Assembly (NCBI GenBank): GCA_023954495.1
Contig: JAMLIA010000026.1
Location: forward strand, 1-42,119
Reading direction: 5' to 3'
Source: Thermomicrobiales bacterium
Lineage (GTDB): Bacteria; Chloroflexota; Chloroflexia; Thermomicrobiales; CFX8
DNA: 42,119 nucleotides
The notes beneath the pieces are model-generated. The model was not told the origin of the DNA and searched no databases. It saw nothing but the letters and a program-made list of their open reading frames with translations. The translations under genes were made by a program, and so were the position numbers. Below are positions 1 through 42,119 of the stretch, piece after piece; the stretch's first letter is position 1, and each line of letters begins with the position of its first letter.

Positions 1-1
1 C

Positions 2-1102
2 GCCGACCCGGATATCACCGCCGCCGTCATCGCCGAGATTCCGCGCGGCCTCGCCTTCGCCATGCCGACCGAGCACGAGGTGCGCCTCGCCGAGTTGCTG
101 ACGAGCCGGGTGCCGTCGGTCGAGCAGATCCGCTTCACCAACTCCGGCTCGGAAGCGGTCATGATCGCGATCAAGGCGGCTCGCGCCTACACCGGGCGCG
201 GCAAGATCATGAAGTTCGAGGGCAGCTACCACGGCTCATACGACTTCGCCGAAGTCTCAATGACACCACCGGTCGATACCTGGGAGATGGACGAACCGCC
301 CTCGCTGGCCTACTCGGCTGGCACGCCGGACGGTGTCCTGGAGAACGTCATCGTCTCGCGGCTGAACGACCTGGCGCTGACCGAGCGGCTGATCGAGCGC
401 AACTGGCAAGACCTCGCCGCCGTGCTGATCGACCCGATGCCGATGCGCGCCGGCCTGATTCCGGCCGACCTGCCCTTCCTGAACGCCCTGCGTGAGATGA
501 CTCGCGAACGCGGTATCGTCCTGATCTTCGATGAGGTCATCGCCCTGCGCAACGCCATCGGCGGCACGCAATCGCTGCTGGGCATCACGCCCGACCTGAC
601 GACGATGGGCAAGATCATCGGCGGCGGCTTCCCGGTCGGCGCGGTCGGTGGCTCAGCCGAGGTGATGAGCGTCTTCGACCCCCGGCAGGGCTATCCAAAG
701 GCCCCGCACGGCGGCACCTTCAACGCCAACCCGATGACGATGGTGGCCGGGCTGGCTGCGATGCAGAAGATGACGGCGACCGAATATGAGCGGCTGGCGA
801 CACTCGGCGCGCAGCTGCGCGAGTCACTGGCCGAGGCGATGGACGGCGCGCGCATCCACGGCCAGGTCACCGGTGGCGGGTCGCTGTTCCAGATCCATCT
901 GCACGACCGACCGATCCGCGACTACCGCGGCAGCGTCCCGAGCTCCGACGAGCGCGAGCGCGGCGCGCGCCTGCACCGTGGCCTGATGGCACATGGCATC
1001 ATCACAGCGCCATCGCTGATGGGTTGCCTTTCGACGCCGATGGGTGAGGCAGAGGTCAACGCCTTTGTCGATGCCTTCGTCGCGGCTGCAACCGAAGACT
1101 GA
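2..1102 (+). CDS. Class III PLP aminotransferase (glutamate-1-semialdehyde aminomutase-like), 5' end outside window
   Basis: The reading frame is open from base 2, so the N-terminus lies upstream; the first internal ATG at 62 is unlikely to be the start. The visible part shows a class III aminotransferase: the SGSEAVMIAIKAARAYTGR helix that binds the PLP phosphate, the YHGSYD segment, an FDEV aspartate for the pyridine nitrogen, and TTMGKIIGGGFPVGA, whose Lys forms the Schiff base. The layout matches the glutamate-1-semialdehyde 2,1-aminomutase subgroup, which in Chloroflexota-like genomes has many copies of unknown substrate. Without hem neighbours a haem role is not supported; a catabolic transaminase is as likely. 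A methyltransferase gene follows after 56 bases on the same strand. Confidence 0.88.
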   Translation, partial: ADPDITAAVIAEIPRGLAFAMPTEHEVRLAELLTSRVPSVEQIRFTNSGSEAVMIAIKAARAYTGRGKIMKFEGSYHGSYDFAEVSMTPPVDTWEMDEPPSLAYSAGTPDGVLENVIVSRLNDLALTERLIERNWQDLAAVLIDPMPMRAGLIPADLPFLNALREMTRERGIVLIFDEVIALRNAIGGTQSLLGITPDLTTMGKIIGGGFPVGAVGGSAEVMSVFDPRQGYPKAPHGGTFNANPMTMVAGLAAMQKMTATEYERLATLGAQLRESLAEAMDGARIHGQVTGGGSLFQIHLHDRPIRDYRGSVPSSDERERGARLHRGLMAHGIITAPSLMGCLSTPMGEAEVNAFVDAFVAAATED

Positions 1103-1158
1103 CGACACCGGAGATGTCGGGAGGGCGCTACCTCCCCACCGTCCCGAAAGGATGATGC

Positions 1159-2019
1159 ATGTCTGACGAACGGTCGCACCGCTCGATTCTGCGCAGCGAT
1201 GCAGCGCTGGACCTGACCAGCGACTTCTGGATGCATAGCCACTTCCGCGCGATGGCCGAGGTCTATCGCTCGCTGCTGACGCAGGCCGAACTGCTACCCG
1301 GCGACCACGTCCTCGATGTCGGCTGTGGCAGCGGCACGCACTTCGCCTGGCTGGCTGCCATCATTGGCCCCGAGGGCAGGATCGTCGGGATCGACTCCGA
1401 CCCGGAGAATCTCGATCTCGCGCGCAGCCGGATCGCCGGTGAGCCGTGGGCGAATCAGGTCGAGCTCCACGCAGGCCCGATGTCGCCACTCCCCTTTGCC
1501 GATGGATCATTCGATGCTGTCTGGTGCGCCGGATCGCTGCAATACGTCGCCGACCCGGTCGGTGCGATCCGCGATATGGTCCGCGTCGTCCGACAGGGCG
1601 GCAAGGTCGCGATTCAGGATGTCGAGATGCACCCGATGCTCCTCGGCCCGATGCCGGACAACCTGCTCATCGCGCTAAAGGACTGCCTGCCGCGTGGCGA
1701 GACCGGCACCGATGAAGGGTATGTCGACTGGTTCACCGGCCACAAGCTACGCGGCTATCTGCTGGAGGCCGGCGTGCGTGAGGTGCGTGGCTACCTCCGC
1801 ATGCGCGAGTATGTCCATCCGCTGACGACCGATGAGCGTCGCTTCCTGGATGTCGCGATCCCCTATCTCTGCACCGAGTCGCCGGGCATCCCGACACTGC
1901 GCGCCGAGCAGCAGGCAGCACTCAGCCAGCTTGTCGAGCCGGCCAATGACGCGCCGATCCTGGCGCAGCCGGACTTCCAGTTTGTTGAAGGACGGGCGCT
2001 GGCGGTCGGCGTTCGATAG
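1159..2019 (+). CDS. Class I SAM-dependent methyltransferase (UbiE/Methyltransf_11 type)
   Basis: The 286-residue protein has the glycine-rich SAM loop VLDVGCGSGTHFAWLAA, the acidic end of strand 2 (VGIDSDPENL), and the motif IV region SFDAVWCAGSLQYVADPVGAI, which is typical of the Methyltransf_11 group acting on small molecules. The start is ATG 1159, with an AAAGGA ribosome-binding site at about 1146-1151. It follows the aminotransferase closely and is probably co-transcribed with it. The C-terminal third (after about residue 190) is alpha/beta sequence of the kind that usually shapes the substrate pocket. The acceptor substrate cannot be predicted. Confidence 0.85.
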   Translation: MSDERSHRSILRSDAALDLTSDFWMHSHFRAMAEVYRSLLTQAELLPGDHVLDVGCGSGTHFAWLAAIIGPEGRIVGIDSDPENLDLARSRIAGEPWANQVELHAGPMSPLPFADGSFDAVWCAGSLQYVADPVGAIRDMVRVVRQGGKVAIQDVEMHPMLLGPMPDNLLIALKDCLPRGETGTDEGYVDWFTGHKLRGYLLEAGVREVRGYLRMREYVHPLTTDERRFLDVAIPYLCTESPGIPTLRAEQQAALSQLVEPANDAPILAQPDFQFVEGRALAVGVR

Positions 2020-2081
2020 TCGGACAATATCGCCGCTCAGAGGGTGACGGAGCGAAGACATTAAGGGGAAGAGGACGAGGG

Positions 2082-2624
2082 ATGCAACCACGGGTCGTGG
2101 CAGTTAGCCGGAGCGCGACACACTCAATGACGAAACCAACACAGCCGGAGATTCGATTGCTCGCCGGTCTTGGTGTCGATGGCGATACTCACGCCGGTGT
2201 CTCTGTTCAGCATCGTGCACGCGTCGCACGCAACCCGGATCAGCCAAACCTGCGTCAGGTGCATCTGATCCACGAGGAACTATTCGCAGAACTCCTGCCG
2301 AAAGGCTTCGCGATGGATGCTGGCGTGATGGGCGAGAACGTGACAACCCGTGATCTCGATCTACTCGGCCTGCCAACCGGCACACGGCTGCGTCTTGGTG
2401 ACGAAGCGTTGATCGAGATTACCGGGCTGCGCAATCCATGCGCACTGCTCGACGACATTCAGCCAGGTCTGATGAAGGCAACGCTGGATCGCGACGAAGA
2501 AGGCAATCTCATTCGGAAGGCCGGGATCATGGCCGTCGTCCTCACCAGCGGTGTTGTCCACCCAAATGATCCAATCGAAGTCATTCTGCCGGAGGAGCCG
2601 CACACACCCCTTGTTCCGGTCTGA
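2082..2624 (+). CDS. MOSC-domain protein
   Basis: The 180-residue protein is a single MOSC (molybdenum cofactor sulfurase C-terminal) domain. It has the early GLGVDGDTHAG motif, the central MGENVTTRDLDL stretch, LPTGTRLRLGDEALIEITG, and the conserved cysteine in GLRNPC, which in characterised relatives (YiiM, mARC) contacts the molybdenum or persulfide sulfur. Stand-alone MOSC proteins are thought to transfer sulfur to metal-sulfur centres or to detoxify N-hydroxylated bases; which applies here is unknown. The start is ATG 2082 after a purine-rich GAGGACGAGGG. It lies 62 bases after the methyltransferase stop. Confidence 0.87.
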   Translation: MQPRVVAVSRSATHSMTKPTQPEIRLLAGLGVDGDTHAGVSVQHRARVARNPDQPNLRQVHLIHEELFAELLPKGFAMDAGVMGENVTTRDLDLLGLPTGTRLRLGDEALIEITGLRNPCALLDDIQPGLMKATLDRDEEGNLIRKAGIMAVVLTSGVVHPNDPIEVILPEEPHTPLVPV

Positions 2625-2681
2625 TCACGCCGGTGGCTCACAACCTGCGGCGGGGAAGATGACGTAGCACGCAATCTGGAA

Positions 2682-3143
2682 GTGAGCAGGGGCATGGTTC
2701 AATCGGCCGACCGCATCCTCGTCCGGCTCCACGAACGGCAAGTTCCCTACCGACTCTTGTCGATTGTGCCCGGGCCGACGCCGACATCCCATCCGAAGCT
2801 GACGACGATCGCATTTCGCAGTGGCCGCGGCATCTGGACGCTCGTCGTCATCCGGCTCGGAGACACGATCGACCTCGCTCGCCTTGCGCGCGTCATCGGC
2901 GTCCGGCCCGCTGACCTCACGCCGATCTCCGCCGCAGATGCGCACGACGCGCTGGGCTACGATCTGGATAGCCTCGCCCCGATCCCGCCAACAAACCAGG
3001 CGCGCGTAATCTTCGACGAGGCCGTCGCGCGGCTCGACATCGCCTGGTGCGGATCGGGCCGCGCCGGTCAGACGCTCGAAATCCGCGTCCACGACCTGCT
3101 CGCGATCGCAGGGGGCCGCGTCGTGCGGCTGGTTCGTGATTAG
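2682..3143 (+). CDS. YbaK/ProX-like aminoacyl-tRNA editing-domain protein
   Basis: The 153-residue protein resembles the free-standing trans-editing domains (YbaK, ProXp) that hydrolyse mischarged tRNAs. Visible family features are the ARVIGVRPADLTPISAADA helix, the GYDLDSLAPIPPT loop (usually GY.xG.xxP) and AGQTLEIRVHDLLAIAGG near the end. The usual catalytic lysine of YbaK (KTL/KSL-type) is not obvious; its place may be taken by SHPKLTTIAFRSGR, so activity is uncertain. GTG 2682 is taken as start; ATG 2694 in the same frame is an alternative. A long inverted repeat lies directly downstream. Confidence 0.68.
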   Translation: MSRGMVQSADRILVRLHERQVPYRLLSIVPGPTPTSHPKLTTIAFRSGRGIWTLVVIRLGDTIDLARLARVIGVRPADLTPISAADAHDALGYDLDSLAPIPPTNQARVIFDEAVARLDIAWCGSGRAGQTLEIRVHDLLAIAGGRVVRLVRD

Positions 3144-3158
3144 CGGGGCGACCACCAT

Positions 3159-3374
3159 GGGCACGTAGCTGCATTGGACAGCATCCGACGGGTGGGAGAT
3201 CTCTCACTGCGGTTCGAGATGACAGAGGAAAGGGTCGGCTGTCGGATCGGGCCACTTGCCATTGCTGGCACTGGTCGATCCGCTGGACTGGCAATCAGCA
3301 TCGTATCCTGTCATCTCGAACCGCAGTGAGAGATCTCCCACCCGTCGGATGCAATCCAATGCAGCTACGTGCCC
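3159..3374. repeat. Long inverted repeat with 67-bp arms (hairpin/MITE-like element)
   Basis: The arms are 3159-3225 and 3308-3374. Aligned as reverse complements they match at 65 of 67 positions without gaps, around an 82-base loop (3226-3307). The core phrase is GATCTCTCACTGCGGTTCG followed by AGATGACAG. Phrases of this sort (GAGATC..TCGCTGCG..TCG.GATGACAG) recur between genes in Chloroflexota-like genomes. The element sits between two convergent genes (YbaK-like and cupredoxin), so a transcript from either side would fold into a very stable stem. No transposase or target-site duplication was found. Confidence 0.85.
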
Positions 3375-3412
3375 TCGCTGCTGAAGTCACCAGTCGACAC
3401 GGGCGTTTGCGA

Positions 3413-3841
3413 TTACCCCTCAACCACAATCGTCCCGACCATGCCCTGCGCGGCGTGCTCGGTGCAGGCGTAGGTGTAGGTGCCGGGGACGGTCAGGCGC
3501 ACGTTGAAGCGTTGGCCGGGTTGGAGCAGGCCGGAGTCCCAGACGGGCGCGCGCTCCGGGAGTGCGGCCACGCCGGGGAGTTTGGTCGGATCGCAGGTCG
3601 CTGTGTGGGGGGCGCTGCCGGTCGCGAAGAAAGTGACGGTGTCGCCGACGCTGACCGTCAGATCGGCGGGATCGAACGACGGCGCATCGGTCATGTTGAT
3701 AGTGAACGCTTGCGGGCCGACTGCCGTTGGTGACGCAGATGGCGTCGCATCGTCGCCTCCTCCGCATGCCCAGACGAGCGGGGTGAGCGCCATGCCGACT
3801 GCAATTCGAACGAATGCGCGCCGATTGACCACCTGCGCCAA
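3413..3841 (-). CDS. Cupredoxin (plastocyanin-like) lipoprotein, exported
   Basis: A small blue-copper protein with the type-1 copper ligands in the expected order: His79 (SAPHTATCD), then Cys126 and His129 in YACTEH, and Met134 (QGM). It begins with a twin-arginine-like n-region (VNRRAFVR), a short hydrophobic stretch and a lipobox ending at Cys26 (LVWACGGG), followed by a Thr/Ser/Pro linker. It is therefore probably exported folded and anchored on the outer face of the membrane as an electron carrier. I chose TTG 3841 because GGAGGG (3846-3851) lies just upstream; an in-frame ATG at 3901 would add 20 residues but has no ribosome-binding site. The gene is divergent from superoxide dismutase. 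Confidence 0.85.
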   Translation of the reverse strand: MAQVVNRRAFVRIAVGMALTPLVWACGGGDDATPSASPTAVGPQAFTINMTDAPSFDPADLTVSVGDTVTFFATGSAPHTATCDPTKLPGVAALPERAPVWDSGLLQPGQRFNVRLTVPGTYTYACTEHAAQGMVGTIVVEG

Positions 3842-3934
3842 GCAACCCTCCACATCATCGACGACGTGCAAATCCTGGCAAGGATTGTGCTGTGTATCCA
3901 TCGGTCGACGTCAGCAAATGCGAAGTTTCTCGCA

Positions 3935-3963
3935 TTGCAGTTGCCGCCAAGCCCGGTTATTCT
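3935..3963 (+). promoter_or_regulatory. Candidate sigma-70 promoter for superoxide dismutase
   Basis: TTGCAG (3935-3940) and TATTCT (3958-3963) are separated by 17 bases and lie about 100 bases before the dismutase start. Each box matches the consensus only in part, so this is a candidate, not a firm call. Confidence 0.4.
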
Positions 3964-4061
3964 AGACAATAGCCGTGTGGTGTCTGCAACATGACGCCGC
4001 TGCCGATTGGCAGCACGGCCAAGAGGCATGTCGCAATCGTCCACCAGGGAGGGCGGAATCT

Positions 4062-4673
4062 ATGGCGTTTGAGCTTCCGAAACTACCGTATGCAGAAGAT
4101 GCACTCGAGCCCAACATCGATAAAGAGACGATGAGCATTCACCATGACAAGCACCATGCTGCTTATGTCAATAACCTGAATGCTGCCGTCGAGGGCACCG
4201 AGTTCGCCGATATGGCAATCGACGATCTGCTGCGCAACATCAGCAAGGTCCCGGCGGACAAGCAGACCGCAGTTCGCAACAATGGTGGCGGCCATGCCAA
4301 CCACACCATGTTCTGGGAAATCATGGGCCCGGATGGTGGCGGCGCGCCGACCGGCGATCTGGCAGACGCGATCAACAGCACCTTCGGCAGCCTTGATGAG
4401 CTGAAGTCCAAGGTGAACGCGGCCGGCGCTGGCCGGTTCGGCTCCGGCTGGGCCTGGCTGATCGTCAATGGCAGTGGCGAACTTGAGGTCATCAGCACCG
4501 CCAATCAGGATAGCCCGCTGATGGATGGCAACTATCCGCTGCTCGGCGTCGATGTCTGGGAGCACGCATACTACCTCAAGTACCAGAACCGCCGCCCGGA
4601 CTACCTCGCCGCCTGGTGGAACACCATCAACTGGGACGCGGTCGCCGCACGCTACGCCAAGGCGAAGGCGTAA
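4062..4673 (+). CDS. sodA: Superoxide dismutase, Mn/Fe family (Mn-type signature)
   Basis: The 203-residue protein converts superoxide to peroxide and oxygen in the cytoplasm. All four metal ligands are present: His27 (MSIHHDKHH), His81 ([10 protein letters not shown]), Asp164 and His168 (DVWEHAYY). The [10 protein letters not shown] segment with its glutamine, and GGG before HANH, are typical of manganese-type rather than iron-type enzymes; cambialistic use cannot be excluded. The start is ATG 4062, 9 bases after AGGGAGG (4046-4052), although the frame stays open further upstream. It is transcribed alone and ends before a series of hairpins that also face the convergent hydrolase gene. Confidence 0.96.
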
Positions 4674-4691
4674 CACCTGGCTGATTGATTC

Positions 4692-4714
4692 GGTGAGGGC
4701 GGGCGGCCCTCACC
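4692..4714. other. GC-rich hairpin after sodA
   Basis: Perfect 9-bp arms GGTGAGGGC (4692-4700) and GCCCTCACC (4706-4714) enclose a 5-base loop. It is the first of three stem-loops between the convergent sodA and alpha/beta-hydrolase genes. Confidence 0.6.
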
Positions 4715-4731
4715 ACCGCCCAAAGGGCATC

Positions 4732-4763
4732 CACCCCCTCTCCCAACGTTGGGAGAGGGGGTG
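4732..4763 (+). terminator. Palindromic terminator-like hairpin between convergent genes
   Basis: A 32-base perfect palindrome (arm CACCCCCTCTCCCAAC, centre AACGTT), followed on the plus strand by TCATTTT. This fits an intrinsic terminator for sodA. The CCCCCTCTCCC / GGGAGAGGGGG phrase is also a common intergenic repeat in GC-rich genomes. Confidence 0.7.
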
Positions 4764-4799
4764 TCATTTTGCTGGAGGAGTGGCTGCCGTGGTACGGCA

Positions 4800-4822
4800 C
4801 CCCTCTCCCCGCGGGAGAGGGG
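4800..4822 (-). terminator. Hairpin near the 3' end of the alpha/beta-hydrolase gene
   Basis: Arms CCCCTCTCCC (4800-4809) and GGGAGAGGGG (4813-4822) lie 17 bases beyond the hydrolase stop codon on the minus strand. The stem is strong, but there is no clear T-run on the minus strand, so Rho-independent termination is not certain. Confidence 0.45.
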
Positions 4823-4838
4823 CGGGGGGTGAGGTCCC

Positions 4839-5699
4839 TCAGTCATCCAGACCGGCGATGGTCGCGGCGATCTCGGCGGCGAGTTCGGTGGGACGGTGGA
4901 GGGGGATGGCGGGCGACGTTTCAGAGAGCCAGACAAGCCGACGGTCCGGCGAGCGACGCAGGCCCATGAGCGCGGCGTCGGCGCTGTGCTGCAGGCGGGT
5001 AAGGTCGGCGCGGACACGCTCGTCGTCCGACGATCTATCAGCCAGCACAAGCGCGACCGGTGCAACGATCGCTTCGAAATAGTTCGCCAGCTGATACGCG
5101 CGGAATGCCTGCACGATCCGGTGCCGATTCTCCGGAGACAGTCGCGGGCTGACGCTTTCATCGTCATGTACCCGAACCGTGCTCAGCATGATGTCATCAA
5201 GCTCGGCGCGCCAGGGTACGTCAAGATGTGCCCTCATCCGGCTCAGGAATCCGCTACGGGTCAGCTCGCCAGGCTCCTCGGTCGTGTCCGAATCATCCGG
5301 CTGCGCCATCACGCCGCCATTCACCAGCACGACGGCGCTGACGCCATACGGGTACAGGCCGGCGTAGGCGAGCGCGACCTCGGCACCCCACCCGTGCCCG
5401 ACGATGACCGGCAGCCGGAGGTTGAGCGCTTCGGCCAGCTCGCGATTGTCACGCACGATCCGTTCGATGTCATAGTCGGCGTCCGGCGAATCGCTCTCGC
5501 CATGACCGCGCTGATCGACCGCGATCACGCGCCTGTCGCCGCCAATGATCGGTCCAACGAGATCCCAGATGTGTCGCGATGATCCCAGCCCGTGAATCAG
5601 CAACACTGGCGGGCGAGCGTCCCCGCCTGCCCACTCATGCCAGGCCAGGCGCACACCGTCAACATCAGTTGCGCCATCCCGCTGCTCAACTCCGCTCAT
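4839..5699 (-). CDS. Alpha/beta-hydrolase fold protein lacking the catalytic nucleophile
   Basis: The 286-residue protein has the hydrolase scaffold: oxyanion region LLIHGLGSSRHIW, then VDQRGHGESDSP, and the nucleophile-elbow strand LPVIVGHGWGAEVALAYAG. The elbow is normally G-H-S-x-G or G-H-D-W-G; here residue 103 is Gly (codon GGG), so the nucleophile is missing. The usual catalytic His of the C-terminal G-H motif is also not seen; the aligned segment reads ETSPAIPLHRP. The protein is therefore probably a pseudo-enzyme (binding or scaffold role), or uses unusual chemistry. The start is ATG 5699 behind a GGAGAGGGTGGGG stretch; the frame remains open to 5792. Confidence 0.82.
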   Translation of the reverse strand: MSGVEQRDGATDVDGVRLAWHEWAGGDARPPVLLIHGLGSSRHIWDLVGPIIGGDRRVIAVDQRGHGESDSPDADYDIERIVRDNRELAEALNLRLPVIVGHGWGAEVALAYAGLYPYGVSAVVLVNGGVMAQPDDSDTTEEPGELTRSGFLSRMRAHLDVPWRAELDDIMLSTVRVHDDESVSPRLSPENRHRIVQAFRAYQLANYFEAIVAPVALVLADRSSDDERVRADLTRLQHSADAALMGLRRSPDRRLVWLSETSPAIPLHRPTELAAEIAATIAGLDD

Positions 5700-5816
5700 C
5701 ACCCCACCCTCTCCACAGGACATGTGCTGCCGCTTGACACCGCTGCAATGGTGGCACCGAACGGGCGCAACAACCAACGCTTGTCGCTGCATCGCCGCTC
5801 AAATCGCAGAAACACC

Positions 5817-5844
5817 ACCGCCCGTTGCCTGTGCAGCGGGCGGT
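5817..5844 (-). terminator. Terminator hairpin of the 884-residue exported protein gene
   Basis: Arms ACCGCCCG (5817-5824) and CGGGCGGT (5837-5844) form an 8-bp stem with a 12-base loop, 26 bases after the stop codon at 5871. On the minus strand the stem is followed by GGTGTTTCTG, a weak T-rich tail. Confidence 0.55.
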
Positions 5845-5870
5845 AGGTAGCTCATTCTGTTTCAGCGAGG

Positions 5871-8525
5871 TTACGGGATCGGTGTTGGCGATGCGGACAG
5901 TGGCCGGGCGGTGGCCGGAGCCGGGCGAAGCTGCTCGACGAACGTGACGATGGCCGTGATGTCGTCCTGAGTCAGCGTCGCGACATGCTCGGTGATCTTC
6001 GTCGCGATCTGCTCATTAGTCAGACCGGCGAACGTCGTATCCACCAGCGTCTTGTAATCGCCATCCGTCAGTGCCGCGATCTCTTCGGCCGGCAGGTTGG
6101 CGATGGCGATGTGCCGCTTGAGCGCCTCACTGACCAGCGCGTTCATCTCGTCAGCCGGGACCTCCGCGTAAGCTGGGTCCTTGGCAATCACTGCGGCCAC
6201 AACATCGTCGACCGTCTGATAGGTCGGTGTCGTCGGCTCAGTCGGTTCCGGCGTTGCCGTCGGTTCGGCCGGCTCGGTTGGCTCCGGCGACGGAATCGGC
6301 GTTGGCTCAACGGTCGGCTCGGTCGTCGGTTCTACGGTCGGCTCCGTTGTCGGGCTTGGCTCGACGGTCGGCTCAGTCGTCGGCAGCGGCGTTGGCGTTG
6401 CCTCAACAGGCGCGGTTGGCTCCGGTGTCGGCGTGACCGCAGGTTCGGTCGGTTCCGGCGTTGGCGTCGGCTCGACAACCTCGTCCGTCACGTCCGGCGT
6501 CGGCTCGACAGGTGGGACCGGCGGTACGGCGGGCACCGGGTCGCTGCCAAGGTGATAGACCTCGACCGAGTTGTTGCGATCCAGGCCGAGCGCGGTGAAC
6601 GCTTCCCAGTTCATTTCAATGACCCAGTGGGCCAGCCAGCTGCCCAGGTGCGGGTCGGCGACCATGTCACCGACGGTGCAATCGATCGTCACACCGTTGG
6701 CGGAGAGGCGCAGCTTGTAGCCGGGGATGTAGCCCGGTCGCACGCAGTAGTAACCGTTGGGATCGTCCTGCCACCCCGGAGCGATCAGGTTCCAGCTCTC
6801 GTACAGCCGGAGCGTGCGCTCCCACCAGGCGCGGTCGTAGCTCGGCGAATAGTAGGCTGAGTGCCCTGCGCCGAGGAGCTGCCCGACTTCGGAGCCAGGT
6901 GCTGGCGTGACCGGTGCCGATGGGTACTGCGCCAGCAGTGTGTCGCGCATCTGCACGACCTTCTCGACGAAGACCTGCTGGGCCGGATCGTTGTCATCCG
7001 GCTGGCCGCCCGAGTAGTAATCGGCAACGATGTCAGCGAAGTTCAGCGACTGCGGGTTCCAGCGGGCGACGTCGCGCGCGGCGTAGGCAGCGTTCAGACC
7101 CGGATCGGACATGACCGTCTTGATCGTGATCTCCTCATCGGAGACCTGCAAGCGGGTCATCGAGCCGTCGGAGCCAGCGACAACCGCGTTGATCGCCGTG
7201 TTGGTGTTGGTCTGCGTCTGCGTGTCGGTCGGCTCGGCGGTCGCGGTCGGCTCCGGTGTGATCACCACCTCAACGGGTGGCGTGGTCTTTGAGGTCGTCT
7301 TCGTCGTCACCGTGCCGGACTTGGCGGTTGCCGCAGCCTTGGCCTTTTCCTCAGCCAGCTTCTCGGCGGTCGACTTCTCCGGGACACCCAGCTCCATCGC
7401 AGCCTCAGGCCGCAGGCCGAGGATGCCCTTGCCGCCGTTCTTCAGCGTTGCGGACGGGTTGCCGTTTGATGCAACCAGCTCGATCGCTGCCAGCAGGTGC
7501 GGATCGATCAGATTCGCTGTCGCGGCAGCAACGATCTCTTCACCGAACGGGATGCTGCTGGCCAACGGCACCAGCGACGGGTTCGTCGGCTGCGACAGGT
7601 TGCGCCACAGGCGATAGTGCAAGCCGACATCGGTCGATTCGACGCGCGGCCCCTCTGGCGCGTTCGGTCGATAGACCAGCACGCGGCGCTCGAAGGCCTG
7701 AATCATGACACGTTCCGGCTGGCCGCCAATCGTCGTATCGAGCCAGTACGGCTCAGTCAGCGGATGACCCAGCAGATACAGGTCGGGATAGGGCTGATTC
7801 GACGCCCAGGTGTTGAATGGCTCAGCGATGTTGTGGGCGGTGACGGCATCAAACGCGCCGATCGAGACGATCGAATCAGCGACTGCGCCGAGCGTGACAA
7901 CGCCGGATGCATCCACCAGCGCCGTCACCATCGCGTCCGGTGTGGCGGAACGCGGAACGACCGAGTCGTGCTCAACCAGTCCGAGGCCGGAGCGCGTTGT
8001 CGTCGGAGTATCAACTGAAGCGAGCGGCGCGAGTGTCGCGTAGGTCAGTGCCTGTGCCTGCGCCGCATCACCGACGACGGGGATCGTCGCCCGGCCACGC
8101 TTGACCTCGACATCATCACCGAACGGGATTTCGCCGGTCAGCATCTCGCGGACGAGCGAAGCGGGAACGACGTACCACGGGTTTGATTGGTCTTCAGAAG
8201 GATCGGGAATATCGAGGCGACCCTTTTCGTAATAGACCATCGAGCGCAGACCAGTCGGGCTGTCCTGCTGATACTCAACTGCAAGAGCAAGCGGCTGCTC
8301 GCCCCATAGCCACGGCTGGCCGGTGAGCGCGGCGTCACCGTCGCCTTGTTGCCAGGCCGCCTGAATCGCCGGGTTCACCTCTGGTGCGGGCGCAACCGAA
8401 GTCGTTACCGGCAGGTCTTCCTCAGCGCGGGCAATGAGTGCGGATTGCAATGGTGCGATCAAAGCGAGGAGCAATGCGAACGTCACGACAATCGTTCGCA
8501 GCCACGCCGGTGGGTGAAACGTCAC
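5871..8525 (-). CDS. Large exported protein with degenerate lysozyme-like domain and Pro/Thr-rich stalk
   Basis: An 884-residue secreted protein. It starts with a signal peptide (basic n-region, then IVVTFALLLALIAP and a small-residue site near residue 35). Residues about 50-310 contain two copies of an extracellular module common in Chloroflexota (YYEKGRLDIP...; LLGHPLTEPYW...VMIQAFERRVLVY). Residues about 340-520 resemble a soluble lytic transglycosylase fold (HLLAAIELVASNGNPSA), but the catalytic Glu of the VES motif is Ala352. A low-complexity PTEP-type stalk spans about 668-766, followed by a 110-residue helical C-terminal domain. GTG 8525 was chosen because GGGAAGG lies 6 bases upstream; the frame is open to 8615. 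It is probably a cell-surface peptidoglycan-binding or adhesion protein rather than an active muralytic enzyme. Confidence 0.8.
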   Translation of the reverse strand: MTFHPPAWLRTIVVTFALLLALIAPLQSALIARAEEDLPVTTSVAPAPEVNPAIQAAWQQGDGDAALTGQPWLWGEQPLALAVEYQQDSPTGLRSMVYYEKGRLDIPDPSEDQSNPWYVVPASLVREMLTGEIPFGDDVEVKRGRATIPVVGDAAQAQALTYATLAPLASVDTPTTTRSGLGLVEHDSVVPRSATPDAMVTALVDASGVVTLGAVADSIVSIGAFDAVTAHNIAEPFNTWASNQPYPDLYLLGHPLTEPYWLDTTIGGQPERVMIQAFERRVLVYRPNAPEGPRVESTDVGLHYRLWRNLSQPTNPSLVPLASSIPFGEEIVAAATANLIDPHLLAAIELVASNGNPSATLKNGGKGILGLRPEAAMELGVPEKSTAEKLAEEKAKAAATAKSGTVTTKTTSKTTPPVEVVITPEPTATAEPTDTQTQTNTNTAINAVVAGSDGSMTRLQVSDEEITIKTVMSDPGLNAAYAARDVARWNPQSLNFADIVADYYSGGQPDDNDPAQQVFVEKVVQMRDTLLAQYPSAPVTPAPGSEVGQLLGAGHSAYYSPSYDRAWWERTLRLYESWNLIAPGWQDDPNGYYCVRPGYIPGYKLRLSANGVTIDCTVGDMVADPHLGSWLAHWVIEMNWEAFTALGLDRNNSVEVYHLGSDPVPAVPPVPPVEPTPDVTDEVVEPTPTPEPTEPAVTPTPEPTAPVEATPTPLPTTEPTVEPSPTTEPTVEPTTEPTVEPTPIPSPEPTEPAEPTATPEPTEPTTPTYQTVDDVVAAVIAKDPAYAEVPADEMNALVSEALKRHIAIANLPAEEIAALTDGDYKTLVDTTFAGLTNEQIATKITEHVATLTQDDITAIVTFVEQLRPAPATARPLSASPTPIP
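6228..6516 (-). repeat. Coding low-complexity repeat (Pro-Thr-Glu stalk)
   Basis: A run of degenerate GTCGGCTCGACGGT-like units inside the large exported protein encodes about 100 residues of PTEPTVEP/PTPEPTEP repeats. Such sequences usually form an extended, often O-glycosylated spacer. Unit number is likely to vary between strains; the repeat is coding and in frame. Confidence 0.8.
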
Positions 8526-8799
8526 AATGATCCTTCCCGCCACAGGATTGCACAGCATCGTGCAGCATCCGTGGTTGAGCGTTCTTGCTTGACAGCATAC
8601 CGGTATCAGCGCCATTCGTCATCCCTGCAATCATGACGACAAGGCAATCTGCCAATACCGGATGGCCCGTGGATTGTACCGAGGAGGCTTCCCATCAGCC
8701 AAACCAACGCTGCCACGCAACAGATCACGCAGGCATACTTGCCCGCAGAACGGTTGCTCTACCGTTTACAACGAACGAAGTCGGGACAAGGATGCATAC

Positions 8800-9108
8800 A
8801 TGCCGCAGTTCATCACGGTTGCCCGGGCCGAGGAGATCCCGGTCGGGACGCCGAAGCAGGTCTTTGTCGAGGATCAGCCGATCGCAATCTGCAACGTCGA
8901 CGGCGAGTTTTTCGCCATCAGCGACATCTGCACCCACGATGCCTACTACCTTTCATATGGCAGGCTCGATGGAGATGAGATCGAATGCCCGATGCACCGG
9001 GCTGTCTTCAACGTCCGTACTGGTGAAGTGGAAATTCCGCCGGCGGAGAAATCACTACGCACATTCGCTTGCCGCGTCGTCGATGGCGAGGTGCAGATCG
9101 AGGTCTAA
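8800..9108 (+). CDS. Rieske-type [2Fe-2S] ferredoxin
   Basis: The 102-residue stand-alone Rieske domain has both ligand pairs: Cys44 and His46 in DICTHDAYY, Cys63 and His66 in ECPMHRAVF. In most ferredoxins of this kind the second box reads CPxHG; here Arg follows His. It is soluble, lacks an export signal, and probably carries electrons for a dioxygenase or other oxidoreductase not visible nearby. ATG 8800 has CAAGGA 7 bases upstream; the frame continues upstream to 8662, but that sequence does not look like protein. The gene is divergent from the exported protein and converges with a membrane-protein gene 5 bases beyond its stop. Confidence 0.9.
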   Translation: MPQFITVARAEEIPVGTPKQVFVEDQPIAICNVDGEFFAISDICTHDAYYLSYGRLDGDEIECPMHRAVFNVRTGEVEIPPAEKSLRTFACRVVDGEVQIEV

Positions 9109-9112
9109 CTCA

Positions 9113-9502
9113 TCACAATGCCAGAGGCTTGTCCTCAGTGATCCAGCGCGCCACCCGGCCGGTCCAGACCGGGCCCAGCACGCCAATCGCCATCCATATA
9201 AACGCTTCAACCGTGATGCTCATACGCGTTTCGTCGGGTCCGGGATCACTGTAATCGCCAAGCACGAACATGGCGATCCACTGGATCAGGACGGCAGCGA
9301 GCCAGATCAGCCAGACGTGTCGCGGTCGGAACACGAAGCCGACCGCGAGCGCCACAACTGGGAGCAGCAGCAGCGGCAGAATGTTGTCCGCGTCCGAATT
9401 CCAGACAACCCAGAAGATCGGCGCAATCAGCACCAGCATCGACAGCCAGTGCTCGCGCGCGGCGGTAGACAGCCATGCAGATAGATGCAACGACCGTGTC
9501 AT
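9113..9502 (-). CDS. Small integral membrane protein, unknown function
   Basis: The 129-residue protein has about four hydrophobic segments (WLSMLVLIAPIFWVVW; ILPLLLLPVVALAVGFVF; VWLIWLAAVLIQWIAMFVL; AFIWMAIGVLGPVW). I do not recognise the family. ATG 9502 is preceded by AGGAGGG (about 9507-9513); an ATG at 9520 lies before this site and is less likely. It follows the amidase gene on the same strand after 89 bases, so it may be the last gene of the leftward catabolic operon, but no functional link is visible. Confidence 0.72.
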   Translation of the reverse strand: MTRSLHLSAWLSTAAREHWLSMLVLIAPIFWVVWNSDADNILPLLLLPVVALAVGFVFRPRHVWLIWLAAVLIQWIAMFVLGDYSDPGPDETRMSITVEAFIWMAIGVLGPVWTGRVARWITEDKPLAL

Positions 9503-9591
9503 GGTGCCCTCCTTGTCCATTCCACGAGGAGCCTACGCCCGGACGAATGTCACCAGCGCAATACGCGGCTCGGCACTATGTCAGTCTCGTA

Positions 9592-11007
9592 TCAGACCGG
9601 CGGTCGCGCGTCCGCCCATGGTGCCGCTGCCTCGAACGCTGCCGAGGCGCGCAGGCACAGGTCGTCGCGATGCCACGGAGCGACAATCTGCAGACCGACC
9701 GGCATGCCTTCGGACGTGAACCCGCAGGGAACCGACGAAGCCGGCCAGCCGGTGACATTGAATGGGAACATGAACGGCCAGCGCCCGCCGGAGAGCTGCT
9801 GAACCGACTGTCCGTCGATATCACCTGGCTGACTGTCATACGGCCAGGCAACGCAGGGCATCGCCGGGGTCAGCAACAGGTCGTACTGATCCATGAACGC
9901 ACGCGCCTGATCGTAGAACGCGGCTCGCGATGTCAATGCGCTGAGCAGCTCGCCGGTCGTGATGTTCTTTCCGATTTCAATAATGGCTGCCATGCTCGGA
10001 TCAACCCACTCCGGGCGATCCGCCACCTGCGGCCCGTACTTGGCAGCGATGCCGGAACGATAGAGGATCGCGTGCCAGTCGGCGGGAATGTCCCAGCCCG
10101 GGTTGGCCTCCACAACCTCGCAGCCGAGATCGGCGAAGCGCTGCGCTGCCGCCTCGGTCAGTGCACGAATCTCCGGATCGACCGGCGCGTAGCCGAGGTC
10201 GGCGCTCCAGGCGACACGCAACCCCTTCAGGTCGCCGTCGCAGGCGGCCAGGTAGTCGTCCGGCTGCGCGTCGATCGAGAGCGGGTCGCGATGGTCCGGG
10301 CCGGCCATCACCGACAGCAGCAGCGCCGAGTCACGGACCGTCCGCGACATCGGGCCGACGTGCGAGCGCGTCGTCCAGTAGTCGGCGCTGGGCCAGAACG
10401 GCACCCGACCGAACGACGGCTTCAGTCCATAGATGCCACACAGCGCTGCCGGGATGCGGATTGACCCTGCGCCGTCCGAGCCGAGCGCCAGGGGCCCAGC
10501 ACCAACGGCGACTGCCGCACCGGCTCCACCACTGGACGCACCCGAGGTGCGCTCGAGGTTCCACGGGTTGCGCGTCGCCTCCATCAGCAGGTTGTCGCAC
10601 ATGTCCTTGTGGCCGAACGCAGGGGTGTTGGTCTTGCCGAAGATGATGGCTCCGGCATCGCGGATACGCTCGACCGAAGGGGCATCGAAGTCCGGCACGT
10701 TGTTCTCGAAGAACTTCGAGCCGTTCGTCATGCGCATGCCCTTGGAGGCGAACAGGTCCTTGATCGAGACGGGGATGCCGTGCAGCGGCCCGAGGTCGTC
10801 GCCGCGAGCCACTGCCGCTTCGGCCTCACGCGCGGCCGCCAGTGCCCCATCAGCGTCGAGCGTCATGAAGGCGTGGACCGAAGGTTCGGCTTCAATGCAG
10901 CGAGCCAGCACCGCCTCCATCAGCTCGACCGGCGAGAGCCGCTTGGCGCGAATCTCTTCACGGAGCTCCGTTGCCGGTGTGAAGCACAGGTCAGTTGTTG
11001 ACGACAT
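9592..11007 (-). CDS. Amidase-signature family amidase
   Basis: The 471-residue amidase hydrolyses a carboxamide of unknown identity. The Ser-cisSer-Lys triad is in place: Lys83 (PVSIKDLF), the Ser pair 158-159 in TSGASSGGAGAAVA, and the nucleophile Ser182 in GSDGAGSIRIPAALCG. The family normally has GSD.GGS; one Gly is Ala here, which is tolerated. It is not GatA, because no gatB/gatC neighbours are present and the C-terminal half differs. The start is ATG 11007 with GGGAGGGGAG upstream. It lies 34 bases after the transketolase stop and belongs to the leftward operon headed by the IclR gene, where it may release ammonia or an amine from an imported amide. Confidence 0.92.
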   Translation of the reverse strand: MSSTTDLCFTPATELREEIRAKRLSPVELMEAVLARCIEAEPSVHAFMTLDADGALAAAREAEAAVARGDDLGPLHGIPVSIKDLFASKGMRMTNGSKFFENNVPDFDAPSVERIRDAGAIIFGKTNTPAFGHKDMCDNLLMEATRNPWNLERTSGASSGGAGAAVAVGAGPLALGSDGAGSIRIPAALCGIYGLKPSFGRVPFWPSADYWTTRSHVGPMSRTVRDSALLLSVMAGPDHRDPLSIDAQPDDYLAACDGDLKGLRVAWSADLGYAPVDPEIRALTEAAAQRFADLGCEVVEANPGWDIPADWHAILYRSGIAAKYGPQVADRPEWVDPSMAAIIEIGKNITTGELLSALTSRAAFYDQARAFMDQYDLLLTPAMPCVAWPYDSQPGDIDGQSVQQLSGGRWPFMFPFNVTGWPASSVPCGFTSEGMPVGLQIVAPWHRDDLCLRASAAFEAAAPWADARPPV

Positions 11008-11041
11008 GATTTCTCCCCTCCCGTTCCCAACGTCTCGATGC

Positions 11042-13025
11042 TCAGGCGAGCGACGCGTACCACTCGCGGACAACAGCAGTGATGCCCGGGCCGTCGAGCT
11101 GGTAGTGCGCATACAGCGCTGCTGGTGGGCCGATCACTGCAAACTCGTCGTAGATGCCGTGGCGCCGCGATCCCCTCCTCGGCCAGCACCTCGGCAACTG
11201 CAGAGCCCAGCCCGCCGGTGATGTTGTGTTCCTCGACGGTGATGATCCGCCCGGTTTCGCGAGCGGCGCGGATGATGGCCTCGCGATCCAGCGGACGAAC
11301 CGTGTGCAGGTCGAGCAGGCGGCAGTCGATCCCCTCGCTCGCCAACGCCTCGACCGCCTCGACTGCTGCCGCCATCGTCAGGCCGTTCGTGATAATAGTC
11401 AGGTCGCTGCCGTCGCGATAGGTGATCGCCTTACCAAACTCAAAGTCCGGCACGCCCTCGTGGTAGACGACCGGCTCCCGGCCGCGACCGAGCCGGAAGT
11501 AGATCGGCCCCGGCCAATTGAGCGACGCTTCGATGCCGGCCTGAATCGACGGCGCATCGGCTGGGCAGAAGACGGTCAGGTTCGCCATCGTCCGGGTGAT
11601 CGACAGATCCTCCAGCGCGTGGTGGTTCGTGCCGTAATAGCCCATCGTGATGCCGGCGTGGTGGGCCAGCACGCGCACCGGCAGGTCGTTGTAGGCCAGG
11701 TCGGTGCGGATGTGCTCGGCAGCGAGCAGCGCGACGAACGCGGCGAAGGTGCCAATGAAGGGCATTTTGCCGCACGCCGCCATGCCGGCCGCGACCGAGA
11801 CCATGTTCTGTTCGGCGATGCCGACGTTGACGAAGCGCTCCGGCCACTCCTCGGCGAAGTCGCTGAGACGATTCGAGTGCTTCAGGTCGGCGGTCAACCC
11901 AACGATCTCAGGATGCTGTCCAGCCAGCCCGGCCAGTACCCGCCCGGAGACAGCCTCCGTCGTCTGTTTCGCCGAGGTTGTCAGGCTCCAGGAGCGCTTG
12001 TCGTGCAGCTCGGTTGGCGGCGCAGCGCTGGGTGGCGTAACAATCGAGACGGGCGCGGTGGCGCTGGTGCGCTCACTCGCCGGCTTCGCGCGCGCGATCG
12101 TCGCCCGCTCGGCGCGATGCTGTCGCGCCCAGTCGACGTGATCGCCGTAGGCGGGGGCCGGATCGTCGCCGACCAGCTCGGCCATCGCCCGGTCGTAGTC
12201 CTCGCCGAGTAGCAGGCCCAGGTGCCACTCCCGCGAGAGGTCCATGAACGACAGGCCGTAGCCTTTGCGCGTGTGGGCAATGATGCAGAGTGGTCGCGGG
12301 TCGGTCCGCTGATCGAGCGCGTCGAACGCATCGACCAATGCGCCGAGGTCGTGGCCGTCGATCTCCCAGACTTCCCACTTAAAGGCGCGGAACTTGTCGG
12401 CCAGCGGCTCGATCGGCATGACTTCTTCGGTGAAGCCGTCCAGCGACATCTGGTTGCGGTCGACGATGGCGACGAGATTCGAGAGCTCGAAGTTACCGGC
12501 GGCCATCATGGCCTCGTAGTTCTGACCCTCATTCATCTCGCCATCGCCGAGCAGGCAGTAGACGCGATAGTCCAGCCCGTCCATCCGCCCGGCCAGCGCC
12601 ATACCGGCCGACACTGAGAGGTTGTGGCCCAGCGAGCCGGACGAGAAGTCCGCGCCGGGGATCAGCTTCATATCGGGATGGTCGCCGAACGGGCTGCCGA
12701 CACGGGTGTAGGTATCGAGGAGCGACGGCTCGTAGTAGCCCAGATCGGCGAGCAGCGGATACTGTCCGACAGCGACGTGCCCCTTGCCGAGCACCAGGCG
12801 GTCGCGATTCTCCCAGCGTGGCTCCTCCGGTCGAATGCGCAGCGTGTGATAGTAGAGCGCCGAAAAGATCTCGGCACAGGAGAAGACGCTCGTGTAGTGC
12901 CCGCTCTTGGCAATCGCGATCAGCCGCAGCGTCTCTGTCCGCACGAACTTCGCACGGTCGGCCAACACCGCCAGCAATTGTTCGCGTCCCGCAGTGTCGG
13001 TCGTTGTAACCTGCTCGTCCCGCAT
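11042..13025 (-). CDS. Transketolase, fused N- and C-halves, interrupted by a one-base frameshift near the C-terminus
   Basis: A thiamine-diphosphate transketolase of about 660 residues. The N-half has GDGEMNEGQNYEAMMAAGNF and DRNQMSLDG (TPP/metal motif). After an Ala/Pro/Ser/Thr-rich linker (about 295-345), the C-half has the pyrimidine-domain glutamate motif VNVGIAEQNM and the C-terminal domain. The two halves are separate genes in many archaea and bacteria. The frame breaks at the CCCC run 11172-11175: removing one base gives SRRHGIYDEFAVIGPP and a stop at 11042, exactly as expected for the family. The uncorrected frame runs on to 10920 into the amidase gene. ATG 13025 has GGGAGGAAG upstream. 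It sits between the aminotransferase and amidase genes of the same operon. Confidence 0.88.
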
Positions 13026-13059
13026 TGAACTCTTCCTCCCTCAGGCGTCTGCACGCCGA

Positions 13060-14328
13060 CTATCCCTCGCCGTGAACCTCTCGCACCCTGGCGAACGCGG
13101 CATCGGTGCGCTGCAGCGCCTCGGCCACGTCATCTTCAGTGAGTGCTGTCGAGAGGAACCAGTTGTGCCAGGGGTGCATGTAGACACCGCAGCGCGCAGC
13201 CTCGGCACTAAACGTGAACGCGCGCTCGAACTCGGTGTCCTGAACAAAGCTCATGAATGGGACGGTGACCGGGCCGGTCTGGCGGATGCTGAGCCCATGA
13301 GAAGCGGCCTGCGCCGCCAGACCTTCACGGAGCACCGCGCCGACGCGCTCCATCTGGTGGATGCCGTCGGTCTCTCGCAGCGTCTGAATCGTCGCGATCG
13401 AGGCAGCCATCGGCACGCCGGAGAACCAGTAGGAACCGGTCGAATAGATGCTCGCGGCGGCGTCACGCGCTGCTTCGTTTCCCAGCACTGCCGCGAGCGG
13501 CTGGCCGTTCGCGATCGCCTTACAGTAGGTCAGCAGATCGGGCTCGACGCCGAGCGGCGCCCAACTGCCGCCCATGTCGATACGGAATCCGGCGCGGATA
13601 TCATCGAGGATAAGCAGTGCGCCGGTGTCGTCGCACACGTCGCGCAGCCCGCGTGCGAACTCCGGATCGACAAGCTCCTGGTCATACCAGGCATCGTGGC
13701 GGAACGGCGTTACGAGCACAGCAGCCAGGTCGGTACCAGCCTGACCCGCCGCCGCGTGGACACTCTCCAGATCGTTATAGGTATAGAAGAGCTGATTGGC
13801 GCGATCTTCCGGCGTCACCCCAGCGCCGCGCGGCGTGCACCAGGGTGCAGCACCGTGATACGCGCCGGTCGCGCGCAGAATCGTCTTGCGGCCGGTGTGC
13901 GCGCGTGCCACCGATACCGCGTAGGTCGTGGCATCGGTGCCGTTCTTGGCGAACCACGCCCAGTCGGCGTGCGGGGTGATATCGACCAGCAGCTCGGCAA
14001 GCTCGACCCAGCGCTCGGTCGGGCCATTGAAACAGTCCCCCTGCGCCTGTTGCCTGGCAATCGCGTCGACGACAGCAGGATGCTGATAGCCAAGCACGAT
14101 CGGCCCGAAGCCACACATCAGATCGATGTACTCGTGCCCGTCGACATCCCACAACCGGCTGCCCTGCCCGCGCGCGAAGAACTGCGGAAAACCCTCCGGC
14201 AATCGCGCCGTGGACTGATGCCCGTAGACACCTCCCGGCACAACCGCCCGGGCACGCTCCTTCAATGCCGCATTGTGCTGCAGGTGCGCCTCCCCAACGC
14301 TGAGATTCTCCCGACCCGCCACATTCAT
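13060..14328 (-). CDS. Class III PLP aminotransferase (glutamate-1-semialdehyde aminomutase-like)
   Basis: About 422 residues. Motifs: FNGPTERWVELAELL and FAKNGTDATTYAVSVARAH (PLP phosphate helix, with NGTDA in place of the usual SGSEA), AYHGAAPW, ILDDIRAGFR for the pyridine-nitrogen aspartate, and LLTYCKAIANGQPLAAVLG, whose Lys forms the Schiff base. It is distinct from the aminotransferase at the left edge of the window. ATG 14328 is preferred; the frame is open to a GTG at 14391, but that lies within the upstream gene. It starts 44 bases after the phosphotriesterase-family stop and ends 34 bases before the transketolase start, clearly one transcription unit. It probably removes an amino group from the imported compound or its cleavage product. 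Confidence 0.88.
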   Translation of the reverse strand: MNVAGRENLSVGEAHLQHNAALKERARAVVPGGVYGHQSTARLPEGFPQFFARGQGSRLWDVDGHEYIDLMCGFGPIVLGYQHPAVVDAIARQQAQGDCFNGPTERWVELAELLVDITPHADWAWFAKNGTDATTYAVSVARAHTGRKTILRATGAYHGAAPWCTPRGAGVTPEDRANQLFYTYNDLESVHAAAGQAGTDLAAVLVTPFRHDAWYDQELVDPEFARGLRDVCDDTGALLILDDIRAGFRIDMGGSWAPLGVEPDLLTYCKAIANGQPLAAVLGNEAARDAAASIYSTGSYWFSGVPMAASIATIQTLRETDGIHQMERVGAVLREGLAAQAASHGLSIRQTGPVTVPFMSFVQDTEFERAFTFSAEAARCGVYMHPWHNWFLSTALTEDDVAEALQRTDAAFARVREVHGEG

Positions 14329-14372
14329 CCCGCCTGACCTGTCCTCACTTACCGCTGCTGCGGCATCAACGC

Positions 14373-15290
14373 TTATTCGCCGGCTAGCCACCGGCGCGGA
14401 TTCTCGACCAGCATCGTGGTGATCTCTTCGTCGGAGAAGCTAACCTCACGCAACATCACCGGTACCCCCTCAAGCACGTAGGTGTAGCCGGGGCCGCCAT
14501 AGGCGGCGCGCTCGGAGATATGGCAGATGTCCTGAGACAGCAGGATCTGGTTGAGGTAGCCACGGTTGGCCAGCTCGCGCACGCCGTTGATCCGGCGTTG
14601 CTGATCCCAGCCCAGGCGTGGATCGTTACGATCGAACTCGACGTATGCGCCGCGCCTGGCAACTGCTTCGTGGAAGTCCGAGTGCGGATAGTGGTCGCAG
14701 TGGGAGACGACGACCCGGCGCAGGTCGGTGCCTTCCTCCTCCAGGATGTCCAGCAGATCCAGCCCGACCGGCGCGAAGTTGGCGTGCAGCGACATCGGCA
14801 TGCCAGTGATGCGCTGGGCGCGCGCAGCACCGCGCAACGCCCGCTCTTCCAGCGGCGTCACCCACTCGCGCTCGCAGCCGTTCTCGCCGATGACACCCGG
14901 ATAGATGCCGGTGTCGCCGACGCCATGTTCGATTTCGGAGATGATCCAGTCGGTGATCGCGCGCACCGACGATTTCTCGACCGCCGGATCGATGTAGGGA
15001 TTGCGGTAGTAACCACAGCCCATGATGATGTTGAGGCCGGTCTCTTCGGCGACCCGTCGCAGCATCTGCGGATCGCGACCGAAGCAGTCCGTCGTCAGAT
15101 CGACCAGCGTCGATCCGCCGGCATCCTTGAATTGCTGCGCCTCGATGATCGCCAGCTCGAGGTCATCGAGATAGCCATCGCGGCTGCGACTCATCCGGTA
15201 GAGGTCGAGCTGCAAATGTTCGTGCGGCAGGGTGATCCCCAGGTCGTCGCCGGATACCGGCCCGGTTACCGTCATGACTGATGTCGCCAC
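14373..15290 (-). CDS. Phosphotriesterase-family metal-dependent hydrolase (lactonase-like)
   Basis: An amidohydrolase-superfamily TIM barrel of about 305 residues with the binuclear metal ligands in order: the HxH of LPHEHLQLD, a bridging Glu in GVIGENGCE, His in MSLHANFA, His in VVVSHCDHYPH and Asp in LLSQDICH. A Glu at the bridging position (instead of carbamylated Lys) is seen in the phosphotriesterase-homology proteins; many relatives hydrolyse lactones or phosphorylated sugar lactones, not organophosphates. GTG 15290 has GGGGGAG just upstream; ATG 15275 and TTG 15326 are alternatives. It is the second gene of the leftward operon, after IclR, and could open a lactone made by the GMC or Gfo/Idh dehydrogenase. 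Confidence 0.87.
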   Translation of the reverse strand: MATSVMTVTGPVSGDDLGITLPHEHLQLDLYRMSRSRDGYLDDLELAIIEAQQFKDAGGSTLVDLTTDCFGRDPQMLRRVAEETGLNIIMGCGYYRNPYIDPAVEKSSVRAITDWIISEIEHGVGDTGIYPGVIGENGCEREWVTPLEERALRGAARAQRITGMPMSLHANFAPVGLDLLDILEEEGTDLRRVVVSHCDHYPHSDFHEAVARRGAYVEFDRNDPRLGWDQQRRINGVRELANRGYLNQILLSQDICHISERAAYGGPGYTYVLEGVPVMLREVSFSDEEITTMLVENPRRWLAGE

Positions 15291-15335
15291 TGCTCCCCCT
15301 GTCTCCGCACGATTGCCGACCGGCAATCTGCGCGT

Positions 15336-16157
15336 CTATCTCTCCAGGCCCACGAAGGGCCAGATCTCCCCAATTTCGTTGGCGGCAGCGATGGTCTGCT
15401 CAATGATCTCCGGGTTGTGATGGATGTTCCGGTAAGCCGGAGACACCACACTCACCGCACCGATGACTTGCCGCTTCGGTCCGCTGATCCAGACCGGCGC
15501 GGCGACGGCGACGACCTCGTCGGCAGACTCCTGGTCGTTGATCGCGTAGCCGCGTTCGCGAATCAATCGGAACTCATCCTGCAGTTGCGCCAGATCGGTG
15601 ATGGTGTGGTCGCCGAGCTTCGGTGTGCCGCGCTCGACCAGCACGCGCAGGGCTTCATCCTCGGGCAGGTTCGCTAGCCACACCTTGCCGCCGGCGGTTG
15701 CGTGCAGGACAAGGTCTTCGCCGAAGTAGTCGACCACCTTGACGCGCCGCGGGCTCTCGGCCTTGGCGACGAGCACGAGCCGCCCATTCTGGAGCCAGTT
15801 CAGCTCGGCGAGCTCCTGCGATGAGTCCGACAGGCGGCGCAGGATAGGCAAGACCAGGTCGTACATCTCCATTGAGCGCACATGCCGGAAAGCGAGGCCC
15901 AGCAGGCGGGTCGACAGGCGGTAGTGCTGGGTCAGCTCGTCTTTATAGATGTAGCCGTGCGCGGACAGGCTGGTGAGGATGCGGTGGATCAGCCCCTTGT
16001 TGATGCCCATTTCGGTGCTGATGTCAGTCACGGTGCAGCCTTGCGGCGAGCCAGAGAGCATCTCAATAATCGCCATCGCACGTTCCACCGCTGAGACGCT
16101 GGAATGCGATGCCACCTCAATCCGGGGCCTGCTACGTGATGATTTGCGGTCGGCCAT
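15336..16157 (-). CDS. IclR-family transcriptional regulator
   Basis: The 273-residue protein has the N-terminal winged helix-turn-helix (VSAVERAMAIIEML ... TVTDISTEMGINKGLIHRILTSLSAHGYI) and the C-terminal GAF-like effector domain (LVLHATAGGKVWLANLPEDEA; GYAINDQESADEVVAVAAPVW), as in regulators of aromatic and sugar-acid catabolism. ATG 16157 has AAGGG at the proper distance; a GTG 6 bases earlier is in frame. It heads the leftward operon and faces the rightward one across a 334-base intergenic region containing a near-consensus promoter and two palindromes. It is therefore likely to control both arms and itself, by binding the catabolised compound or an intermediate. Confidence 0.93.
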   Translation of the reverse strand: MADRKSSRSRPRIEVASHSSVSAVERAMAIIEMLSGSPQGCTVTDISTEMGINKGLIHRILTSLSAHGYIYKDELTQHYRLSTRLLGLAFRHVRSMEMYDLVLPILRRLSDSSQELAELNWLQNGRLVLVAKAESPRRVKVVDYFGEDLVLHATAGGKVWLANLPEDEALRVLVERGTPKLGDHTITDLAQLQDEFRLIRERGYAINDQESADEVVAVAAPVWISGPKRQVIGAVSVVSPAYRNIHHNPEIIEQTIAAANEIGEIWPFVGLER

Positions 16158-16304
16158 CGTCACCCTTCGATCTTCGCTTCATGCCATCCGGCACACAGAA
16201 GAGATCGCTCACCATGCCGGTAATCGCACAGTAGATCATGGGTCGCTGGCGGTCTACATAGGCGCTGTACGTGCTTGAACGGTTGACCCGGCGGAAGCCG
16301 GAAT

Positions 16305-16314
16305 TGCAGCTGCA
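16305..16314. promoter_or_regulatory. Palindrome abutting the -35 box (candidate operator)
   Basis: The perfect palindrome TGCAGCTGCA ends immediately before the TTGACA box. Its position suits an activator or repressor site; assignment to the IclR protein is an inference. Confidence 0.35.
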
Positions 16315-16343
16315 TTGACAACAACGCACAACGTTTTTATACT
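16315..16343 (+). promoter_or_regulatory. Near-consensus sigma-70 promoter of the rightward operon
   Basis: TTGACA (16315-16320, perfect) and TATACT (16338-16343, 5 of 6) are separated by exactly 17 bases in an A/T-rich spacer. The predicted transcription start is about 16350, giving a leader of about 140 bases before the PLP lyase start. Confidence 0.75.
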
Positions 16344-16356
16344 GCCGTTGCCAATA

Positions 16357-16369
16357 GTAACGCTGTTAC
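16357..16369. promoter_or_regulatory. Candidate repressor operator just downstream of the transcription start
   Basis: The inverted repeat GTAAC-GCT-GTTAC lies at about +8 to +20 of the predicted transcript, where a bound repressor would block escape. IclR proteins bind similar short inverted repeats; the binding itself is inferred. Confidence 0.45.
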
Positions 16370-16491
16370 CTAACGAAACGCAATCTCAACTCGCGCAGCA
16401 CACGCCGCTATGCAGTCGAGATCAGCAGTACCACCGGGGTGCGTCAACGCATGGGTCGCACCGTCCAGCGCAATGCCAGGAAGGACAGCTG

Positions 16492-17751
16492 ATGTCAGCC
16501 GGCACACCATCCGTCGAGATTCCACGACACGGCCGCCGAAGCGAAGAGCTGTGGGGCGAGATGGATGCGGCTCGCGAATCTGATGTCGCCTGGCATTCGG
16601 GTCGCGTCGCCGCGCTCGTCTATCTGCCGGGCGACGATGTCGCGCAGGTGGCTCGCGAAGCCTATCTGCGTTTCTTCTCGGAGAACGGTCTGTCGGCGCG
16701 GGCATTCCCCAGCCTCGCACGCTTCGAGGACGAGGTTGTCCGGATGACCGCCACACTGCTACACGGCGACGAGCACGTCGTCGGCAACATCACATCCGGC
16801 GGCACGGAAAGTATCGTGCTGGGCCTGAAGATCGCGCGCGACAAGGCGCGAGTCGATCAGCCGCAGATCGCGCAGCCGCAGATGGTCGTGCCGGAAACGG
16901 CGCACCCGGCCTTCAACAAAGGCGCGCATCTGCTGGGTATCGAGGTTGTCCGCGTGCCGGTCGGTACCGACTTCCGAGTACGAGCTGCCGACATCGAGGC
17001 CGCCATGACCGAGAACACCATCCTTGTCGCCGGATCAGCCCCGAACTATCCATACGGCATGGTCGATCCGATCCCCGAAATGGCAGCGCTGGCTGCCGAG
17101 CGCGGGATCAGCTTCCACGTCGACGCCTGTATTGGTGGCTTCTTCCTGCCGTTCCTGGAGCGATTGGGCAACCAGGTCATCCCATTCGATTTCCGCGTGC
17201 CGGGTGTCACCACGATCTCCGCCGATCTGCATAAGTACGGCTTCGCGGCGCGCGGTGCCTCGACGATCCTCTGTCGCAACGACGAGATCGGCCAGTATCG
17301 GATTACCACGTTCACCGACTGGCCGGCCGGGACCTACTCGACGCCAACGATGGCCGGGTCGCGTCCGGGTGGCGCAATCGCGTCGGCCTGGGCGGTGATG
17401 CAGTACCTCGGCGAGGACGGCTATACCCGCCTGACCGAACAGGCGATGGACGCCACGCGCCGTCTCATTGATGGAGTCACCGAGATTCCCGGCTTTGAAA
17501 TCTATGGCGAGCCAGACACCTCCGTCCTTGCCTTCGGCTCACCGGATTACGACATGGCAGCGGTCGCGACCGAAATGGAGCGCCGCGGCTGGTTCGTCCA
17601 CATTCAACGCTATCCAGCGGGCATTCATCTCATGCTCTCGCCCGGACATGCACCGTTCATTGACGACTATCTCGCAGATCTTCGCGAGGCAGTTGCGCTG
17701 GTTGCACGCGGCGAGGGCACCAGCGACGGAAGGGAGGCGGTCTACGGCTAA
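16492..17751 (+). CDS. PLP-dependent lyase/decarboxylase, sphingosine-1-phosphate lyase-like
   Basis: The 419-residue protein is a group II PLP decarboxylase-fold enzyme. Residues 98-110 (GNITSGGTESIVL) bind the PLP phosphate, HVDACIGGFFLPF (209-221) provides the stacking/aspartate region, and ISADLHKYGFAARG contains the Schiff-base Lys248. This H-K-Y-G pattern and the DACIGGF box are those of sphingosine-1-phosphate lyase, which cleaves a C-C bond beside a phosphorylated amino alcohol, rather than of glutamate or tyrosine decarboxylases. There is no membrane anchor, unlike the eukaryotic enzyme. The start is ATG 16492, 6 bases after AGGAAGGA; the frame opens at 16315, inside the promoter, so the upstream part is not coding. 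It is the first gene of the importer operon and probably performs the key cleavage of the imported compound. Confidence 0.88.
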   Translation: MSAGTPSVEIPRHGRRSEELWGEMDAARESDVAWHSGRVAALVYLPGDDVAQVAREAYLRFFSENGLSARAFPSLARFEDEVVRMTATLLHGDEHVVGNITSGGTESIVLGLKIARDKARVDQPQIAQPQMVVPETAHPAFNKGAHLLGIEVVRVPVGTDFRVRAADIEAAMTENTILVAGSAPNYPYGMVDPIPEMAALAAERGISFHVDACIGGFFLPFLERLGNQVIPFDFRVPGVTTISADLHKYGFAARGASTILCRNDEIGQYRITTFTDWPAGTYSTPTMAGSRPGGAIASAWAVMQYLGEDGYTRLTEQAMDATRRLIDGVTEIPGFEIYGEPDTSVLAFGSPDYDMAAVATEMERRGWFVHIQRYPAGIHLMLSPGHAPFIDDYLADLREAVALVARGEGTSDGREAVYG

Positions 17752-17913
17752 AGTCCGCGCCGAACAGGCGCGACTGCGCGGGACTCTTGGGGATGGGATA
17801 GCGTCGGGGAGCTACGGAATCTGTAGCTGGCGTGGGCGCACGAAACCGGAATTACACGTCCACACGACGTGCATGACGACGCCGGATCGGCGTCACGCTC
17901 AGGAGGAGACAGA

Positions 17914-19707
17914 ATGAGTCTGAAAGCTTCGATCTTCCGTGCCGAACGTCTGAGTCGGCGGCGACTCCTCGCCGGTATGGGCGTGATCAGTGGCGGCGTG
18001 CTCGCCAGCTCATTGCTGGCCGCCTGCGGTGGCAGCGATGACGAGGAGACACCAGCAGCGTCTGGTGGTACCACGCCCGAGGCAACGGCAGCCGATTCCG
18101 GTAGCGAGACCGCAACCGAAGCCCCCGCAGAAGCCACGACCGATGCAGGTGCCGAGAGCAGCCCGACCGAGAGTGGAGAGGCGGCCGCGACCGAACCGAG
18201 CAACGAGGCGGCTGGAGAAGGCACGTATGGCGGCGTCTTCAACGCAGCAGTGGAGTCACCGCCGCCGACGCTCGATATCGCCATCACATTGGCAGCCGCC
18301 GCTCGTGAGGCGACACTCTACTGGCACGAATCCATCGTCGCCTACGGCGAAGGCTATGAGATCGTGCCGCTGGTCGCCGACAGCTGGGAAGCCAGCGACG
18401 ACGGCATGACCTACACCTTCACGCTGCGCGATGCCAAGTTCAGCAACGGCAAGCAAATGACCAGCGACGACGTCGTGGCGTCCTTCGATCGCTACATGGA
18501 TGTCACCGCCCGCGCGAGCGCGTTCGAGATGGTCGATTCGTGGGAAGCGCCGGACGACAAGACGTTCGTCATGAACCTGTCCTTCCCCACGATGACGCTC
18601 CTCGACGCGCTGGCCTATCCGGTCGGCACGCCGGTCGTGTTCCCGCGGGAGGTCATCGAGGGCAAGGAAGCCGGCAAGCTGGCGAACGAGGACATGATCG
18701 GCACCGGACCCTACAAGCTGGCCGAGTGGAAGCCAGACCAGTACCTCAAGCTTGTCCGCAACGACGAGTACGTCGTCACCGGCACCGAGCGAGACGGGCT
18801 GGGAGGCGCGCGCGTCCCGTACTTCGACGAGATCAACCTGATCCCGGTGCCGGAAGTGGCCGGTCGTGTCGCAGGTCTGGAAACCGGCGAATATGACTAC
18901 GCCGCCTCACCGGCCACGACCGAGTACGACCGGCTCAACGAGAACTCCGACATCACGCCGTACATCATCGAGGACCAGCGCTGGATCGTCATCCTGTTCA
19001 ACTTCCGGAACGACATCTCGAACAATCTCAAGTTCCGCCAGGCGGTCCAGGCGGCGCTCGACATGGACTCGCTCGGACAGTCGGTGACGAACGGACGCAA
19101 GGAGTTCTATACCGTTCAGCCGTCGATGTGGTTCAAGAGCTCACCGTGGCACACCGAAGTGGGTGCCGAGCTCTACAACCAGAACGACATCGAGAAGGCC
19201 ACTCAGCTCCTGCAGGAATCCGGCTACGCGGACGAAGAGATCGTCATGGTCACCAACCGCAACTACGATTACATGTACAAGACCATCGTGACCGCTGCCG
19301 AGCAGCTCAAGGCGATCGGCATGAACACCAAGGTCGAGGTTATCGACTGGCCGGCCCAGCAGGCGCGCTGGAAGGAGCCGGACTGGCAGATGAGTGTGAC
19401 CGGCTATCTCTCCCAGGGCATCTTCGCCCCGGATGCGTTCGGCGCGTTCTACGGCGGCGGCGGAGCAGACGCTGGTGCCGGATATGACAACCCGGACATG
19501 ACCAAGGCGTTCGAAGACGCCCAGAAGGCGACGACGCTTGAGGACCGCAAGGCCGCTTTCGAGCAGGTTCAGCGCATCTGGTATGACGATGTCCCCGGTA
19601 TCAAGACCGTTGACACCAACGGCCTGACAGCTCTCCGCGCTGATGTCCAGGGTTACGTGCCGTGGTACAACACCACCCGCTTCTGGACCTGCTGGCGCGA
19701 CGAATAG
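17914..19707 (+). CDS. ABC importer substrate-binding lipoprotein, family 5 (peptide/opine/nickel type)
   Basis: A 597-residue extracytoplasmic binding protein. It has a twin-arginine motif (SRRRLLAGMG), a hydrophobic stretch and the lipobox LLAAC, then a Thr/Glu/Ala-rich linker of about 70 residues, and the SBP_bac_5 domain (EGYEIVPLVADSWEAS..., FTLRDAKFSNGKQMTSDDVV, GTGPYKLAEWKPDQYLKLVRN). Tat-exported lipoproteins of this family are characteristic of Chloroflexota. ATG 17914 has AGGAGGAGA (17901-17909); the frame is open to 17869. Binding proteins of this family take oligopeptides, opines, glycosides or chelates, so the substrate is open. A hairpin separates it from the permease genes. Confidence 0.93.
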   Translation: MSLKASIFRAERLSRRRLLAGMGVISGGVLASSLLAACGGSDDEETPAASGGTTPEATAADSGSETATEAPAEATTDAGAESSPTESGEAAATEPSNEAAGEGTYGGVFNAAVESPPPTLDIAITLAAAAREATLYWHESIVAYGEGYEIVPLVADSWEASDDGMTYTFTLRDAKFSNGKQMTSDDVVASFDRYMDVTARASAFEMVDSWEAPDDKTFVMNLSFPTMTLLDALAYPVGTPVVFPREVIEGKEAGKLANEDMIGTGPYKLAEWKPDQYLKLVRNDEYVVTGTERDGLGGARVPYFDEINLIPVPEVAGRVAGLETGEYDYAASPATTEYDRLNENSDITPYIIEDQRWIVILFNFRNDISNNLKFRQAVQAALDMDSLGQSVTNGRKEFYTVQPSMWFKSSPWHTEVGAELYNQNDIEKATQLLQESGYADEEIVMVTNRNYDYMYKTIVTAAEQLKAIGMNTKVEVIDWPAQQARWKEPDWQMSVTGYLSQGIFAPDAFGAFYGGGGADAGAGYDNPDMTKAFEDAQKATTLEDRKAAFEQVQRIWYDDVPGIKTVDTNGLTALRADVQGYVPWYNTTRFWTCWRDE

Positions 19708-19719
19708 CACTTCCTGTCT

Positions 19720-19747
19720 CCGGCGCGAGCCAATGCGCTCGCGCCGG
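19720..19747 (+). other. Intergenic stem-loop between binding-protein and permease genes
   Basis: Perfect 11-bp arms CCGGCGCGAGC and GCTCGCGCCGG with a 6-base loop, followed by TTT. It lies 12 bases after the binding-protein stop. Such hairpins often stabilise or partly terminate the message so that binding protein is made in excess over permease. Confidence 0.7.
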
Positions 19748-19794
19748 TTTCCAGCTCTCGCTCGGATCACCGCTCTTCGGGATGGATGGAGATC

Positions 19795-20739
19795 ATGGCA
19801 GTCTATATTCTTCGGCGGCTCATCGCGTTCATCCCGACTCTGCTGATCGTGTCGCTACTGATCTTCTTCATGATCTATCTCATCCCCGGTGACCCGGTCG
19901 CGACGATGCTCGGGCCCGAGGCCACCGCCGAGGCGACCGAGAAGCTGCGCGAAGAGCTCAACCTCAATCAACCGCTCCCCGAACGACTGGTCACCTGGTA
20001 CTCCGACGCCATTCGCGGCGATCTCGGCGATTCGTTCTTCCTTCATCAGCCGGTTGCCAGCGCGCTCGTTGAGCGGCTGCCGGTGACGCTGAGTCTGTCG
20101 ATCTTCGCCCTGATGATTGCCACCATCACCGGCATCCTGGCCGGTGTGATCGCCAGCATCCGCCACGGTCGCTTCGCCGACTGGGGCATCATGCTGCTGG
20201 CCATGCTCGGCATCTCGATCCCGATCTTCTGGCTGGCACTCAACATGATCTTCCTGTTCTCGGTGCGCCTCGGCTGGTTCCCGACCGGCGGCTACGTCGC
20301 CTTCTCCGAGAGCCCGGTCGAGTACTTCAAGCATCTGCTGCTGCCGGCGCTGGCGCTCGGGCTGGCCTACACGGCACTGATCGCCCGCATGACCCGCTCG
20401 AGCATGCTCGAAGTGTTGCGCCAGGATTATGTCCGGACAGCGGAAGCCAAGGGGCTACGCGAGCGCGTCGTCGTCCTGCGCCACGCCTTCCGCAACGCGC
20501 TGATCCCGATTGCGACGGTCGTCGGCCTGACGGCCGGGGAGCTGCTCTCGGGCAGTGTGATCACCGAGACAGTCTTCAACCTGCCCGGTGTCGGGCGGCT
20601 GGTGATTGAAGCGGTCAAGCGGCGCGATTACCCGGTCGTGCAGGGCAGCATCCTGCTGATCACGATGCTCTATCTCTTCGTCAATCTGGCGGTCGATCTC
20701 CTGTATGGATGGATCGACCCACGTATCCGCTATCGCTAG
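19795..20739 (+). CDS. ABC importer permease (DppB/OppB family)
   Basis: A 314-residue inner-membrane permease beginning with the typical YILRRLIAFIPTLLIVSLLIFFM segment, followed by PGDPVATMLGPEAT and the extracytoplasmic RLPVTLSLS region. The cytoplasmic EAA loop reads DYVRTAEAKGLRERVVVLRHAFRNALIP, which contacts the ATPase. About six transmembrane segments are visible. ATG 19795 follows GGAG; an ATG at 19786 is in frame. It forms the channel together with the next gene. Confidence 0.94.
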   Translation: MAVYILRRLIAFIPTLLIVSLLIFFMIYLIPGDPVATMLGPEATAEATEKLREELNLNQPLPERLVTWYSDAIRGDLGDSFFLHQPVASALVERLPVTLSLSIFALMIATITGILAGVIASIRHGRFADWGIMLLAMLGISIPIFWLALNMIFLFSVRLGWFPTGGYVAFSESPVEYFKHLLLPALALGLAYTALIARMTRSSMLEVLRQDYVRTAEAKGLRERVVVLRHAFRNALIPIATVVGLTAGELLSGSVITETVFNLPGVGRLVIEAVKRRDYPVVQGSILLITMLYLFVNLAVDLLYGWIDPRIRYR

Positions 20740-20772
20740 CGACGACGGAACCAATCGTATGAGGATGATGCT

Positions 20773-21675
20773 ATGTCAACTGACGTAACGCAGCGTACGA
20801 CCAAGTCCGTTGCCGCCAAAACCAACGATCTGGCGGTGCAGAGTCCGCGCCGTCAGCTCCTGCGCCGGTTTGGTCGCAGCCGTTCAGCACAGATCGGCCT
20901 CGGGCTGACGGCCATCATCGTGGTGGTGTCACTCTTCGCACCGTTGCTCTCCGACCAGGAGCCCAACGCGATGTCGCCAATGGCGATCCTGCAGGGGCCA
21001 ACCCGCGACCATCTCTTCGGCACCGATGACTTCGGCCGCGATGTCTTCACCCGCGTCCTCTATGGTGGCCGCATCTCAATCTTCGTCGGCTTTACCGTCG
21101 CGCTGATCACCGGCGTCCTCGGTGTCCTGATTGGCGCAGTGACAGGCTACTATCAGCGCGTCGATGGCCCAATCATGCGCATCATGGATGCCTTGATGGC
21201 TTTCCCGGCCATTCTGCTGGCGATCGGCATCATGGCGATCCTCGGTCCACGGCTGATCAACATCATTGCGGCATTGGTGATCGTCTATACGCCGCGCTGT
21301 GCCCGCGTCGCCCGCGGGTCGGTCATCGCCATCCGCGATCAGGACTTCGTGCTGGCTGCCCGCGCGATCGGCATTAGTGGCAGGCGCATCATGCTGCGCC
21401 ACCTGATTCCCAACAGCATGGCACCGGTGCTGGTGCAGCAGACATTCATCCTGGCCGTGGCGGTGCTGGCAGAGTCCAGCCTGAACTTCCTCGGCGTCGG
21501 TGTCCCGCCCGATGTCCCGACGCTGGGCAGCATCCTGAGCGACTCGCGCACCTTCCTGCGTGATGCACCCTGGATGTCGATCTATCCGGGTATCTTCATT
21601 TCGGTCCTCGTCCTCGGCTTCAACCTCCTGGGCGATGGTCTCCGCGATGTCCTCGATCCACGCATGCGGCTCTGA
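20773..21675 (+). CDS. ABC importer permease (DppC/OppC family)
   Basis: A 300-residue permease with a cytoplasmic N-terminal extension, a first membrane segment (IGLGLTAIIVVVSLFAPLL), the family signature HLFGTDDFGRDVFTRVLYGGR, and an EAA loop DFVLAARAIGISGRRIMLRHLIPNS. It starts 33 bases after the DppB-like gene. No ATP-binding subunit (DppD/DppF type) follows; the next gene is an oxidoreductase, so the ATPase must be encoded elsewhere. Confidence 0.94.
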   Translation: MSTDVTQRTTKSVAAKTNDLAVQSPRRQLLRRFGRSRSAQIGLGLTAIIVVVSLFAPLLSDQEPNAMSPMAILQGPTRDHLFGTDDFGRDVFTRVLYGGRISIFVGFTVALITGVLGVLIGAVTGYYQRVDGPIMRIMDALMAFPAILLAIGIMAILGPRLINIIAALVIVYTPRCARVARGSVIAIRDQDFVLAARAIGISGRRIMLRHLIPNSMAPVLVQQTFILAVAVLAESSLNFLGVGVPPDVPTLGSILSDSRTFLRDAPWMSIYPGIFISVLVLGFNLLGDGLRDVLDPRMRL

Positions 21676-21718
21676 GGCATAGACATACGGCAGACAATTC
21701 CGGGGAGGGGTGATCTCG

Positions 21719-22732
21719 ATGGCACAGGTAGGTCTCGGTCAGATTGGCTGTGGCACGTGGGGCCAGGTCATGCTGACTGCGTACAGCGGTCACGAGCAGG
21801 TGCAGATCCAGGCTGTCTGCGATGTGAACGGCGACCTCGCGCGCCAGGTCGCCGACACGTTCGGCGCGGAGGCCTGGTACGACAACATCGAGGATCTGCT
21901 GAAGCATCCGGGGATCGACGCAGTCGGTATCGCCACACCGGACTACGCGCACCGCGAGGCGGTCGTCGCAGCGCTGGATGCCGGCAAGCACGTCCTCGTC
22001 CAGAAGCCGTTCGCAACGACCGTCGATGACTGCAAGGCGATGGTCGAGGCGGAGGAGCGATCGGGCCGCTACCTGATGATCGACTTCCAGCATCGCTGGG
22101 GCATCGGCTTCGCTGAGGCACGCGCCGCCGTCGAGAGCGACACGTTCGGCAAAGTCGTCCACGGCCACATCCGCATGAGCAACAGCCAGCGCGTGCCGAC
22201 GCAGATGCTGTCGTGGTCGGGGCAATCGAGCGTCCTCTGGTTCCTCGGCACCCACACGCTCGACCTGCTGCGCTACATCACCGGCAGCGAGGTCGAGCGC
22301 GTCTACGCCGTCTCACGGCGCGGCGTCCTCGAATCGCTCGGCATTACGACGCCGGATTTCTTCCAGTCGACGCTGGAGTTCGCAAACGGTGCCTGCATCC
22401 AGATGGAGAACTCCTGGGTGTTGCCCGAGGGCGAGATCGCGTTGATCGAGCTGAATATGGAACTGTATGGCGCGAACGAGTGTGTGCGCGTCAACCAGGC
22501 ACCGTTCAATGTGATCCAGACGACGACGAAGGACGGGCTGGTTGTGCCGGTCAACGCCCGCTCGGCGGTCATGGCCCGGGGCCGCTCGATCGCCTACTTC
22601 CTGGATTGCGTGGCAGCCGGCACCAAGCCCTCGATCAGCGGTCACGATGGACTGATGAACACGGCGACGCTCGTTGCCATCGAGAAATCCATCGCCGAGG
22701 GCCGACCGGTCGAGCTTGCCGAAGTCCTCTGA
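21719..22732 (+). CDS. Gfo/Idh/MocA-family NAD(P)-dependent dehydrogenase
   Basis: The 337-residue protein has a Rossmann domain (VGLGQIGCGTWGQVML, then AVCDVNGDLARQVA) and a C-terminal alpha/beta domain. The family motif EKPxA reads VQKPFATT: the catalytic Lys is kept, but the preceding Glu is Gln. The usual active-site region follows with WFLGTHTLDLLRYI (GxHxxD: Gly-Thr-His-Thr-Leu-Asp). Family members oxidise or reduce sugars, inositols and other polyols. ATG 21719 lies 9 bases after GGAGG of a long ribosome-binding site (GGGGAGGGGTGATC); a GTG at 21710 overlaps that site. It is co-directional with the importer genes. Confidence 0.9.
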   Translation: MAQVGLGQIGCGTWGQVMLTAYSGHEQVQIQAVCDVNGDLARQVADTFGAEAWYDNIEDLLKHPGIDAVGIATPDYAHREAVVAALDAGKHVLVQKPFATTVDDCKAMVEAEERSGRYLMIDFQHRWGIGFAEARAAVESDTFGKVVHGHIRMSNSQRVPTQMLSWSGQSSVLWFLGTHTLDLLRYITGSEVERVYAVSRRGVLESLGITTPDFFQSTLEFANGACIQMENSWVLPEGEIALIELNMELYGANECVRVNQAPFNVIQTTTKDGLVVPVNARSAVMARGRSIAYFLDCVAAGTKPSISGHDGLMNTATLVAIEKSIAEGRPVELAEVL

Positions 22733-22748
22733 CACCCAGCTGATCTGT

Positions 22749-22775
22749 CGGAGCAGACGCTGCCTGTCTGCTCCG
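22749..22775 (+). terminator. Stem-loop between Gfo/Idh and GMC genes
   Basis: Perfect 10-bp arms CGGAGCAGAC and GTCTGCTCCG with a 7-base loop, beginning 17 bases after the Gfo/Idh stop. There is no T-run, so it may reduce rather than stop read-through. A TTGACA box (22789-22794) just downstream suggests a further promoter for the GMC gene, but its -10 box is poor. Confidence 0.5.
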
Positions 22776-22858
22776 GCGGATGACCTGATTGACATCGACC
22801 GCCATACTCTGTTAATCACAGTGAAGGTGTGCGAGTGGTGAAGCGGAGTGGTGGCTGC

Positions 22859-24370
22859 ATGGCCGACGGTATCGACCAGACCAGATGCGACATCCTGATT
22901 TGCGGTGGCGGAACAGCCGGTGCGGCGCTGGCCGGGATCATCGCGCGCGACACCGACCTGCAGGTCGTTCTGCTGGAGGCCGGGCCGGACTATGGCGCGC
23001 TGGCGGATGGCCACTGGCCGGCGGACGTGCTCAACGCTGCCGAGATCTGCCGCAGCCACCAGTGGGGATACTACGGCTCCGCCCACGTGAGCCACACCGA
23101 GCCAACTGGCTACGACCGCGCCCGCGTCATCGGTGGATGCTCATCTCACAACGGCTGCGTTGCCCTCTCCGGCCACCGCGCCGATTACGACGCCTGGCCC
23201 GCGCTCGGCGCACCGGGCTGGGACTGGGAGTCCGTCGCGCCCGCCTTCGCGCGCGTCAAGCAGATGCTCCGCGTGCGCTCGGTCGCCGACGAGGAGATCA
23301 CGCCCTGGCAACGAACCTTTGTCGAGGCCGGCATCGCCAGCGGCATCCCCTGGACCGATGATCTTGACGATATCGACGATCCGGTCGGCATCGGTGCATC
23401 ACCGGTCAACATTTCCGAAGGGCGCCGCTGGAACTCGGCGCTCGCCTATCTCGATCCGGTCCGCAATCGACCCAATCTGCGCGTCATCGGCGACTGCCTG
23501 GTCGACCGCGTGATCGTGAACAATGGTCGGGCGACTGGTGTCGAGGCGATCATTGATGAGCAGCGCCACCAGATCCTCGCCGATCGCATCGTGCTCTCCA
23601 GCGGTGCCTATGGTTCGCCGGCCATCCTGCTACGCTCGGGCATCGGGCCAGCAGATGAGCTGGAGGCGCAGGGCATCACGGTGACGCAAGCGCTGGACGG
23701 CGTCGGACGGGCGCTCGTCGATCATCCAGCGGTCACGCTGCGCATCGACGCGTCCGACGCGATGCAGCAGCAGATGGCCGCAGCTGTCGACGGTGGCTGG
23801 CTGCCGGATGAGCAGACACTGGCCAAGGCGCAGAGCCAACGGTGCAGCGAAGCGTTCGATCTGCACCTGTATGCCGTCTCGGGCCGTTCACCATCGACCG
23901 GCATCTGGCGCTATTCGATCTGCGTCGCCGATGTCGCGCCGATGTCGCACGGCACGGTGACGCTTGCGTCGACCAATCCTGCATTACCGCCGGTGATTGA
24001 CCACGGCTTCCTGACCGACCCGGACGACCACGATCTGAACGTCCTCGCCGATGGTGTCGAGCTTGCTGCCCGGATGATGGCGACCGAGCCGTTCGCGCGA
24101 TCCTTCGGCCCAACGCTGGACGAGTTGACGCGCGACGACATTCTGGCATTCGTCCGCAGCGATGTTGGCATCTATTACCACCCGGCCGGCAGCTGCCGGA
24201 TGGGTGCAGCGGGCGACCCTCTGTCCGTTGTTGGCCCGAACGGTGCCGTCCACGGCATCGAGGGGCTGTACGTCTGCGACGCATCGATCTTCCCGAAGAT
24301 CATGCGCGCGAACACGAACCTGCCGGCAGCGATGGTCGCCGAGCATCTCGCCCCAACCATCGCCGAATAG
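22859..24370 (+). CDS. GMC-family FAD-dependent alcohol/choline oxidoreductase
   Basis: The 503-residue flavoprotein has the N-terminal ADP-binding motif ICGGGTAGAALAG, LLEAGPDYG, the GMC signature region RARVIGGCSSHNGCVALSGHRADYD, and GAYGSPAILLRSGIGP. The C-terminal active site has YYHPAGSCRMG (catalytic His) and ANTNLPAAMVAEH with the paired Asn. GMC enzymes oxidise primary alcohols to aldehydes (choline, sugars, aryl alcohols). ATG 22859 is preferred, with GCGGAG upstream; GTG 22829 is in frame. It is the last gene of the rightward arm and may oxidise an alcohol group of the imported substrate. Confidence 0.92.
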   Translation: MADGIDQTRCDILICGGGTAGAALAGIIARDTDLQVVLLEAGPDYGALADGHWPADVLNAAEICRSHQWGYYGSAHVSHTEPTGYDRARVIGGCSSHNGCVALSGHRADYDAWPALGAPGWDWESVAPAFARVKQMLRVRSVADEEITPWQRTFVEAGIASGIPWTDDLDDIDDPVGIGASPVNISEGRRWNSALAYLDPVRNRPNLRVIGDCLVDRVIVNNGRATGVEAIIDEQRHQILADRIVLSSGAYGSPAILLRSGIGPADELEAQGITVTQALDGVGRALVDHPAVTLRIDASDAMQQQMAAAVDGGWLPDEQTLAKAQSQRCSEAFDLHLYAVSGRSPSTGIWRYSICVADVAPMSHGTVTLASTNPALPPVIDHGFLTDPDDHDLNVLADGVELAARMMATEPFARSFGPTLDELTRDDILAFVRSDVGIYYHPAGSCRMGAAGDPLSVVGPNGAVHGIEGLYVCDASIFPKIMRANTNLPAAMVAEHLAPTIAE

Positions 24371-25068
24371 TCCCCGATTCGGGGCATTCGGTGGACTGTC
24401 AGGCAAGAAGGGGACACTGATCCTTGCGTAGGGACAGCGCTGGCGCCAACGTTGTCGCATTAAAGAAGAGATGGCTCCGGATAGACTGATGGTGTCGAGC
24501 CGTCACCCCCAAATGTAGGGGCGTATTGCATACGCCCGTTCGGCCCTGACCCGTTCCGACCGGCAGCCACAGTGTCAGGTGCCCATCCTGGATAGTCGTG
24601 TTTCTGGCCGGGCGTATGCGATACGCCCCTACATTTGGGGGGTGGCGCGCCAACGTGGAACCTCGCGCCCAGCACGCTAATCTCCCAGCGGGAGTGATCG
24701 CCATGGCCCGGGTGCCCCCTGGGCGTTGGCTCCCCGCGATGGACGAGCCGGGGCATGTCCGAACGTTTCGGCAGCATCGACGGCCCGCTCCAAGACTGTC
24801 ACGAAATCTACACACACCGCCGTTCGCTGTTACGACAATGTCGATACCGGCCAACTATGGTTATGACGGATTGATCGACGGGGAACCCAAGCACAATGCA
24901 GCAAACCCCGCGAGCACCTGAACAACTGAGACGCAGATACAAACGGGGACAGTGGGGTCCTCACCGCCAACGCTGACAGGAGGTGCAGCTATCGCACGGA
25001 GCAACACAGCCAGCTGACACACGCTCGATACGATCCGACGTACAGACACGGACCAAGGGGGTACGACC
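24371..25068. other. 698-base intergenic region
   Basis: The region contains an inverted-repeat element (24506-24641) and no convincing gene; frames of 100-150 codons on both strands show no recognisable domain and biased composition. A good ribosome-binding-like AGGAGGTG occurs near 24980 but has no start codon at the right distance. The last 40 bases carry the AAGGGGG site of the DoxX gene. Confidence 0.6.
24506..24641. repeat. Inverted-repeat element, copy 1 (GGGCGTATTGCATACGCCC family)
   Basis: Arms 24506-24538 and 24609-24641 match at 32 of 33 positions as reverse complements, with a 70-base interior. Each arm is itself nearly palindromic around GGGCGTATTGCATACGCCC, so each can also fold alone. 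The bases following the left arm (GTTCGGCC) are nearly repeated after the right arm of copy 2 (GTTTGGCC at about 31929-31936), which suggests a common origin. Confidence 0.85.
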
Positions 25069-25926
25069 ATGATGACACGACAGCGCATGTACATGCTGAC
25101 CGCTTTCTCGGCCCTGCTGTTCATCGTCATGAACTGGGCCTTCGCCGACAACATGTTCAACCTCGGCAACCTGTTCTCAATGAACATCGACGGCAGCAGC
25201 TTCGTAACGAACATGACGATCTTCACCTACCTGTTCCTGGCCCTGATCATCGTCGCCGGTGTCTGGCAAGCCCGGCGGCTCCCGGAAGCCGGCGTCAACA
25301 TTGAGCCGGCACCGTTCGCCCAGACTGAGGGACAGGCGGACGATCCGAAGACCTGGAAGCTGATGCTCGGCAACGTCTACTTCGGCGTCGTCTGGCTGGC
25401 ACTGCGCTTCTTCATCGGTTTCGAGTGGCTCGCGGCCGGTGAGCACAAGATCCGCGATAGCGCCTGGATGGACGGCGGCGCGGCGCTGAAGGGCTTCTGG
25501 ACTCGCGCAACGACCGTCCCAGAGGGCGCTGCGAACTCGCCCGCCGGTAACTACGGCTGGTTCAACGACCTGCTGACCTACATGCTGAACAACGAATGGT
25601 ACACATGGTTCGCCAAGCTCATCGCCATCGGCGAGTTCCTGATCGGCATCGGCCTGATCGTTGGCGCACTGGTCGGTATCGCCGCCTTCTTCGGCACACT
25701 GCTCAACTTCAACTTCATGCTGGCTGGCACGGTGAGCAGCAACCCGGTGATGTTCGCGATCACGGTCTTCCTGGTCCTCGGCTGGAAGGTCGCTGGCTAC
25801 TTCGGAGTCGACCGCTACCTGCTCCCGACGCTGGGCGCTCCGTGGCAGGCAGGCTCACTGGTTCAGGGCGAAGGGGTCACGGCGATGCGCGCCAACGGTG
25901 ACCGAGGCCCTGTAGCACACGCGTAA
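25069..25926 (+). CDS. DoxX-family membrane protein
   Basis: A 285-residue membrane protein with an N-terminal pair of helices (LTAFSALLFIVMNWAF; IFTYLFLALIIVAGVW), then the DoxX domain: LALRFFIGFEWLAAGEHKI, KLIAIGEFLIGIGLIVGALVGIAAFFG, FMLAGTVSSNPVMFAI, and a final helix. The GEFLIG/NFNFMLAG pattern is typical of the quinone-oxidising thiosulfate dehydrogenase DoxD/DoxX superfamily, though most members have no proven activity. The start ATG 25069 follows AAGGGGG; a second ATG directly follows it. It is monocistronic and ends in a strong terminator. Confidence 0.85.
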   Translation: MMTRQRMYMLTAFSALLFIVMNWAFADNMFNLGNLFSMNIDGSSFVTNMTIFTYLFLALIIVAGVWQARRLPEAGVNIEPAPFAQTEGQADDPKTWKLMLGNVYFGVVWLALRFFIGFEWLAAGEHKIRDSAWMDGGAALKGFWTRATTVPEGAANSPAGNYGWFNDLLTYMLNNEWYTWFAKLIAIGEFLIGIGLIVGALVGIAAFFGTLLNFNFMLAGTVSSNPVMFAITVFLVLGWKVAGYFGVDRYLLPTLGAPWQAGSLVQGEGVTAMRANGDRGPVAHA

Positions 25927-25957
25927 TAACCCACCCAACCCAACCCAACCCCGCGAC

Positions 25958-25981
25958 GCAGCCCGGTCCAGCTGGACCGGG
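25958..25981 (+). terminator. Intrinsic terminator after DoxX gene
   Basis: A perfect 24-base palindrome (arm AGCCCGGTCCAG) followed by GTTTCGTG, 32 bases after the stop codon. A short CCAAC tandem repeat (25932-25950) precedes it. It also lies between convergent genes. Confidence 0.8.
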
Positions 25982-26003
25982 CTGTTTCGTGCGTCACGTT
26001 CTG

Positions 26004-26738
26004 TCAGTCGAGCCAGGCGAAGGTGAACGGCTCGGCATACTGCAGTCCGGCAGCTTCGCCATACCGCCGCGCCTGGGCGGTCATCCGATTCCGCACACCG
26101 CCGGGGAACGCCGACACCTGGCTGGTGTGCAGGTTGATGGCCTCGATCTTTTGCTCCAGCGTCTCGGTGATGTCGATCGACAGGTTGACTTCGTCTGCAC
26201 CGATGACCAGCAGCATGTGGACATCGATCGGTTGCAGGCCCTCAAGCATCTGCTCGGGGAAGAAGCTCTCCAGACGGCAGGCGGGGAAGACCGCCGCCAG
26301 CGTCGCGAAGCCGACGGCCCGGTGATCGGGGTGCTGCCGGAACATGCGGGTGAGCGGATCATGCGCAATGACGAGATCGGCGCGCATCCGGCGGATCTCG
26401 CGGACGATCTTGCCGCGCAGCTCCAGCGTGTCGAACACCTCGCCGTCACGCTGTCGCAGGAAGACGACCTCATCGACGCCAAGCCACGCCGCCGATGCAC
26501 GCTGCTCCATCTCGCGGCGCTCGATGAAGGCGCTCGGATCGGTGATTTCCTCTTTCGGCACGCCCTTATCGCCGGACGTGACGATCAGATAGCGGACGCG
26601 CGCACCGGCGGCGACCAGGCGGGCGACCGTCCCGCCGGCATTCGCGTCGGGATCATCCGGGTGTGCGCCGACGACCAGCACGTTGCGCGCGCTGAGCACG
26701 CGCGCCAGCGCGTCGGCACCCTCGACAGGTTGCGACAT
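26004..26738 (-). CDS. PIG-L/LmbE-family zinc deacetylase
   Basis: The 244-residue hydrolase of the N-acetylglucosaminyl deacetylase family has the metal/catalytic motif VVGAHPDDPDANAGGT and the third metal ligand in FRQHPDHRAVG. Family members remove acetyl groups from GlcNAc-type substrates (GlcNAc-PI, mycothiol and bacillithiol precursors, lincomycin-type and teicoplanin-type compounds). ATG 26738 has AAGGAG about 10 bases upstream. It follows a second PIG-L gene after 40 bases. The two proteins are clearly paralogous but differ in length and in N-terminus. Confidence 0.9.
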   Translation of the reverse strand: MSQPVEGADALARVLSARNVLVVGAHPDDPDANAGGTVARLVAAGARVRYLIVTSGDKGVPKEEITDPSAFIERREMEQRASAAWLGVDEVVFLRQRDGEVFDTLELRGKIVREIRRMRADLVIAHDPLTRMFRQHPDHRAVGFATLAAVFPACRLESFFPEQMLEGLQPIDVHMLLVIGADEVNLSIDITETLEQKIEAINLHTSQVSAFPGGVRNRMTAQARRYGEAAGLQYAEPFTFAWLD

Positions 26739-26778
26739 TCCAGGCTACTCCTTCGTCAGATGAACGAGCGTGGCACGA

Positions 26779-27606
26779 TCATCCGACGATCGCGCGGTAG
26801 AACTCCTCGGCAGCGCCAACGCCGTACTTCGATCCGTTGAGCACCAGTCCGCCGCGAACCGACTTGGCGACTTCCTCGAAGTGCGCGCCAAGTTGGCTAT
26901 CGTGCTGGCGGAGCGCCTCGATCTTGGCCTCGACGGTGTCGGTGACATCGACGTAGTGGTTGACGCTCGGTGCGCCGACGACCCACAGCTCCTTGACGCG
27001 ATGCGGCAACAACCCTTCTTCGAGCAGCTCCGGGAAATCCCACGCGTTGCGCGCTGCCGGGTAGATCGCGGCGATCACGGCCCGACCGACAGCCAGATGG
27101 TCGGGGTGGTGGCGGCCAATGTAGAACGGGTCCCAACGGAACTCCGGGCTGGGGCAGACGACGATCGTCGGTTGGAAGCGTCGCAGGCAGCGCACGATCT
27201 CGCGGCGCAGCTCCAGCGTCGACTCGATCGTGCCATCGCGCTGATCGAGGAACTCGACGCCGGCGACTCCGGCCACCCGTGCCGCCTCGCGCTGCTCCGC
27301 CTTGCGCCGATCAGAGATGGCCTTGCGGGCTTCCGGCCCGACATCGGTTGCGTTGTCATCACCGCCGCCGGATGCGTCGGTCACGATGACGTAGCGGACT
27401 TCCCAACCATCGTTGGCCCACTTGGCCGCCGTCGCCCCGCAGGAAAACTCGGCATCGTCCGGGTGCGCGACGATCACCATCGCCCGCTTCGGCAGCTCAG
27501 CCGGTCGGCCCGGTACCATCGTCTCGTCGCTGACATCGAGCTCCGATTGCGCGTCGACCTGCTCGTTCTCTTCAAGAGTTACGTCTGTGCGGTTGTCATC
27601 AGTCAT
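26779..27606 (-). CDS. PIG-L/LmbE-family zinc deacetylase, second paralogue
   Basis: The 275-residue protein has an acidic, probably flexible N-terminus of about 40 residues, then the family motifs VIVAHPDDAEFSCGAT and GRHHPDHLAVGRAV. The AHPDDAEF form is that of typical LmbE-like deacetylases. ATG 27606 follows GGAGGGGAACGC; the frame opens at 27639. It is first in a two-gene unit with the PIG-L gene at 26004-26738. The substrate is not predictable; no thiol-cofactor synthesis genes are nearby. Confidence 0.9.
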   Translation of the reverse strand: MTDDNRTDVTLEENEQVDAQSELDVSDETMVPGRPAELPKRAMVIVAHPDDAEFSCGATAAKWANDGWEVRYVIVTDASGGGDDNATDVGPEARKAISDRRKAEQREAARVAGVAGVEFLDQRDGTIESTLELRREIVRCLRRFQPTIVVCPSPEFRWDPFYIGRHHPDHLAVGRAVIAAIYPAARNAWDFPELLEEGLLPHRVKELWVVGAPSVNHYVDVTDTVEAKIEALRQHDSQLGAHFEEVAKSVRGGLVLNGSKYGVGAAEEFYRAIVG

Positions 27607-27642
27607 GATGCGTTCCCCTCCCCTTCGTGTTGCAAACACCTG

Positions 27643-27670
27643 ATCTTACCCGTCTATCCCGAATAGCCAA
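27643..27670 (-). promoter_or_regulatory. Candidate promoter of the PIG-L pair
   Basis: On the minus strand TTGGCT (27670-27665) and TAAGAT (27648-27643) are separated by 16 bases, just upstream of the first PIG-L gene and after the tgt stop. The match is moderate. Confidence 0.3.
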
Positions 27671-27688
27671 ACGCCACAGGGCGCAAAT

Positions 27689-28789
27689 CTATTCGCGGAT
27701 CGTCGGAGATGGCAGTGCAGCCAGCAATCGGGAGTAGAAGCGCAGATTGTGCAGCGTCGCCAGGCGCTCCCCGGCGCTGTCGCCGATCTTGAACAGATGG
27801 TGCAGCCAGGCGCGGGAGTAGCGTGAGCAGAGCGGGCAATCGCAAGTGACATCGACCGGCTCACGATCGGCGCGATAGTCGGCATCGACGATGTAGAGCG
27901 TGCGGTGGAAGCGTTCGCCGGGACGCGGCGCTCGCTCCGGGTAGCCGGGCAGGAAGGTGTAGAGCCGGTTACGGCGCGCATCGCGGGTCGGGAAGCTGGA
28001 GTCGAACGTCGTGTAGCCCAGCGCGCGAGTGGCGACGACATGCTCGGGGCTGCCGATCCCCAGCGCGTGCTTCGGCGCGGACGACGGCAGCGCGTCAGCG
28101 ACCCAGCCGAGTACGTCGGTCAGCAACGCTCCGTCGGCTGCCAGCGGCCAGCCACCGAAGCCGAAGCCGTCGAAGCCGATCTCGACCAGCGCCTGCGCGC
28201 AGGTCCGGCGCAGCTCCTCATTGCCGCCGCCCTGGACGACGGCGAAGATCAGCGGCGGCTGCTCGCGCTTCATCTGCCCGGCCAGCCGCTCGTACTCCTC
28301 GCGACAGCGCCGCGCCCAGCGGATTGTGCGCTCGACGGCGCGCGCCTGGTCGTCGTAGCTGTCATCGACGTCGGTGCAGTCATCGAGGCAGACGATCATG
28401 TCCGACCCGAGCTGGAACTGAATCTGGATGATGCGCTCCGGAGTCAGCGTCCACTTTTCACCCGTATCCGGCTCGCGGAAGATGACCTCGTTGGCACGAA
28501 TGACGCCGTAGTCGGGGTTCTGGCGGATCAGTGAGTAGACCTGAAATCCGCCCGAATCGCTGAGGATCGGGCGATCCCAACCCATGAAGGCGTGGATGCC
28601 GCCGTGCGCCTGAATGACGCGCACGCCGGGGCGTCGCAGCAAATGGAAGGCATTGACAACCAGCGCCGGTGTGCCGACTTCCAGCAGGTCCGCTGAGGTG
28701 ACGCCGCGAACGACCGCACGGGTGGCGTCCGGCAGGAACGATGGTATCGTCAGCTCGCCCCGGCGCGTCTGCAACGTTGGTCGTGTCAT
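27689..28789 (-). CDS. tgt: tRNA-guanine transglycosylase (queuine/preQ1 tRNA-ribosyltransferase)
   Basis: A 366-residue TIM-barrel enzyme that exchanges G34 of GUN-anticodon tRNAs for a queuosine precursor. The substrate-binding aspartate motif is PILSDSGGFQVYSL, the nucleophile region lies in GYTTFDSSFPTRDARRN (usually FDCVxPTRNAR), and the zinc site is CDCPLCSRYSRAWLHHLF plus the His of LHNLRFY. The base-recognition loop usually reads GGLAVGE; here it is GGWPLA, a divergence worth noting. Its ATG overlaps the stop of the rRNA methyltransferase gene by 4 bases (ATGA), so it is translationally coupled as third gene of the rsmI operon. A queC gene elsewhere in the window agrees with queuosine synthesis. 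Confidence 0.92.
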   Translation of the reverse strand: MTRPTLQTRRGELTIPSFLPDATRAVVRGVTSADLLEVGTPALVVNAFHLLRRPGVRVIQAHGGIHAFMGWDRPILSDSGGFQVYSLIRQNPDYGVIRANEVIFREPDTGEKWTLTPERIIQIQFQLGSDMIVCLDDCTDVDDSYDDQARAVERTIRWARRCREEYERLAGQMKREQPPLIFAVVQGGGNEELRRTCAQALVEIGFDGFGFGGWPLAADGALLTDVLGWVADALPSSAPKHALGIGSPEHVVATRALGYTTFDSSFPTRDARRNRLYTFLPGYPERAPRPGERFHRTLYIVDADYRADREPVDVTCDCPLCSRYSRAWLHHLFKIGDSAGERLATLHNLRFYSRLLAALPSPTIRE

Positions 28790-29613
28790 GCCGAGCCTCC
28801 CTCGCCATCAATAATGAAGACGAGCTCGCTCGCCATATCCAGCTCGTGGGTCGTCCGCGACTGCCAGCCCAGCTCGTCCAGCAGCGCCGCAAAGCGCGCC
28901 CGATAGGTGCGCTCCATGCCCTTCGCCCGCCCGCCAATCGACTGGCTGGGGAACGAAACGACGTACCAGCAGGCACGGACAGCGGACAGCACCCGTGCGG
29001 CGGTTGCGCGATCCTGCTGATCCAGGCAGGGCACCGACTTGAGCAGCAGCGCGACATCGCAGGTCTCCGTCGGCGCGGCGGTAACGATGTCCCGCACACT
29101 GATGCGTGCGCCGATGCCGAACAGATCGAGCGCACCGGCGACGAAGCCGACGAGCTGGTCGTCAATGTCGCAGCCGATATAGCGCGCGCCAGTTGGCAGA
29201 TTCATCCAGGGCGCGGCCAGCGGGTTCAGTCCGCAAGCGATGTCGCAGATGACCGACGGCACACCGGTGAGCGCGAAGACTGCGCCATAGAACTGGTCGA
29301 GAATCGGCAGACGCTCCCGCGTCGACACATGCCCGGCCATCGCCGCGCGGCAGACGTCGCGCACCGCCGCATCGTCGCCGCTCGCCAGCGCGTCGGCCAG
29401 CGACCGCAGCTTCGCCGCATAATCGGGCTGGCCGGTGTAAGCGCCGAAGATCTGGTGCAAGCGACGCTTGGTGCGCTTCTCGGCATCGGCGAGGTTGCGC
29501 GACTTTGGAATCTCCTCCACCGCCAGCCGTTCGACGACATCGGAGGCGACGTGCCGGTAGCGGCGTGATATGGCGACGCGGGCCAGCACCTGATCGAGCT
29601 GAATCTCACTCAT
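28786..29613 (-). CDS. 16S rRNA (guanine1405-N7)-methyltransferase, ArmA/Rmt/Sgm (FmrO) family
   Basis: The 275-residue protein matches the aminoglycoside-resistance rRNA methyltransferases along its whole length. Family landmarks: the helical N-terminal RNA-binding domain with RRLHQIFGAY (51-60) and GHVSTRERLPILDQFYG (94-110), the SAM motif ICDIACGLNPLAAPW (122-136), YIGCDID (145-151), LLLKSVPCLDQQD (189-201), and YVVSFPSQSIGGRAKGMERTY (217-237). ArmA has LHQIWGSY, HSSTNERVATL, FGCGFNPLAL, LLKMLPVLKQQD and SLSGKEKGME at the same places. The family methylates N7 of G1405 in helix 44 and blocks gentamicin/kanamycin-type drugs. The gene overlaps rsmI by 8 bases and tgt by 4, and no mobile element is adjacent, so it looks native to this genome. 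Confidence 0.92.
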   Translation of the reverse strand: MSEIQLDQVLARVAISRRYRHVASDVVERLAVEEIPKSRNLADAEKRTKRRLHQIFGAYTGQPDYAAKLRSLADALASGDDAAVRDVCRAAMAGHVSTRERLPILDQFYGAVFALTGVPSVICDIACGLNPLAAPWMNLPTGARYIGCDIDDQLVGFVAGALDLFGIGARISVRDIVTAAPTETCDVALLLKSVPCLDQQDRATAARVLSAVRACWYVVSFPSQSIGGRAKGMERTYRARFAALLDELGWQSRTTHELDMASELVFIIDGEGGSA

Positions 29614-30472
29614 CGGTCGATCCCTCGCTGCGAACCCGCAGGATCAGGTCGTAGGCCGCGCGGCGCTTCATGCCATGTTCGCTCGTCAACTGCTCCAGGA
29701 TGCTCCGCGAATCGAACCCCTCGGCGAGCATCTCGGCGACGATCGGCGCTGCGTCCTCTGGCTCTTCGGTCGCTTCCTCTGAGCTGCCGGCCACGAGCAC
29801 CGTCACCTCGCCGCGCACCTCCCCTTCAGCGCGCAACTGGGCGATCAGATCGGAGATCATGCCGCGCTGGTAGCGCTCATGCGGCTTCGTCAGGTTGCGC
29901 GCCAGGCAGGCGGGGCGGTCGCCGCCGGCCGTCAGCACGTCCTCCAGGCAGGCGATCAGCCGGTGCGGCGCTTCGAAGAAGACGAGCGTCGCAGGAGTTC
30001 GCAGCCAGGGAGCGAAGAACGATCGGCGCTTGCCGCCGGTGCGTGGTGGGAAGCCGAGGTAGACGAACGGGGCGACCGGCAGGCCGGCGGCGGCCAGCGC
30101 CGTCGTGACAGCACTCGCGCCGGGGATACTCGTCACCTCAATACCGGCATCGATTGCCGCGCCGACGATCCGGAAGCCCGGGTCGTTGACCAGCGGCGTG
30201 CCGGCATCGGACACGAGCGCGACGCTCGCCCCGCCCAGCAGACGCTCGATCAACTCCGGCGCGCGTGAATGCTCGTTGTGATCGTGATAGGAGATGACCG
30301 GCGTCGCGATCTCCCACTCGCGGGCGGTCGCGCGAAAGTCGCGTGTGTCTTCGGCAGCGATCAGATCGACTGCGCGCAGGATGTCGACGGCGCGATAGGT
30401 GATGTCGCGGCGGTGCCCGATCGGCAGCGCCACGAGATACAGCGTGCCACCCGTCACTCCCTCCTGCGTCAC
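29606..30472 (-). CDS. rsmI: 16S rRNA (cytidine1402-2'-O)-methyltransferase
   Basis: The 288-residue tetrapyrrole-methylase-fold enzyme has GTLYLVALPIGHRRDITYRA at the N-terminus, AAEDTRDFRA, YHDHNE, the SAM loop VALVSDAGTPLVNDPGFRIV, SIPGASAVTTAL and FFEAPHRLIACLEDV, all as in RsmI. A C-terminal helical tail (residues 235-288) fits the family. RsmI methylates C1402 in the ribosomal decoding site. GTG 30472 behind GGGGGCGAT was chosen; GTG 30457 lies too close to an AGGAGG, and the frame is open to 30652. It is the first gene of the rsmI - m7G1405 methyltransferase - tgt operon. Confidence 0.94.
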   Translation of the reverse strand: MTQEGVTGGTLYLVALPIGHRRDITYRAVDILRAVDLIAAEDTRDFRATAREWEIATPVISYHDHNEHSRAPELIERLLGGASVALVSDAGTPLVNDPGFRIVGAAIDAGIEVTSIPGASAVTTALAAAGLPVAPFVYLGFPPRTGGKRRSFFAPWLRTPATLVFFEAPHRLIACLEDVLTAGGDRPACLARNLTKPHERYQRGMISDLIAQLRAEGEVRGEVTVLVAGSSEEATEEPEDAAPIVAEMLAEGFDSRSILEQLTSEHGMKRRAAYDLILRVRSEGSTDE

Positions 30473-30549
30473 ATCGCCCCCAGTCCGCACTGCTTGCCTC
30501 CGAATGCCAGTACTATTGTGACCCACAACGCGCGTGAAAGGACGGCCAG

Positions 30550-30888
30550 GTGGAACCTGCTGACGAGCGCGACCTGTCAACACCGATCTATTGCACCAAT
30601 TGCGGAGCGCCGAACGCACGCGACGCAGTGCGTTGTCACGCCTGCGGCTCATGGCTGCCCAGCCAGGAGCAGATCATCGACGTGACCACCGGCGAGCCAG
30701 AAGTGGTTTCGGCCACGGATGAGCGTCAGGGAGGTCAGGGGCGGTTCCAGACGATGACGGTCGGGTCGAGTCGGATCGTCGTCGCGCGCGGCGGCAGCCG
30801 CACCTGCCTGCTGATCGCTATCGTGGCGCTGCTGGTCGGCTGCTGCGTCTGCTGGGTGATCTGGTCCGGCTTTGGCGCGATCTTCTAA
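30550..30888 (+). CDS. Zinc-ribbon protein with one C-terminal transmembrane helix
   Basis: A 112-residue protein: an N-terminal zinc ribbon (YCTNCGAPNARDAVRCHACG, two CxxC pairs), a polar middle of about 45 residues, and a terminal hydrophobic helix (TCLLIAIVALLVGCCVCWVIW). Many bacteria have such zinc-ribbon membrane proteins of unknown role. The start is GTG 30550 with AAAGGA upstream. It is divergent from rsmI across 77 bases. Confidence 0.75.
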   Translation: MEPADERDLSTPIYCTNCGAPNARDAVRCHACGSWLPSQEQIIDVTTGEPEVVSATDERQGGQGRFQTMTVGSSRIVVARGGSRTCLLIAIVALLVGCCVCWVIWSGFGAIF

Positions 30889-31049
30889 TGGGTTCGAGGT
30901 ATCTCTGCCCCATAGCGCCTGTAAGTGCATCCAATTGAAAAGTACCGGGATGTTAGCGGCTGCACTGCATCGTTCCGGGTTCCTTGACGCAATTGGACAC
31001 GCCCGTATCCTGATCCCTTGGTTGCGTGCATTCACGGAATCGCATCTAG

Positions 31050-31175
31050 TTAGGTATTGTGCGGTGCGCGACATCGTGTGATGATAACCAGCGCCCTCGC
31101 CGCACCGAACAGCACGAGCGCCAGCGGCACGTAAAACAGGACAAACATCGCCGCGATGATCCAGAAGCTATCCAT
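31050..31175 (-). CDS. Very small membrane protein (41 residues), hypothetical
   Basis: The ATG at 31175 opens a frame of 41 codons ending in TAA at 31050. The product starts MDSFWIIAAMFVLFYVPLAL and continues LVLFGAARALVIITRC: one strong hydrophobic helix and a basic tail, as in small membrane proteins. GAGGAG lies 11 bases before the ATG, slightly far. It follows the DinB-like gene after 48 bases on the same strand. No family is recognised. Confidence 0.45.
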   Translation of the reverse strand: MDSFWIIAAMFVLFYVPLALVLFGAARALVIITRCRAPHNT

Positions 31176-31223
31176 GCAGTATCACGCTCCTCACCCGCCG
31201 CAGATGCTAGCGCATCGTGCAAG

Positions 31224-31755
31224 CTAGCGTTGGTACGGCTCTCCAACCAGCGCCGCGCCGAACGCGCCCGGATAACTGCCCGCCTCGTAGCCCATCAGCT
31301 CACGCTTGGCGACGATCTCGCCGAGATGGAAGACGTGGTGAATCGCGCACTGCACGATCGCCACGCGCAGATTGATGCCGCCGGCGCGGAACGGCGCGTA
31401 GCTGCCGTCGTACGGCAGGGTCAGATCGAGATCCGCCTCGCTGATACCCAGCAGGAACGGACGCAGGCGCTCGCGCACGCCGACGACCGCATCGCGAACC
31501 GTCGGCCAGTCATCGACCACGCCATCGCCGCCGATGCCGAAGCGCGGCGTGCTCAGCAGCGGGTCAAGTTCCATGTGCTGAGCGCTTGTTGATCCACGAG
31601 TCGATCTGAAACGTGACATGGCCAATCGTCCAGGCAAAGCAGCTACCGCCATCGAGCTGCCGCAGCATGTCCTCCGGCGCAACGTCGGCAATCGCCGCAT
31701 CCAGATCGTCCCAGGCGGTCAGCAGCAGAATGGCCGGCATCGTCGGTAGCTGCAA
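31224..31755 (-). pseudogene. DinB-like (DUF664-type) four-helix protein gene, frameshifted
   Basis: Two frames together give one DinB-fold protein of about 176 residues. The first (TTG 31755 to 31564) has LLLTAWDDLDAAIADV and FAWTIGHVTFQIDSWINKR. The second (ending at 31224) has PRFGIGGDGVVDDWPTVRDAVV and QCAIHHVFHLGEIVAKREL, with the His residues that bind metal in this family. The frame changes between about 31565 and 31590; removing one base joins the two. The total length is one base more than a multiple of three, as expected for a single insertion. TTG 31755 is supported by AAAGGAGA 5 bases upstream. DinB-like proteins include thiol-S-transferases and stress-induced proteins. It is either a recent mutation or a sequence error. 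Confidence 0.75.
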
Positions 31756-31813
31756 CGGTGTCTCCTTTGTGGTGCGTTGGCGGCTCGGCGGGTCGGGTGC
31801 CGGTTTGGCGGGT

Positions 31814-31933
31814 CAAACGGGCGTATGCAATACGCCCCTACATTGCAACATGCCCGTAACAACATTCGTGCTGTGCAGAATAACGCATCTGATGCACGCG
31901 GAACCATAGGGGCGTATTGCATACGCCCGTTTG
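31814..31933. repeat. Inverted-repeat element, copy 2 (GGGCGTATTGCATACGCCC family)
   Basis: Arms 31814-31840 and 31907-31933 are perfect 27-base reverse complements around a 66-base interior. The arms share their 19-base core with copy 1 at 24506-24641, but the interiors are unrelated by eye. It lies 58 bases upstream of the DinB-like start, in its probable promoter region. Confidence 0.88.
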
Positions 31934-32052
31934 GCCTCCGACCGAGTTAGCCGCCTGACCTGATCGCGCACACCCGCACAACACACCGCACGGCATCGTG
32001 GTATCCAACCCGTTCGCGCACGCCTACTCCACTCACACGCACTCCACCAGCA

Positions 32053-32395
32053 TCACCCAACAACTGCGAGGAAGTCGCCGGTCGGGCTGCGCTGGATCTG
32101 GCGGATGGTAGTGATTGGTGAGGCGGTCGAGCGGGCCGTAGACGCGGGAAGCGGCGGTCGGGGGTCGTCGTAGCGCACGTCGGCGGTGATGCGGGCGAGG
32201 TCGATGGTGAGCAGGATGTACGGGCGCGGGTCGGCGGTGTAGGAACGCGTTGCTGACGATGAGTACTTCTGTCCTCACCGTGGGTGAGATGCATCAGCCG
32301 TCGGCGTCAAAACGACTCGGGCAGATAGGGCTGATCGGTGGTAACGGGAGAGGAACCACGGTCAGTACTGCCAGGTGATAGGCCAGCTCGGTCAC
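32053..32395 (-). pseudogene. DUF952-family gene broken by many frame changes
   Basis: Reading across frames on the minus strand restores a DUF952 protein of about 114 residues: ELAYHLAVLT, then QPYLPESF, DADG, MHLTHG, TEVLIVSNAFLH, RPYILLTIDLARITADVRYDD, PDRRFPR, RVYGPLDRLT and RSPTGDFLAVVG. DUF952 proteins have the same order (IYH.., G(F/L)xH.(S/T), VxxVAxxF, LLxID, (F/Y)PHxYGPL). GTG 32395 has a perfect AGGAGG 5 bases upstream, so the start is intact. At least seven frame changes are needed within 343 bases, while the sense of each segment is kept. The gene cannot make its protein as it stands. DUF952 has no established function. Confidence 0.65.
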
Positions 32396-32900
32396 GATCG
32401 CCTCCTGAACGCAGACACAAAAGAGACGATCCCAACGAGCCTCTGGCTTCGACGCTATCGCAGTTGTTCGATCTAACCTTCAATCGTCCGGTTTCCTGTT
32501 CGATCGTTGATGATCTCAACTGGCACAGTGGATAAACCGTCTGTGCAACTCGTCCCCGTCTGCGTCGTCGTCACTATCGAGACAAGACCGAAGCCTGAAG
32601 TCATCGATGCGATTCGTCTCGCGGTGGTTCTGAGCGATACGGGCGCGACCGACGAATCAGTCGTCTCCGTTGCGTCGATTCCGATTAACTCATCGGGATC
32701 GTGTACGAACAATAACATCGATGTGCCCACGTGTCAACACCTTGTGCAATCCAATCTCGGAATCACGGCTTTATCAGCGCTCGTCAGTGCTATCCGGGCA
32801 ACGGTGGTGCTAGAATGAGTCCGACGTACGGGGGACGAGTATCCCCCTGTCTCCACGGGTAGACGATACACGGGCGTAATCGACCAGGGAGTTGGACAGA
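32396..32900. other. 505-base region without a supported gene
   Basis: Base composition is clearly less GC-rich here than in the neighbours. An 85-codon frame on the minus strand (32473-32730) and a 103-codon frame on the plus strand (32507-32818) overlap; neither has a ribosome-binding site or known domain. A TTGACA-N17-TATTGT promoter-like pair lies on the minus strand near 32738-32710. The last 90 bases form the leader of the 51-residue protein gene. Confidence 0.5.
32811..32847 (+). promoter_or_regulatory. Candidate -10 box and GC-rich leader hairpin upstream of the 51-residue protein
   Basis: TAGAAT (32811-32816) could serve as -10 box; no clear -35 box is seen. It is followed by a stem GGGGGA (32830-32835) / TCCCCC (32842-32847) with a 6-base loop, about 55 bases before the small gene. 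Confidence 0.3.
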
Positions 32901-33056
32901 ATGCTGACCGAGATGCGGGATCGCCTCAAGGCGCGGGTGGGAATTTACGGCACCGGCTGGAATCCCGAGTCGGTCGTCGGCCTGCTGTTGCCATTCATGT
33001 TCGTCATCATGATCGCAGTCTTCGGCTGGATGGCGATTCATATTCTCCACGGCTAG
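32901..33056 (+). CDS. Small single-helix membrane protein (51 residues)
   Basis: The ATG at 32901 opens 51 codons ending in TAG at 33054-33056. The product begins MLTEMRDRLKARVGIYGTGW (amphipathic, basic) and continues NPESVVGLLLPFMFVIMIAV, a strong transmembrane helix ending near FGWMAIHILHG. AGGGAG (32886-32891) lies 9 bases upstream. Third-position GC and the sharp helix/loop pattern support coding. No family is recognised. The next gene begins 118 bases downstream on the same strand. Confidence 0.6.
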   Translation: MLTEMRDRLKARVGIYGTGWNPESVVGLLLPFMFVIMIAVFGWMAIHILHG

Positions 33057-33174
33057 CCTGCTCCACAGACGTCATCAACCAATAGTTCTTTGACGGGCCG
33101 TTCCCTCGGGGCGGCCCATCATGTTGGCACGACGCAACTACCATGTGCCACGCAGTCAGAATGCAGGAGGTGAG

Positions 33175-34299
33175 ATGCACGATCTGCAACGCGACGACAT
33201 CGCACGCAGGATTGCAGCACGCGCCAGCGTCGCGATCGAGCCGGACGCATCGCCAGAGCTGGCCGGGTCAATCGACCTGACCGCCGCGACCCACGAGGAT
33301 GGCCCGCCTGCGCACGTTCGCGCGGCCGCCATCGACGCGCTCGAACGCGGTGAGACGCACTACACCGACCGCCAGGGCATCCTGCCGCTCCGTGAGGCGC
33401 TGGCCGCCCGGACCGCCGCCGAGGGCTTCCCGGCCGATCCGGGCGGCATCGTCGTCACCAACGGCGGATCGGAAGCGCTCTACATCATCCTGCAGTCACT
33501 CGTGACACCCGGGGATTCAGTATTCGTTGTCGGCGGAACCTCGCCGAACGTCGCCCACATGATCGCGTTCATGGGTGGCGAGATCGTCTGGATCGAAAGC
33601 GGCGCTGATCTCCCGGAGAGCCCGAACGCCAGGCTGCTCCTCGTCAGCGACCCATCGCCGGCGGACGGCACGCTGGCCGCAGATGGCGCGGTCGAACGGC
33701 TGGCAACGCAGGCGCTGGAGCGCGGCATCGAGGTCGTTCTCGATCGCTCGCTGTCCTGGAGCCAGTTCACCCATCTCACGCCGCTCTTCAGCGATCCCGC
33801 CATCACCGAGCAGGTCCTGACCGTCGGTTCGTTCTCGCACGCCTGGGACATGGCCGGATGGCGGGCCGGGTTCTTCACGACGCCAGTCACGCACCGCGCC
33901 AGGATGCAGGGGCTGAAGCTGGCGATGTCGATCTGCACCAGCACCGCATCGCAGTACGCCGCGCTGGCCGCGCTGGAGGGTCCGGATGACTGGCTAATCG
34001 CGCGACGCACGCAGATGGCGGAGCGACGCGATGAGGTTATCGGCCTGCTCAACGACGCCGGTATCCCGACCACGACTCCGTCTGCCTGGCCACCGCTGCT
34101 GCTCGATACGCGACTGATCCAGCCGAACGACGAGCAGGCCGCCGCCATGATCCGGGACGCGTCCGGCGTCATCGTTGAGCCTGCGTCCCACTGGGGCCCC
34201 GCCTATCGTGGGCGGTGTCGTCTACGTCTCGACGTCGGTGTCGAGACGCTTCGCGAGGGGATCGCGCGGTTGGCGGCGTTCCACAATAGCTGCGGCTGA
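33175..34299 (+). CDS. Class I/II aminotransferase homologue lacking the catalytic lysine
   Basis: The 374-residue fold-type I protein has the N-terminal DLTAATHEDGPPAHVRAAAI, the HYTDRQGILPLREALA segment, the TNGGSEALYIILQSLV phosphate loop, and the GWRAGFF region with its Arg. The lysine that binds PLP (usually S-x-S-K) is His222 in GSFSHAWDMAGWR; the codon is CAC. The NPxNPTG motif reads DPSPADGT, losing the Asn that holds the PLP ring oxygen, and the DExY motif reads DRSLSW. Three active-site residues are therefore gone, while the overall fold is kept without stop codons. ATG 33175 has a perfect AGGAGG (33165-33170). It ends 12 bases before an intact paralogue, with which it is surely co-transcribed. 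It may be a partner or regulator of that enzyme. Confidence 0.85.
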   Translation: MHDLQRDDIARRIAARASVAIEPDASPELAGSIDLTAATHEDGPPAHVRAAAIDALERGETHYTDRQGILPLREALAARTAAEGFPADPGGIVVTNGGSEALYIILQSLVTPGDSVFVVGGTSPNVAHMIAFMGGEIVWIESGADLPESPNARLLLVSDPSPADGTLAADGAVERLATQALERGIEVVLDRSLSWSQFTHLTPLFSDPAITEQVLTVGSFSHAWDMAGWRAGFFTTPVTHRARMQGLKLAMSICTSTASQYAALAALEGPDDWLIARRTQMAERRDEVIGLLNDAGIPTTTPSAWPPLLLDTRLIQPNDEQAAAMIRDASGVIVEPASHWGPAYRGRCRLRLDVGVETLREGIARLAAFHNSCG

Positions 34300-34311
34300 C
34301 AGGAGAAGGTT

Positions 34312-35451
34312 GTGTCCGTCAATATCTTCGACCTGATGGAGCTGGCCCGGAGCAGGCCGGCGGCAATCACCCTCGGACTGGGCGACCCGGATCTGCCGAC
34401 GCCGCCGCACATCGTCGCTGCAGCGGCTGAGGCGATCAATTCCGGCAACACCGGTCCGACGCCGCCGACTGGACTGCTGGAGCTGCGCGAAGCCATCGCC
34501 CGCAAGCTGGCGCGCGACAACGGCGTCGAGGTCGATCCGGAGACCGAGGTATTGGTGACGACCGGCGGGCAGGAGGCGCTGTTCCTGCTGGTACAGGCGC
34601 TGATCGAGCCGGGCGACGAGATCATCGTCCCCGACCCGCGCTACACGTCCTACGATGAGGCGATCGGCCTGGCGGGCGGGAAGATGGTGCTCGTTCCGAC
34701 CCATGCCGAGAGCAACTTTGCCCTCGATCCCGACGAAGTTGAGAGGCGCATCACGCCGCGTACCAAGGTGCTGCTCGTCATTTCGCCGAACAACCCGACA
34801 GCCGGCGTCAACCCGCCGGACGTGATGCAGCGGCTGGCCGAGATCGCCACGAAGCACGACCTGATCGTCGTCGCCGACGAGATCTACGAGAAGTTCGTCT
34901 ATGACGACGCCGTCCACGGCAGCATCGCATCGCTGCCGGGCATGCGCAGCCGCACGATCACGCTCAACGGCATGTCTAAGACCTACGCAATGACCGGCTG
35001 GCGGATCGGCTACCTCGCCGCACCGAGCAGCTTCATCCGGGCCGCCGCAGGCCTCAAGGAGATGGTGAACATCCAGGCACCGAGCGTCTCGCAGTGGGCC
35101 TCGGTCGCGGCGTTCAACGGACCGCAGGAGTGCGTCGAGGAGATGCGCCGGACCTACGACGAGCGCCGCAAGATGATGATGGGCGAGCTGGACCGCATGG
35201 GCATCAGCTACGGCCACCCGTACGGCGGCCTCTACATCTGGGCCAACGTCGCCAGCACCGGCCTCAGCGCGACCGAGTTCTCCTACAAGCTGCTCGACGA
35301 AGAGAACGTCCTCGTCTTGCCCGGCGATGGATTCGGCGACGGCTGGAGCGAGTGGATCCGCATGACGATCCTGCAGCCCGAAGCGACCCTCCGCGAGGTG
35401 GCGACACGGATGAGCAAGGTTGTTGAGCGGAATGCGAGCCAGGTGAGCTAA
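34312..35451 (+). CDS. Class I/II PLP aminotransferase (aspartate-aminotransferase fold)
   Basis: The 379-residue enzyme has intact active-site motifs: [26 protein letters not shown] (ring-oxygen Asn), [12 protein letters not shown] (Asp189 and Tyr192) and [18 protein letters not shown], with Schiff-base Lys223 and phosphate-binding Arg231. The C-terminal substrate-carboxylate Arg is probably in EWIRMTIL. Substrate range is open; aspartate, alanine/valine or methionine-type transaminases have this form. GTG 34312 follows GGAGAAGG. Its stop codon overlaps the end of the convergent queC gene by 3 bases. It pairs with the lysine-less homologue directly upstream. Confidence 0.92.
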
Positions 35452-36142
35452 CGTCCCACCAGCGCCGGATCATCCAGCCCCGCTTCGGCGAAGCCGCGGG
35501 CGCGCAGGAGGCAGGCGTCGCAGGCACCGCAGGGCGTGCCGTCCGGGGCGGGTCGCAGCAGGAGACGGTCAGGCCGTAGTCCACGCCCAGCTCGACGCCG
35601 CGCTGGATGATGCCGGCTTTGGTCAGCTCCATGAGCGGGGTGTGAATCGTCAGGTGCTGTGTGCCCTCGACACCTGCCTTCGTCGCCAGATTGGCCATCG
35701 TCTCGTAGGCGCGGATGTATTCCGGGCGGCAGTCCGGGTAGCCGGAGTAGTCGAGCGCATTGACGCCGATGAAGATGTCGGACGCACCCAGCACCTCCGC
35801 CCAGGCCAGGGCGAAGGAGAGGAAGATCGTGTTGCGGGCCGGGACGTAGGTAATCGGGATGTCGCCGCCGACGCTCTTGGCGTCGCGCCCCTTCGGCACG
35901 TCGATGTCCGCCGTCAGCGCCGAGCCGCCGAACGTGCGCAGGTCGATGTCGGCGATGATGTGCTCGGCGACGCCCTGCGCGTCTGCGACTCGCCGTGCTG
36001 CCGCCAGCTCCGCCTCGTGGCGCTGGCCGTAGCGGAAGGACAGCGCATACGGCACAAAGCCCTCAGCCTTCGCGATCGCCAGGCAGGTCGTCGAATCTAG
36101 CCCGCCGGAGAGCAGCACTACCGCGCGTCGTTCGTCTGTCAT
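35448..36142 (-). CDS. queC: 7-cyano-7-deazaguanine synthase, frameshifted near the C-terminus
   Basis: QueC makes preQ0, the precursor of queuosine, from 7-carboxy-7-deazaguanine and ammonia. The PP-loop ATP motif is [46 protein letters not shown] and [17 protein letters not shown] follow as in the family. After SCCDP the frame is lost near 35545-35552, within a G/C run. Restoring one base gives [19 protein letters not shown], with the zinc cysteines, and a stop at 35448. The total length is one base short of a multiple of three. Uncorrected, the frame reads on to 35264. ATG 36142 has GGGAGA and overlaps the malQ stop (ATGA). Confidence 0.9.
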
Positions 36143-37662
36143 CCGTTCTCCCATGTCCCTTGTCGTCCGTAGAGCACCGTCAGGTCGCGCAGCCACTCGG
36201 CGCGATCGGGATCGAGCGCGTCGGCATCCATCTGCCAGCCCCAGTTGCCGGCGGCTTCGCCCGGCACGTTCATGCGCGCCTCGCTGCCGAGGGCCAGCAC
36301 GTCCTGGAATGGCACGATCGCGAGCTGGGCGGTCGAGCGATAGGCGGCGCGAATCAGATCCCGGGCGATGTCGTCGCCACTGACTGAAAGATAGCGCCGA
36401 ACGTGGTCGCCGGTGCGGTCATCAAGCGTTGCGTACCAGCCGAGCGTCGTGTCGTTGTCGTGCGTGCCGGTGTAGACGACGGTGTCGCGCACGAGATTGT
36501 GCGGCAGATAGAGATTGTCCGCGCCGGAGCCGAAGGCGAACTGCAGCACGCTCATGCCGGGGAAACCGGCGGCGAGGCGCAATGCGTCGACATCCGGCGT
36601 GATGACGCCGAGGTCTTCGGCGACGATCGGCAGCGTACCCTCTGGTGCCAGTGCGGCGCGTACCGCGTCGAACAGCGCGATGCCCGGCCCCGGCTGCCAG
36701 GTGCCACTGATGGCGGTCGGTGCGTCGGCCGGCACCGACCAGTAGGCGGCGAACCCGCGGAAGTGATCGATCCGCGCGATGTCGACGAGCCGGAAGGTGG
36801 CCCGAAAGCGCTCGACCCACCAGCTGAAGCCATCGCTTTGCATCCGCTCCCAGTCGTAGAGCGGATTGCCCCACAGCTGGCCGGTGGCGCTGAAGTAGTC
36901 TGGCGGGACACCGGCAACCTGCGTGCGGTTCCCGCGCGCATCGAGCTGAAACAGGTCGCGGTTGGCCCAGACATCGGCGCTGTCATAGGCGACGAAGATG
37001 GGGATGTCACCGAAGATTTCGACGCCGCGCTCGTTGGCGTACTGCTTCAGGTCGCGCCACTGGCGATCGAAGATGAACTGCGCGAAGTCGTGGGCGGCGA
37101 TGCTGTCGGCCAGACGCGCGCGCGCCTCGGCCAGCGCCAGCGGGTCGCGTAGTCGCAGCGGCTCCGGCCAGTCGATCCACCACGTCTGCTGCTCGTCGTG
37201 CAGCGCCATGAACAGGCTGTAGTCAGCCAGCCAGTGCTCCTGCTCGTGGCGGAATGCTGCCAGCTCGGCGTGGAGTGGCGAGGATGGCGTGGCCGACAAG
37301 CGTTCGGCTGCCAGCCGCAGCGCCGCAGCGCGCGCGTGGCGGGTCGTATCGGCGTCGGGAGATTGCGTCACTTCGGTGAGGTCGCTGGGCTGTAGCAGCC
37401 CGTCGTTGACCAGGCGGTTGAGCGCGACGAGATCGGGATTGCCGGCGAAGGCGGAAAAAGCCGAGTAGGGTGAGTTCCCCACGCCGGTCGGGCCGAGCGG
37501 CAGGATCTGCCAGCGCGTCTGCCCAGCAGCCACGAGCCAGTCGACGAAGCGGTAGGCACTGTCGCCGAGGTCGCCGATCCCGCCCGCGCCCGGCAGGCTG
37601 GTCGGGTGCAGCAGAATACCGGCGTGCCGCAACGGCGGTCGTCGTGCGAAATCGTCAGCCAT
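36139..37662 (-). CDS. malQ: 4-alpha-glucanotransferase (amylomaltase, GH77)
   Basis: A 507-residue cytoplasmic enzyme that transfers maltodextrin chains between glucans. N-terminus [19 protein letters not shown] and [20 protein letters not shown] are hallmark segments. The GH77 catalytic residues are the Asp nucleophile of [10 protein letters not shown], Glu of [15 protein letters not shown] and Asp of [12 protein letters not shown]. Length matches the family. ATG 37662 is preferred, about 10 bases after GGGGAG; the frame opens at 37695. Its last codons overlap the start of queC by 4 bases, so a glycogen enzyme and a tRNA-modification enzyme share one message. No other glycogen genes are in the window. 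Confidence 0.95.
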
Positions 37663-37846
37663 ATCCGAGCGCTCCCCTCCCCGTGGGCGGATCAACGCGG
37701 CAATTGTGCCGGGTTCGCGGCGTTATCAACAGGCTGCGGCGAACACCGGCGTGGCACGCACCCTGCGCGCCAGCAACAGACGGAGCCGACCATGTGTGAG
37801 GTTCACATTCCGTCAAGTGGGAGGCGAGCGAAAGGATATTCACGAC

Positions 37847-38455
37847 ATGCCAGATCGCAGGAACCGTCTGGATGGCAAGCGGATCGCAGCGCTGTTCACC
37901 GATGGCGTCGAGGAAGTTGAATTCACCGAGCCACGCGACGCGCTGACGAATGCCGGCGCAACCGTGACGATCGTCTCGCTCAAGAGCGGTGACATCAAGG
38001 GCTGGGATCATACCGACTGGGGCACGACGTTCAAGGCCAACAAGACGGTTGATTCCGTCTCGACCGATCAGTTCGATGCGCTGCTCATACCGGGCGGCGT
38101 GATGAACCCGGACAAGCTCCGGATGAATGACGACGCTGTCACGTTCGCGCGTGACTTCTTTGAGCAGCGCAAGCCGGTCGCATCCATCTGTCACGGGCCG
38201 TGGCTGCTCGTGGAAGCCGATGTCGTGCGCGACCGCACGATGACGAGCTATCCGTCGCTGCATACCGACATTGAAAACGCAGGCGGCAAATGGGTCGATC
38301 GCGAGGTGGTTGTCGATCAGGGTCTGGTCACCAGCCGCAACCCGAAGGATCTCCCGGCCTTTATCGGCAAGATGCTTGAGGAATTTGCCGAGGGCCCGCA
38401 CGAGGGTCAGGATCGATCGATTCGTGAAGAGGCGAGCCGCCACGCCGACGATTAG
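37847..38455 (+). CDS. PfpI/DJ-1 superfamily protein (deglycase/protease I type)
   Basis: The 202-residue protein has KRIAALFTDGVEEVEFTEP with the conserved Glu, the FDALLIPGGVMNPDKLR loop, and the nucleophile elbow VASICHGPWLLVEADVV, whose Cys-His pair is the active site of the PfpI group. LHTDIENAGGKWVDREVVVDQGLVTSRNPKDLPAF completes the family pattern. Members have been described as proteases, glyoxalases or protein/DNA deglycases; the true activity is debated. ATG 37847 follows GAAAGGA by 11 bases. It is divergent from malQ and ends before a terminator. Confidence 0.92.
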   Translation: MPDRRNRLDGKRIAALFTDGVEEVEFTEPRDALTNAGATVTIVSLKSGDIKGWDHTDWGTTFKANKTVDSVSTDQFDALLIPGGVMNPDKLRMNDDAVTFARDFFEQRKPVASICHGPWLLVEADVVRDRTMTSYPSLHTDIENAGGKWVDREVVVDQGLVTSRNPKDLPAFIGKMLEEFAEGPHEGQDRSIREEASRHADD

Positions 38456-38493
38456 CCCGCCGCATTTAGTACGTCCATAACCCCACCAAGGAC

Positions 38494-38524
38494 ATCGCCC
38501 TTCCCGCCCATCGGGGAGGGCGAT
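38494..38524 (+). terminator. Intrinsic terminator after the PfpI-family gene
   Basis: Arms ATCGCCCTTCCCG (38494-38506) and CGGGGAGGGCGAT (38512-38524) pair with one G-T wobble around a 5-base loop, followed by TTGCTG. Confidence 0.65.
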
Positions 38525-38616
38525 TTGCTGTCGTGCTACCTTCCGTCTTGTTGTGCCGCGCCGGAGCCGGTATCGTCTCGACGCATGCGGTTCGTGGGAT
38601 GGCGAAGGGAACAGAT

Positions 38617-40044
38617 GTGGCAGAGGACGACTACACGGCGCAGCGGCAGCAGGTCGAGCAGCGGCTGATTGTTCGCGGCGGCGCGCCGGCCATACCGGAC
38701 CGCGAGATACCGCTCGCGCAACGCATGGACGAGCTGGGCACGCCGGGGCTGTCGATCGCCGTCGTTGAGCATGGCGAGATCGCCTGGGCGCAGGGCTACG
38801 GTGTGCGCCGCGCCGGTGATGGCGAGCCCGTGACGACCGAGACGCTGTTCCAGTCCGGCTCGATCAGCAAGCCGGTTGCGGCGCTGGGCGTGCTGCGGCT
38901 GGTCGAGCAGGGCGTCATCGAGCTCAACGCCGACGTCAACACCTACCTGCGCTCCTGGATGGTGCCGCCAGTCGACGAGTGGCAACCGGAGCTGACCATC
39001 CGCCAGCTCATCAGCCACAGCGCCGGATTGACCGTCCACGGCTTCCCCGGCTATCCCGAGGGCTCGCCGCTACCGACCGTCCCGCAGATCCTCGACGGCG
39101 TGGCACCGGCCAACACCGGGCCGGTGCGGGTGACGATCATTCCGGGGACGCAGTTCCGCTACTCCGGCGGCGGCACGACGATCGTGCAGCAGGCGCTGGA
39201 GGACGTCACCAGACGGGCATTCCCCGATCTGCTGCATGACCTGGTCCTCGCGCCGCTCGGCATGACCAACAGCACCTACGCGCAGCCGCTGCCCGAAGCA
39301 CTCCATCACCAAGCGGCGGCTGGTCATCGTGCCGGCAGCCAGCCGGTCACTGGCGATCGCCACGTCTACCCGGAGATGGCCGCAGCCGGTCTGTGGTCAA
39401 CGGCGTCCGATCTCGCCCGCTTTGCCATCGGGATCATGCGCGCCTGGAACGGCGAGCCGAACGCGCTGCTCACGCAGGAGATGGCGCAGCAGATGCTGTC
39501 GCCGATCCTGCCGACACACCGCGAACGCGGCGCAGTCGACGCCTACATCGCGCTCGGCCTGTTTGTGAACGACGATCGCGACGCGCCCTGCTTCGGCCAC
39601 AGCGGCTCGGACGAGGGCTTCTCGGCCCGCCTGCTCGGCTGGCCGGACGCAGGTCGCGCCGTCGTCGCGATGGTGAACGGCGACTGGAGCGACGGTGCGA
39701 CCGAACTGATCGACGACGTCTTCCACACGATCGCGACCGTCCACGGCTGGGAAGCACCGGCCAGCGAGTTCCCACCTGTCGAAGTCGTCGATCCGCCGCG
39801 CCGCGACCTCGACGCGACCTGGGTGCTGCCGTCCGGCTTCAAGCTGATCGCGTTGGTGCGCTACGGCGATCTGTATCTGGCCCCGCAAGGCCAGCCGCCG
39901 ATGCGCCTCACGCGCCTGAACGCCACCACCTGGTCATCCGAAGTCCTCAACACCCGCGTCGAGCAGGTCATCGAAGACGGCCAGACAACAGCGCTGATCC
40001 TGCATCAGGACGGTGTGGCGCAACGCGCGGTGCGGAAGGGGTGA
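38617..40044 (+). CDS. Serine beta-lactamase-fold hydrolase (class C/DD-peptidase-like)
   Basis: The 475-residue protein has a catalytic SxxK in FQSGSISKPVAALG, a tyrosine motif FRYSGGG (Y-S-G in place of Y-x-N) and the third box as CFGHSGSDEGF (HSG). The C-terminal region after about 390 is a beta-rich extra domain. No signal peptide is visible, so the enzyme is probably cytoplasmic and acts as an esterase or amino-amidase rather than in wall synthesis or drug resistance. GTG 38617 has AAGGGA 6 bases upstream; ATG 38599 and an earlier start at 38533 are in frame. It converges with the F420 enzyme gene across 13 bases. Confidence 0.88.
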   Translation: MAEDDYTAQRQQVEQRLIVRGGAPAIPDREIPLAQRMDELGTPGLSIAVVEHGEIAWAQGYGVRRAGDGEPVTTETLFQSGSISKPVAALGVLRLVEQGVIELNADVNTYLRSWMVPPVDEWQPELTIRQLISHSAGLTVHGFPGYPEGSPLPTVPQILDGVAPANTGPVRVTIIPGTQFRYSGGGTTIVQQALEDVTRRAFPDLLHDLVLAPLGMTNSTYAQPLPEALHHQAAAGHRAGSQPVTGDRHVYPEMAAAGLWSTASDLARFAIGIMRAWNGEPNALLTQEMAQQMLSPILPTHRERGAVDAYIALGLFVNDDRDAPCFGHSGSDEGFSARLLGWPDAGRAVVAMVNGDWSDGATELIDDVFHTIATVHGWEAPASEFPPVEVVDPPRRDLDATWVLPSGFKLIALVRYGDLYLAPQGQPPMRLTRLNATTWSSEVLNTRVEQVIEDGQTTALILHQDGVAQRAVRKG

Positions 40045-40057
40045 GGGCCGCCGCGCC

Positions 40058-41062
40058 CTACCCCGCCATCTCCCGCAGCCGCGGGATGACATCCTCGGCG
40101 TACTGGCGGAGGAAGCGTTCCTGGTCTGCGCCGGGGGCGTGGAAGACGAGGTGGGTGAAACCGAGGTCGAGGTACGGCTTGATGTGCTTGATCTGGTCTT
40201 CGGGGTTGTCGGAGACGATCCAGCGGCTGACGGTGCGCTCGATCGGCAGAGCGTCGGCGAGGCGCTCCATCTCGATCGGGTCCTCGACGCCGGTCTTTTC
40301 GTCTGACGAAAGCGCCAGCGCACCCCAGAAGTGGGTGTCTTCGCGGGCGCGATCGAGGTCGTGGTCGTAGGAGACCTTCATCTCGATCATCATGTCAACG
40401 CTGCCCGGTGCCTTGCCGGCCTTCTCCTCGCCCTCCTTGACGGCTGGGACGAGCTTGTCGCGGTAGAGCTCCTCGCCCTTGCCGCTGGTGCAGATGAAGC
40501 CGTCGCCGACACGCCCGGCATAACGGGCCACGAGTGGGCCACCGGCGGCGATGTAGAGCGGGATCTGCTGCTCCGGCTTGTCGTAGATCGTCGCCTTCTC
40601 GGTCTGATAGTACTCGCCCTCGAATGTGACGCGATCTTCGGTCCAGAGCTGCTTCATCAACGAGACGGCCTCACGCAGCCGCGCGTAGCGCTCCTTGAAC
40701 TCCGGCCAGTCAGTGCCGGTCGCCGGGATCTCATTCAGCGATTCGCCGGTGCCGACGCCGAGGAAGACGCGGCCGGGCGCGAGGCAGCCGAGCGTCCCCA
40801 TCGCCTGAGCCACGATCGACGGGTGGTAGCGGAAGGTCGGTGTCACAACGCTCGTGCCAAGCTGCACGGTGCTGGTGCGCTCGGCGACGGCCGCCAACCA
40901 GGCGAACGAGAATGGCGAGTGCCCGTTCGTGTGTCGCCAGGGCTGGAAGTGATCACTGACGATCACCGAGTCGAACCCGACCTCTTCAGCGATGACGGCA
41001 AAGTCCAGCAGCTCGCGCGGGCTGAATTGCTCCGCCGAGGCCTTCCATCCGATCTTCAGCAT
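40058..41062 (-). CDS. fgd: F420-dependent glucose-6-phosphate dehydrogenase (LLM family)
   Basis: The 334-residue TIM-barrel enzyme follows mycobacterial Fgd1 closely: [34 protein letters not shown] with Asp37, His38 and Trp42, [25 protein letters not shown] with the catalytic Glu107, and [19 protein letters not shown]. The Lys of this last segment, the Lys in [14 protein letters not shown] and the Arg in VSRWIV correspond to the phosphate-binding residues of Fgd1. It reduces F420 while oxidising glucose-6-phosphate, so the organism should make F420. ATG 41062 has GGAG 5 bases upstream; the ATG at 41080 precedes this site. Confidence 0.9.
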
Positions 41063-41193
41063 TATGTCTCCAAACTGCATGTAACCAGTGCAACGAACAG
41101 AACCCCACGACAGGGTACGACGATTCGTGCGCAGTGCCTATGCCACCTGCCTCCTGACCGGCATAACGACTGCCTCAATACCTGCATTCCCGC

Positions 41194-41221
41194 TGGACAG
41201 CCGCGCGACGTGTGCTATCGT
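41194..41221 (+). promoter_or_regulatory. Candidate promoter of the M20 amidohydrolase gene
   Basis: TGGACA (41194-41199) and TATCGT (41216-41221) are separated by 16 bases, about 40 bases before the start codon. Confidence 0.45.
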
Positions 41222-41259
41222 GCCGCCGAATGTGGTCGCGATTGATGGGGAGGGACTGT

Positions 41260-42119
41260 ATGGCATTGAAGCGCGAACTTGGAGATTGGATCGACGAGCG
41301 GCAGGAGCAGTTCACAACGATCTCCGACCAGATCTGGGAACGCCCGGAGGTCGCGATGGCCGAGCACTTCGCCTGTGATTTGCAGGCGCAGACGCTTGAG
41401 GCGGACGGCTTCCGCATTACCCGCAACGTCGGCGACCAGCCGACGGCGTTCAGCGCCGAATGGGGCAGCGGGTCGCCGATCATCGGATTCCTGGGCGAAT
41501 ACGATGCCCTGCCGGGGCTGTCGCAGAAGAACCAGGCGACGAAGGATCCGGTCGTGCCGGAAGCGCCGGGCCACGGCTGCGGCCACAACCTCTTGGGCAC
41601 CAGCGCGCTGGCGGCGGCGATGGCGGTGAAGGCGTGGCTGGCCGAGACCGGCCAGACCGGCACCGTGCGCTACTACGGCTGCCCGGCCGAGGAGACGATC
41701 ACCGGCAAGGTCTACATGGCCCGCGCCGGTGCGTACGACGACCTCGACGCGGCGATCACCTGGCATCCGTCGGGCACGACAACCGTCTCGCTGGGCAGCT
41801 CGCTGGCGGTCGACAACCTGCGCTTCCGCTTCTTCGGCAAGACGGCCCACGCGGCCGCCCAGCCGGAGCAGGGACGATCGGCGCTGGACGCGGTTGAGCT
41901 GATGAACAACGGCGTGAACTACCTGCGCGAGCACGTCATCGAGAAGGCGCGCATCCACTATGTCATCACCAACGGCGGCGGCGCGCCGAATGTCGTGCCG
42001 GACGAGGCCGAGGTCTGGTACTTCGTCCGCGCACCAGAGCGCGAGCAGGTCGAGGCGATCACCGCGCGCGTGCGCAAGATCGCCGAGGGCGCGACGCTGA
42101 TGACCGAAACGACCTGGGA
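41260..42119 (+). CDS. M20-family amidohydrolase (AbgB/p-aminobenzoyl-glutamate hydrolase type), 3' end outside window
   Basis: The frame runs from ATG 41260 to the window end without a stop (about 286 residues visible). Motifs: ISDQIWERPEVAMAEHFA, FLGEYDALPGLSQK, the metal site APGHGCGHNLLGTSALAAA, VRYYGCPAEETITGKVYMARAG with the general-base Glu, and the start of the dimerisation domain (FRFFGKTAHAAAQPEQGRSA). The order is that of AbgB and related amidohydrolases that split N-acyl or aminobenzoyl amino acids. GGGGAGGG (41247-41254) lies 5 bases before the start. It is divergent from the F420 enzyme gene. Confidence 0.92.
   Translation, partial: MALKRELGDWIDERQEQFTTISDQIWERPEVAMAEHFACDLQAQTLEADGFRITRNVGDQPTAFSAEWGSGSPIIGFLGEYDALPGLSQKNQATKDPVVPEAPGHGCGHNLLGTSALAAAMAVKAWLAETGQTGTVRYYGCPAEETITGKVYMARAGAYDDLDAAITWHPSGTTTVSLGSSLAVDNLRFRFFGKTAHAAAQPEQGRSALDAVELMNNGVNYLREHVIEKARIHYVITNGGGAPNVVPDEAEVWYFVRAPEREQVEAITARVRKIAEGATLMTETTW

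Follow-up and report, generated by a model that had tools for sequence, protein, structure and literature searches.

A gene of the DUF952 family (PF06108) in the draft genome of a Thermomicrobiales bacterium is assembled as about ten in-frame pieces, and this damage very likely reflects a local fault of sequence quality, that is, patches of poor consensus in a draft assembly, the gene itself being probably ordinary and intact in the living organism. Of the three explanations that the original prediction had offered, a local sequence-quality problem is the one that fits best, whereas a burst of slippage and an unusual decoding are both disfavoured.

The window, meaning the whole stretch of 42,119 nucleotides that was analysed, is contig C26 of this genome (G000, a 3.36-Mb draft in 152 contigs), and G001, of the same genus, is the nearest relative compared. 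The features of the window discussed below are the following:

32056..32395, minus strand: DUF952 (PF06108) gene in about ten in-frame pieces, placed by frame-tolerant alignment to the intact syntenic orthologue of G001
31224..31755, minus strand: DinB-like gene, downstream of the DUF952 gene, with one frame change near 31580
31811..31936, no strand assigned: inverted-repeat element with 30-nt arms 66 nt apart, between both broken genes
32901..33056, plus strand: intact gene of 51 amino acids, upstream, bounding the damaged stretch on that side
35264..36196, minus strand: QueC, with one frame change near 35548
11054..13025, minus strand: transketolase, with one frame change near 11165, close to the C-terminus

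The broken DUF952 gene

Read from the sequence, the start codon of the DUF952 gene is the GTG at 32395 on the minus strand, and just 5' of it lies the motif AGGAGG, which we take to be the ribosome site. Frame-tolerant protein-to-DNA alignment to the G001 orthologue finds nine frame changes at penalties of -9 and -12, a number to be taken as an estimate because the alignment method alone can add up to about three, with ten changes at -6 and six, accompanied by one stop, at -16. The original prediction had counted at least seven, in agreement with all of these penalties except the strictest. In its nine-change version the alignment runs from end to end without any stop and with 60 of the 103 compared residues identical to G001, so that the sense is indeed preserved across the fragments, as had been claimed. 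Against 25 other DUF952 proteins, all single-frame sequences from other genera, alignment of the window copy requires between 3 and 13 frame changes; as a control, the intact G001 gene gets none with 19 of these 25 proteins, and one to three with the remaining six.

The assignment to DUF952 also stands, since the alignment score against G001 is 264, compared with a mean of 29.3 and a maximum of 50 for 200 mononucleotide shuffles and with a maximum of 57 among 346 further tiles of 470 bases from both strands of the window, and since the gene is intact on contig C296 of G001, where it is flanked by the same genes. The protein encoded there reaches 57.3 bits against PF06108, for which the cut-off is 23.7. 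Read through its frame changes, the window copy scores 60 to 253 against the 25 other members of the family, the weakest of these scores (60, for L001) resting on 44 shared columns only. Alignment to intact orthologues, which had been suggested as a check, thus succeeds with G001 and the 25 others once frame changes are allowed. A six-frame search of G000 with PF06108 gives no single-frame match at E <= 0.001, and with the G001 protein as query the DUF952 place is the sole match, obtained in two overlapping pieces.

Across the 61 genomes searched, G000 being counted among them, DUF952 matches were obtained in 27, of which 26 show a single-frame gene and one (G010) a two-piece gene; the family was not found in the other 34, G000 included and many of them incomplete. 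In G010, which belongs to the same order, the gene at C17:62698-62948 (L027, L028) consists of two pieces in different frames. A comparison of window positions 31940-32520 with plasmid records gave no match.

According to the available part of PMC7955679, DUF952 is assigned by Pfam to the ADP-ribosyltransferase clan. The solved DUF952 chains of Caulobacter CC0527 (PDB 2o0p and 2o0q, also 2jqn) match the intact G001 orthologue weakly (E 0.0016-0.0018) and carry the annotation 'hypothetical protein'. Unlike CC0527, the window copy has no single open frame.

Decay and conserved sense

Does the broken copy represent an ordinary, long-standing pseudogene? Its many frame changes, and the fact that no single frame of G000 matches the DUF952 family, are consistent with such a history, which nevertheless appears very unlikely given how little the similarity to other members has suffered. 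Over the columns aligned in both, identities to the 25 DUF952 proteins amount to 1029 of 2282 for the read-through and 999 of 2282 for the intact G001 protein, in a relative-rate test in which the freedom of the alignment to pick frames slightly favours the broken copy. Similarity to the family is thus undiminished, and the excess amino-acid change expected of a gradually decaying pseudogene is not found.

The same history fares no better in simulations, in which nine random indels and neutral substitutions were introduced into the G001 DUF952 gene (200 runs each) and the products scored against the G002 protein, with G001 as an approximate stand-in for the ancestor before damage. The observed score was reached in 14% of the runs with no substitution, in 2% of those with nine, and in 0 of 200 with each of 27, 45, 90 or 180 substitutions, so that simulated decay with at least three substitutions per indel fails to account for the present copy. 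On this sequence evidence, the gene shows no visible decay, which supports the earlier view that indels had occurred there without the usual substitutions.

Codon positions 1, 2 and 3 of the DUF952 copy differ from G001 at 29.4, 16.5 and 41.2% (85 codons), compared with 15.4, 12.4 and 39.1% for the DinB-like gene. Against the reading as error stand this high rate of difference at the first position and the fact that the read-through is less similar to G001 (58%) than the neighbours are (77-90%). The DUF952 proteins of G001 and G002, however, have themselves only 51 of 88 residues in common (58%), so that the family may simply evolve fast, which would account for the weaker contrast between codon positions.

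Damaged genes elsewhere in the genome

Other genes of the window are affected by single frame changes. The DinB-like gene, a name that we give by resemblance, keeps 132 of 171 to 135 of 176 residues identical to the G001 orthologue across both sides of its frame change, and a Pfam search of its larger piece gave no match. In QueC, the frame change puts the cysteine-rich C-terminal end out of frame: the Pfam match ends at profile position 186 of 210, and the G002 orthologue carries on in another frame at 79% identity. Transketolase, with its Transketolase_N, Transket_pyr and Transketolase_C domains, lacks a few residues beside its frame change, and 123 of 141 residues are identical to the G001 frame across both sides. 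The 51-amino-acid gene is free of frame changes, with 45 of 50 residues identical to G001. Changes at window positions 3831-4042 were considered as a second patch and dropped, as they lie 5' of the superoxide dismutase domains, in sequence that may be non-coding; those near 25025 and 32894 also lie 5' of gene starts.

The clearest case, and the strongest sign of a damaged stretch, lies on another contig of G000, where C11:28325-31365 (L276:3325-6365) holds about 40 frame changes in about 3 kb, across a gamma-glutamyltransferase gene and a MutS gene. In the former, about 20 changes fall in the second part and none in roughly the first 630 bases, one further change sits just before the gene start, and the preceding frame of 854 amino acids has none. 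In the latter, the first 70% of the gene holds about 20 and the final 750 bases hold one. The edges of this patch are abrupt, lying in mid-gene at both ends with clean sequence on either side. Within the MutS part, differences from G001 affect 13.8% of first, 12.1% of second and 52.1% of third codon positions (478 codons), a contrast through which purifying selection is visible despite the damage. Elsewhere in G000, an aldehyde dehydrogenase gene carries one frame change, and a CNNM-type transporter gene three in its first part, with up to three more before its likely start. G001 appears to be without the gamma-glutamyltransferase gene, which adjoins MutS in both G000 and G003.

Frame changes that leave the sense of a protein in place might also suggest a programmed or otherwise unusual decoding, with ribosomes switching frame many times within DUF952, as the original prediction had envisaged. 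The sense kept across the DUF952 frame changes would agree with it, but the G001 gene is one open frame, the 25 compared proteins come from single frames, and the C11 patch stops in mid-gene in unrelated genes. Nor are the frame changes kept in orthologues, as is looked for in programmed frameshifting, 26 of the 61 genomes having a single-frame gene. Since neighbouring genes keep the ordinary frame, as do even the remaining halves of the affected genes, such a decoding is so improbable that it can practically be dismissed.

To what extent does G000 exceed its relatives in this respect? Frame changes were counted by one frame-tolerant method with a flank rule, using queries from other genomes only (G000 being excluded as a source) and covering five stretches of G000 (122 kb). 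For G000, this gave 24 changes within aligned genes totalling 70.5 kb, spread over 10 of 69 genes and with DUF952 outside the 24, compared with five in 63.7 kb for G001, four in 68.3 kb for G002, two in 50.4 kb for G003 and three in 70.8 kb for G004, or 14 in 253 kb for the four relatives pooled. Sixteen of the 24 fall in the single C11 stretch; outside it, G000 has eight in about 69 kb, a rate of 1.2 per 10 kb that is only a little above the 0.40-0.79 of the relatives, which tells against the reading as error. Conserved genes unrelated to DUF952 are therefore damaged in this assembly above the level of the relatives, mostly through the C11 patch. When broken G000 frames served as queries, the counts of the relatives were inflated (0.24-1.01 per 10 kb, against 3.87 in G000).

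A stop-to-stop tblastn scan found four distinct sites in the 109.8 kb of G000 that it covered, three of them in the window, and none in 30.9 kb of G005 or 46.1 kb of G006; it lends weak support, because close relatives were compared mainly for the window. A Viterbi model of codon usage that allowed for frame shifts, applied to the window plus 400 kb of G000 (442 kb), was set aside, its calls being nearly as frequent in controls (16.6 and 18.8 per 100 kb in G000, against 13.5 and 11.0 in two control genomes).

Sequencing fault or mutation

The position of the changes relative to homopolymer runs was considered for 50 of them, in DUF952 and in the gamma-glutamyltransferase and MutS genes of C11. 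Eight of the 50 lie at most six bases from a run of at least four equal bases, where about four are expected from random codons, and 25 lie near a run of at least three, where about 23 are expected; by these figures, the burst of slippage first proposed is somewhat disfavoured. Counts of DNA gaps were discarded as a homopolymer test, being too noisy: in the clean part of the gamma-glutamyltransferase gene, 605 bases yielded 16 gaps of a single base.

Slippage could also have acted over the whole genome, had mismatch repair been lost with the broken C11 MutS, leaving replication slippage unchecked and shifting frames genome-wide. The approximately 20 frame changes in the assembled C11 MutS, together with the mild excess near runs of at least four, speak for such a loss. 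However, 42 of the 50 changes lie away from these runs, the changes sit in dense patches, and the breaks in MutS seem to belong to a patch extending over the adjoining gene as well. Moreover, another MutS, on contig C36 (L287:8872 onward), is intact, with 862 codons open. With most changes off long runs and the C36 gene intact, slippage after MutS loss is highly unlikely. We asked whether the C36 MutS might be the C11 gene in an undamaged, duplicated form, but with 387 of 798 residues identical the two have diverged, and C36 carries a second gene in its own right. Because this second gene is intact, the organism might be able to do without the broken one on C11, a point against the reading as error.

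A local sequence-quality problem fits best because a dense patch and single changes hit unrelated genes, and because the patch begins and ends inside genes. These abrupt edges, the absence of visible amino-acid decay and the weak tie to homopolymers agree better with uncorrected reads or gap fill than with mutation, and we infer that the cause lies in sequencing or assembly. The assembled DUF952 sequence would then contain a patch in which single-base insertions and deletions had escaped correction, and the consensus in such patches may rest on few or error-prone reads, or on gap fill. Frame-breaking indel errors are described for draft assemblies in the available parts of PMC12007338, PMC8812927 and PMC9262707, the last two of which, as far as their available parts go, give homopolymer error as the usual signature of long reads. 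The low concentration of the present changes in homopolymer runs, where long reads usually err, stands against the reading as error. As in the indel-error assemblies described in the available parts of PMC12007338 and PMC8812927, the frames of conserved genes are broken while their sense is kept and the relatives are intact; unlike in those assemblies, the indels occur here in patches and not mainly in homopolymers. A literature search on gap filling and frameshifts in metagenome bins found no paper.

Clustering, and indels without visible amino-acid decay, would also result from a genuine burst of indel mutation in the very recent past, arising from a mutational shower or from error-prone break repair and destroying DUF952 and the C11 stretch before substitutions set in. 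Loss of DUF952 may moreover be tolerable, the gene not being found in 34 of the 61 genomes, many of them incomplete. Such a burst is nonetheless unlikely, as it needs at least two separate events in G000 as well as single hits in the conserved QueC, transketolase and aldehyde dehydrogenase genes, and the patch edges lie in mid-gene. That the patches are real in a broader sense, marking a Chloroflexota lineage with localized showers of single-base indels over hundreds of bases to 3 kb that leave protein sense almost unchanged, is decidedly unlikely.

With patches of poor consensus as the favoured reading, calls of gene absence or of pseudogenes in G000 cannot be trusted without the reads, which concerns DUF952, one of the two MutS genes, gamma-glutamyltransferase, QueC and the DinB-like gene. 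The completeness (96.45%) and contamination (2.72%) of the genome give no sign of the damage in either figure.

The GGGCGTATTGCATACGCCC-type inverted-repeat element that lies between the two broken genes has two copies in the window, at 24519-24628 and 31811-31936, and among the loci fetched, exact matches of the GGGCGTATTGCATACGCCC type also occur in other contigs of G000 and in G007 and G011, which belong to the same order.
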